Assembly: GCA_030068145.1 (NCBI GenBank)
Contig: JAPJBO010000007.1
Location: 248,001-312,000, forward strand
From: Diplonema papillatum
Taxonomy: Eukaryota; Euglenozoa; Diplonemea; Diplonemida; Diplonemidae
Length of the DNA stretch: 64,000 nucleotides
Direction: 5' to 3'
Part shown: piece by piece, positions 1 through 64,000 of the stretch
Layout: every line of letters begins with the position of its first letter
Position numbering within the stretch: position 1 is the stretch's first letter
Program-made: the position numbers and the translations under genes
Notes under the pieces: generated by a model
Seen by the model: only the letters and a program-made list of their open reading frames with translations
Told to the model about the DNA's origin: nothing
Database searches by the model: none

Positions 1-735
1 ACCCTTGCCGTTCTCGTGTGGTCTGGTGTGACGCAACCCCACAGGTATCTCCTCAGAGTGGCGATGCGTGCAATCAACAGGAGCTCGTCCCATTGCGCCC
101 CGCTCTTCGCCGCGGGTTTTGTTATCAAGAAGAGCTGCATCCATGAGGCAAGTTGAATTCTTACGCTGAAAGCAGACTTGTCGCTAGTGCATGCTACCTC
201 AGATGCCACAGCATCGTGCGTTTGCCCCCCTTTGTCCTCCCCTCTTCGAACGGAGCCACAGACGGTGCTCTCGGTTTCAAAGGAATAGCGAAGAAACGCA
301 AGGGATTCCACCACATACCCCACACACACAAACACCCCCCCCACACACCCACACATGCGCTCATACTTTCACTATAGCTTTCGCGAACGATAACCTTTCT
401 CCCTCCCTTGAAAGACAACCTCCTCCACGCCGTCCTTCGAATCCTGCACGACTGGGTTCAGTCTGTAGGAGGGTTGAGGTCGTCGATTGCAAACGTTGCA
501 AAAAGGAAAATAAAAAGAACTAGGACAGAGTACAGAAATGCGAGACTGCGCGTGGGCAACCAGCGCCTCTCGTCTGTTCTCGCCGTGCACCGTTCCCCGT
601 GTGTGGGGATACAATGCAAGAGAACAGTGTTCGGCCATGCAAATACGAGGTGTTGGCTCCAATGCTGACTTGTCGAGGATCGTCGTAAGCCTCCGGCAGT
701 GACCTCAATCCGAAAGCGCTCACATCCTACCATCG
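1..735. other. intergenic DNA, no gene seen
   Basis: No open frame here has coding character or a recognisable domain. An AC-rich low-complexity patch lies near 318-360. Short open frames on both strands overlap each other and look like chance. Confidence 0.6.
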
Positions 736-739
736 CACT

Positions 740-1765
740 GCGCAATGCACCGCAGCTGGCTGATGAGCTTGAGGCAGTTGCCTACCTCAAATCCACACCC
801 GAGACATCGCACGGCACAATAAACACAGCTTTGAGTCTCGGCCATCCGGTCCTGACTGCCACGCATGAAAACCGTGATGAGCCTGAGACAGTTGTTTCCA
901 AGCCGCGTGCGAACCGGGACCCGCTGCCGCAGAAGTCTCGCATCCCTATCACATTACTTTACCACCCCCCGCACCCGACAGAATGTCCTCAGGGCCATGA
1001 AGTGAACGGCCACCTGACAAACGAGACTCACACCGCTGTCCTGTCTGCAGAGACTCAGGTTCCGCCGATGATGATCCACCTATTGTGTCTCCGTACCGTG
1101 AAGGACACGGTGCAGATAAGACACGGTGTTGAGCACGCATTCCATTCCAAGCTCGTTCTTGAAAACCCCCCAGCAGAATGCCCGCTAGACCTACGAACGG
1201 CCACCTCACAAACCAGGCTCACATTGCTGCGCTGTCTGCAGAGTCTCAGGTTCCGTGCTGACAATGGTCCGCCTAGTGTGGCTTACAAGACTGAGACACA
1301 GTGCAGATAAGACACTGTTAAGCAGAGTCCATTCCAAGCACGTTCTTGAATCCCCCTCCCAGTCCCTCCGAACAGATGTCCTCAGGGCCAACGAACGGCC
1401 ACCTGACAAACCAGGCTCACATTGCTGCGCTGTCTGCAGAGTCTCAGGTTCCGTGCTGACAATGGTCCGACTAGTGTGGCTTACAAGACTGAGACACAGT
1501 GCAGATAAGACACTGTGTTAAGCAGAGTCCATCCAAGCACGTTCTTGAATCCCCCTCCCAGTCCCTCCGAACAGAATGTCCTCAGGGCCAACGAACGGCC
1601 ACCTGACAAACCAGACTCACACTTGCTGTCCTGTCTGCAGCGACTCGGGTTCTGAGCAGATAATGGTCCGCCGTGGCTCACAAGACCGAGACACGGCGCG
1701 GATAGGACACAACAGTGTTGAGCAGATTCCATTCTAAGCACGTTCTCGAATTTCCCCCCGCGCCC
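740..1765 (+). repeat. tandem array of dispersed repeat family A
   Basis: At least four tandem copies, period about 190-205 bp, start near 1010, 1198, 1406 and 1596. Each contains a CACCTGACAAACnAGnCTCAC-like start, a CTGTCTGCAGAGACTCAGGT core, a CTTACAAGACTGAGACACRG core and a GTTCTTGAA-plus-C-run end. A more degenerate copy precedes them at about 745-900. Single copies recur at 22,840-23,070, 54,340-54,570 and 55,690-55,805. Open frames across the array are by-products of the repeat, not genes. Confidence 0.85.
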
Positions 1766-4240
1766 CCCCCCAGAAGTTTTCTTGAAATCAATCTTGCCAG
1801 CAGTGGCCATCTCCCCCCCTCGTTTTGGGCAACACTATGCCCATGAGCTACAAGCGCAATAAACCCCTTCGTTTTACCCCTGTAAATCCAACAGAAGCGG
1901 CTCACTCCGGGTCACTCCCGGGCCGCACAAAAGGGGCCACGACACTGATGTTCACAACTTGTACAGTGCCCGTCCCAGACTGTCGCTCGTCGTCGAAGAC
2001 GGAAGCGGAGCTGAGCAGCTTGAATACCGTCAAAGGGCCACGGCGCACGGTGTCCCGACAGTACTGCGAATCCATCCGCAAAAGTAGAACACGATTGTCC
2101 CGCCGAAGCCCGATCCTACCCAGATTCTGACCAGCGGCCCGCTGGCAGTCGCCCGTTACTACCAGGGACGGTTTTGGACAAAATCGGCACCCTCGTACGT
2201 GGGTTTTAGTTCCTGTTCCCCCTCCTTTCGGGGGGTGTCATCTTCGAGAGGGTTTTGACAGGACGTGCACTCCGTACCTTCGGTGGTGGGCGTGTATTGT
2301 TGCAGAAGCAAACAAGCTAGATTCCGAAACAGAACCGCCCGGGCTCCTTGTACGAAGAAGGCTTGCTTCCAGTCGGCCCCACACAGGTAGGTAGCCGCCC
2401 CCTGCCTGAGAACACAAGGCAAGACCCTCCTACCCCCCACATCTCCTCACTCGAAGCCAAACCCGTTGCACCAGGCGTCCCGTCATTCGTATTAGGGGTT
2501 CACTTTGGAGAATTACGTTACAACCCTCCTTCACTCCCCACCTTTTCCCGAGCACGCTATTTCACGTTTTCCCTCCACCCGATTCTTCGTGCCAGAGTCT
2601 CAAAGCCCTGGCAGGCGACGACAGCGGAGAAGGGTGAGGGTTAGGAGGTGTTGTTCGGAAGAATCGGCGTACGCCCATCGCACGATGGCCAGTTAGGTGC
2701 TTTGCAAAGTGATTTCGTCGAGAAACAAGCGTCCACTCCACGCCCCATAGGCACACGGTTCGTCAGGTTCTACGGCTTTTCCAAACTGACTCGAAGAGCC
2801 CAGTTTTGATTGGGCCTGGTAGATCGTGACACGTACCGGAAGAAGTACGAGGCGAACCGGCGAATCTCTTGCGACAGACCCCCCATACCAATATTGAAAA
2901 CGGCGGCGGAAACTCGATGCAGGTTCACGAGACAGCGCGGATCTGCCCCCGCCTGGGGGTGGGATGGCTCCACGTTTGAAGTCTGCACTACTTTCTCGTG
3001 TGTGAAGAGCCTTGTCCAGCTGAGTTCAACAAATGATTGGGCCGCCCACCGTTCACGCTTGGTAGGTTTAGACCGTATTGCGACAGGGGGCTTCTACCAC
3101 ACGGATGTTGTAGTTCACCGGCTGATTGGATTGCCCGGCTGGATTGTCAAACGGGTCACCGCTTCAGATCTCTGCATCCGGGAAACAGAAATGTTCACGC
3201 GTTCCCTTTCAGCAGTTATGCATGTCCGAGCAAGCTCGTCAGTGGCAGCTTCCAGATCAAACGCGGTACTTTTTTCTCTCTCTCTCTCGCTCGCAAATAC
3301 GGAGGACCCAAGTCGCATCTACCCCCTCCGCCGGTTCGTAGTTTCAAACACGAAAACAGTTCAGATTCAAAAAAGGGAAAATGGAAGAAAAAATAGGTCG
3401 AAAAGACATCGTTCTGTACGCCCAATTCGGGATCGTCGGAAACACAGAAGGAAGACAATCATTCCACAAATCAAAAGAAAACAAATCGCGCAGAGTTCGA
3501 AAGGAATGTCAACGCGCCCAGGTTTGCTGAAAACCCCGCGGCGGACAGAAAGATTTTCACTCTAGAGTATAAGGCTTGAAGAAGTCGAAAGACTCGCGGA
3601 CCGATACAAGTAGTCGCACGAGTCGCCTCTCCCCCCCAAATAAAAAGAATTCCGAAGTAAAGGAAGGTAAGGAGCCGTAATCTTCCGTGGAGAAGACGGT
3701 AGCAGTCGCTCAACGCTGGTGCCTAAACGGTCGAAAGCCACGGGCTCTGTATTCGTGCAACGCATCGGAGACCTTGCTTTTCCTGCTTAAACAAGGACCT
3801 GTGCACCTTTCTGCGAGTACTGCGCTGTTTCTTGGACACGAGATTCGGCGTCTCTGTGGGCATTCGGGGTTGAGATCGTCTGCCCAGTTTGCTGCTGGCT
3901 ACCACCGCCATTTATCGGCTTGCCTCACGCAGTGCCTTCGTTGACCCAGTCGAAGTTCCGTGAGACCCACAGAGAAAAGCATCACCCTGAATACATAACT
4001 GCAGTCGTCGGAGAACGCAGCAGGGAAATGCGGGTGTTTCCTTCCCCAGGAAGCGTCATGAAGGTCCCACCAACGGATAGAAAACGAAGCCCGTGCCTCT
4101 TCGTTCGGAGGAACCTTGTCTCCTTCAGGAGATTTGACATCAGACCGACGGGAACCCCTGGTCGATGTGTCGCAAAGCGCACACATCGCGACCCAGTGCC
4201 AAAGACAAGCGCGTTCGGACACTGCGAGTGAGATGGCTCA
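1766..4240. other. intergenic DNA with no convincing gene
   Basis: The longest open frame (about 250 codons near 2810-3565) lacks the GC-ended codon bias of the real genes and matches no domain I know. A short motif, CGGGATCGTCGGAAACACA-like, occurs near 3,427-3,445 and recurs at about 43,110, 51,145 and 52,075, so it belongs to another dispersed repeat. Confidence 0.5.
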
Positions 4241-4319
4241 TAGTTTGGCATCGTAAAAAATTGACCCCCGCGGACACCCATTTTTTTTTGACCCCCCCTA
4301 GGCATAGTGGTCAAACGAT

Positions 4320-4400
4320 TCGCGTGCGATAATAATTATCGCATCATCGCACAAAGTTATCGCACATAATCGGCATGCGATAATATGCGGTAATCCATTT
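4320..4400. repeat. AT-rich palindrome cluster (TGCGATAAT units)
   Basis: TGCGATAATAATTATCGCA at 4325-4343 is a perfect odd palindrome around a central A. It is followed by further GCGATAAT, TTATCGCA and ATAATATGCGG pieces in both orientations. This looks like a hairpin-forming or foldback remnant. Confidence 0.7.
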
Positions 4401-6384
4401 ATACTCTATTTGTACAGAGAATGCACCCCTGTAGGGGTGGGTTCCGGGGGAAAGCTTTGTGACTCTCTCTGGGGTTTGTAGCAAGAGTGCTACGGACAAA
4501 CCCGGTTTGCACGTGTGTCCATGTACCCCGGTTGCCATCGCCTCGTATACCCGTGACGCTGCGGTTGCCTCCAGCAGGCACCGAAAGAAGAAACGGACGG
4601 ACTGCCGTTCATCGTCGGGAACTCAAAAGGATTGATAGCAGAACCACCCTTCCTTGCAGGAAGGATCAGCAAGAAAAGCTCGAAAGGCGCCAGGCCGCGG
4701 CATCAACCGCCGGTTGATCGTCGGGTGCAAAAAAAAAGCAGCTTGGCGCGGGACTCAAAGATTTTGGAGCTTCCCAAGATTTTCATGTTTCCTGCCTAGT
4801 TCCTCCCCCCGCTCGACACATTCAATTGGGTTCCCTTTCCTTCTAGACTTGAAGAATCGGCGTCCCGATCGAAAGCCCCGGATGCTTCGGAAGCACCTCG
4901 GGGGGGATGGTCGATGATCCGCACACACCCCCAGAGAATTACTCTTGGCTGCTCTGCTACCCCCTCCCCTTGCGTCAGTTACGCCTTCAACAGAGGCCCC
5001 TCGTCACCACCCACGGTGCGCATGGCACGTGAATTACCACCTGTCATACATCGAAGGGCAATACACTGAAAATGTTTGTCGGGTGCGTCTGCGTGTACAA
5101 GCAGATCCCCAACGCACATGCCATCGCCAGCGGACGACAGAAGTATCCCGTCTTCGAACTGAAAGCTGCATACGAAAAACCCATCACTTTCATCGAACCG
5201 CCTTTGACAAGTAAGGCACGGGTGCTCAGTCGGGCAACAAAGCGTGCGGTGGTGCCCCAGCCTCCCCCCCCCCCCCCCCCCCCCCAGCCACATTGTTATG
5301 GTCGTCGCTGCACTCCCGCGTGGAGTAACACTTCTCCTTTCCCCTTTCTTTTTCTTTTTGTTTTTCGCTTTTTTATCTCCGTCATTCGTCATCGGGCTCA
5401 TAACTGTACCTGAAGGGCAAGATTGCTAGTTCTAAAAAGGTGTTCGTTTGTACGAAACTTGATGAGACGCAGAAGACAGAAAGCAAGGTCAATCTTGCTC
5501 GAGTCAGGCGAGGAGGTACGGCATGGCCTCAACTAAGCCACACCAGACACACGACGCAGTTTCGTGAGTTCAGAAAGTATCCGCCACGCCAACGGCACCC
5601 GGGTAAAGCCTCTCGTGCATGACAAGAGACGTTGAAAATAAAAGAGAAAATAAAAGGAGCGTTCGTCGCCAACAACACAGAAAACAAAAACAAGACAAAA
5701 GGAGACACCACGGCCCGCTGAGTGTGCCCACGGGCCACCGATGGCCTATCCAGCTCCCCCCCTTCCCCCGGGGAGGGGCAAACACCAAAACTGCGAAGGC
5801 AGATTGTTTCGATAGTATAGCACGGTCTGCAGGGTGTATTCGGCTCAACGCCGACTTCGTGGATCTCACCACACGGGGTCGGACACCTGAACGTACTTTT
5901 GGAAGTAGCAAGACCGAACCCCCGTTCAACCCCCCCTTCGTGAGAAAAAAGCGAAGAGCAGATAAAGGCGACTGACACATCAGGGATCGGGAAGGTTTTT
6001 GTAGAAGGCATTCATTGTGTTGCCAAACGGGAAACGCAACAGCCAATCCTTGCACCCCCCCCCCTCCCCCTTTCCCCCCCCACTCATTCCACTAGAGTTA
6101 GCAGACCCGCATGCGCTCGATCAAAACGGCCGAGGTATCGGAAAGACATGATGGTTCCATCATCGAATAAACGCTTTTCGTCGTCGGGCTACGAGGAAAG
6201 CCCGCTGCAGAATAAATGGAATGAGGCTTACCACGGTACAAAGTCAAGTATCGGGACTATCTGTCATGTTAAAAAAGTGCTGGAGAAATGCTATGATAGC
6301 GGAAGGCCAGGAATCATGCTCAGCGAGCAGGACGCCGGTTGCAGGACAGCAACGGTTGAAGGGTGCGCCCAGTGTACCCATTCC
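4401..6384. other. intergenic DNA with long C runs
   Basis: No gene is supported. Homopolymer runs include 22 C's at 5264-5285 and an almost pure C tract at 6054-6082. A pyrimidine-rich stretch follows at 5330-5390. Confidence 0.5.
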
Positions 6385-6597
6385 CCTGCTTTGTAGGAAA
6401 TGCTTGAGGAGACTGCCAGTTGCGATAGATCAAAGGAGGGTAAATGTGCTGTAGCCCACACGAAACACGGGTAAATCTGGGATTAGTGGCTGGGCGTAAG
6501 CGTTCAACAAAAAAGACCCACTTTGTAGTTGTATCGTTTTCTCCCCCCCTAGCCTCCTTCGAAATGAGCACAAGGCAGTCCCTCGAGTATTTTCCGT
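6385..6597 (-). repeat. dispersed repeat family B (SINE-like), copy 1
   Basis: Runs from CTGCTTTGTAGGAAATGCTTG to CCCTCGAGTATTTT. Near-identical copies lie at 38,497-38,713, 49,966-50,193 and 50,653-50,968 (two partial copies), with a fragment at 46,770-46,877. Better-preserved copies begin with a T run plus GTATAAGC. Read on the minus strand they end in a poly-A tail, which is why I give that orientation. There is no coding content. Confidence 0.75.
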
Positions 6598-6789
6598 ATC
6601 GAGAGCCTGCCGATATCATCAGCGATCCGCGCTTAAGCATGTAGCTGGAGTTGAGCTTCAGGTTGCACGTGAAAAGTGCCTCAAAAGCAGGCGCACACAC
6701 GAGTTTGAATTACCCACACCGACATAGACGAAGACATAACGTGCCGTCCTCCTGAGCAAAGCGGAGGCCGAGAGCCTAAACCGCTGACT

Positions 6790-7080
6790 ACAGGGTCAAC
6801 CACCGTTCTGTTCATCGCGTTCTTCTCCTTTCTCGAAGAAAAAAAATTAACAAAAAAATGAAAAAAAATTGGCGCTTTTGCTTTCGTTCTTTTTCTTTTT
6901 TTGTTCCCTGTTTTAGAGGGAAGGTTTCTTCTTCTCTTTTTTCTTTTTTTTTTTTTGCTTCCTTGGTTGGTTATTCCTTTTTCTACCAAATTGGCTTCTC
7001 TTTTTTTCCCTTTTTCTTCTGCACGTTTTACTCCTCCATTTTTTTTTATCGTTGCCCTTTCTTTTATTCCCTGCTCAGCC
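6790..7080. other. pyrimidine-rich tract
   Basis: About 290 bp dominated by T and C on the + strand after a short A-rich stretch near 6,840-6,870. The apparent Phe/Ser-rich open frames are artefacts of composition. It could be a polypyrimidine tract of a lost gene, since similar tracts precede real genes here. Nothing convincing follows before the LINE; 7,081-7,680 shows no gene. Confidence 0.4.
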
Positions 7081-7683
7081 GAGCCATGCGTTCGTCTCGT
7101 CCCTTTTCGACGTCGGCATCAAGCGCTAGCACCCCAGCCGCGGGCATTCAGTCCCCACGAGGAGTGTTTCGTGGTCGCAGTCAGGCACCTTGTCATGGAC
7201 AGTCCGCTCCAGTCCGTCGTTGACGGTGGCACTCTGCCGCAGGACGCTACAACACAGGGATCGCCTTGATGAGTACACCAGTTAATAGCGCGTCACCCAC
7301 CAATGCAATGGGTTGATTAGCATCGTAGAATCTACAAGCAACACGACGAATAGCATTCGAAATCCGCACACGGGTGCGTCTAGAAGGACGGGAACAAACA
7401 GACCGGGTCTTGGGGTATCCAAGGACAACCCCGATCACCGCTTGAAGACATGACGCGCGCCGCTTTCTCTGTGCAGACTTCACAAGCGGGGCAACAGCCT
7501 TGATCCGGACAAATGAGTCAGTCCAGCAGCACTGGGTGCCATCCGTGTTGTTCTAGCCCTCCTAAATCATTTGAACAAGCGAACCCCCTTTCAACTCAGG
7601 GGGCTAGTGAGCGTGACTAGGCACCCGGGAAATCCAGAGACTTCACGACGTTTGGCCCGCTCTAAAGAAACAGAGGAAAGAGA

Positions 7684-7689
<6 letters not shown>

Positions 7690-7714
<25 letters not shown>
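7690..7714. repeat. AC microsatellite at LINE 5' end
   Basis: About 12 AC dinucleotides, 45 bp before ORF1 of the LINE. A longer pair of AC tracts lies just past ORF2 (16,063-16,145). Flanking of the element by the same microsatellite suggests either insertion into an AC repeat or AC-rich UTRs. Confidence 0.85.
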
Positions 7715-7715
<1 letters not shown>

Positions 7716-7756
7716 GGGACTGGGAGAAAAAGTATCACACGAACTAATCCATCAAA

Positions 7757-9616
7757 ATGTCTGCACCTCCAAGTGGTGGTCCTGGGCAACGCAACACCTC
7801 CAACGAGGCAGTGCGGCCAACGCAGACCGGGACGGAGGCCCCATGGCAGTGGGTGCCAGCGAAAAGGAGCCGGCAGGCTGCAGAGCTGCGGGACGAAGAC
7901 TGGGATGTCCCAGTCGTCAACGTGCAGGAGCTGCGGGACGGTGACGCAGCCGGAGTGGCCATCGCAAGCCGCTCGGAGGCCAAGAAGGCGATCGGCGACG
8001 GCAAGAAACACGCAGCGCGTGCGGTAGTCGTGCTGGGCGCGGTGCAGGAACTGGCGGGCCACGCAGGACAGACCTGCCCTATCGTCGTCAGGCGCGGAAC
8101 ACGCATCGAGACGACGACCGGCACGGTATTCCAAATGGGAGAGAAGGAAGTCGGTTCCAAGCTGACGTGGAAGCGCGTGGCAATGCCAGGCGGCGATCAA
8201 GTTCAATCATCATCTCACATCGGCAGCCGTCAAACATCAACACATTTCGGCGGCCTTCAGAGGCTGTCGATATGCGTCCCTCGCCAGCACACGACGGCAA
8301 GCGAGTGGGGGGAGGCAACAACGAACCTGAGGGCCTACCTCGGGCAGTTTGCCTCGGAGCTGGGCGTTAGCGAAGGCGACGTCCTGATCACGGGAGTGGA
8401 GACGCGAGGCAGGGCCGAGGACCCGGCGCGCTCTCTCGGCGCGCTGATGCGCGTCCCACAGGAACAGGCGAAAAAGCTGGAAGCCGCATCGGGCCACCGC
8501 GGAGTTTTCGTCGTCCCGAAACTGGACGCAGGAACCGTGGTCTGGCTGACAGCGGGCACAACGCTGGCAGAGGCGAAGGACCTGGCGAACAGTCTGCCCA
8601 CGCAGGTGCAGAGACTGGCCGTCAACAGACGGGGACTCGGGCTCCGGGTGACGGCAGGAGCTGAAGAAGAGGTGCGATCCGCAGTGGGAGAGAGGTCAGC
8701 ACCGAGGGTAAGTGGGAAAACGTGGGATGTGTTCGGTTTCCCGAAGCAGACGACGGCCGCCCAAGTCGAAGGGTTTCTGAGGAAGGCGGGATGGGAAGGG
8801 GTGACCATGATCAAGGTCATCCCAAAGAGAGGCAAGGCGCTCGCTGTCGTCAGGGGCCCAGATCCGCCGGCGTGGGTCTTCAGTATCACGGATTCGGATC
8901 TGCGCATCGACGTGTCCACAGCCCGACCGATTGCCGAGGCAGAGCAGAGGTGGGTACAGACACCCGCCCAGGAGAAGAGGCAGGATCCCGCAGAGGCGGG
9001 CTCAGCTAGGGAGCGGGAAAGGTACACATGGGCCGAGTTCCTGGCGTGTTACGGGAAAAAGCGAGGGCGAGCACTCTGGCGAGAATCGACCGGACAGCCA
9101 TCCGCAGAGGAGAGTCGACCAAGCGGCAGTAAAGGTGGCAAAGAACGAAAGGAAAACGGTACCGAGAAGGGGGGCAAAGGTGGGAAAGGCGGTGGCGGCG
9201 GGAGTCCAGCAGCCTGGACGGCACACCCAGCCGCCCCCGAGCAAAACCATGACGCGACAGAGATGGCACAGCTACGTGCGCAGCTCAGCGAGGCCCTGCA
9301 GCGGATTGAAGCGTTGTCGAGACAGCTGGAGGAAGTGCAGGCCAAGCAGGTGGGGGTACGAAAGTCGCCATCGCCGCGACGCGAGCCAAGCATGGACAAC
9401 GATGAGGACAAGAAGAAGAAGAAACCCGCAGATGCCAAGCAGGAGGGCCGGAAGACAGGCACCAAGAAAAGGGCGAGGTCCGGCACCGAGTCGGCGTCAC
9501 GAGAGCGAAGTGAGACGAAACCCCCGGCAAAGATGCACAGCGCCGCCTCCACCTCGGCAAAGAAGCCGGACAGACAATCGACGCTGGTCGGTTTCATGTC
9601 GTCGGCTGCCAAGTGA
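7757..9616 (+). CDS. LINE ORF1 protein, RNA-binding-like, PIP-box-like C-terminus
   Basis: A 619-residue protein just upstream of the reverse-transcriptase ORF, the usual position of a LINE ORF1 that coats element RNA. Residues about 320-372 (start KTWDVFGFPKQT) resemble an RRM-like fold of the kind found in ORF1 proteins. A Gly/Lys-rich linker spans about 450-490, a coiled coil about 501-535 (start EMAQLRAQLSEAL), then a Lys/Arg/Ser-rich tail that could bind nucleic acid. The last residues read RQSTLVGFMSSAAK; Q607, L610, F613 and M614 match the spacing of a PCNA-interacting peptide, with basic residues just before. Start codon: first ATG after the AC tract, context CAAAATG. The N-terminal 250 residues match nothing I recognise. 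The RRM and PIP calls are inference from pattern. Confidence 0.85.
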   Translation: MSAPPSGGPGQRNTSNEAVRPTQTGTEAPWQWVPAKRSRQAAELRDEDWDVPVVNVQELRDGDAAGVAIASRSEAKKAIGDGKKHAARAVVVLGAVQELAGHAGQTCPIVVRRGTRIETTTGTVFQMGEKEVGSKLTWKRVAMPGGDQVQSSSHIGSRQTSTHFGGLQRLSICVPRQHTTASEWGEATTNLRAYLGQFASELGVSEGDVLITGVETRGRAEDPARSLGALMRVPQEQAKKLEAASGHRGVFVVPKLDAGTVVWLTAGTTLAEAKDLANSLPTQVQRLAVNRRGLGLRVTAGAEEEVRSAVGERSAPRVSGKTWDVFGFPKQTTAAQVEGFLRKAGWEGVTMIKVIPKRGKALAVVRGPDPPAWVFSITDSDLRIDVSTARPIAEAEQRWVQTPAQEKRQDPAEAGSARERERYTWAEFLACYGKKRGRALWRESTGQPSAEESRPSGSKGGKERKENGTEKGGKGGKGGGGGSPAAWTAHPAAPEQNHDATEMAQLRAQLSEALQRIEALSRQLEEVQAKQVGVRKSPSPRREPSMDNDEDKKKKKPADAKQEGRKTGTKKRARSGTESASRERSETKPPAKMHSAASTSAKKPDRQSTLVGFMSSAAK

Positions 9617-9628
9617 AGGTGGGCAGAA

Positions 9629-12600
9629 ATGGTCGGAGGCGGGGATGTGGAGAAGGAAGGTGATCTCAGATGGATCGAGCGGATGGCACGAGACATGGGT
9701 GCGAGACTAACCCGGGTCTCGGGGGACGGTAATTGCCAATTTACGGCGATTGCGGAAAGCTACGGCGGGATAAACGCACGCGCTCTGCGGGAAAGGGTGG
9801 TTCGCAACATAGAAGCGAATACAGCGAGATACTGGGACCACCTCGGAGGTGAGGAAATGGCGCAATATTTGAGGAGGATGGGAACCAACCGCACCTTCGG
9901 GGACGAGCTGACCCTGCACGCGGCGGCGCAAGTCCTGCATTGCAACATTTGGGTAGTGAACGCAAGCCACCGTGACACAGTAAAGCGGTGGAGGTCAGAC
10001 GGGGCGGGCCGAACAATAGTGGTGACATACATGCCACTGCACTACGACTGGCTCCAACTCCCGGTACAAAGCGAATATGTATTGGAACAAGCAGAAGCCA
10101 ATGCGATACCGATCGCACGGCTACTACTAGTTGCGCCCCGACAAGTTGGTGCAGCGCAACCGGACCCACCGCGACCAAGCCGGCGCCGTAAGAGCCCGAC
10201 CGCCGGGCCGCAACGGCAGCAACACGAAACACAGAGCCCCGGACGAGCGGAGGAACAGCCGAAAGGTAACAGGCCAGTGAATCCACAAGCTCGGCCGCGA
10301 GCGGTATCCGTTGACGCGCAATGTCGGCAGCAAAGGACGGCGGAAGGCGGAAATGGACAGTTAGATGAGGTGGCAGGCTTACTGGCGGCGAAGCGTGTGC
10401 TGATAGAGGAAGACGGAAATTGCCAGTTTGCAGCGCTTGTAAGAGGAAGCAAGTTGAGTCTCGCGGCGGCGTCGTTGCGACAGAAAGTAACGTGGCAGCT
10501 CCGAAGTCTGCCACCTGCAGCTCTCCCCCTCGAAGGCCAGACGCGCTCCGAATACCTATACAACATCGCGCAGAACGGCGCGCACGGGGATCACACCACG
10601 CTACAGGCAGCCGCGGAGGTACTGAAGGCAAGTATATGGGTCCTCTCAACAAGGGACCTAACGCAACTACGGCGAGAGGGGAGGGCGGAGAACCCATCAC
10701 GGGTAATCGTGCTGACCCACCGCACACAACATTATGACGCGCTCAGACTTCCCTACCTAGCTTTGAGGTTTCTGGCTTCCTTAGCCCCCGAGACAACCCA
10801 AGCAAGTGTGGAGGAGCTGACACTCGCTGTCATGCCTCGACCAGCAGCCGGGGTGGACAAACCGCGCAAAGCGAGCACGATTGTCCTCGCCACGGTGAAT
10901 CTGGGTTCCCTGAACTCAAGGTGTCGCGCGGTGGCAGCGCTACCGGCGGACATAGTAGCCTGTCAAGAGACGCGGGTGGGCCCGGAGGGTAAAAGAACGT
11001 GTGAAATGTACCTAGGAGCATACGGCAAGCAATGCTTCTGGGGGGAAGACGTCCCGATAGTCGTCGGCGCGAACGGGATAGGGCAGCGCGCGCCAGGCGG
11101 CACAGCCGTCATAACACGCAGCAGCATGGTAGCGTCGAAGGCGCACCCAAAGACAGCGCTGGAGACAAGATTAGCGGAAAGCACTCGGGTGGCCCACGCC
11201 GTGGTAGCAACGGGGAATGCCCGCTCGGTATTGCACGTAATTTCGGTGTACGCACAAGTAGGAAAGGAGTCAGGTGTTGTCAGGGAGCGGGAACGGTTCC
11301 TGTCTGACGTATTTGAAATGGCGGCGGGGCTCGGGCAGGTGCCGGTAGCCATCGTGGGGGACTTCAACACAACGATAGAAGAAAGTCTCTCCCTAATGAG
11401 TGCCTGCCGAGGTGGGTGGACGGACGCGGCGGCAGCGGCTGCAACGAATGCGGCACAAGAGCCGCCGCCAACCTGCTGGGCAGGAGCGGCAGGCACGAGG
11501 ATAGACATGTGTTTCCTGAACGCAGGTGCATCGCAGGCACTCGTCGAGGTTCGAACTGCAGACCCGCAACAATACGAGATACCGACCCACTGTCCACTGT
11601 TCGTAACTCTCGACATGCGGACAGCGTCAATTCCGAAGCGGACGCATTGGATTCCCGCCCCCTTTCCGAAGAAGGCGCCGCTTAAGAACCCGAGGGAAGA
11701 GCAGGGTGCCCTTAAAGCGGCGCTGAGCCAGAGGCGCTCGGTGGACGGGGCGGAAGCGGTTCTGCGTAACGCCTCCGAAGTGGCAGAGACGTACCTATAT
11801 GAAATGCACAAGCACGGCCTCCAGAAAAGTGAAGCGAAGGCCTGCAAGGGCAGGGCAGAAGGGCACTCGGTACGAGAAGCCCATGTTTCAGCCCGGCAGG
11901 CGGTCTCAGCGAGGGGAGCAGGAGATAGGACCACCAGACAACGGGACAAAGTGCTTGGAATGCTACGGACGGTGATTGTCGAGGCAAGCCACAGGCTGAG
12001 CGAGGGGCAGCCAGGAGAGATGACGTTGGCAGAGCGCAATGCGAGAAGTGCGCTACAGCGGAAAGGACCGAGAGAGGACCTGTCGCGGCATCTGTCCGCG
12101 GCCCACGGAGAAAGCGGAGGCGACGAGTTGGAGCGCCTGATGAAAGCTGTGGAGGCGTTGGAAGGATCTCAACGCGAGGCCGTCGCCGCGTTGAAGCAGC
12201 AACGAACAAGAAGGTGGAAAGACCGGATGCAGATGGCCTGGAACAGCTCCGACAAAGGCGACGTGTACCGGTTTCTTGCGGGGAGCCGAGAAAGCCCATC
12301 GATCTACCTGCGGCGGCGAGACGGAACTTTAACGGCGTGTCCAAAGGAGATCGACGATCTGTTGAGGGGACCCGAAGCATGGGGAGGCATTTTTCAGAAA
12401 TACACGAGCATCCGGGAACCGCAGTGGGAAACCTTCAAGGCACAATACGCGAGGTATCTCCCGGCCCCACAGCGAATGGACTGCAAGGCAATCAGCGCGG
12501 CAGATGTGAAGGCGGCGCTTAAGAAGATGAAGAGGAACTCTTCACCCGGACTGCACGCGTGGAGAGTTTTCGAACTGCAGCAACTGCCCACGGAGATCCT

Positions 12601-15600
12601 GCAACTCATGGCTGAGGCGATGAATGCGGTCGAGACCGAAGGGCGGTGGCCAGAGCAATTGATGCACGCGATCCTGCACCTATTGCCGAAGCCAGGGAGC
12701 ACGGGCGACCCCTTGTCGCAGCGACCAATAACGATCACACCGGTGCTGTATAGAGTATGGGCAGCAATACGGGCCCGGGAGGCGTTGGAATGGATGGATA
12801 ACGTTGTGCCGAGCGGCCTCCACGGATGCCGGAAGAAGCACGGGACGGACGACCTGGTCTGGCACCTGGCAGCTCTCATCGAGGAAGCACACCTGACAGG
12901 AGAACCATTGTACGGCCTGGCCCTCGATTTTAAGAAGTGTTTCGACACGGTGCCGATCGATATCGCCTTCCGGCTAGCAGAGGAGCTGGGGTTTGACCCA
13001 ACCGTGTTGCGAACCTTGCGCGCAGCATACTCCGGCATGCAGCGCCACTTCCGCATGGGACCCGTGGTGGGAGAAGGCTTCGTGCCAACAAACGGGATCA
13101 TGCAGGGATGCCCGTTGAGCGTGGTGCTGATAAACGTGCTCATAAGCGTCTGGATGCGGCACGTAGCGGACATAGAAGCAGCGATTCCGCTATCATATGT
13201 GGATGATGTGTACGCGTTGCTGAAGAGCCTCGCGCAGTTGCAAGAAGCGGCAGATCGATCGGGGACGTTCGCGGGGCTAACCGGAATGAAAGTGTGCACG
13301 CAGTTGAAGTCCCTGTGGTTCACAACAGCACGGGACGCCCCGGAGGAAATCTCCTACACGGAAAGTAATGGAGCCGGAGAGGCAGTTGCTCGACCGGAGA
13401 CGATAGCAAAGCAAACGACGTTTGACGTACTGGGTGTTATGCTGACAACGGAGCAGGTACCACCAAGCAAGCCGCTCCCGCAGTCCAAGCGCGTGGCGGA
13501 ACGAACCAAGATGGTCGACACCGTGTTAAAGAGAGCGGCCTGCCTCCCGCTCCCCGCCGGTGCGCGCGACCTCGCAGTTAGCATGACGGCGGGGGCGAAA
13601 CGGTATTACGGGGCAGCGGTGACGACGATCGGGAAGCAGGAAGTCGAACGCTTGAGACGGAAGGTTACCGAGTCAGTGTGGACGGGGCCGCCGCGACGTG
13701 CGCAGGAAGCTGTGCTGCACGTGCTGCACCACGGGCACAGGCTAGACCCGGGCGTTGTACCGGCTTACAGACGGATCACGACCTGGGCCGAACAGGTCAA
13801 GAAGTGGGGATACGCACAGACAATGTCTGAAACAGCATGGGTACACAAAGAAGAGCTCGCAAAGCTGCATGGGCCCTTTGCCTTCATGAAAGAGGCGCTG
13901 GACGGCATTCGATGGCGATGGGTGACACCAACGAGCATTGCGTATATAAATGAAGTTGGGGAGGGTGTTGTTCACGACGCGGCGCAGGAAGGAAGCACAC
14001 GCCTCCTACAGCACGACCTAAGACATGCATTACGCCTGCGCGAGATGGTTCGCCTTGCGGCGAGGAGAGGAAATGACTTTGGAGGAGTTGAAAGCGGGGT
14101 GGATTTTGCGGCAACCAGGAGGCTATTAGAGAAGCAGGATTCATCTCTCACTGCCTACCAAGCCGGGTTGCTGAGGTCCGTGATCGCAGGAGCCACGCCG
14201 GTCACCGGGCGGACGGGGCTGAGCGAGAGAGGGTGCCCGTATTGCGACACGCAGGAGCGCGAGACGGTCGAACACCTATTCTGGAAGTGCCCGGCCTGGG
14301 AGCAGATACGCGCAAAGAACGGGGATCTGAATGCTGCACAGCTAAGTTGGCCGCCGTGCTTGCGATTGTGCGGAGTAGCTCCAGCAAACACGGACCTTCT
14401 GCCCAGGGAACGGAAAGAGCTACTCCAACTGATGGAGTCGCTACACCTCTTCTTCGTGGCGGTCCTAACGGCACGCCAAGGGGCGGATGAGATGCTGGAC
14501 AGGTCCACACGACACCATCGGACGCTGGAATATCCACGACAATGGAGACCCACAGAACCACACGAGTTGGTGGTGCCCGACATCGCGCCCACAGCGGTGT
14601 CCGCCAAGTGGAAGTACGGTCCGGAGATGTGGATGGCGTTCACTGACTGGCTGCGAGGCCTGAAGTGGGCGCCGCCTGGGCATGAGTTAGGGGTGAGTTT
14701 CATGGAGCTCGCAGTAGACTTCGAGCTGCGCACCGGTTGTCGGCTCCCGAAGCTCAAGAACAGGTATTACTCGGCGGTGCCGCTGCCCCCAGCGCACAAG
14801 ACCACCACAGCGCGGCAGGTGCTGCCAGAAGGTGCGACAAGGGGCATAGAAGTGTACTTCGACGGAGGAGCTAGGGCAAATGGAACTGCATTCGCCGTGG
14901 CGGGCGCAGGAGCGGTCCTTTACAGAGGGGGAGTAAAGGACTCGCAAATAGTGCTCCCCCTGCCAAGTGTGCGCAGCAACAACGTAGCCGAGTATGAGGG
15001 AATGATAGCGGGGCTGCAACTTTTGGAAGAGGCAGAAGGGACGGAAGGAGAACAATGCACCGTCCGCGGTGACTCGGCCCTAATTATTGGGCAAACCAAT
15101 CGAGAGATAGCCTGTTCGGAAGACCTGAAACCATTTTTAACGCGAGCGATCGCGAAAATGGTAGCCCTGCGGCAGCGGCTCACGCTGCGAGTAGAGCACG
15201 TGAAGCGCGAGGAGAACGTGGACGCCGATGCGTTGAGCAACGCAGCGATGGACATTGTGCAGAGACAGCGCCCGACGCGAACGCAGCAGGAGGCAAATCT
15301 CGCAGTCTTTCGGGCCTCCGGACTCGGAAAAGCGATGAGTCTGAAAGAGTTAGGTAATGCCTACAAGAAGGTAACAGGACGGCCGTGGTTTTACGGCCAC
15401 GAATGTGCGACCACAATCCTGACCTCCGTCGGGGGAACAATTGTCAGGGGGGCTTCGCGGCGTGCGCAACTCTCGGAGGCGACTGACACGGTCATCCTCG
15501 GCATCCGAGAACACGTACGGACGCTAAGGCCGGCGCGGACTGAGACCACATTGTTCCCTCAACATCTAGAATGGGCAGCAACCTATGTCCCAGAGAAAGC

Positions 15601-16009
15601 ATACCCCGCACGATGGGCGCAAGGGAAGACCGACTGGAAGGCAAGAGCCGAGATGGTAGACAAGGTCCCGGGTGCAGGAGCGTGCAGAGGGGCGCGACCG
15701 AAGAAGGCCCCGAAGGACGCGGTGAACACGGCTCGCCCAGGCGAAATATGCGCACTACATAGGAAGCCCCGATGCAAGGGATGTGCGAAGAAGCGCCTGC
15801 CAGCGGAGACCTGTTGCCGGTATAAACAGCACCATCATGATGGAGATGGCCTAAGGCCGCGGGTGCAATTCTGCACAGCCCACAGACTGGAGCGCTGCGG
15901 CGAGTGTGAAGCTGACAATGAAGGAATCGCGAGGTGCTGTACAAGACACCACCCCCAGTTGAACACGGACCCCCACTCGCAACCTGCGGGAGCATCGGCG
16001 GTTACTTGA
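9629..16009 (+). CDS. LINE ORF2 polyprotein: OTU-OTU-endonuclease-RT-RNase H
   Basis: A 2126-residue replication protein. OTU 1 has DGNCQF with Cys36 and HYD with His138. OTU 2 repeats the same signature with Cys265 and His368. Both keep the Asp-Gly-Asn-Cys loop and the late His, so both may be active. An AP-endonuclease-like domain follows (about 417-660: QET, GDFN, TRIDMCFLN, THCP). The reverse transcriptase has motif A LALDFKKCFDTV (Asp1100), motif B QGCPLS and motif C YVDD (1190-1193). A zinc motif CPYC...EHLFWKC is at about 1536-1556. RNase H spans about 1740-1875 (Asp1745 in YFDGG, NNVAEYEG, GDSALI, then HVKREENVDADALS). A Cys/His-rich tail lies at about 2040-2105. Proteases in LINE polyproteins are known, but two tandem OTU modules at the N-terminus are unusual. 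Confidence 0.95.
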   Translation: MVGGGDVEKEGDLRWIERMARDMGARLTRVSGDGNCQFTAIAESYGGINARALRERVVRNIEANTARYWDHLGGEEMAQYLRRMGTNRTFGDELTLHAAAQVLHCNIWVVNASHRDTVKRWRSDGAGRTIVVTYMPLHYDWLQLPVQSEYVLEQAEANAIPIARLLLVAPRQVGAAQPDPPRPSRRRKSPTAGPQRQQHETQSPGRAEEQPKGNRPVNPQARPRAVSVDAQCRQQRTAEGGNGQLDEVAGLLAAKRVLIEEDGNCQFAALVRGSKLSLAAASLRQKVTWQLRSLPPAALPLEGQTRSEYLYNIAQNGAHGDHTTLQAAAEVLKASIWVLSTRDLTQLRREGRAENPSRVIVLTHRTQHYDALRLPYLALRFLASLAPETTQASVEELTLAVMPRPAAGVDKPRKASTIVLATVNLGSLNSRCRAVAALPADIVACQETRVGPEGKRTCEMYLGAYGKQCFWGEDVPIVVGANGIGQRAPGGTAVITRSSMVASKAHPKTALETRLAESTRVAHAVVATGNARSVLHVISVYAQVGKESGVVRERERFLSDVFEMAAGLGQVPVAIVGDFNTTIEESLSLMSACRGGWTDAAAAAATNAAQEPPPTCWAGAAGTRIDMCFLNAGASQALVEVRTADPQQYEIPTHCPLFVTLDMRTASIPKRTHWIPAPFPKKAPLKNPREEQGALKAALSQRRSVDGAEAVLRNASEVAETYLYEMHKHGLQKSEAKACKGRAEGHSVREAHVSARQAVSARGAGDRTTRQRDKVLGMLRTVIVEASHRLSEGQPGEMTLAERNARSALQRKGPREDLSRHLSAAHGESGGDELERLMKAVEALEGSQREAVAALKQQRTRRWKDRMQMAWNSSDKGDVYRFLAGSRESPSIYLRRRDGTLTACPKEIDDLLRGPEAWGGIFQKYTSIREPQWETFKAQYARYLPAPQRMDCKAISAADVKAALKKMKRNSSPGLHAWRVFELQQLPTEILQLMAEAMNAVETEGRWPEQLMHAILHLLPKPGSTGDPLSQRPITITPVLYRVWAAIRAREALEWMDNVVPSGLHGCRKKHGTDDLVWHLAALIEEAHLTGEPLYGLALDFKKCFDTVPIDIAFRLAEELGFDPTVLRTLRAAYSGMQRHFRMGPVVGEGFVPTNGIMQGCPLSVVLINVLISVWMRHVADIEAAIPLSYVDDVYALLKSLAQLQEAADRSGTFAGLTGMKVCTQLKSLWFTTARDAPEEISYTESNGAGEAVARPETIAKQTTFDVLGVMLTTEQVPPSKPLPQSKRVAERTKMVDTVLKRAACLPLPAGARDLAVSMTAGAKRYYGAAVTTIGKQEVERLRRKVTESVWTGPPRRAQEAVLHVLHHGHRLDPGVVPAYRRITTWAEQVKKWGYAQTMSETAWVHKEELAKLHGPFAFMKEALDGIRWRWVTPTSIAYINEVGEGVVHDAAQEGSTRLLQHDLRHALRLREMVRLAARRGNDFGGVESGVDFAATRRLLEKQDSSLTAYQAGLLRSVIAGATPVTGRTGLSERGCPYCDTQERETVEHLFWKCPAWEQIRAKNGDLNAAQLSWPPCLRLCGVAPANTDLLPRERKELLQLMESLHLFFVAVLTARQGADEMLDRSTRHHRTLEYPRQWRPTEPHELVVPDIAPTAVSAKWKYGPEMWMAFTDWLRGLKWAPPGHELGVSFMELAVDFELRTGCRLPKLKNRYYSAVPLPPAHKTTTARQVLPEGATRGIEVYFDGGARANGTAFAVAGAGAVLYRGGVKDSQIVLPLPSVRSNNVAEYEGMIAGLQLLEEAEGTEGEQCTVRGDSALIIGQTNREIACSEDLKPFLTRAIAKMVALRQRLTLRVEHVKREENVDADALSNAAMDIVQRQRPTRTQQEANLAVFRASGLGKAMSLKELGNAYKKVTGRPWFYGHECATTILTSVGGTIVRGASRRAQLSEATDTVILGIREHVRTLRPARTETTLFPQHLEWAATYVPEKAYPARWAQGKTDWKARAEMVDKVPGAGACRGARPKKAPKDAVNTARPGEICALHRKPRCKGCAKKRLPAETCCRYKQHHHDGDGLRPRVQFCTAHRLERCGECEADNEGIARCCTRHHPQLNTDPHSQPAGASAVT

Positions 16010-16062
16010 AACTGAAGGAGTCGTGGACGCCTCTCGCACAGGGAGGCACCACGTGAAAACAG

Positions 16063-16145
16063 GTCTACAACACACACACACACAAAACGCACCGAAATAT
16101 AAGTGACAAACGAAGAACACACACACACACACACACACACACGCA
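16063..16145. repeat. AC microsatellites after LINE ORF2
   Basis: Two AC tracts (about 16,066-16,083 and 16,118-16,142) separated by unique sequence, then CT-rich DNA to about 16,185. They mirror the AC tract before ORF1. Confidence 0.85.
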
Positions 16146-16582
16146 CTCACACACGCATACCCAAACACTCTCTCTTTCTCTCTCGGCCGCATCTTGCTGG
16201 ATGCCACACAGCTAATATATGATGCTTTGACGACGTTGGTTGATCGCCGAACGAGACGAGAGTACGTTCTTCTCCTTTCTTTCAACGGAAGGCCTGCCTT
16301 CTCGTCCGTGGGTATATTGTGGGTAAGGAACGCGTGTGGTCGTTTTTTTCACGGGGTTCGTTAAGAGGCGTTGATACATATAGAGTGTTTTGTATTTTGT
16401 TTTTCCTCTTTCCCATTTATCTTTTTCTTATTTGCGTACCAACGCCCTCTTCGTCCTTCATTTTGACCGAACCCCGTCCCCTCCTCTGGTACTGACTCGT
16501 TGCGGCAGAGTTTTTCTAGCTGAGTCTTGCAAGCCGGGAGGGGGGTTGTTTTGAGTTGGTTCTTTTTGTTGTTGAGTTTTTG

Positions 16583-16583
<1 letters not shown>
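16146..16583. other. intergenic DNA before first Ubl gene
   Basis: No gene is seen. The stretch probably holds the LINE 3' end and the 5' flank of the Ubl gene. It has a CT run near 16,170-16,185 and T-rich DNA from about 16,390. Confidence 0.5.
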
Positions 16584-16617
<34 letters not shown>

Positions 16618-16620
16618 AGG
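16584..16620 (+). promoter_or_regulatory. polypyrimidine tract and AG, probable splice acceptor
   Basis: 32 uninterrupted T's (16,584-16,615) are followed at once by GCAGG, with the AG at 16,618-16,619. The first downstream ATG, 16,643, starts the Ubl protein 23 bp later. This is the textbook shape of a 3' splice acceptor. Because no upstream exon with a start is visible and other genes here show similar arrangements, a spliced-leader acceptor is plausible. A cis intron in the 5' UTR is the alternative. Confidence 0.55.
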
Positions 16621-16642
16621 TGGTTTTACTGCCGGTCGGACA

Positions 16643-19261
16643 ATGTGCAGCCTTCAGAGCCCCGTGCAAAATATGGACGATGACAGCATCAACTCCGACG
16701 GTGCCCTCTCCGATGCACCAGCGGGGGCGAAGTTCAGCATTTGCATCCAGACCCTGTCGATGGGGCTGCGGTCGCTCGCGATCCCGGTGACGCTTTCGAC
16801 GACGGTCGGAGAGATTAAGGCCGTGATCCAGACGAGGGACCCAGCCGCTCCTCCGCCGGACCGGCAGCGCCTCACCTACAATTGCAAGGAGCTGCACGAC
16901 GACAACACGAGCCTCATCTCGCTGAACCCGCCGCCGAAGGACGGCTCGAAGTTTTCGATGGCGTTCGAGCTCAAAATAGACCAGGAGGAAGTCTGGGAGG
17001 TCAGCTGCATGCATTTCCACGGGTACTGCGAGACCCTCTGGGCGTTGCCGTCGTGGACGGTCGGCGAAGTGATCGGCGCGCTGCGCGGGAGGGACGGCGG
17101 CGAGTTAAAGTGGACCGGCGGCCGGTTCTCGTTGGCGCAGAAGGACCTGCTCGAAGCGGACGTCCTGGCGGAGGTTGAGGGGATGGAGTCGGGGAAAACC
17201 CTCCACTTCTTCCCGACCGGGAAATACGTCAACAACAACGCTTCCCCGCAGCTGGAGTGCGGAGGGGACATGTCGCTGCTGGAGATGTCCGACCAGAACA
17301 ACACTGTGTACACCTACCCTGACGTCAACTACTCGTCGATGGACCGAGCACAGGCAGCGACGCCGTCTCCGCTGACGTCGCCTTCCAGCCGGCTGTATTT
17401 CGACCTGCGGTTCTTCGAGGGAGGCGCGCAGCTCAACCTCAAGCTCTGCTGCGGGAACTCGAAAACGGTCCTCGAGCTGAAGACCAAGGCCGCCGCCGCC
17501 CTCGAGCGCGACCACGGGCGGTGCGTGCGGACGTCGCTCATGAAGCTGGTCCTCAACGCCCAGGTCCTCCCCGACGCGGAAATCCTGAAGAACATCCCCG
17601 TCGGCGACAGGGGGTCCCTCAGCGCCCCGGCGGTGGTCCAAGCGTACGTCGTGCAAACCAGCGATCCGGGCGCGGTTTCGCAGTACTGCACGATGGAAGA
17701 GTCGGACGTCGAAGACGAGCCGGAAGATGCGACGCAGTGGTTCGGTCGGGGGTCGGGGTTGAAGGCGTGCCAGCCGCATGCTGACGTCGTGCTGTTGGTT
17801 GTCGGGATCATCGCAATCATCGTGGGTACGGTGATGCTCGATACGACGTACACCATCGGCGTGTGCAGCTCGGACACGTCCGCGTACCGAAGCGTCACCT
17901 GCGCGCCGTCCAAATCGTACCCGCAGACGTACACGCCGACCATAGCCAGCGTCCCCTACCTCGAAGAGCCGTCGGAGTACCGGCGGCCGTGCCCCACGTG
18001 CGCGTTCATCGCATCGCCGAACAACCTGACTTCGCCGTTCCTCGCGCAGCGGTACTGCACGCAGTCCGACTCGGCGACGGACGCGTCGCTCGCGAGCGTG
18101 ACGCTCTTCATTTCGCCGGACCTGTGCGACGCCATCTGGTCGTCGTCGGCGGTGCCGCAGTTCTTCATCGACGCGACCTTCGACGGCCGCGCGTGGCGCG
18201 ACGCCGACGGGAAGCTGCTGACGATCCCCGCGTTCATGTGGGAACCGGGGCACCCCGCCGCCGGCATGTCGCAGGTTGTGGTCAACCGGAACAGCTGCCG
18301 GCTGGCCACGGTCGGCCCGGAGGCCGTCGGCGGCGCCGCGTGCGAGTTCAAAGCGACACGGCGGGACTGGGAGGAGGGTAAGTGCCTGGGCAGTGTCGTC
18401 GCTGAAACCGCGGTCAGCGAGACGCTTTGCGCGATGAGCTGCTCGGACTGGTGCTACGCGAGCGTGCTGAAGGCGCGGGAGGACCAGTGCACCACGGGGG
18501 CCACGGAGCCGAGCTTCTGCTGCGTGGAGAAGGCGGAGCCGGCGCCGGGGCCGCAGGCGAAAGGCGGCGCGTGGCTGTCCAACAGGAAGGTGTGCGGGTG
18601 TGCCCTGCACCGCGGCACCGTCGACAAAAACATGACGAGCGCCCCGTCCTCCGACGCCCGCGCGAAGTACTTCAGCCCGCAGGCCCGAGTCCTCCACAGG
18701 TCGGCCGCCACCGGCAAGCAGGCCACATACGTCGAACAACCGGGCGTCGACCTGCGGTGGCCGCCCGGAACTGTCAACAAGCTGGTCCCCGACTGCACGT
18801 CCGCGTGCTCGTGCGCGCGATTTTGCAAGGAGCAGCCCATGTGTAGCGCCTTCGTTTACGACTCGAAGCAGTTCTTGTGCGCGCTGTGGGGCGCCTCTTG
18901 GCAGACGGAGCCCGGCGCCGAGTCACCCCCGGCGGAGAAGTCTCTTTTCGTGGAGTCGATGGTGAGCTCCCACCTGTGCTCGGTCTCGTTCGGGACCAGC
19001 TACGGCGCGGAGGCGGCGTGCCTGCAAAGAGCTTGGGACTTCCTGGCGGCCGACAGTGCTTGCACGGCGTCGGCGTCTTCTTGCTCCGCCGACCCGACGG
19101 AGGCCTCCTTCGGCGCGCTGCCCGTCGTGTTGATTGTCGTCGGCAGTCTCCTCATCTTGTTCTTCTGCATTTGCGTCGTCTCAGCCGTGGCGTCCTACCT
19201 GAGCGAAACGACCCGCAGACCGTCGCCGCCGAGCATCACGTCCCATGAAGATTCTCCGTGA
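16643..19261 (+). CDS. membrane protein with three ubiquitin-like domains and Cys-rich ectodomain (paralog 1)
   Basis: An 872-residue protein with the start placed at the first ATG after the poly-T/AG acceptor; an upstream in-frame ATG would translate the T run as polyphenylalanine. Ubl 1 (about 25-110) has the ubiquitin-like DRQRLTYNCKELHDD strand-loop. Ubl 2 (about 115-200) and Ubl 3 (about 245-350) are more divergent beta-grasp-like segments. None ends in Gly-Gly before a cut site, so they are probably interaction modules. Membrane helix 1 lies at about 380-402 (VVLLVVGIIAIIVGTVML). A roughly 420-residue Cys-rich region follows, ending in a PAN/apple-like stretch (CARFCKEQPMCSAFVY). Membrane helix 2 lies at about 827-850, then a short tail. 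With no signal peptide, the Ubl domains should face the cytosol and the Cys-rich part the outside or lumen. The same architecture recurs at 35,215-37,824. Confidence 0.85.
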   Translation: MCSLQSPVQNMDDDSINSDGALSDAPAGAKFSICIQTLSMGLRSLAIPVTLSTTVGEIKAVIQTRDPAAPPPDRQRLTYNCKELHDDNTSLISLNPPPKDGSKFSMAFELKIDQEEVWEVSCMHFHGYCETLWALPSWTVGEVIGALRGRDGGELKWTGGRFSLAQKDLLEADVLAEVEGMESGKTLHFFPTGKYVNNNASPQLECGGDMSLLEMSDQNNTVYTYPDVNYSSMDRAQAATPSPLTSPSSRLYFDLRFFEGGAQLNLKLCCGNSKTVLELKTKAAAALERDHGRCVRTSLMKLVLNAQVLPDAEILKNIPVGDRGSLSAPAVVQAYVVQTSDPGAVSQYCTMEESDVEDEPEDATQWFGRGSGLKACQPHADVVLLVVGIIAIIVGTVMLDTTYTIGVCSSDTSAYRSVTCAPSKSYPQTYTPTIASVPYLEEPSEYRRPCPTCAFIASPNNLTSPFLAQRYCTQSDSATDASLASVTLFISPDLCDAIWSSSAVPQFFIDATFDGRAWRDADGKLLTIPAFMWEPGHPAAGMSQVVVNRNSCRLATVGPEAVGGAACEFKATRRDWEEGKCLGSVVAETAVSETLCAMSCSDWCYASVLKAREDQCTTGATEPSFCCVEKAEPAPGPQAKGGAWLSNRKVCGCALHRGTVDKNMTSAPSSDARAKYFSPQARVLHRSAATGKQATYVEQPGVDLRWPPGTVNKLVPDCTSACSCARFCKEQPMCSAFVYDSKQFLCALWGASWQTEPGAESPPAEKSLFVESMVSSHLCSVSFGTSYGAEAACLQRAWDFLAADSACTASASSCSADPTEASFGALPVVLIVVGSLLILFFCICVVSAVASYLSETTRRPSPPSITSHEDSP

Positions 19262-21362
19262 TTTCGGGTCGCGCGCAAAATGAGTGCGAATATGGTTCTT
19301 TCTTCTGAAATGAGCAATTCTACGCATTTCTTTTCCTCTGTCTTCCAAGGTGTGCGTACCTTGCGGCTCGGCGCTTGCGCTGCACATAAGCCGAACAGAC
19401 CGACAGGGGTTGTGACACTGCGCTTGCTCACTATGCCACGGTTGACTGCTACACACTGGGAAGCGAACCTCTTCTTGTTCGTCTTTCCTTCTTCTTTCCC
19501 GTCTTCCGTTCGGTGGGAGAAGTACTCTGGGTTGTGGCACCAACTACTAAAAACAAGAAACTTGGTTCGACTACAAAATAGTCCAGTTCCACGCAATACT
19601 CCCGGCCGTGTTTTGTTGGCCACATTTTGACACACTCCGATCCACCGGAACCAACCAAAGGCAGCAGATAGAAAGACAGATGCGGGTAAAACAAGGCGCT
19701 GTACATTGTTCCGCCCTCGGGGACCATACTGGGAGCAAGAAGTCAACACCAACCCCACTCGTCGTCAAACGCTCCATAGGGCGTGGTCGCAATCGCAAGT
19801 CTTTGATATCGCAGCCTCTCGGCTTTCCAACGACGTGCTTGTTCCTTCGCTTGGTCCGCCCCAAAAGTGACGATCTCTTCCGACCAGAATAACCAGATTC
19901 CGGCATGTCAACAAAAGAAATTGGCCGGAAACACGATTGGAGGCATCCCCAGCTCTTATATAGTTCTCTTTCGTGTTTACAAGGCTTTGTTACTACGAAA
20001 AAACGAAACTGCCTGTCTTTTGCTGAATGCTTCCACCCCGGCCAACAACCCAGCTGTATCTGTATTTTGTGGGAGGTTACAGCCATTTTCACTGACAACT
20101 GGTGGCCTCGAGTTCTCGCAGCAAAGCAGATGCGTGTAAAAAAAAAGAAAGGTTTCTCATGTGCTGCCCGTCGTTGCGGAAACGTGCCGTTCAGGACGGA
20201 CAAGGGTGCCAGGGATTTATGCATAAGAGAACCCATTCATGAGCGGTCACACGGAGACCCTAAACCCCCGGAATTTCAAGCGAACTTTAACTCTAAAAAC
20301 AGAACAAAACGAAGAAAATTCCGAGGAGTGAGGAGTGACACAATGCCGCAACCTTCCCGATTTGCAAAGCTTTCAAGCAGGAAGGATACGGACGAACGCT
20401 GGCGAGATACTTTGACGCGAGCCATAGCTGTTCCTCACACCAGCGGGAGCTCGATAGCGGGAAGGTCGAAAAAACTAACTCTGCTCTAGCCTGAAAAAAG
20501 CTCCAGAGACTTCAACATCCCGGAGAGTCTCGAACTTTCAACTCCACAAAAAAAAAAAAAAAGAAATTTAGAACTTGCACTCCAAAAACAGATAACGACC
20601 ACCTTCCTCATGTGCATCTCTCTTGTGAAGGTGTCTTGAAAGCTATAACAATCCCTGCTGCAACAGCACTGCTAAAAAAAGAAAAAAAAAAAAAAAAAAA
20701 AAAAACCACACCTCGATCTGTTCGTATCAACCCTTCATGCTTCCGCATGGAATCCCAACCGCCGCTTTTTACGATACCGTACAACCCAAGCCGGTCCATC
20801 CATCCCTGTCACCAGGAACTGCATCGCACATGCCCGCGCTGCTGCCCATCACGTTGCACCGCGGTCTATGAAGTCCATCCTATCCCCTGATGCTGCATAG
20901 TACTTGCCCGCTGCTGGCTTCCACTATCGGGAGGGTATGTACCGGCTTAGTACAACCATGGCGACACAAACAAGTCGCGCCCCATGAACAGAGTGCACGC
21001 AGTTCCAGCCAAAGAAAAAAGTAGCTGGCGACCAGCAGAGTGGAGTCTCACGTCCGACGAACCATCGGGAGCCGGAGCCGGAGAGAGGAGCAGTTCTCCA
21101 TGAGGAGTGGGGGGGGGTAAGTTCCTGCAGGGGATTCCCCTTTGTAGCAGTAGTCTTGCCCAAGAAACAGAGTCGGTCTTGAACGAACCCAACTCATTCT
21201 GGTTCAAAAAAGAGCTGCGGCTCGACGATTCCTGGCCTTTGCGAAATTACCACAAAAGCGGACGGTCCCGATGCAGCGTAGCGTGTAGTGACATTCCACA
21301 GGGAAGCTAACTGGCATAGAGACATGACCCCCCTCGAGTTCAACACCCAGCGCATAATAAGC
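19262..21362. other. intergenic DNA with repeat pieces
   Basis: No gene is supported. A minus-strand piece of repeat family G lies at about 19,335-19,440. A family E copy lies at 20,222-20,300. A mostly A tract runs from about 20,676 to 20,704. The open frames here have no codon bias. Confidence 0.5.
20222..20300 (+). repeat. dispersed repeat family E, long copy
   Basis: Contains AGAGAACCCATTCATGAGCG and then GGAATTTCAAGCGAACTTTA. About 78 bp are nearly identical to 62,905-62,985. Shorter relatives (GGAGACT...AAGCGAACTT...ACTCT) sit at about 45,945-45,992, 52,678-52,730 and 27,032-27,066. Confidence 0.8.
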
Positions 21363-21505
21363 ATTTATTCGGCAAGATAATTTCCGTTTATTTTGCCGAG
21401 GTGTCGGTTTTAGTCCCGAGGGAGGCCCGAGGGGGGGTTTGCAACCCCAAGGGAGCTAAAACCGACACCGAGGCAAAATTGGCGGAAATTATTGCCGAAT
21501 AAATG
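21363..21505. repeat. imperfect long inverted repeat, family I
   Basis: The left arm (about 21,363-21,412: CATTTATTCGGCAA ... GTGTCGGTTTTAG) pairs with the right arm (about 21,455-21,505: CTAAAACCGACACC ... CCGAATAAATG) around a GC-rich loop. A shorter relative lies at 51,018-51,110. It has no coding content. Confidence 0.85.
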
Positions 21506-21506
21506 A

Positions 21507-22311
21507 TTTTATTGGGAAAAATAAATTCCCGAGGATGGAAAGAAAACCATACTGCTTTGCAGTTATGTTGGTGTCTAGCAGAACGTTGCGTAGCAAATGT
21601 GCACGGCAGAACGTTGTGTAAGACGTTGAGCATATTGCTTTGCAGTTACGTTGGTGTTTAGCAGAACGTTGCGTAGCAGAACGTTGTGTGTCTGAGACAT
21701 TGCGTAGCAGAACGTTGTGTAGGAGTGGAGTTGTTGTAAGTGACGGGTCACAGATCAATGTGCCTGGTTGTTCTGCTGCAACTGGGGGAGTCCCGGCAGG
21801 TTGACGTTGTAGTTCACAACATACGATGCTGCTTGCATGGGCGCTTGCATGAAGGACTGCACAGGTGATGTCGTGCTGGGTAGGACTGTTGGATGAGCGC
21901 TGCTGACAAGTGCTGCGGTTTTCTTTCTGCGAGGTCTTGATATGGATCAGAAAGGATGAATTAGACTCAAAACGAGCTCAAAACACGCGATTTCACTCAC
22001 CACAGGGAGAAAAAAAATTTTGCGAGGGGTCTCCCCTACAGATTTCTGCCTACGACCTTATTTTGCGCCGCCAGCTATTTTCAGTCGGAAAAATAAACGA
22101 ATTTATTTCCCTAGGGACAATAAATTTCATTTATTTGTTTCGACTGAAAATAGCTGGCGGCGCAAAATAAATTCCGAGATCGGAAAAAATAAATTCGTTT
22201 ATTTGTCCGGCCTGTGCAAACACAACGGAATCCTGTCAAAAAATAAACGAAATTTATCGTCACGCTCCTCAAGCCATTTCCACCAGAGGGAATTTATTTT
22301 TCCCAATAAAA
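21507..22311. repeat. foldback-like segment bounded by 24-bp perfect inverted repeats
   Basis: Positions 21,507-21,530 (start TTTTATTGGG) are the exact reverse complement of 22,288-22,311. Between them lie GTTGCGTAGCAGAACGTTGT-type direct repeats (about 21,578-21,725) and the long palindrome at 22,058-22,170. This could be a non-autonomous foldback transposon; no transposase is seen. Confidence 0.6.
22058..22170. repeat. 113-bp palindrome with 30-bp perfect arms
   Basis: The arms 22,058-22,087 and 22,141-22,170 are perfect reverse complements (left arm starts TTATTTTGCGCCGCC). Inside, AAATAAACGAATTTATT-like sequence pairs imperfectly around CCCTAGGG near 22,109-22,116. The whole would extrude as a cruciform or fold as RNA. 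Confidence 0.9.
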
Positions 22312-22839
22312 AGCAAGTACAACGGGTGCCTTCAAAGTGCTGCGTTGTGACTGATCGTGGGTGCGAAGGACCTGTTTTGTATCTTTACATGGCAGGTTCC
22401 AACGCTGCCAACTTTCATTTTTGTACTGACATGTTGTTCCAATAAAAATAAACCATCATTTCTTACTCATGCAACCGCCATACTCACTTGGAGATAAGCT
22501 GAGACACTTTTCAGGAATGTGAATAGAACCCGTTTTTTGTTTGCTCTCCAGCTCTTTTCTTTTGAAAAAGAGACCTCTCTTGGCTGCACCGCGACGAAAT
22601 ACCGTGTACCTTTGTCACGCAAACAATCCCTGAAAAGAGGCGGGCGGACACGTGCTAAAAATCGTCCGTTCCCGAGCACAGCGCAGCAGCGACGCTCTAC
22701 GAAGCAGGATGATGCCGTTTGTGTGCGGCGGCGGTGTGCAATCGAGTCGATGACCGCGAGGGGACTCCGCCAGTTGACAGAAGCAATCGAAGTGCGGCTT
22801 TTTCCGCGGGTCAGATTCACGCTCCCCCGGGCCTTCTCC

Positions 22840-23070
22840 CCGTGACGGATGTGCCTGTGCTCGAGTAGCACGGGTGGTCCTGGCTGTGACAAAGCTGCGA
22901 ACAACCGCCTGGCAACCAGACTCACACCGCTGCCTTGTCTGCAGACACTCAAGCTCAACGTTGAGGATGGTCCGCCTTATGCGTCCGTGTTTTTTTCTTC
23001 AAGAACCGGAACACGGTGCAGATGGGACCAGCGCCGTGTTGGGCACGTATCCATTCTAAGTCCGTTCTTG
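22840..23070 (+). repeat. dispersed repeat family A, single long copy
   Basis: Matches 54,340-54,570 from CCCCGTGACGGAT through CTGTCTGCAGACACTCA to the GAACCGGAACACGGTGCAGA-like part. It carries about 70 bp at its left end that the tandem copies at 1-1.8 kb lack. The CDS-like frames across it are not conserved between copies. Confidence 0.8.
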
Positions 23071-24721
23071 TAATCGAGCGGCTGTCGCTTGCTTGCGTGC
23101 AGAACGTCCCTTTCCTCCAGTACTGACTTTGGCAGAGGGGCGCGAACGCCAGCACGTCAAAACGACCCAAAGAAGAAAGCCCGCGACGCGAAAGCAAGCG
23201 GGGGACGTGTTATCAATTTGTACCGACGGGAACATTTCCGAACAGCGGTTCCCCGGTTCTCAGGCGAACTTTCACCTGAAAGAGTGCTGATGCTAGCTAC
23301 GTGCGGGGAACGAGAATTTAAGTGATTGCCTGAAGATTTTTATCATCAGATGCCGATCGTCCGTTAATTCCTTTCTCGATGGGCCTCAGCACTGGAAAAT
23401 GTTCCCAAGCGCTACGGACGGTGTTTGACTTGCAACCCGTTGGAAGGGCATGAAACCCACAAAAGAATTTGCTAACGAATTGACCCCTTGTGGATCTAGA
23501 ATATGGGATCTTTTCGCCTTCGCTGGCGGACAGTGATGCGAGGTGCGGGTGAGAGAAAAGGGGTTATGGAACCTGGGAATAGTTGACCAGACCTCATGAG
23601 TTTGGTGCTGCTCTGCTCGTAGGCACGCCGGCCGGAGACTTGAACAGATCTTGACAGGTCCGATCCACCCCTCCATTCACGAGCAGTGCTCCCGCTAACG
23701 CAAAAGTGCGAGGAATTCCTCAAAAAAAAAAGAGGCTGGAAAAAAGAGGGTAAGGAATTCTTCACCTTTTTCCCGTTGGTGGTATCGTGCAGCCAAAGCA
23801 CTTCATCACGGCCTACTCTCTGCTCGGCGTGATGGGCTGCGGGCTGCAGCAGTGCCACCAGTATGTTGGTCAATATGTTTATTGCGACAAACGGTCTTCT
23901 CCACCTGAATGTAGTACTTCGCCGGGGGGCGGAGCCCCCCCGGGCCCGCAGGGGTGGCCCTAAGCGGCCAGATTGCGGAGTCGTTGGCAGAATCTGACCA
24001 ACCCAGGTTTTAGGGTTCCTCACTAAAAGTGAGGTTAGCGGGAGCACTGTTCATGAGAGAGAAAAAAAAAAAACACAAAAAAGCGTGAAGACTTGTTGAC
24101 AAGCTATTCTCCCGTCCCTATATTCATCTCGTTTCCACCCCCCCCCCCCTCCCGGTCTCCTTCTGAAAAAGTTCCCGTTCTCCCGAATTCCTTTTTACCA
24201 CCCACCCCTGTTTTTCCGTGAATTTCGCTTAGTTTTTCTTCTTTTCCCCCCAGACCCCAGCGTTCTCACTGCGGTCCTACTTTTTACGACGTTGATACTC
24301 GTCGCAGAGGACACTGAAAGCCACGTGAACAGCAGAAAACCAACAACAAAACGGATAAGCGTTTCTCTCCTCCCTTCTATGCCCGCCGACGTGCCATCGT
24401 ATCCAAGCACGAGCAGGACGGTAGCCATGGAAGTCGGCATCCGATAATGAGTGTGTAGCAACTCACCTGCCGAATGCACCGGTCCCGAATGGATGATTCT
24501 CAAGCAATCCACCCATAGTTGTCTTCGGAGTGCATGGTCCACGCCGCGAAGTCGTTGGCGTGAGCCTCGATGGAGCGTGGATGAGAGCAGATCTTGGTTG
24601 TAGCAGCGAACATTCAATGGAGAACATTGAAGGCCGCCTCGGCCGTCGAAAACCGCTCGCTGTGCGCGTTGGGCGCCGATAAACCGGAAGTGCGATCCTG
24701 GGGCAAATTAGGCCTGAAGAA
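23071..24721. other. intergenic DNA, pyrimidine-rich near 24,110-24,290
   Basis: No gene is supported. At 23,950-23,999 a 50-bp stretch is an exact reverse complement of 55,151-55,200. A C/T-rich stretch at 24,110-24,290 resembles the pyrimidine tracts before genes, but no open coding frame follows. Confidence 0.5.
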
Positions 24722-25012
24722 GAAGAAAAGAAAAAGGGCGCTCCTGGTCCAGGAACGTGACGGTCAACCACAGCTTGCAAAGCTTGAGTCGGAGGCAGCA
24801 CAGTGCCACTATCCCGTCCGCTCTGCCCTGCGGCTGACCGTCTCGACGAGCTTGTGTTCAGTGCGAGCGCCAAGCCCCAAGGTGCGTCAAGCCTTGATGC
24901 TTTAGTTTGGGAAATCGGTAGCCACTTGACCCGTAGGCCCGTGGCTCTGCAGTACCGCCGAACACGTGAAGCTTGGGCTCCCGTGTAGCAGGCTTTCCCT
25001 GGTACCAATTCG
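24722..25012 (+). repeat. dispersed repeat family G, copy 1
   Basis: Roughly 290 bp, closely similar to 37,975-38,262 and more distantly to 40,725-40,960. Landmarks are CAGCTTGCAAAGCTTGAGTC, GCGCCAAGCCCCAAGGTGCG, GTAGCCACTTGACCCGTAGG and CTCCCGTGTAGCAGGCTTTC. A piece occurs in reverse at about 19,335-19,440. A short purine-rich (GAAAGAAAAAG) start precedes the two better copies. Confidence 0.8.
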
Positions 25013-25095
25013 GCCCAGGGATTATCCTTTGTGGTTAAAAATTTTTATTTGCACCAAAAAAAATAAATATTCTGAAAACGGGCCGGTTAAAAAAG

Positions 25096-25377
25096 ATTTT
25101 TCGAGACTGGAGGTCCTATGAACATGCAATGTGAATAGCCTCTATTCGAGCCAACCCCACTTTTCTCTACACTAAAAAGTGTATTGTTTTTGAACTAGAT
25201 AATAGTTCGGAGCTGGCTTTTTCCGTTTTTCGGATTTCATGCCTGTATGGTCCATTTCAACAGTGCGACGGTCTCCGGGCCCACAGGTCCGCGGTTCGAT
25301 CCCCGCGTGAAGTGTTTTTTTCGGTTTGAAGTTTTTGAGAATTTTTCGAGACTGGAGGTCCTATGAACATGCAATGT
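25096..25377. repeat. 37-bp exact direct repeats around a tRNA-like B box
   Basis: 25,096-25,132 and 25,341-25,377 are identical over 37 bp (start ATTTTTCGAGACTGG). The 208 bp between them contain GGTTCGATCCC at 25,293-25,303, a perfect Pol III B-box consensus, followed 11 bp later by a T run (25,315-25,322) that could terminate Pol III. A full tRNA cloverleaf cannot be drawn: the acceptor stem has no partner and the T arm needs an 8-nt loop. A tRNA-derived SINE relic with a duplication is the likely reading. Confidence 0.6.
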
Positions 25378-26460
25378 TCACCAGAACTTTGCTTCACCCG
25401 AACTTCGCCCGAACTTTGCTTCACCAGAACTTTGCTTCACCCGAACTTAGCTTCACCAGAACTTTGCTTCGCCCGAACTTTGCTTCCCCCAGAACTTAGC
25501 TTCGCCCGGACTTTGTTTCGCCCGAACTTAGCTTGACCCGAACTTTGCTTCGCCCGAACTTTGCTTCACCAGAACTTAGCTTCGCCCGAACTTTGCTTCG
25601 CCCGACCTTTGCTTCCCCCAGAACTTTGTTTCGCCCGAACTTTGCTTCACCAGAACTTTGCTTCATCCGAACTTTGCTTCCCCCAGAACTTAGCTTCGCC
25701 CGGACTTTGTTTCGCCCGAACTTAGCTTGACCCGAACTTTGCTTCGCCCGAACTTTGCTTCACCAGAACTTAGCTTCGCCCGAACTTTGCTTCCCCCAGA
25801 ACTTTGTTTCGCCCGAACTTTGCTTCACCAGAACTTGCTTCATCCGAACTTAGCTTCGCCCAGAACTTTGCTTCGCCCGAACTTTGTTTCGCCCGAACTT
25901 TGTTTCGCCCGAACTTAGCTTCACCAGAACTTTGCTTCACCCGAACTTAGCTTCGCCCGAACTTTGCTTCACCAGAACTTAGCTTCGCCCGAACTTTGCT
26001 TCACCCGAACTTAGCTTCGCCCGAACTTTGTTTCGCCCGATCTTAGCTTCACCAGAACGTCCGAACTTTGCTTCACCCAGAACTTAGCTTCGCCCGGACT
26101 TTGTTTCGCCCGAACTTAGCTTCACCTTCGCCCGAACTTTGCTTCACCAGAACTTTGCTCACCCGAACTTAGCTTCGCCCGAACTTTGCTTCGCCCGAAC
26201 TTTGCTTCGCCCGAACTTTGTTTCGCCCGAACTTTGTTTCGCCCGAACTTTGTTTCGCCCGAACTTAGCTTCACCAGAACTTTGCTTCACCCGAACTTAG
26301 CTTCGCCCGAACTTTGCTTCACCAGAACTTAGCTTCGCCCGAACTTTGCTTCGCCCGAACTTTGTTTCGCCCGAACTTAGCTTCACCCGAACTTTGCTTC
26401 ACCAGAACTTAGCATTGCCCGAACTTAGCTTCGCCCGAACTTTGCTGTTCCCCGAACTTT
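25378..26460 (+). repeat. minisatellite of a 16-bp unit, about 1.08 kb
   Basis: About 65-67 units of AACTT(T/A)G(C/T)TTC(A/G)CC(C/A)G, starting directly after the second 37-bp direct repeat. Variation is concentrated at four positions, in mosaic order. Because 16 is not divisible by three, the apparent proteins are 16-residue cycles read across frames and are not genes. Confidence 0.95.
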
Positions 26461-26637
26461 AACTGCTGCCTCCAGTCTCGCCACGCGCCGGCCTTAGCCG
26501 AGCGCACGTACTTTTTTAACTATGGGGGTTTCTGGTGAAAACTTTTTTGTGCTCCTGCAGACCAGGCTACAGGACTCCCGCAGGACCTACACGGTGGGGT
26601 CCAGCCTCAGAGGCAGCTGGGGTAAAAAAGCAGGTGT

Positions 26638-26703
26638 CACACCCGCATTTCGGGTGTGGATTTACACGCGTTTGGGTTGTAGCACACCCGCTTTTCGAGT
26701 GTG
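26638..26703. repeat. two tandem CACACCCG hairpins
   Basis: CACACCCGCATTTCGGGTGTG (26,638-26,658) and the near-copy CACACCCGCTTTTCGAGTGTG (26,683-26,703) each form an 8-bp stem with a 5-nt loop. They lie 45 bp apart in direct order. Function unknown. 26,461-27,180 otherwise shows no gene. Confidence 0.7.
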
Positions 26704-27181
26704 TCTCGGGCACCCTGTTTAGCTCAAGCTTCTGAGACTCGACCTCACCGTATATAGGTACAGGTCATAATACCTGTAACTGCAGCCATGCCAATATTGT
26801 AGGCCCACCTACAATTCCACCTATGCAATCCGGCACATCTGAAGACTCCGCTGGCCATCTTTGTATGATCCACAACGTGACAGTGGAAGTGCCACATTTG
26901 GTTGTCGACTTGTACAGTGTGTCACTACAGCAAGAATTCACAAGCTACTGTGAAGCTAAGCGTCGATTGCAAGCTCACATCTGTCCTACTACTAACTTAA
27001 AAGCGACAGTTGTAACATTTTTGTGAGACTGCCGGAGTACCGGAGTTTCAAGTGAACTTTCACTCACACAAGTCCCTTTTTTTTCCCACGCGTAGCGTGG
27101 GAAAATTGTTTCTGGCCATGTTGACTTCTTAACCGGGATTTTCCTGGATTTCGGGGATTAGAATAACCCTGATTCGGCCTG

Positions 27182-27427
27182 AAAAAAAAAAAAAAAAAGC
27201 GAGGAGCCGGCAAGAAGGGAAAAGGGGAGAAGGAGAAGACAGGCGCAAAGGCAAGGGCGGAGAAAGAGGACGTAGTTGGAGCGAAGAGGGGTCTAGAACG
27301 AGAGGGCGAGATGTCGGTGTCGCCACCGGCAAAGAGCAAGCCTGGGGAGCGGGTTGGAGAAGGCGGCGGGGGGACGTCACCGCTTGAAAACCCGCGCCCC
27401 GGGGACGACCCGATGGGCTCTTATTAG
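27182..27427 (+). pseudogene. C-terminal remnant of LINE ORF1
   Basis: One open frame of 81 codons with no natural start runs to TAG at 27,425-27,427. It begins with a lysine run, continues Lys/Gly/Glu-rich, and ends GDDPMGSY. The basic low-complexity tail and its place just before the endonuclease ORF match the ORF1 of the other LINE. It overlaps the open frame of ORF2. The rest of ORF1 is missing. No PIP-box-like ending is seen here. Confidence 0.6.
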
Positions 27428-30015
27428 CCACGGTCTATGAGACGGAAACAAACAACCCCAACAACGTCAGGTCAACCTTATCAGTCAATTCCTCCCTCGA
27501 AATATCACCCAGCCCATCAGTCAATCCCTCCCTGTCACAACAACCAACCGAAACAACCGGCTCCTTACGTCCACGGCCTCCTCTGATCATACCGTCCACA
27601 AACGTCCGCCTTTTTCTCCCTTCCGAAAGAAGCCTAGTCCTACTGTCGTGCAATGCCTCCTCGAAGATGTGTCTTGAGAGATTTTTCGCTCGCCTACCCG
27701 CCGGCGATATCCTGGCGGTGAACGAGATTGGTCGTGAGCCCACAAATTTCCGCGAATACGCGAAGCGTGCTGGATGGAGTGTCGTCGTAGTGGGTACGTG
27801 CCCCTACGCGAACGGGCGCCCCCTGGCCCGAACGGCGATACTGATAAAGAAGCAATCCCTGATTACACTATCTCAGTGCTATTCGGGGTACGGGGCGTGC
27901 AGCGCGGATCTGCAGGTGGCTGGCGAGACATTGCGAGTGGTAAGTGTATACGTTCCGTGCCACAAACGTGATGCCCTGACGGATCGACTTGGAGACTGGA
28001 TAGCGTCGCGAGCTCGGGACTGTGTGACTGATGTTGCAGTTGTCGGGGATTTTAATCCGCGGACAACCCCCCAAGTAGAGATTCGAGTACGGAGGGAAAA
28101 TCTGCAGGAGCTGGTTCGGTCGCAAACCACGTTCGCGAGGTCCAACGCCGCGTCATCCCTGGATAGGGCGTTTGTACCGAGAAGATCGCGCTGGAGCTTG
28201 GACAGAATACGGTTCACCGGTGGAAGCGATCACGCCGTACTAATCCTCCGATTCGACAAATTCCTGAAGAAGCCTCCGGCCATGATCTACCCATCGAAGC
28301 GACAAGTCCTCGACCAGACGGCCTTTTCCGATTTGCTGAACACACTGGATGAAACGGGTGCAAGCCCCCCACCGCGACCCAGAAGCACGAAGGTGGCGAG
28401 GCTGCAGGACGCTCTCTACCGACGGATCCTTCTCCGAAGCGCGGCCGGCCCGGAGCAAAAGAAGTTGTTGAACGCCGAGATACGATCTGTACGGAAGAAG
28501 TTGGACGTGGTCGCGATGAAGCAGAGGCCGCCCAACCTGACGACTCCGTACCAGCCTCCGTTGCTGGAAAATCCCGACGCCTTTACAGCTTTCCTCCGAA
28601 ACAAGTATAAATCCGACACGCCCAGTCCCCCAATAATCATACCCCCGGACACCGAAGCAGTCGCATTGACAACCGAAGACCTCAGGACGGCAATCGAAGC
28701 CATCCGGCCCACCGCGAGAACGGCAGATTTTTCACCGAAGTTTCTAAGAGTTATGTCTGAAGAAGCCGTGCAATCAACAACGGATGAGCTGAATAGATGG
28801 GTTCGTGAAGGCGTCCCGGCGCGTCAGCGGTTGTCGTGGATTTTCTTGTTTTGGAAGGGAAAGGCGCTGCGAATGTCGGAGCCGAGGGGGTATCGCCCGA
28901 TCGCCATAATGCCCCTATTCGCAAAGCTTTTGCACTCGACGCTGTACCAGAAGATGAAGCCGCTCGTGCAATCGGTGGTCCTCAGGTACAAATTCCAGTT
29001 CGGGTGCGGCAGCCGGAGCGGGGCAGCACAGGTAGTGCTTTATGCGAAGGAATGGCTGGAATCGGGTTCAGGCACGGAGCCCGACGATGAACACCTGCTG
29101 CTGCTAGTCGACGTTCTCGCGGCATTTGACACGATACCGCATGAAAAGCTGGTTCGGACGGTCGAGAGGTTGCTTGGTCCCGAGTGGGCGAGGACGATAG
29201 CGAGGGTCATCGAGGATCAGGAAGTGTCGATTGTGCACTATGACGGTTTCACCCCGCCGGTTGGCATGAAACGCGGCGTTCTCCAGGGATCACCCCTCAG
29301 CGTGCTGCTGTACATCTTGTATACCTGCGAGCCTCCCCCCGAGGATGAAACACGGGCATACGTCGATGACCTGGTTGCACGTACGACGAGATCAAGACTC
29401 CAAGGAACGTACAGGGCCCTAAAGAAGTGGGCGACATCGAAAGACCTGGAGTTGGCTGAGGAAAAGACGGTTGTACTGGCGAGGTCTTCCTTCGCATGGA
29501 GCTCGGATCCCATTCGTGAAACCACCAACCGGGCAAGACTGCTGGGCGTGTGTATCCATGCGGGCGGACGACTGAGTGGGTGCGACAATGACGCCAAGTG
29601 CATGGAAAGGCTGGCGCGCCTCGTCGACTTCACAAACTCCCACGTGTACCGCTCCACAAGGCGAAAATGCGCCTTTTTCAGCAGCCACGTGCTCCCCATC
29701 GTATCGATGCACTGTCTTTCGTCTTGCTTCGACCCGCGGGCGCCGAAGCTCGTTGCAGCCCACGCGAGTCTCTTTCCCAAGCATCGCCACAGCAGGGGGA
29801 TAAAGGATTTCGCGTGGTGCAAAGACGGCTTTGCCTGCCAAAATGTCGAGACATATGCGGCGCTACAACGAACGCGGGCGGTACTGGCTCATCGACCTGA
29901 CGAGGCGAAAAGCGCACTGCCGGTCGAAGGATTCCGGCGAAGGCCGCCACACCCGACGGTCGAGGGAGAGGACCAGGGGTGTCAATTGGCACGACGTCGT
30001 TCGGCTGCATGGTGA
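27388..30015 (+). pseudogene. LINE ORF2: AP-like endonuclease and reverse transcriptase
   Basis: The frame is open from 27,388. The first in-frame ATG is 27,667, but endonuclease-like sequence already begins upstream (SLVLLSCNASSKM, then LAVNEIG), so translation or the intact ancestor started earlier. The endonuclease has GDFN and SDHAVLILRF. The reverse transcriptase has motif A LVDVLAAFDTIPH, motif B GVLQGSPLSVLL and motif C AYVDDLVA, all with catalytic aspartates intact. The frame loses homology before its stop at 30,015 because RNase H continues in a different frame. I call it a pseudogene because of the truncation and frame change, though the enzyme cores are preserved. Confidence 0.85.
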
Positions 30016-30818
30016 GGGGCACGGTGACATCGAGTACGGAGACCGAGTTGGCCGCCATCTACCTGTTAGCGACGACATTACGGCGGCGTGAAGTCGCACC
30101 CGACCGTGTCACGTGGTACAGCGACAGCGAGGCCGCAATTTTGCGTGTCCGCCGCGGAGAGCCCGGCGACCCCGTCGCCAACGCAGTAGGCGAGTACGCG
30201 CAGTGCCTTCGATGGAGTAAGGGACACGCCGACAACGCCTTCATCAACCGGGCGGACGAGGCGGCGACCCAGGCACTCCGGGACAGAGGACCGGGTCTAA
30301 GCATGGAGTTGCTCCACCTTTTAAACGGGGTGAAGTCTGTGTGCTGTCTCGTGGCTGAGGAGTTCCCGATGCTGGAGAGCCCCATCCGTTTCGTGCGGCG
30401 CGTCTGGCGTCACCGCCGCACGAAGACGGCCATGAGGAGTATCCGAGAGCTGGCATCGGCAAAGACGACAAAGGGAAGCACCCTCGGCTCCCTCGAGACC
30501 ATACCCGGGGCGGCAGACCTCCTGCAGTCCATCGTGCGGCGTGCGGTAATGCCTCGAGGCACAAAGGTCAACTGTATACGGTGCGCGGAGATGGCAACCG
30601 CCCAGCATGTACTGCTGGCAGACGACGCGACGCACAATGATGTGTCTGATATCATGGAAGCATACCCACAAGACCGACCACATCTGAGGCGACTCCTCGA
30701 AGACTTTGCGACAAGACGAAGGCCCACAATCCGCCACGTGGCCAGGCGCGTGAAAGCGCTATGTGACGACCCGCTCGCGGCTCGTTGGTCATCCCTCGTT
30801 TTGAGATATCTCGATTAG
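29901..30818 (+). pseudogene. RNase H domain of second LINE, in the -1 frame
   Basis: This frame opens after a TGA at 29,898-29,900 and runs to TAG at 30,816. RNase H motifs are in order: PDGRGRG near 29,952, SSTETELAAIYLL, TWYSDSEAAIL and KGHADNAFINRADEA. The catalytic acidic residues appear kept. The first ATG in frame (29,979) lies after motif 1, so the natural product was joined to the reverse transcriptase. The switch from ORF2 is -1 and must lie between about 29,898 and 29,955: a one-base deletion, or less likely a programmed slip. The last 130 codons are unrecognised. Confidence 0.8.
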
Positions 30819-30963
30819 TGCATGCTTGATTTGACAGTGAAAAAGGCGACTAGCGGAAAGGAGAAAGACAGTAAGGAGAGTGGACATTGGGCGGCCGACA
30901 AAAAAAAAAAAAAAAAAAAAAAAACGCTAACCCAAACAACTTCCGCCGGCAGAGAAACCTTGC

Positions 30964-31194
30964 CTAAAGAAATCAACTGCCTTCGGGTAGGCTAGTCTGA
31001 CACGAGTTGTCGTCGGGAAAAAAAAAAAAAAAAAAAAAAAGAAGAAAGAAATGCAAACTGATTGCGTGAACGATTTGTTCACACCGGAACGGCTGGCCCC
31101 CAGACACAACTCCCCGCGCCGGTAGAAAAATGATCAATGCCCAAAAAAATCAACTGCCTGCAGGTGGGATAGCCTGACACCTGTCGTTTCCTCC
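30964..31194. repeat. duplicated LINE tail segment with second A tract
   Basis: AATCAACTGCCTTCGGGTAG... (30,964-31,016) recurs as AATCAACTGCCTGCAGGTGG... (31,141-31,194). 23 A's lie between (31,018-31,040). With the A tract at 30,900-30,924, this looks like repeated 3' UTR/tail units of the LINE, or a short element inserted beside it. Confidence 0.6.
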
Positions 31195-31273
31195 GGGGGC
31201 GGGGGGAGAAGGAAAAGTCGCCAGACATCAGAACGACGTGAATCCGCGACCGGGCAAAAAGACGAGCTGCCGG

Positions 31274-31735
31274 ATGGAGCCCCCAGAGTCGTTCTGTGCC
31301 GCTGCGTCTGGAGGGGAGCTACCGTTGGGTTCGGCGACGGTGCGTGCGATCGGGCGCGTCTTGTATTCGGATCTCGATATGTGGCCGTATGCGCTGCGGG
31401 GGGAGCACAACGAACTCATTCCTGACGTCGTGTGCGAGGTCATGAGGGAAATGGGCTACAACCACGGGGAGCCCCAGGTCCAAACGGTGATGGACGAAGT
31501 GGCCGAGTGCCAGCGGATCTCGAAGGGCGTGAAGCTTTTGGGGAGCGGCAAGGTCGGTGAGATCCTCCGGCAGACGAATCAGATCGTCGCGACCGCCCGC
31601 GATCACGGCTACAACAGAATATTCGACGGCGTGCCGTCATTGAAGTATGCCTGCGCAGCGGGAGGTCACCTTTTTTATGGTAACAAGCTTGCTTGTCTAT
31701 ATCGAAAAGTGTCGGATGGCAACGTGCTGTGCTAA
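31274..31735 (+). CDS. small hypothetical protein (about 153 residues)
   Basis: I do not recognise this protein. The start is placed at ATG 31,274 (MEPPESF), as an upstream in-frame ATG at 31,238 lies in GC-poor lead sequence. From about 31,290 to 31,640 third positions are mostly G or C as in the host genes. The product is predicted mostly helical, with LYSDLDMWPYALRGEHNELI followed by two or three amphipathic helices. After FDGVPSL (about 31,640) the codon bias is lost and the last 30 codons look non-coding, so this may be a 3'-truncated copy of a longer gene. It sits between the LINE tail and the ankyrin gene, and a hitch-hiking fragment is possible. Confidence 0.4.
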   Translation: MEPPESFCAAASGGELPLGSATVRAIGRVLYSDLDMWPYALRGEHNELIPDVVCEVMREMGYNHGEPQVQTVMDEVAECQRISKGVKLLGSGKVGEILRQTNQIVATARDHGYNRIFDGVPSLKYACAAGGHLFYGNKLACLYRKVSDGNVLC

Positions 31736-32427
31736 ATCACTTAAAACAAGGTTTACACACGCACACGCACACCAAACGCACCTGCTTGCAGGAAATACAC
31801 CGACCGGCACCGCCATGTATCGTGAATTTGTTGCATTAGTGTGATTGTCAGGCCTTCGACTACCCTGAGCAACGCACTATTGACCGGCACCCTCACCGCC
31901 ATGTATCTGAACATTTCAGTGGTTATTTCCGGCACAGACGCGCACACTCACCGGCACCCTCACCGCCGTGCATCTGCGAAAGGAGAGCCGACAGTGTTTC
32001 CCCGGGCACAGTTAGCCAGAAGAAAGAACTCGAGCCCCCGGTGCGGTGCAGAACAAGCGCAAGTACTCGAAGAAGCATTACAGGAGAACTGACAGGGCCT
32101 ACATTTTGAGCCAACAGAGGAAGGACCAAAACAACACCAAAAACGTGTGAGACCACATCCGCGTGCGGCCTTGTTTGTAGCGGGAGACAGAGTCAACGAA
32201 CGCGCTTTCACATGCCAAGAAAGCGCGCGATGTCATGGGAGTGTGCTGTATGTAGACGTCTGCCCTCCACTTCCGACGACTACCATCCGACAACTACGGC
32301 ATTCTGGTCCTGGATGGCTGGTTTGCGGGTTTGCAGTTTTGCCAGTGAGCATCGGAAGAATGCACGAGGAAACGTAACTGGCTACCACGGTGTCAGTCAC
32401 ACCAATTTCCTTTCACCCTTGGTCACA
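31736..32427. other. intergenic DNA with a short direct repeat
   Basis: ACCGGCACCCTCACCGCC occurs near 31,882 and 31,951, and a shortened form near 31,802. AC-rich DNA lies at 31,755-31,775. No gene is seen. Confidence 0.5.
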
Positions 32428-32488
32428 CCCCGTGTTAGTGTCGCCTTTTCGGAAAAGGTGCCTTTAGGTAGGCGACACTAACACGGGG
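32428..32488 (+). promoter_or_regulatory. strong stem-loop in 5' flank of the ankyrin gene
   Basis: CCCCGTGTTAGTGTCGCC (32,428-32,445) is the exact reverse complement of 32,471-32,488. An inner CCTTTTCGGAAAAGG palindrome (32,444-32,458) adds a second hairpin. The stem ends 53 bp before the ATG. It would be a very stable 5' UTR structure if transcribed. It could be regulatory or a small foldback element. Confidence 0.6.
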
Positions 32489-32541
32489 GGGGTAGGTAAA
32501 ACAAGAAGCCGCCTGCAAACGTCTGCCACCCCACACGCAGG

Positions 32542-34386
32542 ATGCTGCAGGCCGTTCTGATCGACATCGACAAGCAGCAGGAAGGGGCGACCCCTGTCGA
32601 CCTGGCGCTGCTCCGGGAGAGGCACGAGCACCCCGACTTCAGGGCGTGCTGCGACTCGCTCAGCGACGAGCTGCGAGCCGTGCGGAAGTGCCTGCAGCGG
32701 CCGGACACGCTGCGCGAGGTGGCGCGGGCGGTGCAGCTGGGGAGCGGGAGCCCCGAAGGCTTGCTGGCGAACCCGCTCGCGGCGTGCGACCACCGCGTGT
32801 CGCTGAAGCTCGACCGGCTCGCGTGGGTGCGCGAGCACGTGTCCGGGGCCCACCAGCTGCTGGACGTCGACAGCGTCCTCTGCGACGAGCGGGCGACCGA
32901 GTTCTGGCAGCACGCCTTCGGCCCCGCCCACCTCGTCGACGAGCCCACGTTTGCCGCCGCGCTCGGCGCCCGGCTGGCGGCGGACCCTGCCGGCCGCTCG
33001 GTGCCCCTTGCCGCGGCGGTGCGCGTTGCCGCGGACTTCAACTGCGACTGCTACGACGGGTGGGTCTCGCTGTGGGGGTTCCTCCGGCTTCTCGCGGTCT
33101 TCGGCCCGTTCTCGGCGCTGCCCCGCAACCTGCTGCTTGAGGCCGGCTGCGGGTACTTCGCCCCGAGGCTGACGCCCCGCTGCGCGTGTGCGCAGGTGCT
33201 CGGCCGCCCGGCCGAGAAGGAGTCGGAAAGAGCAGCGCCCGCTGAGTGCGAGGCCGCCGGAAAAGCCCAGCCCCCGGCACCCACCGGCCGGTTCACCGTC
33301 AGCTTCGGAGCTGTCCGGGGGTCGGTGGTGTGCGCGTGGGGCGGCGAGCCGAGTGCCGCGCAGCCCCACGCGCGCGCCGCCGCGCCCGCCGCCGTCGGCG
33401 GGCTCCGCCTGGCCTGCCTGCGCAACGCGTCGGGCGCCTGGGCCTCGCCGGGCATCCCGTGTCACCCATCGGAGCACCTGCGGGACCTCGTGGCCAAGAG
33501 CCGTGCGTCGTGGCGGCTGCCGGTAGGCACGCGCTACTTCGACGGAGTCCAAGGGGAGGGAACCGGCAACGCCCATCCACACACACCCACCGAGTCCAAC
33601 CCCGGGCCATCGCTGCCAGAAGCGGTGGAGGCACACACGCAGCCACCCGCGCCAGTGCAGGCGCCGGTTCACGGGTTCGACGGGGAAGAACCCGACGGGA
33701 CGTCGCTGCTGCACAGGGCGTGCCATAGGAACAACGCGAAGCTCGTCCGCGTGCTGCTGCGCCAAGGGGCGGTCCTGACGGTGGACCAGCGGACGTGGGC
33801 ACCGGCTGGGGGGTCGTTCGGCGGGGCGATCACGGCGCTGATGGCGAGCATCCAGAACCCGATCGGGGATCCGACGGAGGTCTGCCGGCTGCTGATAAGT
33901 GCGGGCGCGGACGTGGACGTGGTGGCAGGCGACGGGCAGACCGCACTGTACAAGGCAATCCTGCACAAGCGGACCGAGGTCATCGACCTACTCGAGACGT
34001 CGGGCGCGCGGTGGTTCACCGCGGAAGGCACCGAACCCCTGATCCTCGCTTTGGGTCCCTCGCAGCACAACGGCTGGTTCAAACACAACGTGGCGCTGCA
34101 AGACTACCGCCCGTCGGCGCAAGTCGTCGCATCACTCCTCCGTCGGTACATTTCGCGTGATTCGGCGGAGGCCGTGCGGCGGGCGCTCCGCGTGTGCGGA
34201 GACAAGATTCGGGCCGACAACAGGGCCCCGGACCAATCAGTCCCGGACCTGATGGCCGAGCGGAAGCAGGCCCTCGCGGACGCGCACTCGAGGCGGTACG
34301 CGGGGGAATACTTGCCCATCCGCCGGCTCCTGACCGAACACCTCAACCTCCTCGAGACGAGGCGCCAATTACTGTGCGACCAATGA
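32542..34386 (+). CDS. Cbl-TKB-like domain plus ankyrin-repeat protein
   Basis: A 614-residue protein. Residues 1-110 are helical. At about 120-130, TEFWQHAFG followed by PTFAAAL resembles the cryptic EF-hand of Cbl proteins. DFNCDCYDGWVSLWGF and LLAVFGPFSALPRN (about 164-195) follow with Cbl-like spacing. An SH2-like strand set spans about 249-335 (GRFTVSFGAVRGSVVCAW, then EHLRDLVAKSRASWRLP and YFDG). The Arg that binds phosphotyrosine in Cbl is Thr here, so ligand binding may be lost or changed. A low-complexity insert splits the SH2-like part at about 215-245. Ankyrin-type repeats lie at about 386-411, 430-457 and 464-489 (DGTSLLHRAC, CRLLISAGADVD, DGQTALYKAI). There is no RING domain, so this is not a ubiquitin ligase by itself. 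Ankyrin: confident. Cbl-like: a pattern match needing profile support. Confidence 0.8.
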   Translation: MLQAVLIDIDKQQEGATPVDLALLRERHEHPDFRACCDSLSDELRAVRKCLQRPDTLREVARAVQLGSGSPEGLLANPLAACDHRVSLKLDRLAWVREHVSGAHQLLDVDSVLCDERATEFWQHAFGPAHLVDEPTFAAALGARLAADPAGRSVPLAAAVRVAADFNCDCYDGWVSLWGFLRLLAVFGPFSALPRNLLLEAGCGYFAPRLTPRCACAQVLGRPAEKESERAAPAECEAAGKAQPPAPTGRFTVSFGAVRGSVVCAWGGEPSAAQPHARAAAPAAVGGLRLACLRNASGAWASPGIPCHPSEHLRDLVAKSRASWRLPVGTRYFDGVQGEGTGNAHPHTPTESNPGPSLPEAVEAHTQPPAPVQAPVHGFDGEEPDGTSLLHRACHRNNAKLVRVLLRQGAVLTVDQRTWAPAGGSFGGAITALMASIQNPIGDPTEVCRLLISAGADVDVVAGDGQTALYKAILHKRTEVIDLLETSGARWFTAEGTEPLILALGPSQHNGWFKHNVALQDYRPSAQVVASLLRRYISRDSAEAVRRALRVCGDKIRADNRAPDQSVPDLMAERKQALADAHSRRYAGEYLPIRRLLTEHLNLLETRRQLLCDQ

Positions 34387-35214
34387 ACCGTACGAGCCCC
34401 CAAGCAAAACCCCCGACGACCGAACGAAGTGACACACCAACAGAGTGTCATTGCTCGGTGAGCGCTAACCGTTGCGCACATGCGAGTTCGCTGGGTGGGG
34501 GGGACCACCCATGCATGGCCGACATTTAACCCTTAATGTGGCTTCACACATAAAGTCGCTAGCCTGATTTCCAACGAGCCACTTCCCCAGGTGGTCAGAA
34601 CGCGAGCGCCGCAGTTTCCACTGTGACACGCGCGATTCTGTAGAAAGCAAGAGTAACCAACTTCCAGTGCTCGCCGTTCGACGAAGATAAAAACGGTTGT
34701 TCGGGACCTTGCGCAATGAACAGCTGTCAAAAAGGTTTTGTGCCCGACAGAGAATCTTTACTGCACCAGCCTGGACAAACAACAGAAAGGACCAGCAAGA
34801 CACAAGACTGAGACGCACATCGTCGGAAACCTAGGAATAGTTGAGTTGCAGCTCTTGACAAAGACAGATGGAAAAAAGAAGGTGTTTTTATTCTTCGCTT
34901 TTTCTCACGAACGGGGGGGTCGGTCCTGTTTTCGGCTTTGTAGGTTCTCCCGACTCCCCAAATCGTGGTTAGCACAAACTCAAGAGGTCTGGTAGAGGAC
35001 TATTCCCTGCAGTATTAGCATACGTTCAAAAAGAAAGGCCCACCCAACCGACAGAGATCCCTGCAAACGCTTTTACCCGCTCCAACCGGCAACTGGCGAC
35101 GAGGAACACAACACAAATATCGCCAGAATTTCCCGGCTTCTGGAAATTCGAAACAGTCTCGAAAATCGCGCGAACACAGGGGGGAGGGAGGTGGGGAGGG
35201 GGCTGGCGGCGACG
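34387..35214. other. intergenic DNA between ankyrin and second Ubl gene
   Basis: No gene is seen. A possible acceptor AG lies in GCGAACACAG (35,169-35,178), 36 bp before the next ATG, but without a long pyrimidine tract. Confidence 0.45.
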
Positions 35215-37824
35215 ATGATCCCCTCGTCCTCTGAGGATGAGAGCTTGAACAGTGGGGACAGCGACGGGTCGAAGTTCGCGGTGAAGGTGGTCACGCTATC
35301 GATGGGGCTGACGTCGTACGAGTTCATGGTGAAGCCGACGACGACGATCCGCGAGCTGCGGAAGCTGCTCGAAGAGGCCGACGGGACCTATGCGTACGCC
35401 CGCCAGCGGGTCACGTACAACAGGCGCGAAGTATCACGGGGCAGCACCGAGATGCAGCACCTCCGGCCGCCCGCGCAAACCGGGTCGAAGTTTTTGATAG
35501 CCCTCGAGTTGGAGCGGTCGAGCCTCGCCGAGAAGTGGAAGATCAGTGTCGTGCACTTCGACACGCCGTCCGAGCAGGAGGCCGTCGTCGTGTCGCCGGA
35601 CCAAACGATGGTCGACGTCCTCGCGGTCCTGAAGCAGAAGGACTCGCACAAGTGGGACAACGGCGTTTTTTGCGTCGCAGACCAGCTCATCGACCAAGCC
35701 ACGCCCCTGCGCAGCCTGCCCGGCATGGGCCCCGGCGCCGAAGTGCAGTTTTCCGGGATCCAGTCGGACGGCGTAGTGGAAGTCGTGATCACGAAGGCGG
35801 GCGCGTTGCACAACGGACAGGTCACCCGGGAGAGGACACGGCTCGCGCTGCTGTCGTTGCCCGGGTCGCTCAGCCGGCTGGGCGGTGGCGACTTCGACAG
35901 CCTGCGGAACCTGAACGACACGAGCGTGCTGGATTCGGCGGGGCCGCCGGCGAACGCCCCTGGCGCCGCCTCCCGCGGCGATGAAAACGGAGTGACGCAC
36001 ATCGAAGCGCGGCTGACCCAGCAGCAAGGATCGGCGGCACCGCCCGGCGGCGCCGCCGCCTGCGTGCGCATCGCGTCGTCGGAGAGCGTCCGCGCCCTGA
36101 AGGCGGCCGTCGAGGAGTCGTTCGCGCGCGGCGGGCGGCGGGTGCCTCGCGCCCGGCAGAAGCTGGTGCACAACTCGCAGATCCGGGAGGACGAAGAAAA
36201 GGTGTCGTCGATCCCCGCCGGCGATGCCGGCACCGCCGCCAACCCGATCATCATCCAGGTCTTCCTGGTCCCCGAAAACGCGCGGCAGGACGCTTCACCC
36301 ACGGCGACCGAGGCGAGCGACGACCCCGGGCGACCGAGGAGCCGCCGGTGCAACGTGGCGAGGTCTTCCGTCGGCCTTGCGGCGTCGGCGATATGCTTCA
36401 CTTGGGCGGTCGGCCTCTGCATCGTCGCGGCGACCACCATGGCAACGCGGGCCGAGAACGGGTACTGCTACATCGTGCCGAGCACGGACATGGTCTGCGC
36501 GCGGCAGCCGTCGGGCGCCTGGGGATACACGCTGAACCACGCGCGGTTCCAACGCGACCCGCCGGTCGCCACGCCGTGCGACTACTGCTCGTACCTGTTG
36601 CCGGGGGCCCCCGCGGCGCCCCCTCGTGCCCACGCGGAGGCCTTTGCGGCGTGCGCGGCGCCCCCGGGGGGTGGCGTGTCCCGCGAGAAGCCGACGCATC
36701 TACCCGTCGTCAGCCGATACATACCGGGCGCGCTGTGCGACCGGATAGCAGAGCGGCCCGGCGCCGCTTTCTGGCTCGACGGCAGGCAGGCCGCGGGAAG
36801 TGACGCGTTCGTGTCGGCCGGCGGGTTGAAGCTCGCCCTACCGGCGTCGCTCTGGGCGGGGGGCGCGCCGCCAGACGCGTCGGGGGACCTGTACCTGACG
36901 GTGGTCTTCGACCCGGCGTCCAACCGCTGCGTCCTCCAGCCCGCATCCTCGGAGCAGGCGGCCGGCAGCGGCGGCGCGTATGCGGTGTGCGCGAGCGATC
37001 CGCTTCGGGTCGAGTACCTGCAGGACGGCCAAATGTGCGAGCCGACGGTGTCGCAGAGCAAAGAGTACAGCACGACCGCGGGGGCCGCCGGCTACGAGGA
37101 GTGCAAGCACTACTGCAACTCGTGGGGCGAGCAGGCGCTCGTGGTGCAAGGCCGGCAGAACGCGTGCCTGGAAGTGCAGCACTCTGCCGCCACGCAGTCC
37201 TGCCGATGCCGGCGAGTCCTCGGCGTGGACGCGGCGTGGGGGACCCGTGTCAATTCGAGCGGGGCTCTGTCGTCGAAGCTGATGTTCCCTCTCGACACGC
37301 GAGAGCGCGTCACCCTGGCCCCGGAGACCACGCGGGACTTCTGGAAGCTTCCCGGGTGGACGTTGGACGGGATCGCCGACATCACGGAGGACAAGGCGAA
37401 CCACACGGCGGCGAGCTGCGTCGAAAAATGCGTCGAATACCGGTCGTGCGAGTCGTTCACGGTGACGGCGGCGGGCGCCTGCTTCCTTTGGTCGTTCACG
37501 CCCGGCGACTGGGGCAAGCTTTCGAGGGCGAGCGGGGGCGCCGACACGTACGCCGCGGCCATCAACGAGCTGTACTGCAACTTCGACACGCAGGCCATCG
37601 TCGCCGCCTCGAAGGCGGAATGCCTGGCGAAGCTGCTCATGCGGCCTGCCACCACGGAGTGCCGCCGCAGGGGGTCGTTTTCCTGCGAGCCCGGGCACGA
37701 ACGCTCGGGATCGACGGGCTACGTCGTCTTCATCTTCGCCGGCATTTGCTTCCTCCTCTCGCTCGCCGCATTCCTGACCGCAATGCCAGCCCGGAAAGTG
37801 TCACAACCAGCAAGCGCAGGTTGA
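35215..37824 (+). CDS. membrane protein with three ubiquitin-like domains and Cys-rich ectodomain (paralog 2)
   Basis: An 869-residue paralog of the 16.6-kb gene with the same order of parts. The start is set at 35,215 (MIPSSSEDESLNSGDSDG), which aligns with the acidic Ser/Asp N-terminus of the paralog; an in-frame ATG at 35,191 adds eight residues. Ubl 1 is at about 20-105 (ARQRVTYNRREVS), Ubl 2 about 110-190 and Ubl 3 about 260-365. Membrane helix 1 is at about 383-408 (AASAICFTWAVGLCIVAATT). The Cys-rich region runs to about 835 and ends in a PAN/apple-like stretch (CVEKCVEYRSCESFTV...CFLWS). Membrane helix 2 is at about 836-858 (VVFIFAGICFLLSLAAFL), then about 11 residues. Shared fixed features (TLSMGL in Ubl 1, SKF before its last strand) support common descent. 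Role unknown; a receptor linking an ectodomain to cytosolic Ubl modules is inference. Confidence 0.85.
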   Translation: MIPSSSEDESLNSGDSDGSKFAVKVVTLSMGLTSYEFMVKPTTTIRELRKLLEEADGTYAYARQRVTYNRREVSRGSTEMQHLRPPAQTGSKFLIALELERSSLAEKWKISVVHFDTPSEQEAVVVSPDQTMVDVLAVLKQKDSHKWDNGVFCVADQLIDQATPLRSLPGMGPGAEVQFSGIQSDGVVEVVITKAGALHNGQVTRERTRLALLSLPGSLSRLGGGDFDSLRNLNDTSVLDSAGPPANAPGAASRGDENGVTHIEARLTQQQGSAAPPGGAAACVRIASSESVRALKAAVEESFARGGRRVPRARQKLVHNSQIREDEEKVSSIPAGDAGTAANPIIIQVFLVPENARQDASPTATEASDDPGRPRSRRCNVARSSVGLAASAICFTWAVGLCIVAATTMATRAENGYCYIVPSTDMVCARQPSGAWGYTLNHARFQRDPPVATPCDYCSYLLPGAPAAPPRAHAEAFAACAAPPGGGVSREKPTHLPVVSRYIPGALCDRIAERPGAAFWLDGRQAAGSDAFVSAGGLKLALPASLWAGGAPPDASGDLYLTVVFDPASNRCVLQPASSEQAAGSGGAYAVCASDPLRVEYLQDGQMCEPTVSQSKEYSTTAGAAGYEECKHYCNSWGEQALVVQGRQNACLEVQHSAATQSCRCRRVLGVDAAWGTRVNSSGALSSKLMFPLDTRERVTLAPETTRDFWKLPGWTLDGIADITEDKANHTAASCVEKCVEYRSCESFTVTAAGACFLWSFTPGDWGKLSRASGGADTYAAAINELYCNFDTQAIVAASKAECLAKLLMRPATTECRRRGSFSCEPGHERSGSTGYVVFIFAGICFLLSLAAFLTAMPARKVSQPASAG

Positions 37825-37974
37825 AAGTGACCAACCGCTTTCCTGACGGATAGCCGCGAAACTCCCCCCTGGACAAGTGCACTTGACCGCGGTGCTCGCC
37901 CTATTGCCTGATCAAGCGCAGTTTGAAAGCTTTCCCGGCTGCATTGCTAGCCCGATTGCCGGAAGAGGAAGAAA

Positions 37975-38262
37975 GAGAAAGAAGAAAAAGGCCGCACCGG
38001 GGGCCAGGAACGTGACGGTCACTCACAGCTTGCAAAGCTTGAGTCGGAGGCAGCACAATGCTCCCCGTTCGCTCTGCCCTGTGGCTGACCGTCTCTACGA
38101 GCTTGTGTTCAGCGCAAGCGCCAAGCCCCAAGGTGCGCCACGCCTTGGTGCTTTAGTATGGTAAATCGGCAGCCACTTGACCCGTAGGCCCGTAGCTCTG
38201 CAGTACCGCCGAACACGTGAAGTTTGGCTCCCGTGTAGCAGGCTTTCCCCGGTACACTCGTG
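37975..38262 (+). repeat. dispersed repeat family G, copy 2
   Basis: Begins 150 bp after the second Ubl gene, with a purine-rich lead (GAAAGAGAAAGAAG) as in copy 1. Homology to 24,722-25,012 runs to the GTAGCAGGCTTTCCCCGGTAC end. Confidence 0.8.
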
Positions 38263-38496
38263 CTCAGTATCACCTGCCAGATGCTGCCCCTCGGCCGGGA
38301 ACATGTCATAAGCAAGCCGAATGCGGCCATGGTCGTTCGGTCTTCTTGAAAGTAGGTACCTGTGTCGGAGTTGAAAACACCCGAGACACGACCAACCTTC
38401 TCCACTCGTGAAAAAAAAGCGAAGGGACGAGCCAGAACCTGGCCAGGAAAAGAATGCCCACGAGCGCCCGCGAAAGACGTTTCTTTGGGGTTCATC

Positions 38497-38713
38497 CTTT
38501 TTTTTTTGTATAAGCACCTGCGTTGTAGGAAATGCTTGAGGAGATTGCCAGTTGCGATAGGTAAATGTGCTGTAGCCCGCACGAAACAGAGGTACATCTG
38601 GGGTTAGTGGCGGGCGTAAGCGCTCAACAAAAAGGCCCACTTTGTAGTTGTATTGTTTCTCCCCCTCTAGCCTCCTTCAAAGTAAGCACAAGGCAGCCCC
38701 TCGAGTATTTTTG
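38497..38713 (-). repeat. dispersed repeat family B, copy 2
   Basis: Starts with a T run and GTATAAGCACCTGCGTTGTA and ends CCCTCGAGTATTTTT. It matches 6,385-6,597 throughout. Confidence 0.8.
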
Positions 38714-38924
38714 ATCTCCCGCGTACTGCACGGCGGAAGATCGACGTGCAGCCACTGGACTGTTTCACTCAGCAGCCGGATCAGATTCGGTCGTATCGAA
38801 TACGGCCGAAGCTGACCCGACCGGTCCGACCGGATGATTGGACTCACCTCTGTTCTGTCTGATGATACCCTTCTTGTACATGTCGCACGAAGAGCGAAAC
38901 TACTGCCACTCCGACTGGGGTCCC

Positions 38925-39205
38925 GAAGACGTCTTCCCCCACTTGAATCTCGGCGCTTCACTGCGTGTTTCTATCGTAGAGAACCGCACGAGCAACGACG
39001 TAGAACGCGTTGTTCCAGGGTCCTCGTACCTCCCAACCTCTCCCTTGGAGTACGTCACTTCACTGCGTGTTTGCGAGGCATACGAGTAGCACCACCGGCT
39101 ACCTTCGAGGTACAACGACACGGACACGTTGTTCCGGGGTCCTCGTACCTTCCCCCCAACCTCCCCTTGGAGTCCGTCGCTTCACTGCGTGTTTTTGCTG
39201 GATTG
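38925..39205. repeat. tandem repeat, about 3 units of 90-110 bp
   Basis: Units share GGTCCTCGTACCT, CAACCTCYCCTTGGAGT and CTTCACTGCGTGTTT, near 38,930, 39,015 and 39,130. No gene. 39,206-40,100 holds nothing I can name. Confidence 0.7.
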
Positions 39206-40104
39206 GATTGATTTAGTCATTCTGTTTCTACCACTAACTCTTCTCAATCGCTGGTCTCTCGCAGACAAACGCGAAGCGACTCCACATATATTTGGTTTGT
39301 TGCGCCGAGGACCACTGCCATCGGTCAGGAGTACTGGGACCACCGTGGAATAATTCGTCTTCACACGAGCACACACCCACCTAGCAAGCTTGCTTGAACG
39401 CCTTCGGCGCGCAAAGTTTACCCCCTACGTTTCTCACCTACCAAAACCGAACGGCAACAACATGGTCACTTCGTGTGTGTCTCCCCTCTTATCGACACGT
39501 TCCGAATAAGAGGTTCATTTCTTTTGCCGAAGGTCCACCGGAGGCTCCAAAAAAACTGTTTCAAAGCGAACTTTCACTGTACAAGCCTGCAACCGAACGG
39601 CTCTAATCACCCTGTCATACTATGCGGAGGAGGCCCGCAGCAATCCATGTTCGGGCTCAACTTGAATTAGCTTCGTCTAAAAAGTAACGCAGGACCTGTT
39701 CACTCCCCCCTTATTCGCATGCCTAGCCTCTCGGTCGTTTGCCGGGTCGTTTGTTGCGACACATCCGTCCTCTCTCTGCCGACCTTGCGTGCCACGAAGG
39801 CGAAAGGAACGGAGAAACGTTGATCTCTCAATAGGGACAAACTTGTCACAAGCGTGCATGGTGGAGGTATACCCTGTTTGGCTAGGCAACAGGTGAGGGG
39901 CCTGGTCTCCAGGCTGACAGAACCACGTCGGTTACGGGAAGCGCTGGTGTGAATTTTGCTGGCGACCTTCTACTCGCCCTCAGCTGCGGCGGAGATTCTC
40001 GCGGCGCTTCTTTCCTTCGAGACCGAAACCACTGCAGTGCGGCTTAGATTTGAGCTTTGTATCAAGTGCGAGTGGCGCTCTCGGGTGCTGCGGGCGACTC
40101 CTGA

Positions 40105-40320
40105 TTGTTTTACATCGCGCCAGCTTGAAAGGAAATGCTCGACGATGCTGCCTGACAAGGAACAGAAGGGATCCCATGTGCTGTAACTACCGAACCACGT
40201 GTTGAACGGGCGTGAGGTCATGCGGGTCTACCCCTACACGACAAATCACACAAACACAACAGGTCAAAGTCCTGAGTGAGAAAACAACACACGGTGGTGT
40301 ACGCGAAGAACAAAACCAAC
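40105..40320 (-). repeat. dispersed repeat family C, copy 1
   Basis: Landmarks are GCCAGCTTGAAAGGAAATGC, TGTAACTACCGAACCACGTG and GGTCATGCGGGTCTACCCC. Close copies lie at 51,400-51,610 and 61,295-61,500. The first 60 bp align with family B (GGAAATGCT...CTGCC), so B and C look like subfamilies. Minus orientation is assumed by analogy with B. Confidence 0.75.
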
Positions 40321-40724
40321 AATACCAAACGCGTTTGTCATTATTGAAAAGAGACGGTTGGCAGCGTATCGCGTTAGACCTATCAAACACGCAAACAAAC
40401 CTGCGCGTTGTGCCTGCAAGTTTCGGCTGTTGCGAACAAGAGGAGTCGAACTGGTAACTTTCCCCTTGAGGCTAAGTGTGCGAGAAATACTCGTGTTCGC
40501 CCAAACCCACCAAGTAGTGGATGCCGATTTTCCCCCCCTCCGTGTAGTGTCCGATACCACACGTCGGGCAAGTCTTTCTGTTCTGAAGCGAACGACAGCA
40601 CTACCCGTCCCCCCGCCCCCATCTCCTTCATTCATAGAATATATTCCTCAGCCGTGCGGGGCTGATGTTGATACAAACACAAACAAGTATCTTTGCAGAG
40701 AAAGAAGAAGTTTCGCCCTGGGGC

Positions 40725-40960
40725 AAGAACGCAAGGCCGGCAGCAGCAATCTCGAGTCGCGGTGACCACAACTCGTCCGATCTACCCTCTACGGGCTTGG
40801 TCAGCGCAAGCACCAAGCCCCAGGGTACGCTACCCCTTGAAGCTTTTAGTGCGGGAACTTGACCATGTGGAACTTGGCCCGTAATTCGTGGCTGTGCAGT
40901 ACCTCTGAGCACCAGCTTGGCCCCTCGTTGTAGCAGAGTGTCCCCGGTACACTAGTGTGC
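40725..40960 (+). repeat. dispersed repeat family G, diverged copy 3
   Basis: Retains GCACCAAGCCCCAGGGTACG, AACTTGACCATGTGGAACTTG and GTAGCAGAGTGTCCCCGGTA in the family order, with deletions relative to copies 1 and 2. 40,961-41,450 has A/G-rich low complexity (41,090-41,170) and no gene. Confidence 0.7.
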
Positions 40961-41456
40961 TCGCAAAACACGGGGGAGGTGTCGCCACGGTTCATATCCA
41001 GCCGAAGCTAGCTGCTGCAGCAGTTGATCCACGCATCCACACACCGGCACACGCGCACAATCAATTATCTTTTTGCAGAGAGAAACGTCAACGGAAAACG
41101 TCAACGCAAAAAAGAACACAAAAGAAAGAAAAGGCGGAAGCCTCCGCGAAAAGAAAAAGAAAAAAAAACAAGATTCTTCTGGTGCTGGTTTCGTCGATCC
41201 GTTCTCCAGTCTTCGTCATTCGTCTCTCCGCCGTTGTTGGTCGTTATGATCTCGCCTTCTTTGCAGTAGCCGGTCGAACGCCGATTCTCGCAGTTTGCGC
41301 GGAGTCACCTGTTGTGGTCCAATGCAAATTCGTATTCGCGCCAAGAAAAGCCGTTATCTTGTGTCGGACTATGCCAGGAATGAACTTTTTTGCCCACGCT
41401 CAGTGACGCTGCAGATAGTCTCGCCGCTGCGTCGGGCGCAGTCCTTAACGCTCTCT

Positions 41457-42178
41457 AGGATGTCTAAGATGTTTAGGATGTCTAGGATGTCTAGGATGTC
41501 TAGGATGTCTAGGCTGTCTAGGCTGTCTAGGCTGTCTAGGCTGTCTAGGATGTCTAGGATGTCTAGGATGTCTAGGCTGTCTAGGCTGTCTAGGATGTCT
41601 AGGATGTCTAGGATGTCTAGGATGTCTAGGATGTCTAGGATGTCTAGGATGTCTAGGATGTCTAGGATGTCTAGGATGTCTAGGATGTCTAGGATGTCTA
41701 GGATGTCTAGGATGTCTAGGATGTCTAGGATGTCTAGGATGTCTAGGATGTCTAGGATGTCTAGGATGTCTAGGATGTCTAGGATGTCTAGGATGTCTAG
41801 GATGTCTAGGATGTCTAGGATGTCTAGGATGTCTAGGATGTCTAGGATGTCTAGGATGTCTAGGATGTCTAGGATGTCTAGGATGTCTAGGATGTCTAGG
41901 ATGTCTAGGATGTCTAGGATGTCTAGGATGTCTAGGATGTCTAGGATGTCTAGGATGTCTAGGATGTCTAGGATGTCTAGGATGTCTAGGATGTCTAGGA
42001 TGTCTAGGATGTCTAGGATGTCTAGGATGTCTAGGATGTCTAGGATGTCTAGGATGTCTAGGATGTCTAGGATGTCTAGGATGTCTAGGATGTCTAGGAT
42101 GTCTAGGATGTCTAGGATGTCTAGGATGTCTAGGATGTCTAATGTCTAGGATGTCTAGGATGTCTAGGATGTCTAGGA
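41457..42178 (+). repeat. minisatellite of a 9-bp unit (GGATGTCTA), about 80 copies
   Basis: Nearly perfect 9-bp units, with GGCTGTCTA variants clustered near the left end (41,510-41,595) and a 7-bp slip near 42,138. It is open as Met-Ser-Arg repeats on + and Pro-Arg-His repeats on -, simply because 9 is a multiple of 3. No coding evidence. Confidence 0.97.
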
Positions 42179-42567
42179 TGCACACGTGCACTGAGCTAGT
42201 GCTGTGACATACCTAGTGCGTGGTGAGTTCGGGGCCAGCAACCGGGGTTTCTCGGCTCCATATAGTCTAGCTGCCCTGTCTAGTTGCCCTGTCTAGGCGC
42301 CCTCTGCCGCCTTGCGCTGCGGATACATTGAATGCAGAGCCGTTGATCTTTCAATGGGAATGGAGGAAGGCCCGGCGGTGCAGCCGTCAGGCGCCCAGCG
42401 GAGCTGGTAGAGAAAGCCTCTGCTCTCGCTTGTGTAGAACGTCACAATTCCCACGTCTGTGGAAACAACATGGTGCTGGAAGCCTAGCAACACCGCCTCC
42501 TGCTGAGGACAGTATACCACGTTGAATACCATCCTCCTCATATACACACCTCATGGGCGTATAGAGG
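42179..42567. other. intergenic DNA between satellites
   Basis: No gene is seen. Two TGCCCTGTCTAG-type pieces near 42,270-42,298 resemble decayed satellite units. Confidence 0.45.
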
Positions 42568-42802
42568 GGATGTGGTGTCTACGTAGTACGTAGATACCAC
42601 ATACTACGTAGCCGTGGATGTGGTGTCTACGTAGTCCGTAGATACCACATACGTAGGTATGGTAAGTGTACTACGACACCGTGGATGTGGTGTCTACGTA
42701 GTACGTAGATACCACATACTACGTAGCCGTGGATGTGGTGTCTACGTAGTCCGTAGATACCACATACTACGTAGGTATGGTAAGTGTACTACGACACCGT
42801 GG
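42568..42802. repeat. 115-118-bp tandem duplication built of TACGTA palindromes
   Basis: Two tandem units (42,568-42,682 and 42,683-about 42,800). Each holds two hairpins of the form TGGTGTCTACGTAGTACGTA + GATACCA, so four near-palindromes stand in a row, joined by ACTACGTAGCCGTGGATG. The second unit has 3 extra bases. Likely a cruciform-prone foldback structure. Confidence 0.9.
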
Positions 42803-43153
42803 ATGTGGTGTTCGCACCGCCGGCGCCCACCAGAGGAGGAGCGAAACCGAGTAGCCCGCAGTGATTTTTTGACGGCGAGGGCGCGCAGAGCAATGCAATG
42901 GTATTCGTACCCCATGGAGGGAACAGCCGCCGGACTGGGGACAACTCCGTACTCACGCAAAAAGAAGAGAAAACATCCATTCAATACCCCTCCCTGCCTA
43001 AACGGTCAACCGGAGACTCAAAAATAATGTTTTCTTAAAACTCGAAAACAGTCTAAAATTAGACAGGCGATCAACCGTCATCAACAACCAAGGTCAAACG
43101 ACGCCCGTACGGGATCGTCGGAGCCACAAAAAGCACCGGAAACAAATGCGGGG
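42803..43153. other. 5' flank of Ubl/polyQ gene
   Basis: No separate gene. AATTAGACAG at 43,055-43,064 is a possible acceptor. A dispersed motif (CCCGTACGGGATCGTCGGAG, 43,104-43,123) lies within 50 bp of the ATG, so repeat DNA forms part of the 5' flank. Confidence 0.4.
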
Positions 43154-45646
<2,493 letters not shown>

Positions 45647-47565
45647 TGAGACCAGGCCCGCTTGCGCCCCGGCTACCCGGGTTCCCATCTTTTTCTTTTG
45701 AGCAGAAACCCGGTGTTCGCGACCGCGGTGCAAGCAACATGAAATCCCAGAATCACACAAGAAGAGACGGTCGTCCGCAATCAAGAAGACCGACCGTCGC
45801 CAACAACGGCACCGTGCTGAGGGGCGTACCTCATGCAAGGTGAGGAAAACGGCCGAAACCAGCTATGAAGGTGCGCATCGGTACTCTTACCTCGTGTAAC
45901 CACCAAGAACACGCTGCGCTTAGAGGGTGTCGTTACTGCCGTCACCCGGAGACTCTAAAACCCGGAGTTACAAGCGAACTTTTACTCTAAAAACGTGCGG
46001 TCTGGGGCGACTTTTGTCTTTTGGTAGGTCATTGTGAAAGGGAAAACTGGGTGGAATCTTGGGTGGTTGTTTTGCGTGTGCACTCTGCTGCGTGGGACAG
46101 GTCCTCTCGCCACCCGACACGTCAGCAGCCGAACGTGCAGATCGGATGCCACGAGAGGGGGTAGGAGTGCCCCTCTGCCGACGTGCTGTCGTCCCTATGG
46201 TGCGAAACCTCCGGGTTTGAGCGTCAATTCTTGTACTATATCCGCTCCGGGCGTACCGCCTGGAAATAGACACAAAACAATCGAAGGCCCAGTGCCACAT
46301 TCGTTGTGAATGCGACCGTGGAGTCGGTCACCGCCGTTCAAAACTTTGCTAGCAAACGAAAGAACGAAAATGTACGTACAAAAGTGTGAGAGTAAGGCAT
46401 GGAAAGCTCAGCTGCAAAGACCACCCAACAGACGAACTATCAGGTACCAGCCAACTTACACATACCCAAGGAAAGAACCCCAACCCGTCTTGACTGTGAC
46501 CGTGGACCCAAAACACGGATCCTTAGGACTTGAAATAGTCTAAAATAAACCAACGGACCATGAGCGCAGGCTGCTAGCAGGCAGTGGTCGACAGATCTTA
46601 TACCCTGACTCGGTTACTTCTCCCCTCCTAGAAAACCCTTGTTTTTTGTGTTAAGAATGCATTGTTGGTACTAAAAATTAGTAGTTGGCAGCGTACTAAA
46701 ACCAACTCACCAAATCAGGTGAAAAGCCGCTGGTGCGCACAAACAAAAGCACCTGCTCTCTCAACGAACGGAGGTAAATGTGCTGTAGCCCACACGAACC
46801 CCAGGTAAATCTGGGTTTCGTGGCGGATGTGAGCGTTCAACAAATAAAGGCCCACTTTTAGTTGTGTTGTCTCTCGTCGCAATAAACAGGGAGCCCATGA
46901 TGGCATCGAAATTATTTTTTTGTTTTAACAATGCATTGTTGGCACTAAGAATTAGCAAAACCGTGTTCCACGTGCCTGGAACTTAGACCCAGCACACCCC
47001 CCTCAAGGAAACCTTCTGAAACTCGGTAAAGCTTTTCCTCTGTTCTTCTCGGCTGCTTCTACGTGGCAAAGAGATGGAAGTGCGGCAAGCACACAGAAAA
47101 TTGGGCTTTTCACTGACCCTTTTCCGCAGTGACGTGGTGAAGCGGAAACATGTTCCGGTATCAACTGGCAAGCGGAAGCTTGGCGTTGCCCGGAGTTGCA
47201 GGCGTTGACAAGGCTCCTCAGTGCGTTACGCCCGCCGGTCCATTCGGGCTCGTATAGACCTGGTTGAAGACACGGAATCTGGATGTGAATTTGGAAGTTG
47301 CCGTTCGCCGAAGCTGGTCGTGGCCCGATGAATCCGATGTGCCCTGAGTAACTCACGCATTCCTCTAGACTGGAACAAGTTGATGCCGGATTTTTGTAGA
47401 ACATCGGTTGAAGCTTAGTATCGCCGTTGCTTTCAGAATAAAACAAAGCTACGCGTTTATTTGCCTGCGCTGAATGATGCCTAAGTTTAGCGCGCAGGTT
47501 CTCAAAAGCTGGGTTCATTCGATTGACTTGTTTGTCAAAAAACGCAATTCATGTCTTTGCCACAG
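45647..47565. other. intergenic DNA with repeat fragments
   Basis: No gene. Repeat pieces: family E at about 45,945-45,992; family J (GCATTGTTGGTACTAA, GCTGGTGCGCACAAACAAA) at about 46,640-46,750 and 46,920-46,965; a family B fragment at 46,770-46,877. Copies of J recur at 53,960-54,072. Confidence 0.6.
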
Positions 47566-47610
47566 GATACCGCACTCTCATTAATCTTCTCCAAGAAAAA
47601 AGCAGTACCC

Positions 47611-49242
47611 ATGCGAGGACTGACCCTTCTCGGTCTGGCGACCGCTGCGTTCGCGGCGGAAATCCAGCAAAGAGATCTAGACGTGCAGCACGATGGCCAC
47701 GTGGGCGGGTTCCACTTGCGATCCATCTTCGCGGGCGGCGACGTCCTGACGCAGTACAACATCAAGCCGACGCAGCGGGCTCAGCGCGAGGCGCAGTCGC
47801 TGGCGTTGCCGGATGTCGACGTCCAGACGGCGTCCAGGGCCAGGACTATCGTTTGCGCGAAGTTGGCACTCGTGCTTCACCCGGGGTTGAAAAGCCTTTC
47901 AGGACCGTGGGCCGGTCTGGAGGAGATCGCAGCCGCAGGAGACGGCGTGTGGAGCGCAAGCAACGCAACACGAGAGGTCGAGCTCATGATAGCGTTGGTC
48001 GACAGCGTGAGCGCTGAAATCGGCGCGGAAGCCACCTCTTTCTCGCCGACGATCAAGGCTGCCCTGTGGGTGTCACCGGGCGATACCAGCATCCTTGCGT
48101 TCTTTGGAGCCTATGGCATGAACGACGACCTGGCCGTCATGTACCAGAGTATCTGGTACAACATCGACAAGACAGCGGAGAAGATGAAGGACAACTGGGT
48201 CAACAAAGCCGGTCTCGCCTGGGGGGAAAAGCAGCAGGCCGCCGAAAATATGGACTCCAGCTTTTACTACAACTCCGTCCGTGACGAGCAGGTACTCGCC
48301 TCTTCGGTTCTGACCCAAGGCCTTGCGAGCATGGGCACGCCCGTCGGGACCGTGAAAGATGCTTTCGAGATCGCGTACGGTGTATTTTCGACGGCGGTGC
48401 CGGACAAGCGAAAGTTCATGATGACGGGGGGGTCCTTGGGCGGTTCCCGTGCTGCCGCGGCGTCTATCTTCTTGAAGACGCAAGGAGTGCCTGTGCCGAC
48501 CATCACGTTCTCATCGACGGGATCTGCTTGCTGGAACTACCGTATGTTCTCCGGAGACACCGTCGCTGCTTCCACGTACGACACTTCCAAGGAACAGCCG
48601 CAGCTGACGGAGTATGTTCACCCTCTGGACACATACGGTAACGCCTACGGACTTGACATCGGAAATGAGTGCTACGTCGGCCTCGACGAATCTGCAAAGC
48701 CGTCCCTCGAACAAGTTAAGTCATGGTGTGGAGCTGTCTACGGATACGACGGCACGTACCTTGTCTGGGCGGACGCAGCCAAGGCGCTTCAGTCGGTAGC
48801 GGGCATCATCCCAGCTGCAGTCAAAGCGGCAATCCCGGGGCTGCTGCGCCCCGTCACGCAGCAGGAGGACCTCCTTCTTAAGAGCCACTCTCAGTGCAGG
48901 TACTTTACGCACAACAACCTTGTTCTGTACAACTCGATCGTCAACGAGCTCAACGCCGACGGGACTACGAAATCTGGCTGCCACGTGAACTCCCCGGTGC
49001 CGGCAGGTGACAATCGCTGCCCGATGAACAGATACGAGGAGTCTGACTCGGACGACGACTTCTTCAGCTCGAGCACCAAAGCGCCCCCTTTCTACGTCTT
49101 CATCGTTCTCGCGTTCATAGCCATTATCTTCTTCGTCGGCAGGTGCATCATGTGCCCGCCGCAGGCTGAACCAGAGGAAAACGAACCTGCCAAGGAGGTT
49201 GAAGTGATTGAAACAGAGAAGGTTGAGAAGGTTGACGCGTGA
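47611..49242 (+). CDS. class-3 lipase-like protein, secreted or membrane-anchored (paralog 1)
   Basis: A 543-residue alpha/beta-hydrolase of lipase class 3 type, expected to hydrolyse acyl esters outside the cell or in the secretory route. The start at 47,611 gives a clean signal peptide (MRGLTLLGLATAAFAAE); an in-frame ATG at 47,551 would add 20 residues and spoil it. A possible acceptor, AAAGCAG, lies just upstream. The nucleophile elbow GGSLGG puts the catalytic Ser at 275. VSPGDTSILAFFG fits the oxyanion-loop strand. Candidate Asp and His lie in HPLDTYGNAYGLD and CRYFTHNNLVLY. A membrane helix near the C-terminus (FYVFIVLAFIAIIFFVG, about 495-511) is followed by an acidic tail. It aligns end to end with the gene at 59,258. 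Confidence 0.87.
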   Translation: MRGLTLLGLATAAFAAEIQQRDLDVQHDGHVGGFHLRSIFAGGDVLTQYNIKPTQRAQREAQSLALPDVDVQTASRARTIVCAKLALVLHPGLKSLSGPWAGLEEIAAAGDGVWSASNATREVELMIALVDSVSAEIGAEATSFSPTIKAALWVSPGDTSILAFFGAYGMNDDLAVMYQSIWYNIDKTAEKMKDNWVNKAGLAWGEKQQAAENMDSSFYYNSVRDEQVLASSVLTQGLASMGTPVGTVKDAFEIAYGVFSTAVPDKRKFMMTGGSLGGSRAAAASIFLKTQGVPVPTITFSSTGSACWNYRMFSGDTVAASTYDTSKEQPQLTEYVHPLDTYGNAYGLDIGNECYVGLDESAKPSLEQVKSWCGAVYGYDGTYLVWADAAKALQSVAGIIPAAVKAAIPGLLRPVTQQEDLLLKSHSQCRYFTHNNLVLYNSIVNELNADGTTKSGCHVNSPVPAGDNRCPMNRYEESDSDDDFFSSSTKAPPFYVFIVLAFIAIIFFVGRCIMCPPQAEPEENEPAKEVEVIETEKVEKVDA

Positions 49243-49965
49243 AGCAAAGGACCCCGGGCAAGGGGGACAAGAGAGGAAAAACTAACGGAATGTGGCTGTG
49301 TTTTCTGGAGGGGGCCGCGGTGTCCCGTACACGCTAATGCTTCGAAGGGATGATGAGGCTGCTCTGCAGCCTCGACCGGTGACTGGAGACGTCAGACGGA
49401 ATACTGTTGAGGTCCGTTTCTGACCCCCCCCTTTTTTTTTTTTTTGCATTCCCCCCAACGCCAGTTTCTATTTTCTTGTCGCATAATTTTTATCCCCGCC
49501 CCCCTGTTTGTTTTTCTTCAATGAGTACAGTTGTACTGAGGGGAACATTTTTGGAGCAACACAGTCATGAATGAAAAGTTAGCACCTTCCGGAAGGAGGG
49601 GAGGAGCTAGGTTGTCCAGCGCGCAGAAAGCCTCCTGGGGAATCTACGGGTCAAACTCAAGACTTTTTGCGACTCCAAGATGGGAAACCTGGTGCTTCTC
49701 TGAAAGGTTTCGTAACACATCTCTTCACAGCAGCGCAGCAAACGTTGATTCTTTTTGACGTGTCTTTACTCTGGAGGCGCAGTGTCCGAACCAGCTCGGG
49801 GTTTGGCTTTTTCGACATAATTATATGTCCCCCCGTCCGTATAAGGGTCAAAACGAAGGCAACGACGTAGCAACACACGCATTGTTCAGTGAGTTAATCG
49901 CCCGTGTTGCTTCGTTGATCGGCGCAAACCCCAACCCCGGAGAATGTTCTTTGTTGTTCTTCGTC
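49243..49965. other. 3' flank of lipase, no gene
   Basis: A T run near 49,432-49,445 and C/T-rich DNA to 49,520. Nothing else is recognised. Confidence 0.5.
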
Positions 49966-50193
49966 TTTTTTTTTTGTATAAGCTTGCTGCTTTGTAGGAA
50001 ATGCTTGAGAAGACTGCCAGTTGTGATAGATCAAAGGAGGTAAATGTGGTGTAGCCGACACGAAACACAGGTAAGTCTGGGTTTAGTGGCTGGGCGTAAG
50101 CGTTCAACAAAAAAGACCCACTTTGTAGTCGTATTGTTTTCTCCCCCTTTAGCCTCCTTCGAAATGAGCACAATGCAGTCCCTCGAGTATTTC
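49966..50193 (-). repeat. dispersed repeat family B, copy 3
   Basis: The full unit begins with a T run plus GTATAAGC and ends CCCTCGAGTATTT. On the minus strand it would end in poly-A. Confidence 0.8.
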
Positions 50194-50235
50194 TTGTTCT
50201 TTGCCCCGTCGTTCTTCCACATTTCTTTTTCGCTT

Positions 50236-50270
<35 letters not shown>

Positions 50271-50400
50271 TTTCCCCTATTTTATTATTACACAAGTTTT
50301 CCCACCCCCCGTCCCCTCCCGTTTTTTTCCTTTACTCGGTCAATTCTCCAAATCTGAAGCTTCATCTGTTTTTCTTTCAGGCATGCGCACCTCCGTGCCG
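50194..50400 (+). other. pyrimidine-rich tract with 34 C's and an acceptor-like end
   Basis: 34 consecutive C's (50,237-50,270) in an almost pure C/T stretch that ends TTTTTCTTTCAGGCATG (AG at 50,380-50,381). The ATG right after it closes after six codons. It looks like the 5' acceptor region of a gene that is lost or degenerate. Confidence 0.5.
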
Positions 50401-50652
50401 TGACCATTTCATCAGCGCAGCCGAACCCTGCGAGAGACGAGCGGTCCGATGCGCGTCTCGGCTCTCAATGTCAGGGGCTAGCGGTAGTTTTGAATCATTT
50501 TACCATAAGGGCACCGTGCACGTGTCGCTCGCGCTGCGAAAACATGCGCCGGAGAACACGTAAGGGGCCGGCCCCCTTTAACAACACCTGAGTTTATTGT
50601 TCAAGATATTCCGGGGAGGCATGCGGTGTCGAACAGTAGCAGGGGCCAATAG

Positions 50653-50968
50653 CGGTTCTGTTTCTTTTGTATAAGCACCCGCTTTGTAGGAATGCTTGAG
50701 GAGACTGCCAGTTGCGGACGATCAAAGGAGGTAAACGTGTGGTACTCATCGACATGCCGATGACTCCCCACTATCGGAACAGTATTCCAAGATCAAAGGA
50801 GGTAAATGTGCTGTAGCCCACACGAAACACAGGTAAATCTGGGTTTAGTGGCGGGCGTAAGCGTTCAACAAAAAAAAAAAAGACCCACTTTGCAGTTGTG
50901 TTGTTTTTCCCCCTCTAGCCTCCTTCGAAATAAGCACAAGGCAGTCCCTCGAGTATTTTTGACGGCCA
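50653..50968 (-). repeat. dispersed repeat family B, two adjacent partial copies
   Basis: One partial copy runs from TTTTGTATAAGCACCCGC to about 50,735. After 55 bp of other sequence, a second runs from GATCAAAGGAGGTAAATGTG (50,791) to CCCTCGAGTATTTTT. Possibly one copy split by an insertion. Confidence 0.7.
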
Positions 50969-51017
50969 GGCGTGTGTCAAATAACTGTTTTTATCAGATA
51001 CAAGAAACAGTCTAGAT

Positions 51018-51110
51018 AATGTCCGCCAATATTGCCTCGGTGTCGGTTTTAGTCCCAAGCCGGCACCTCGACAAAATGAACGGAAATTATAAATGCTTGT
51101 TATTCGACCC
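51018..51110. repeat. family I inverted-repeat relative
   Basis: CCTCGGTGTCGGTTTTAGTC followed by ACCTCGACAAAATGAACGGA matches both arms of the 21.4-kb structure with the loop shortened. 51,111-51,400 shows no gene. Confidence 0.7.
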
Positions 51111-51399
51111 CCCCCACCTATGAAAAAGGGACACCAAAAAAAAAAATCCTTCGGGATCGACGGTAACACAAAAAATCATCAGAACGACGTATATCGTCGA
51201 CCGCACAAAAAAAACAGTGCGGCGCGTCTCCCGCCCGAGGCCCCCCGCGTAAACGCGAGCACCGCGTACGTGCCACCTTAAAACGTCGGCTCCGGCCCTC
51301 TCAGCTCTGTTTTCGGCAGCGCCCTCCCCCCTTTCCCCAACGCATGGGCGCGGAGAGGGGAGGGGCGTTGCTTGACCATCTTTTGTCGTATACTTTCTT

Positions 51400-51610
51400 T
51401 TACGCAAACGCCAGCTTGGAAGGAAAATGATCGGCGAAGCTGCCAGACACAGAACCGAAGGGATCCCAAGTGCTGTAACTACCGAACCACGTGTTGAACG
51501 GACGTGAGGTCATGCGGGTCTACCCCTACACGACAAGACACACAAACACACCATGGGAAAACAGTGCCGAGTGAAGGAAACAACGCATGGTGGTGCGAAG
51601 AACAAAACAA
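51400..51610 (-). repeat. dispersed repeat family C, copy 2
   Basis: Matches 40,105-40,320 from GCCAGCTTGGAAGGAAAATG through GGTCATGCGGGTCTACCCC to GCGAAGAACAAAAC. Confidence 0.8.
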
Positions 51611-53724
51611 ATTGTGTTTTCTCTGTCCCTAAATTTCCACCCTTCCAATTCGAAATCTAAGCAGCTACGTCGAGTATTTCCTTCGCGCGCCGATCCGCAC
51701 TCCTGGGTCCTCAAGGAGAGGAAGAAGAGGAACTGTTGGGATGGGCCGGCACTCTTTCGTTGACGGTGGGAAAACAAAAGAAATCGCAACCCAAAAAAGA
51801 TCGGACTCTCGTTATTGTTGTCGTCACTCACGCGCTACAAAAAACGAGCGCCACACGATGCCAGTCTTTTTTGCTACCTCACTCCAAATATTGCATTCGA
51901 CGCGCTTTCGTGGTGGCGGGTTGCAATCGTTGCTGGTGGCTTGTGAAAATTGGTAGTGTCCGCATTCAAAATACCGCAGCGGAGGCGCGCAGCAAAAAGA
52001 GTTCTCATCCTATTCTGTGTTCATAGGAAATACGCGAGGAGGCCGCCAGTTGCAAAAAAATCTGTCCGTCCGTTCGGGATCGTCGGAAACACAAATCTCA
52101 AAACGGAGCAACAAAAGCGCCCGAGTGCGGAAACGAAGACGCGCGATTTCTTTTACCTTTTCTGTTCCGGTGGCCGAGGTGACGCCGGCCGCCCCGAAGA
52201 AAGGAAGATCGTTGTTTAGGAGAAGGCTGTGCGGGTCGTATCGAAAAGGTGAGTTCTGTCATCTTTCCACGACAGCACGTATCAGCCTAACGCAGTGGCG
52301 AGTTGGGGGGCTCGATACTGCACCACGTACTCGTTATACGAACGACGAGTGAAGACAACAAGTCCCTTCACGCGTTCGTTTCTGGTACACATTAGCAAGT
52401 ACCTAATATACGGCAAGTTCCATACATTCGAATGACTAGTTTGCGGCGTACAATCGCCTGGGTTTACCTTAAACACTTGTCCTACGAAAACGTGGGGGCC
52501 CCGAGATCGCTTTCCTCGCGAACGTGAAATCGGTGTCGGTCACAAGAGCCATGGACTTGGCAAAGCACATAGGAAAAATGAGCTCGCACTAAAATAAGTC
52601 GAGTAGTCGGCAATCGGCAGCAAAGATACACACACAAACATACTATACCTTAAAGGAACCTTTACGAGACAATGGTCACCCGGAGACTATAAAACCCCGG
52701 ATCCCAAAGCGAACTTGCACTCTGAAAAAGCTTTAGTTGTCATATGTCGACGGTGTACGTGGTGCGGCCTTCTGCAACCTCTCTCTTATTTCTTCTTCCC
52801 CTAGCACAGTCTGAAGGGAACATTTCCGGAACAGTGGTCTCACGAAGCCAACGAAAACGTGATAAACCACAAATCCCTGCGTGAGTCGCAGCCTAAAAAA
52901 GGACGGGTGCCCCCCCGTCTCTTTAATCGGCTCAATTCGAGACAGCCCTTCATGTTTTCGCCTTATCAATTCCACATCATGCATCCACATCTGTGTCTAT
53001 CAGCGCCAAGGCCCGAATTCCGGAAATGTTCCTCTTCCCTTCTTCTTCCTTGTCTCAACGGGGTCTTTCAGGCTTTGCTTGATGTTCCATCTTAGAAACG
53101 TACACTCCTGACCGGTGCCAAAAAAAAATGGTCTGCTTCAACGTATTTCCCACCCACCCCACTACAGCTCGAAAAGGGTTCGAGACGAGATGCTCTGAGC
53201 ACTAGCAGCAACTCCTGCCAGCACTCAACTCGATCACTTCACGACACACATCACTAGCCTGAGCGCCATCTGCGAGTCAAGGCGGAATCGTTTATGCTTC
53301 TAGATAGGCCGGTTCCTATGAAATGACAGGGCCCGCAGGGCTGCTGCCTTATGCCTCTTTTCTGTACTCTGGCGCCGACTCAATACCGTGATAATAAGCG
53401 GACGTTCACCCCAATGGACAGCACGCGGGCAGCTAGGAAGCGAAAGTGATGTCACCAACACCGCAACACACTCAGTACACCGCAACGCCCACAACACGTA
53501 CCCCTGCAAGATAGAAGCATCAAACAACAGTGAATGACGTTTGTGTCATCCAACGCAAGCAACTTTTTTTGGACTTACACACGCTGTGTAACTTGTTTGC
53601 AGGGTTCCGCGTGAGGATTTTCTCGGGCCCTTCCGAGAAGTTTTCTTTGTTTTTCACTGTGCGCATTCGCAAAAGGATCTCTTTTTCAACAGTACAGACC
53701 GACCTTATGTAACAGTCGTACCTG
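51611..53724. other. intergenic DNA with small repeat pieces
   Basis: No gene. Pieces: a family B-like start at 52,024-52,055; the CGGGATCGTCGGAAACACA motif at about 52,074; a family E copy at 52,678-52,730; a GGAACATTTCCGGAACAG piece at about 52,817. Confidence 0.5.
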
Positions 53725-53920
53725 GAGGAAGCATTTCTGGAATAACGGTTGCACATGGGAAGGACAACAAAGCCAACTAAGAAAGGCTGGCGCAGTAAGA
53801 AACTCCCCCCGAGAGAGGTTATATTCTGTGAAGAACACGAATAGTTTGCCTTGCCATTGTCGTCATCATTGTTCAGTTGATGCTGGTCGGCCGTTACTTC
53901 GTTTTATCAGCGCAACTCGG
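53725..53920 (+). repeat. dispersed repeat family M, copy 1
   Basis: GCATTTCTGGAATAACGGTTG through CAGTTGATGCTGGTCGGCCG to TTCGTTTTATCAGCGCAA. It matches 63,190-63,390 in order with moderate divergence. Confidence 0.7.
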
Positions 53921-53959
53921 AAATCGGTCTTCAAATGGCCTTCCCTTAAAAGAAAAAGA

Positions 53960-54072
53960 GATCTTTTCTGGGTTAACACTGCATTGTTGGTACTAAGAAT
54001 TAGTAGCTGGCAGCGTTCGACATGAAACTTGCCAAAGCAGGTGAGTTCCGCTGGTGCGCACAAACAAAGAAA
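53960..54072 (+). repeat. dispersed repeat family J, copy
   Basis: GCATTGTTGGTACTAAGAAT, then CCGCTGGTGCGCACAAACAA, in the same order as 46,640-46,750. Confidence 0.7.
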
Positions 54073-54339
54073 AAGGCGTCTTCACCTCCCTCACGTTGCG
54101 GAAACGCTGCAAATTCTTTTCTGCACAACAACGATAAAGGCCCCGAAGATGTGGACGATCGCGGAGAGGAACGAGGGCAAGCCCACAACCCCCACCCCCC
54201 TTTATTACTTCGGCCATTGGTGCTGCACACGGCAACCCCATGTCCACTGAGCTCTGCGGGGGACAAGTCAGAGCTGCCTAGCGAGAAACTCAGGGCGGGG
54301 GCCCTTAGTCTTCTAACTGATTGCTCAGACACGGTTGTA

Positions 54340-54570
54340 GGGGCCTCCCCGTGACGGATTCGCCTGTGCTCCAGTAGCGCGGGCGGTCCTGGCTGTGACG
54401 AGCTACGAACAGCCACAGACTCACTCCGCTGTCCTGTCTGCAGACACTCAGGTTCGCGCTGATGATGATCCGCCTTATGTGCCCGTGGCTTACAGGACCG
54501 AAACACGACGCAGATGGGACCAGTGCGGTGTTGAGCAAACATCAAGCACGTACTTGCAATCCCCCACCCC
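54340..54570 (+). repeat. dispersed repeat family A, single copy
   Basis: Same extent as 22,840-23,070: CCCCGTGACGGATTCGCCTG, then CTGTCCTGTCTGCAGACACT, then ACACGACGCAGATGGGACCA. Confidence 0.8.
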
Positions 54571-54676
54571 CCGGCTGTATCGACACAAACCGGGGCTTCC
54601 TTAACGCAGGGGGGGGGCAGTGCTGACACTACCCTGAGAGCCCCCAACGACTTTGCAAGGGACCCCCCCCCCCTTC

Positions 54677-54917
54677 TACACGGTGGACCGGTCAAGGGCC
54701 GGTGCGGTCAATGACCGCACCACGCTGACCGCAATAATGTTGACCGGTACCTTGCGGTCATTGACCGGTAGTACTGGTCATTGACCGCACCCATGCGGTC
54801 ATTGACCGCAACATTGCGGTCAATAACCGGTACTTATGAAAGTTTGCAAGGTAAAATAGGCAGCAAAGTGTACCTGGGTCAAACATGCGGTCATGACCAT
54901 GACCGGTCCACCGTGTA
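54677..54917. mobile_element. 241-bp foldback/MITE-like element with 18-bp perfect terminal inverted repeats
   Basis: The left end TACACGGTGGACCGGTCA (54,677-54,694) and right end 54,900-54,917 are exact reverse complements. The interior is packed with TGACCG/CGGTCA in alternating orientation, giving several small hairpins such as GCGGTCATTGACCGC. No open frame or clear target-site duplication. A non-autonomous DNA element is the best reading. Confidence 0.7.
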
Positions 54918-54935
54918 CAGTGCAGTTGCCTTGGA

Positions 54936-55090
54936 GACTGGGTGGTCGAATTCTCTAAGGTGAAATGGTCAAAATTCCCTGGCAAAAGTGGGCCCACAAA
55001 AAATTTTCAAAGTGTGGTTTTTGGGGTATTTGGGCCAAAAAAAAATTTTTTTTTCTGACCACCCACTGTGGTGACCACCTTAGAGAGTGA
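54936..55090. repeat. second inverted-repeat unit beside the foldback element
   Basis: GACTGGGTGGTC ... TCTCTAAGGTG (54,936-54,962) is mirrored, in part, by GACCACCCACT ... CACCTTAGAGA (55,057-55,086), with AAAAATTTTT-type pairing near the centre. The arms match in two blocks rather than one continuous stem. Confidence 0.55.
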
Positions 55091-55689
55091 CAGGTAGTGT
55101 CCCCCCTCCACAGTGAAAATAGCCTGTATATAGGGGGGGGGGGGGGGTCAGGTCAGATTCTGCCAACGACTCCGCAATCTGGCCGCTTAGGGCCACCCCT
55201 GGGGGGGGGGGGGCAGGAATCTTTCTTACTCTTTCTTTGTCGTTTCAGATCACAGTTCTTAGAAGATTAATGTATCCGACGAATATTTGACCGTCCATGG
55301 TTGATACCCCCCCTCCTCGTCTATCCCGAAAAACATCGTAGCTTCACCCCTCGCTTGCGATAGTCAAAGACTCCGATGGGGGTTTCTTCTTCTTTTCTCG
55401 GAAGCGAATCTTGCACAACACTTCTTAATCGGATTTCCTCCGGAATTAGAAAAGTATGCAAGAACCACCCCTACCCAGCCCTGTGCTCCAGAGTGGCCCC
55501 TCAAACGCACTTCACGGTCTTGCCGCTGGCATGGGCGGCATCCGTAGTCCTCCGCTCTACAAACAGCACAACAGAACTCAATATATAGTGGCGGTAAAAA
55601 AGACGTAGGCAGGTCTCCCATCCCGGGTCTGGCTGTAACAAACCACCAAATTTTGGGTCCAAATTTCTGGGTCCCAATTCAGGGTCCAA
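55091..55689. other. intergenic DNA with G runs
   Basis: Runs of 15 G's (55,133-55,147) and 13 G's (55,201-55,213) flank the 50-bp stretch that is an exact reverse complement of 23,950-23,999. No gene. Confidence 0.6.
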
Positions 55690-55805
55690 GTTTTGGGGCT
55701 CACAACGCTGTCTGCAGACACTCAGGTTCACGCTGATGATGCTCCACCCTACGTGTTCATGGCTTAAAGGATTGAAGCATCGTGCAGACAGGACATTGTG
55801 TTAAA
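55690..55805 (+). repeat. dispersed repeat family A, diverged fragment
   Basis: CTGTCTGCAGACACTCAGGT to GTGCAGACAGGACATTGTGT. 55,806-56,384 follows with A- and T-rich tracts and no gene. Confidence 0.7.
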
Positions 55806-56384
55806 CGATACCTCCCCCCTCCCGACAAAAGGAAAAATAACAAAAAAAGCACGAAAATCAGTTCGAAGAGAAGAAAAAAAAAAAACTTTGCCTCGTTCCA
55901 ACACCTAGCCTTTCCGCGCATCTGTCCCCACCTTCCCCTTTCCACACTCTGGCTCCTTTTCACCCCCCTTTGTTTTTTTTCTCTCTCTACCATCACCCCC
56001 TCGCTTACACCGCACTCACCCCTCAGTGTTGTCAAGACTGGCCAGACATGTTGGATTAGTGACAGTTCGGGGAGCTTCCTGACAGGGCTCGCGCGTTCTC
56101 AGAGCTAAGGCAACGGCTGACCCTGAGCGGATGTTCATCACAAGCCAAGCGACAACAACACTGGCACCCCCGCTGCGTTTTGTCTTATGTTTTCCAATCT
56201 TGGTTCTTTTTCTGGATACCCTTTTTTTTTTTTCTTTGCCCAACCGCCGCGCATAGGCGGCGTTTTTAGTCTCTTCGATACGTCTTTTCCAGATAAATGT
56301 TTGCCGTCCTTCCGGCGTCCCGAAAGCATCTAAATTGACGAGACTCTTCGCGCCCCTCCCCTCTTCCCCCCCATCGTCGTTTTT

Positions 56385-56515
56385 TTTTTTCCCGAGACAT
56401 TGCAATGTGTTCCAAAAATGAAAGCCTGAGCAATGAGCGAACCAACACCAAACTGAACACTGTCACAGTTTACATGTCCGTGCTTCACATGGAGATCCCT
56501 ATCACAAGACATACC
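56385..56515. repeat. dispersed repeat family F, copy 1
   Basis: CCGAGACATTGCAATGTGTTC through GAGCGAACCAACACCAAACT to CATGTCCGTGCTTCACATGG. It matches 63,862-64,000 closely; the second copy reaches the window edge. GAGACATTGCAATGTGTTC holds a small CATTGCAATG palindrome. 56,516-57,440 has no gene. Confidence 0.8.
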
Positions 56516-57440
56516 AGGTGAAAAAGAAGAAGAACAACCTGAAGAGAGGGCCCAAACTCGTGGATGCGTGGATGCGTCAACGCAACAGTTTTTGAAAGGA
56601 TAGCGAAAGAGCGAAGGCATATTTTTTTTTGCCCCCACCCCCTGAAAATTGAGCCCACTTCTTTTTCTTCTTTTTGTAACGACAGTCCGCCGTAAATGCC
56701 AAGCAGTTGCTGCAGGGGGGAAGTTCTTTGACCTCTCCACGCCGCCTCCCGAGGCGGCATGACTACTATTGGAGAGCGTGTCAGGTAGGTACTGGTCATA
56801 CTCCCGCGTGAACAAGAAACACTGCGATGCGGAATTCTATGTAGCTAGTCAACAGGCTAGACCACGACTAACCCCGCAAGCCGAACGAAAGAAAAGAAAC
56901 ACACAAATTCAGGGGACAGACCTGGGTTCCTACCTGTTGGCGTAACGGGTAGGTGGGGACTGTGGTTTCAAACCCCCAAGCGACTGCGTCATATTTATTG
57001 ACGAGTGGCTAGTCATATTTGTGACCAGTCGCACCCAGTCGTAGCAGTGAAATGGCGGTGTGCTCAGTGTGATGCCATCGTCGAGAAGAGGGGAAAGAAC
57101 AAGGCGCAGGCGAGGTGTTGGGGTACCAGCACACAGTATGCTCGGGGTGGTGAACTGGCCGAGGGGCCAATGGAGTGCGTACACACGATGCGACAACGCT
57201 GGGACTCAACACACGTATGCAAAAGAAGAGTGAAATAAAAGTCGCAGCTTTCGTCGATATCGCCGGGTGTGCAGCTCGCTTCCGCAGCCTCTATACGCCG
57301 TCCCCCCCACCCATCACTCCTCCCCCCCCTCCAGCATCCCCTCTCGCGTTCCCCGTTTATGTGCCGATTTCCACCAGAGTCTCTCTTATCTTCCTTTTTC
57401 GTTGCATCTTATTATCTGTCATGTTCGTGCAGTCGCTGAC

Positions 57441-57640
57441 CTTCCTCCTTGGCGTCGTTACGCCGCCGTGAGGGCCAGCGCTCGCTGGCCCGAGTGACAG
57501 GGAAGAGAAACGACGGGACCGACCTACTGTCGATGGTGCTAGCCTCCGCGGCGATGGCGTAGACAAAGGGAGCATGCGAACAATCGCTTCATCAACGAAG
57601 CAGACGAAGCGGCCGAAGTGCTATTCAACGTAAGGTGCCA
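57441..57640 (+). pseudogene. decayed LINE RNase H fragment
   Basis: LASLRRREG (from 57,449) and HANNRFINEADEAAEVLF (from 57,573, another frame) match, in order, LATTLRRRE and HADNAFINRADEAA of the RNase H in the LINE at 27-31 kb. Spacing is shortened and frames are broken. The surrounding element is not recognisable. Confidence 0.65.
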
Positions 57641-57924
57641 AGGTTGGTGCAACCGAGAGGCAAGCACAACAGCCCCACGTCTGGTTCCTTCCTGTCTCTC
57701 GACGGAGCCGGATTCGTGCAGATGGAAGAGATCGGAATGTTTATCCGGCGAACTTCCGGTCATGAGAGAGCAGCTTCTTCTTACTCATGACATACTAAGC
57801 GTGCTCCTCACCTAGTCTGTCAGCGACTGTCCTGCCGAACAAGCAACTTTTGATCGATGAACCAACACATTTCTTCAGGTAAACACATAACCTACGCTCA
57901 CACAAAACAAGAACCCAGCCGGAA

Positions 57925-58026
57925 ATGCAAGCGACCGTCTTTCTTCTGCTGGCGCTGGCCTGCCGCGCGAAGTCAGCCATGTACCCCTTCCTAGTGTGCA
58001 AGCGATCGTCCTTTTGCTGGCGCTGA
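57925..58026 (+). pseudogene. truncated lipase 5' copy P1
   Basis: Carries the signal-peptide start MQATVFLLLALA of the lipase at 59,258, then jumps directly to the CGCGAAGTCAGCCATG junction sequence seen after the other copies. It stops after 33 codons. A TTTCTTCAG acceptor-like site lies about 50 bp upstream. Confidence 0.75.
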
Positions 58027-58110
58027 CCAGCCTGCCGAACAAACTATTTTTTAGACGACAATAGACAACCTTGTTCTAACCCGCACACACAACACACAAA
58101 CCAAAAAACT

Positions 58111-58554
58111 ATGCAAGCGACCGTCTTTCTTCTGCTGGCGCTGGCCAATCTGCCGAACGAGCAGGTGAACTACGTCGGGGCCCAGCACCACGGGCACGTC
58201 GACGGCTTGTCGATCCGGCAGATCTTCACGGCGGGGGAAGGCGGCCGCCTCGTACGGCACGTCGCCGGCGGCTCGCCACGCGTGCGGCGCGAAGTCGAGG
58301 CGCTCGGCATCGCGCCTTTCAACACGAGCCAGCCGTCCAAGCGGCGGACCGAAGTCTGCGCCCAGCTGGCCCTGGCGATAGAGCACCTGCCACGCGAAAT
58401 CAGCCATGTACCCCTTCCTAGTGTGCAAGCGATCGTCCTTTTCCTGGCGCTGACCAGCTTGCCGAACAAGCTACTTTTTGATAATAGACAACTTCTTTCT
58501 CCAGGTAATCACATACCCCACAACACACATAAAAGAGCAAGTAAAAAACACTGA
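58111..58554 (+). pseudogene. truncated lipase 5' copy P2 (147 codons open)
   Basis: About 95 codons nearly identical to the N-terminus of the 59,258 lipase, ending at the CACCTGCC junction. Then comes about 120 bp containing a second, diverged signal-peptide start whose ATG has become GTG (VQAIVLFLALTSLPN), still in frame. The hydrolase core is absent, so any product would be a secreted fragment of the N-terminal region. Translation cannot be excluded. Confidence 0.7.
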
Positions 58555-58558
58555 GAAA

Positions 58559-59119
58559 ATGCAAGCGACCGTCTTTCTTCTGCTGGCGCTGGCCAATCTG
58601 CCGAACGAGCAGGTGAACTACGTCGGGGCCCAGCACCACGGGCACGTCGACGGCTTGTCGATCCGGCAGATCTTCACGGCGGGGGAAGGCGGCCGCCTCG
58701 TACGGCACGTCGCCGGCGGCTCGCCACGCGTGCGGCGCGAAGTCGAGGCGCTCGGCATCGCGCCTTTCAACGCGAGCCAGCCGTCCAAGCGGCGGACCGA
58801 AGTCTGCGTCCAGCTGGCCCTGGCGATGAAGCACCTGCCACGCGAATCTGCCGAACGAGCAGGTGAACTACGTCGGGGCCCAGCACCACGGGCACGTCGA
58901 CGGCTTGTCGATCCGGCAGATCTTCACGGCGGGGGAAGGCGGCCGCCTCGTACGGCACGTCGCCGGCGGCTCGCCACGCGTGCGGCGCGAAGTCGAGGCG
59001 CTCGGCATCGCGCCTTTCAACGCGAGCCAGCCGTCCAAGCGGCGGACCGAAGTCTGCGTCCAGCTGGCCCTGGCGATAAAGCACCTGCCACGCGAAGTCA
59101 GCCATGTACCCCTTCCTAG
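58559..59119 (+). pseudogene. truncated lipase 5' copy P3 with internal 251-bp duplication
   Basis: Starts like P2. At about 58,848 it re-enters the same sequence (CTGCCGAACGAGCAGGTGAA, first at 58,599), so the N-terminal block occurs twice, the second time in another frame. It then ends in the same junction and diverged second leader. An acceptor-like TTCTTTCTCCAG lies upstream at 58,493-58,504, and a similar one downstream at 59,192-59,203, before the full gene. Confidence 0.75.
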
Positions 59120-59257
59120 TGTGCAAGCGATCGTCCTTTTTCTGGCGCTGACCAGCTTGCCGAACAAGCTACTTTTTGATAATAAACAACTTCTTTCTCC
59201 AGGTAAATACATACCCCACACCACACACAAAAGAGCAAGTAAAAAAACACTGAGAAA

Positions 59258-60901
59258 ATGCAAGCGACCGTCTTTCTTCTGCTGGCGCTGGCCAATCTGC
59301 CGAACGAGCAGGTGAACTACGTCGGGGCCCAGCACCACGGGCACGTCGACGGCTTGTCGATCCGGCAGATCTTCACGGCGGGGGAAGGCGGCCGCCTCGT
59401 ACGGCACGTCGTCGGCGGCTCGCCACGCGTGCGGCGCGAAGTCGAGGCGCTCGGCATCGCGCCTTTCAACGCGAGCCAGCCGTCCAAGCGGCGGACCGAA
59501 GTCTGCGCCCAGCTGGCCCTGGCGATGAAGCACCTGCCGCTCACCCGCTCACCGTACTCGGACGAAGTGCTGGCTTCGATCACTGCCGCCGGCGACAGCA
59601 TCCTCGGCTCGGATTCCGTGGCCCAAGAACGCGAGCGAACCGAGGCGTTTTTCCGCGAGTTCTACGACGAAATCGGCGATCCGACCGGCGACGCTTCGGT
59701 CGCCGAAGTCACCGCCCTCGTCTGGCAGGACGCGGAGCAGAAGGTCACGGTCCTCGTCTTCCCGGGGACCGCGTCGTTCGTGGACTCGGTCGAGGCGTTG
59801 TCGCTCGCGTTCCACTACGTCTTGAGCCGGACGCAGGGGAAAATGAAGCAGAATTGGCTCTCCGCCGGGCTGCCGTGGGGTCCGGCGCAAGAGGCCAACG
59901 AAGGGCAGGACACGTCATTCGACTACGAGACCCTGAAGGAGCAAGGCATCGTCGCCCTCGCAGCGCTGCAACGCTTTGGCTCCGGGAACCTGACGCACGT
60001 GATGGCCGTTGCTGAAACGATGTTCGAGCTGACGACAGGCCGGGACCTTGTGATCACGGGGTTGTCCCTCGGCGGCGCCCGGGCGCAGGTGGCGTCCGTG
60101 TTCCTGCGGACGAAGCACGGCGCGCGGGTCCCGACGATCACGTTCGCGTCCGTCGGCGGCGGGTGCGTTAACAGCCGGCTGTGGAACGGCGGCTACTTCT
60201 CCCCGCGCGTCCTGAACACGTCGTTCCGGCACGACCAGATCACCGAGTACGTCCACCCGTTGGACACGTACGGAAACGGCTACGGCATCGACCACGGGAC
60301 GCAGTGCTTGGTCGGGAAAACGGACGATTCGCCGGTCAAAATGCAGACGGTGGCCAAGTGGTGCTCGCCCGTGTACGGATACCACGGGGCGAGGCTCATG
60401 CGACTCGACGCGGCGTTCGCCTTGCAGCAGAAGGCGGCGGAGAACCCGGCTCTTGCGACGCAGCTGCAACCCATCATCCCGCTGGTGTCCGGCTTCCTGC
60501 GGAACTTGACGGACGAGGAGGTGGCTGACATCGTGGCCCACGAAGCTTGCCGGTACTTCACGCACAACCCGACTGCGCTGTACCAGCTCGTGATGGCCGA
60601 CCTGCAAGAAGACGGCAGCACGAAATCCGGCTGCAGCGAGCTCCCCGCGCTGCCCATAGGCTCGACGCAGTGCCCGTGGAACACTTTCGTGGTTGACGAC
60701 GAGGAAGGCGGGTTCTGGGACACCACCGGCGCGCCGTTCTTCATCGCGTTCATCTGCATCACCGCGGTCGCCGTGGCCGCGGCCGTCGTGCAGTGCATCG
60801 TCTGCCCTGTCAAGAGCGAAGGCAAGCACCGCCGGGCGAAGAAGCAGGTCGTCACCGAGAACGAGGGCACCACCAACGCTCCGTTCCCGGAGGACGCGTA
60901 G
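59258..60901 (+). CDS. class-3 lipase-like protein, membrane-anchored (paralog 2)
   Basis: A 547-residue full-length paralog of the 47.6-kb lipase. It has a short hydrophobic leader (MQATVFLLLALANLP) and a conserved N-terminal block (HHGHVDGLSIRQIFTAGEGG). VLVFPGTASFVDSVEAL fits the oxyanion region. The elbow GLSLGG places Ser270. HPLDTYGNGYGID and CRYFTHNPTALY hold the candidate Asp and His. A membrane helix lies at about 492-514 (FFIAFICITAVAVAAAVV), then a basic, probably cytosolic tail. Start: ATG 59,258, 55 bp after an acceptor-like CTTTCTCCAG. Its 5' end is the source of the truncated copies upstream. The substrate is unknown. Confidence 0.9.
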   Translation: MQATVFLLLALANLPNEQVNYVGAQHHGHVDGLSIRQIFTAGEGGRLVRHVVGGSPRVRREVEALGIAPFNASQPSKRRTEVCAQLALAMKHLPLTRSPYSDEVLASITAAGDSILGSDSVAQERERTEAFFREFYDEIGDPTGDASVAEVTALVWQDAEQKVTVLVFPGTASFVDSVEALSLAFHYVLSRTQGKMKQNWLSAGLPWGPAQEANEGQDTSFDYETLKEQGIVALAALQRFGSGNLTHVMAVAETMFELTTGRDLVITGLSLGGARAQVASVFLRTKHGARVPTITFASVGGGCVNSRLWNGGYFSPRVLNTSFRHDQITEYVHPLDTYGNGYGIDHGTQCLVGKTDDSPVKMQTVAKWCSPVYGYHGARLMRLDAAFALQQKAAENPALATQLQPIIPLVSGFLRNLTDEEVADIVAHEACRYFTHNPTALYQLVMADLQEDGSTKSGCSELPALPIGSTQCPWNTFVVDDEEGGFWDTTGAPFFIAFICITAVAVAAAVVQCIVCPVKSEGKHRRAKKQVVTENEGTTNAPFPEDA

Positions 60902-61294
60902 CCGCACATACCTGCGGCTCGCCGCACTATTTTCCCCTGCGCCCGGGGGGGGCGTTCGCTGCCCTGCCTTCTTGCTGCGGACTCTTCTGTGCGATTAAAG
61001 CGACACGCTAAGCGCGAAAGTGCTTGCTAAACCTTTCTATATTGTGATGATAACGGCTTTGCATGCAGATCCGTGTGGTCCGTGTACTTAAAAGCACCCA
61101 GTGCTTAATGGCTTTATCACGTGGGCGGCCCTGAGCTTACCCCCTCAGGTGACACCACTTTTTCTTTAGCCATACTTCACCTTCTTGGGACACCAGAAGC
61201 TGTGCAGAGAAATCACGCGGGCGATCTGAGGGTTCGCGTGTCGCACCGGGCGGCGCCCCGTGTGAATGCAGGTTGCACCAGGGGTTTCTAGATT
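60902..61294. other. 3' flank of lipase, no gene
   Basis: No gene is seen. CACGTGGGCGGCC and an inverted GC-rich piece (GGGCGGCGCCCCG, 61,248-61,260) are the only structures noticed. Confidence 0.5.
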
Positions 61295-61500
61295 TTTACA
61301 TAAGCGCCAGCCTGGAAAAAATGTTTGATGGAGCTGCCACACAAAGAACCGACGGAATCCCAAGTGCTGCAACTACCGAACCACGTGTTGGACGGACGTG
61401 AGGTCATGCGGGTCACCCCTACACGACAACACACACAAACACGGCAGGGGAAAAAGTACTGAGTGCATACACGGCGATGTAAGCGAAGAACCAAAAAGGG
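61295..61500 (-). repeat. dispersed repeat family C, copy 3
   Basis: TTTTTACATAAGCGCCAGCC through CAACTACCGAACCACGTGTT to GCGAAGAACCAAAA. The T run plus ATAAGC at its left end parallels family B. Confidence 0.8.
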
Positions 61501-62904
61501 TGAGTTGGGACGCGGCAGCAAGCTCCAGCGACCGTCGCGGGGGAGCACGAAGAAGGTTGGCAAAAGCTGGAGAACGCTGCGCTCTGCAATTTTACTTCTC
61601 CAACCTTGGTTGGCAAGCAGATACGACGAGTTTGCTCAGAACCGCGATCCCAACTTGACTCGCGGAAGGCGCCCAAGTTATGCTTTGCGTGTCAATAAAG
61701 CAGCACAGATGCACGGTGCGTGAACGAAAAGCTGAAGCTGTCGGACACCATCCCTCCCACGACCCCCTCCCCCAACTAAGATTTTCCCCCAGCATCAAAC
61801 ATGCACCACGTACTCTTGCCACACATACGACATACAGTGCATGTCGTTATATGACCAGACACTTGGCATTTTCTACACGAAATGATGTTTTCTGTCTCAC
61901 GCGACAGGTGCGCTTTACGGCAAATCCACTTTTCTTGGCATCGAATGTACTTGTATGACGAGAACGTGGTGTTCATGAGAGGCAGGCAATGTTCTGCCTG
62001 AACGTTACACCCAGGGGTGCTTCCCCCGCTTTCTCTATCCTTTCCTTGGGCGCGTGGCCGTACTTGTTTTGCGGGGCACTGAACATCTTCGACGCCCCGT
62101 TCACTAGCTTTAGAGCACGGCTTTGCCCATAGTTTCCTTTTGATCTATCCCCGCTCCTCCCAAAGTGGCACCGACGACAAAGCATCGGGGGGGGGGGGTT
62201 GGGGGCAACACGACGTATACGTACAGCCCGCCAGATGGTAGAACAGACAAGCGCTGGGGAGGTTCAACACCAAGAGACCGGCTTGTCCCCGGCCCCCAAC
62301 CCGGAACCGATGGCAGCCGCCCAATCAACATCAATGAGCCGGTCCATCCCCTCTTGATAGACCGTGATAGACCGAAGAATACAGCACCGGGCAATTCGAT
62401 GCAGCTCTAGGGACAAGCGGTGGACCTGATAGACCGTGGTGGACCGTGATTCACGGTGATAAACAGCGGCAGGCACTTCGATGCAGTTTCAAGAGATAGG
62501 GACGGACCGGCTCAATCAACATACAAGTGAGTGGTGAGTAGTTCAAGCTACCACTACGCTACACCGAAAGGTAGAGTCGTGCTTGTGCCCCCCACCGACA
62601 GATTAACCGCGATCTTCGCGGCTCAAACCAACGCTCGACGGAACGGGAAGCTAAGGGCTTCGTGCGCAGAGTGTCTCCCTCCGTTTTCCCCGTTCGCTTC
62701 AAAACGAGTGGTTTCGCCGCGAAGTTCACGTTGCCATCTGGTCGTCCTCAACGTCGTCGCAGTCAAGGAAAGAAACAGTTTCACACCAAAAATAAAAAAG
62801 GACTCGAAGGACTCCCCCAAAGGAGGACCGACTCGAGGAATATTCGAAGGTGGTGTTTCTCTGCCAAAATAAATATACAACCCGTAACCACATAGCCCTT
62901 TCTT
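61501..62904. other. intergenic DNA with short GATAGACCGTG repeats
   Basis: No gene. Between 62,300 and 62,520, GATAGACCGTG-type words recur, ATTCGATGCAG and CTTCGATGCAG repeat, and GAGCCGGTCC (62,337) is mirrored by GGACCGGCTC (62,504). A G run of about 10 lies at 62,188-62,199. Confidence 0.5.
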
Positions 62905-62985
62905 GCTCTAAGAGAACCCATTCATGAACGGTCACACGGAGACCCTAAAACCCCGGAATTTCAAGCGAACTTTAACTCTAAAATA
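62905..62985 (+). repeat. dispersed repeat family E, long copy 2
   Basis: Nearly identical to 20,222-20,300, followed at once by a second, shorter AAGCGAACTTACACTCTAG piece (62,991-63,009). Confidence 0.8.
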
Positions 62986-63189
62986 ATCTCTAAGCGAACT
63001 TACACTCTAGCCAATCAGAGATATCCCGTTCTGTACGCCCATACGTGCCGATAAACGAGATCGTCGAAGAGCTTTTTCTTTGGAACACCATACCACGCCG
63101 TGGACATGTCAGTACAAAAAGGAAAGTTGGCAGCGTAAAGATACAAAACAGGTTCTTCGCACACACACGGTACATCATACTACATCTGT

Positions 63190-63400
63190 ACTGACGGGAA
63201 CATTTCCGGAACAACGGTTGCACATGAAAGAGAAAACGAAGCCAACAAAAAAGTGCTAATACCTCAGAGAGGTTTATACCCTGTACACGCGAAGAACAAG
63301 AAACCTTTGTCTTCATCATTTTCATCACCTTTGGTCAGTTGATGCTGATCGTCCGTTGCTTCGTTTTATCAGTGCAAGCCCCAACTCCGGAAATGTTCGT
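63190..63400 (+). repeat. dispersed repeat family M, copy 2
   Basis: GGAACATTTCCGGAACAACGG to GTTGATGCTGATCGTCCGTT and TTCGTTTTATCAGTGCAAGC, parallel to 53,725-53,920. 63,401-63,861 has no gene. Confidence 0.7.
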
Positions 63401-63861
63401 TGGGGGCAAACCGAAATCCCGAGCTCTATTGGCAACCGGAGGCTCCACGGACTCACGATCACGGAACGTAAGGGGGGTACAGAACACAGAAGGCAAACCA
63501 GACAGGAATCATTCAGGCGACCATCATGAAAACCCGTCGTGTGCCGCAACAGGACGGGTCCAACGAAACACAAGAACGCGCAAACGCTTGTTACAGCTAC
63601 GGCGTACCTCCAACCACAGAAGAGTGGAGTAAAAAGATGTACCACTCGATTTCGGATGCGGATCTCCACAGATCTGCGCGGATTTCTCCTTTATTCACGC
63701 CCGAGCAGTACATTGCGCAGCGTAGCGCAGGCCCTGCCAGTCATCAAACAAAAGTTAGCTTCAGCTTCCGAGAGACTGGAGTTCGCCGTACGCAAAACGA
63801 AGTCAAAATCTTTACAAGCTCGCAAGGTTTGCCCTCCCAGGTGCGCGCCGTTTTTTTTCTT

Positions 63862-64000
63862 TTCGAGACATTGCAATGTGTTCCAACAAAAAAAAATGTA
63901 AGCCTGAGCAATGAGCGAACCAACACCAAACTGAAGATCATGTCACCGTCACAGTTTACATGTCCGTGCTTCACATGGAGATCCCTAACTCAAGACATAC
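63862..64000. repeat. dispersed repeat family F, copy 2, cut by window end
   Basis: Matches 56,385-56,515. An A run after GTGTTCCAAC replaces part of the other copy, and a short extra stretch (GATCATGTCACC-like) precedes the shared CAGTTTACATGTCCGTG. Confidence 0.8.

Follow-up and report, generated by a model that had tools for sequence, protein, structure and literature searches.

The window analysed here, a stretch of 64,000 nucleotides from Diplonema papillatum (G000:C7:248001-312000), contains a whole copy of a LINE in which two OTU peptidase domains precede the endonuclease and the reverse transcriptase. Comparison with related elements from the same genome shows that this tandem is a mosaic: ORF1 and OTU1, the 5' part of one LINE lineage, were placed in front of OTU2, APE and RT from a second lineage. 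Both domains are maintained by purifying selection, and they lie directly behind a stop codon that is probably read through.

The LINE and its two OTU domains

The element is flanked by (AC)n microsatellites and spans positions 7716 to 16069 of the window (plus strand, as are all of its features given below), with boundaries read from the sequence. Its 3' end was checked against five further copies and its 5' end against four, the fifth (L013) being 5'-truncated. We named families by the length of ORF2 in amino acids, and this one is F2130. ORF1 (7757 to 9616, in an open frame from 7748 to 9616) encodes 619 amino acids from its Met and matched no Pfam model above that model's own cut-off. It ends at a TGA (9614 to 9616) that is the lone in-frame stop between ORF1 and ORF2, a layout common to the OTU-bearing LINE rows, and is a candidate readthrough stop. 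ORF2 is an open frame of 2130 amino acids plus a TGA (9617 to 16009), in which Pfam models gave the order OTU, OTU, APE endonuclease, reverse transcriptase (RT) and RNase H. The modelled stretches of OTU1 (9641 to 10168; Cys codon 9734–9736, His 10040–10042, Asp 10046–10048) and OTU2 (10328 to 10825; Cys codon 10421–10423, His 10730–10732, Asp 10736–10738) are separated by a fast-evolving linker (10169 to 10327). Downstream are the APE-type endonuclease (10925 to 11539, residues 437–641; PF03372, 39.6 bits) and the RT (12686 to 13438, residues 1024–1274; PF00078, 68.2 bits), both above cut-off. RNase H (14846 to 15241) is above cut-off with PF13456 (29.2 bits) and just below it with PF00075 (24.8 bits, cut-off 25.8), and a zinc-finger-like stretch in the interval between RT and RNase H (14225 to 14302) is below cut-off (PF13966, 15 bits, cut-off 27.5). 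No LTRs were seen by eye at the ends of six F2130 copies, the 3' flanks of which are (AC)-rich. With APE and RT matched and ends without LTRs, F2130 is an APE-type non-LTR retrotransposon (LINE). The order APE-RT-RNase H fits the I group of LINEs, as judged by domain order alone, and no RLE model matched ORF2 in a general Pfam search. Elsewhere in the window, two large frames of similar make-up (16520 to 19261 and 34996 to 37824) each combine a PAN domain with a stretch resembling ubiquitin.

The original prediction was of two OTU cysteine proteases in the translation from a Met at 9629, with DGNC motifs (Cys36 and Cys265) and HYD motifs (His138 and His368), and these residues are where it placed them. 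Each domain on its own exceeded the PF02338 cut-off of 23.3 bits (OTU1, 41.7 bits, E 2e-10; OTU2, 25.9 bits, E 1.5e-5). The single OTU domains of F1999 (23.2 bits) and F1950 (22.3 bits) just miss this cut-off. AlphaFold predicted an OTU fold for both domains (mean pLDDT 88.4 for OTU1 and 89.3 for OTU2), with Cys, His and Asp present in each. The best Foldseek matches in the PDB were DUBA (3tmp) for OTU1 and OTUD2 (4boz) for OTU2, and the best E-values for the two models were 2e-7 and 2.6e-7. When we searched the PDB with a profile of 15 OTU stretches, 13 from LINEs and 2 from Penelope-like elements, OTUD5 ranked first (E 4.7e-14). Profile and predicted fold thus confirm that both domains of F2130 are OTU peptidases. 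By contrast, translation probably does not begin at the Met at 9629, because ORF1 is in the same frame up to the single TGA.

We searched the genome (271 Mb) with the first 458 residues of F2130 ORF2. Copy numbers for F2130 and F2135 are lower bounds because 92 of 1514 candidates were scored. There are at least nine F2130 copies that span the whole query and at least six with a full frame. The sister family F2135, which is 72–73% identical and carries the same tandem OTU arrangement in ORF2, has at least 13 full-coverage copies and at least eight with a 2135-aa frame. Six full-frame F2130 copies differ from one another at 0–11 positions over 6390 nt; the family is therefore young, was recently active and is probably still active. 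Twelve OTU-bearing LINE families were found in the genome, and in two of these the OTU is a tandem under constraint. This count leaves aside F1528 (L024, C1028), a single F1876-like copy in which the APE was lost through an in-frame deletion and the OTU and RT were kept. Another copy, L030, has OTU2 deleted and is frameshifted. In the window copy, differences from the five other full-frame F2130 copies cluster at 15941 to 16038, from ORF2 codon 2109 into the 3' tail, and the 3' end resembles F2135 (96.6% over 204 nt), as if exchanged.

The 3' end of the element ran into an (AC)n or AC-rich repeat in all six F2130 copies shown, in both copies each of F1938 and F1972, and in one copy each of F2135, F1999, F1950, and F1945. 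The 3' ends shown for F1876 (three), F1528 (one), and F1966 (two) ran into no such repeat, and the insertion site of L009 is an AC-containing minisatellite. Judged from these flanks, the F2130 LINE inserts into (AC)n microsatellites. From its distribution over families, albeit in a small sample, target choice seems to follow the APE/RT body and not the 5' module.

Between F2130 and F2135, omega was 0.10 (interval 0.05–0.18) for OTU1, 0.13 (0.07–0.20) for OTU2, and 0.46 (0.21–0.80) for linker residues 176–245; these values are rough because between-family dS is near 1 and a simple counting method was used. Single OTU domains gave 0.08 (F1876 compared with F1528) and, for the OTU2 type, 0.14 (F1950 compared with F1945). 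As this last value is close to the 0.13 of OTU2 in the tandem, pairing shows no evidence of having relaxed the constraint. These data indicate that OTU1 and OTU2 are both under purifying selection between F2130 and F2135. A comparison of dN/dS among F2130 copies was discarded since 0–11 differences in 6390 nt give it no power.

The D, G, and C of D-G-x-C and the H-Y-D motif do not vary among the 13 LINE OTUs aligned; F1972 has the variant DGAC, and F2130 keeps D-G-N-C in both domains. A search with the OTU1-type motif at up to three mismatches returned 68 matches, all with TGC (Cys), including 21 without mismatch that are F2135-like. Forty of the 68 were already at three mismatches, where a Cys change could be missed, and the informative set is therefore 28 of 28. 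The Cys of the F1999 OTU motif was kept in 31 of 31 matches, but this evidence is weak because 30 of them are identical over the motif.

The expectation that both cysteines would be conserved was only partly borne out. It agrees with the selection seen on both domains, but the OTU2 Cys is not invariant. Searching with the F2135 OTU2-Cys motif (at most one mismatch) yielded 23 copies, of which 17 have TGC and 6 have AGC (Ser). This comes near to the loss of the second Cys/His pair that had been named beforehand as a refutation. The second His, whose loss had been considered together with that of the Cys, is retained along with the Asp in four of the six Ser copies, which are all that cover these residues. 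The OTU1 Cys is also retained in four of the six, all that cover OTU1. The six Ser copies share sites that differ from F2135 and thus make up one subfamily. Over the up to 1.4 kb that could be compared, their indels are all private, and there is no in-frame stop in the reference frame and no shared frame break; the frame was therefore apparently open while they spread. At present all six seem to be decayed. Five have lost the frame through private indels, and the sixth (C1559) ends at a contig end with a 490-aa frame, compared with about 1880 aa if ORF2 were intact. This subfamily thus seems to have spread without the normal OTU2 nucleophile. Therefore, either this nucleophile was dispensable at least once, with OTU1 present, or the copies were moved in trans. 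The Ser copies argue against both OTUs being necessary.

Expression of ORF2 and role of the OTU pair

ORF1 and ORF2 are in the same frame with a single stop between them in 13 of the 13 OTU-bearing LINE rows examined. The ORF1 stop is TGA in F2130, F2135, F1876, F1528, F1966, F1938, F1972, F1901, F1909, and F1907, and TAG in F1999, F1950, and F1945. The first in-frame Met of F1999 is residue 157, past the OTU Cys at residue 139. No in-frame Met follows the stop in the 305 residues examined of F1950 or the 296 of F1945, and this AUG-less stretch includes the OTU with an omega of 0.14. Because no AUG lies ahead of the OTU Cys in these three families, stop readthrough is likely. The same-frame single stop and the missing AUGs, taken together, strongly imply readthrough as the best explanation, and with it a gag-pol-like layout with a predicted ORF1-OTU-OTU-APE-RT fusion. 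A non-AUG start for ORF2 is conceivable and less favoured than readthrough. Reassigned stop codons were rejected: with the ORF2 ends lined up by eye, TGA closes ORF2 of F2130, F2135, F1938, and F1999, and TAG that of F1972, F1950, and F1945. A hairpin occurs 8–10 nt 3' of the UAG in F1950 (z -2.35) and in F1945 (z -0.91; here the stretch folded was cut to begin directly after the stop), at L036 582–701 and L047 770–889 (reverse strand). No convincing shared RNA structure was found after the stop in the other five families folded. The stretch from stop to OTU had an omega of 0.72 (0.31–1.60) between F1950 and F1945 and is not clearly constrained.

We propose, with slightly more confidence than doubt, that F2130 is a chimeric LINE expressed as a readthrough fusion and that its OTU domains are mainly deubiquitinases acting in cis, with OTU1 as the standing enzyme and OTU2 partly redundant. 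Readthrough of the ORF1 stop would produce the ORF1-OTU-OTU-APE-RT fusion, and the OTU domains would strip ubiquitin in cis from this protein or from the RNP of the LINE. Ubiquitinated proteins at the target site may be alternative substrates. OTU2 would be an inherited domain with a substrate range of its own, and cutting of the readthrough fusion may be an additional role. A deubiquitinase is favoured over a pure protease because the triad is full and the nearest solved relatives are OTUD1, 2, 3, and 5. It is also favoured because the OTU is C-terminal in Penelope-like elements and in Ginger1 (excerpts of PMC2836005). Deubiquitination in cis therefore seems most likely, ahead of polyprotein processing.

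It is possible, but to us doubtful, that the OTU domains are instead proteases that cut the ORF1-ORF2 readthrough fusion in a tymovirus-like manner. Processing is favoured because the OTU sits directly after the stop, and in all 13 rows examined it is the first recognised domain past it. In F1972 and in 10 of 10 OTU1-type rows, but in none of the three OTU2-only families, the interval from stop to OTU contains a GG stretch (VGGG, AGGG, VGGR, or RGGG). Ubiquitin has the C-terminal end LRGG, which this stretch recalls; in F2130 it lies at 9629 to 9649 of the window and is a conceivable cleavage site. Further points for processing are a 2A-like motif between stop and APE in a LINE that bears AlkB and in which no OTU was recognised, and the precedent of the TYMV OTU (excerpts of PMC5695851). 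Other features argue against it: the Penelope-like OTU of the same genome lies C-terminal to the RT (by eye), the Ginger1 transposase has its OTU at the C-terminal end (excerpts of PMC2836005), and the full triad resembles that of cellular deubiquitinases.

The Penelope-like elements (L025:6198-9899:- and, in both L022 and L023, the first long frame) have their OTU towards the C-terminus (36.6 bits), with H-Y-I and not H-Y-D; their RT motifs were read by eye with no Pfam RT match, and GIY-YIG (21.1 bits) is below cut-off. In the AlkB-bearing LINE (L022:2-4216:- and L023:5811-9899:+), an in-frame TGA is followed by the 2A-like motif DVEQNPGP before the APE. The L022 ORF2 has an AlkB-like 2OG-Fe(II) oxygenase (PF13532, 45.4 bits), and L023 was assigned by eye.

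We give a rather low probability to the idea that these are gag-pol-style LINEs in which exchange of 5' modules between families keeps re-pairing OTU domains, so that in the tandem families one would serve the polyprotein of the element itself and its partner the host ubiquitin system. If this gag-pol-style reading were true, the OTU domains would mature or stabilise a leaky-stop fusion.

Termination-reinitiation, by which an AUG of ORF2 itself would start its translation, has been put forward for L1 of mammals and SART1 of the silkworm (excerpts of PMC5972666) and is an unlikely route here. Apart from this precedent, the idea draws on where the first in-frame Met of ORF2 lies, which is residue 5 in F2130 and F2135 and residue 7 in F1901 (L063). 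Because the AUG is five codons past the stop in F2130 and F2135, an own start is possible in these two families. The first Met is residue 19 in F1909, 25 in F1876, 32 in F1528, 35 in F1907, 46 in F1938, 59 in F1966, and 92 in F1972. Reinitiation is difficult to reconcile with a first AUG beyond the OTU Cys in F1999 and none in the residues examined of F1950 and F1945, or with the shared frame of ORF1 and ORF2 in every row examined.

We regard it as improbable, too, and a little more so, that one or both OTUs are ubiquitin-binding or structural modules for which catalysis is not needed. The spread of the Ser subfamily would fit this idea, but the conservation of D-G-x-C and H-Y-D in all 13 aligned LINE OTUs and of the OTU1-type Cys in all 28 informative matches does not; the F1999 matches point the same way, weakly given their near identity.

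Origin of the tandem

Identity between F2130 and F1876 is 61% in ORF1 and 73% in OTU1, compared with 36% in APE and 40% in RT. The F2130 APE is 46% identical to that of F1938 and 44% to that of F1972, and the RT is 55% and 53% identical, respectively. RNase H is off this mosaic pattern (50.7%, 138 bits, to F1876; 51.4%, 126 bits, to F1938). In F1999, F1950, and F1945 a single OTU2-type OTU, 57–68% identical to F2130 OTU2, follows the ORF1 stop. In the OTU tree, the OTU2 domains of F2130 and F2135 grouped with F1999, F1950, F1945, and F1972 (99/97), and their OTU1 domains with F1876, F1528, and the OTU1 of a copy on C1277 (90/90, internal order not fixed). In the OTU trees F1972 forms a long branch whose position is unsure. 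In the RT tree, F2130 and F2135 were sisters (98/98) with F1999 next (95/92). Clades for tree tests were chosen after the first OTU and RT trees had been inspected. A clade of the four F2130 and F2135 OTUs was rejected (delta lnL 160, AU p 0.0003), as was an RT clade of F2130, F2135, F1876, and F1528 (p 5e-80); a tree with the F1938 OTU beside the F1972 type was weakly rejected (p 0.011). From these trees and identities, the tandem is shown to be the product of joining ORF1 and OTU1 of one LINE lineage upstream of the OTU2-APE-RT of another. The subfunctionalised pair originally suggested, if it had arisen by duplication, would account for two OTUs that share a frame and are spaced by a linker, but in-place duplication followed by divergence is rejected as extremely improbable given that OTU1 and OTU2 fall in separate groups from two LINE OTU lineages, that the four-OTU clade is rejected, and that the C1277 copy shows a joining route.

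This decayed copy (C1277:35250-38600, L041/L061) is an F1901-F1999 chimera that makes another tandem OTU. It is 96.2% identical to F1901 over 1431 columns (ORF1, OTU1) and then 93.1% identical to F1999 over 981 columns (OTU2 and the start of APE), with a 4-nt overlap about 60 nt past the F1999 stop. By its sequence, two sampled families were joined directly here, and the join created a tandem OTU. Identity between F2130 and F2135 per 100 nt is 93–100% over 7780 to 8979 and then 55–84%, lowest in the linker. The ORF1 of F1938 is 83% identical to that of F1966, but its ORF2 shares 63% identity with F1972 and 39% with F1966. Template switching during reverse transcription is a likely route for such joins. 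In L013 (C1168:31700-41600), an F1972 element breaks off within the RT and continues, in frame, into the ORF1 end of an F2130 copy; the 3' end of F2130 is followed by (AC)n, without the remaining F1972 in the stretch seen. L013 is perhaps better explained by a template switch than by nested insertion.

Comparison with known systems

In predicted fold and Cys-His-Asp residues, the F2130 domains are like OTUD5/DUBA, OTUD3, OTUD1, and OTUD2/YOD1. Unlike these cellular enzymes, they are in tandem within a LINE ORF2, and identity is 17–22% (Foldseek). Ubiquitin- or SUMO-system peptidases in transposable elements are known from excerpts on Helentrons, which carry an OTU (PMC4067079), Ginger1, with an OTU at the transposase C-terminus (PMC2836005), and the NeSL and Utopia LINEs, which carry Ulp1 (PMC4640811). 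According to the same excerpts, Helentron and Ginger1 are rolling-circle or cut-and-paste elements and NeSL and Utopia are RLE LINEs, unlike F2130, and the text available on these four contains no tandem OTU.

Dualen may have an extra cysteine protease domain. Dualen/RandI LINEs are like F2130 in combining APE and RNase H, but Dualen has both APE and RLE (excerpts of PMC4640811), whereas no RLE model matched F2130 in Pfam.

In some gag-pol retroviruses and retroelements a leaky stop precedes the protease, and F2130 resembles them in having a protease-like domain directly after an in-frame stop. It also shares the OTU fold with TYMV PRO/DUB, a dual protease and deubiquitinase with a Cys-His dyad that cuts its own polyprotein (excerpts of PMC5695851). 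It differs from TYMV and gag-pol elements in having LINE machinery (APE, RT, and RNase H), a complete OTU triad, and predicted readthrough.

Among the matches listed from CC-licensed literature, no OTU in a LINE, single or tandem, was apparent in the text available, and no LINE expression via readthrough was apparent among the matches listed from that literature. The roles of accessory domains in LINEs are mostly obscure. The 12-family set, with two constrained tandems, one tandem-making join, and one subfamily lacking the second Cys, makes the question of a transposon-borne ubiquitin protease testable and ties it to expression via a leaky stop. Together, these comparisons indicate that OTU domains in other transposons and Ulp1 in LINEs are known, and that, relative to the literature matches listed, the OTU in a LINE, including the tandem of F2130, is apparently new.
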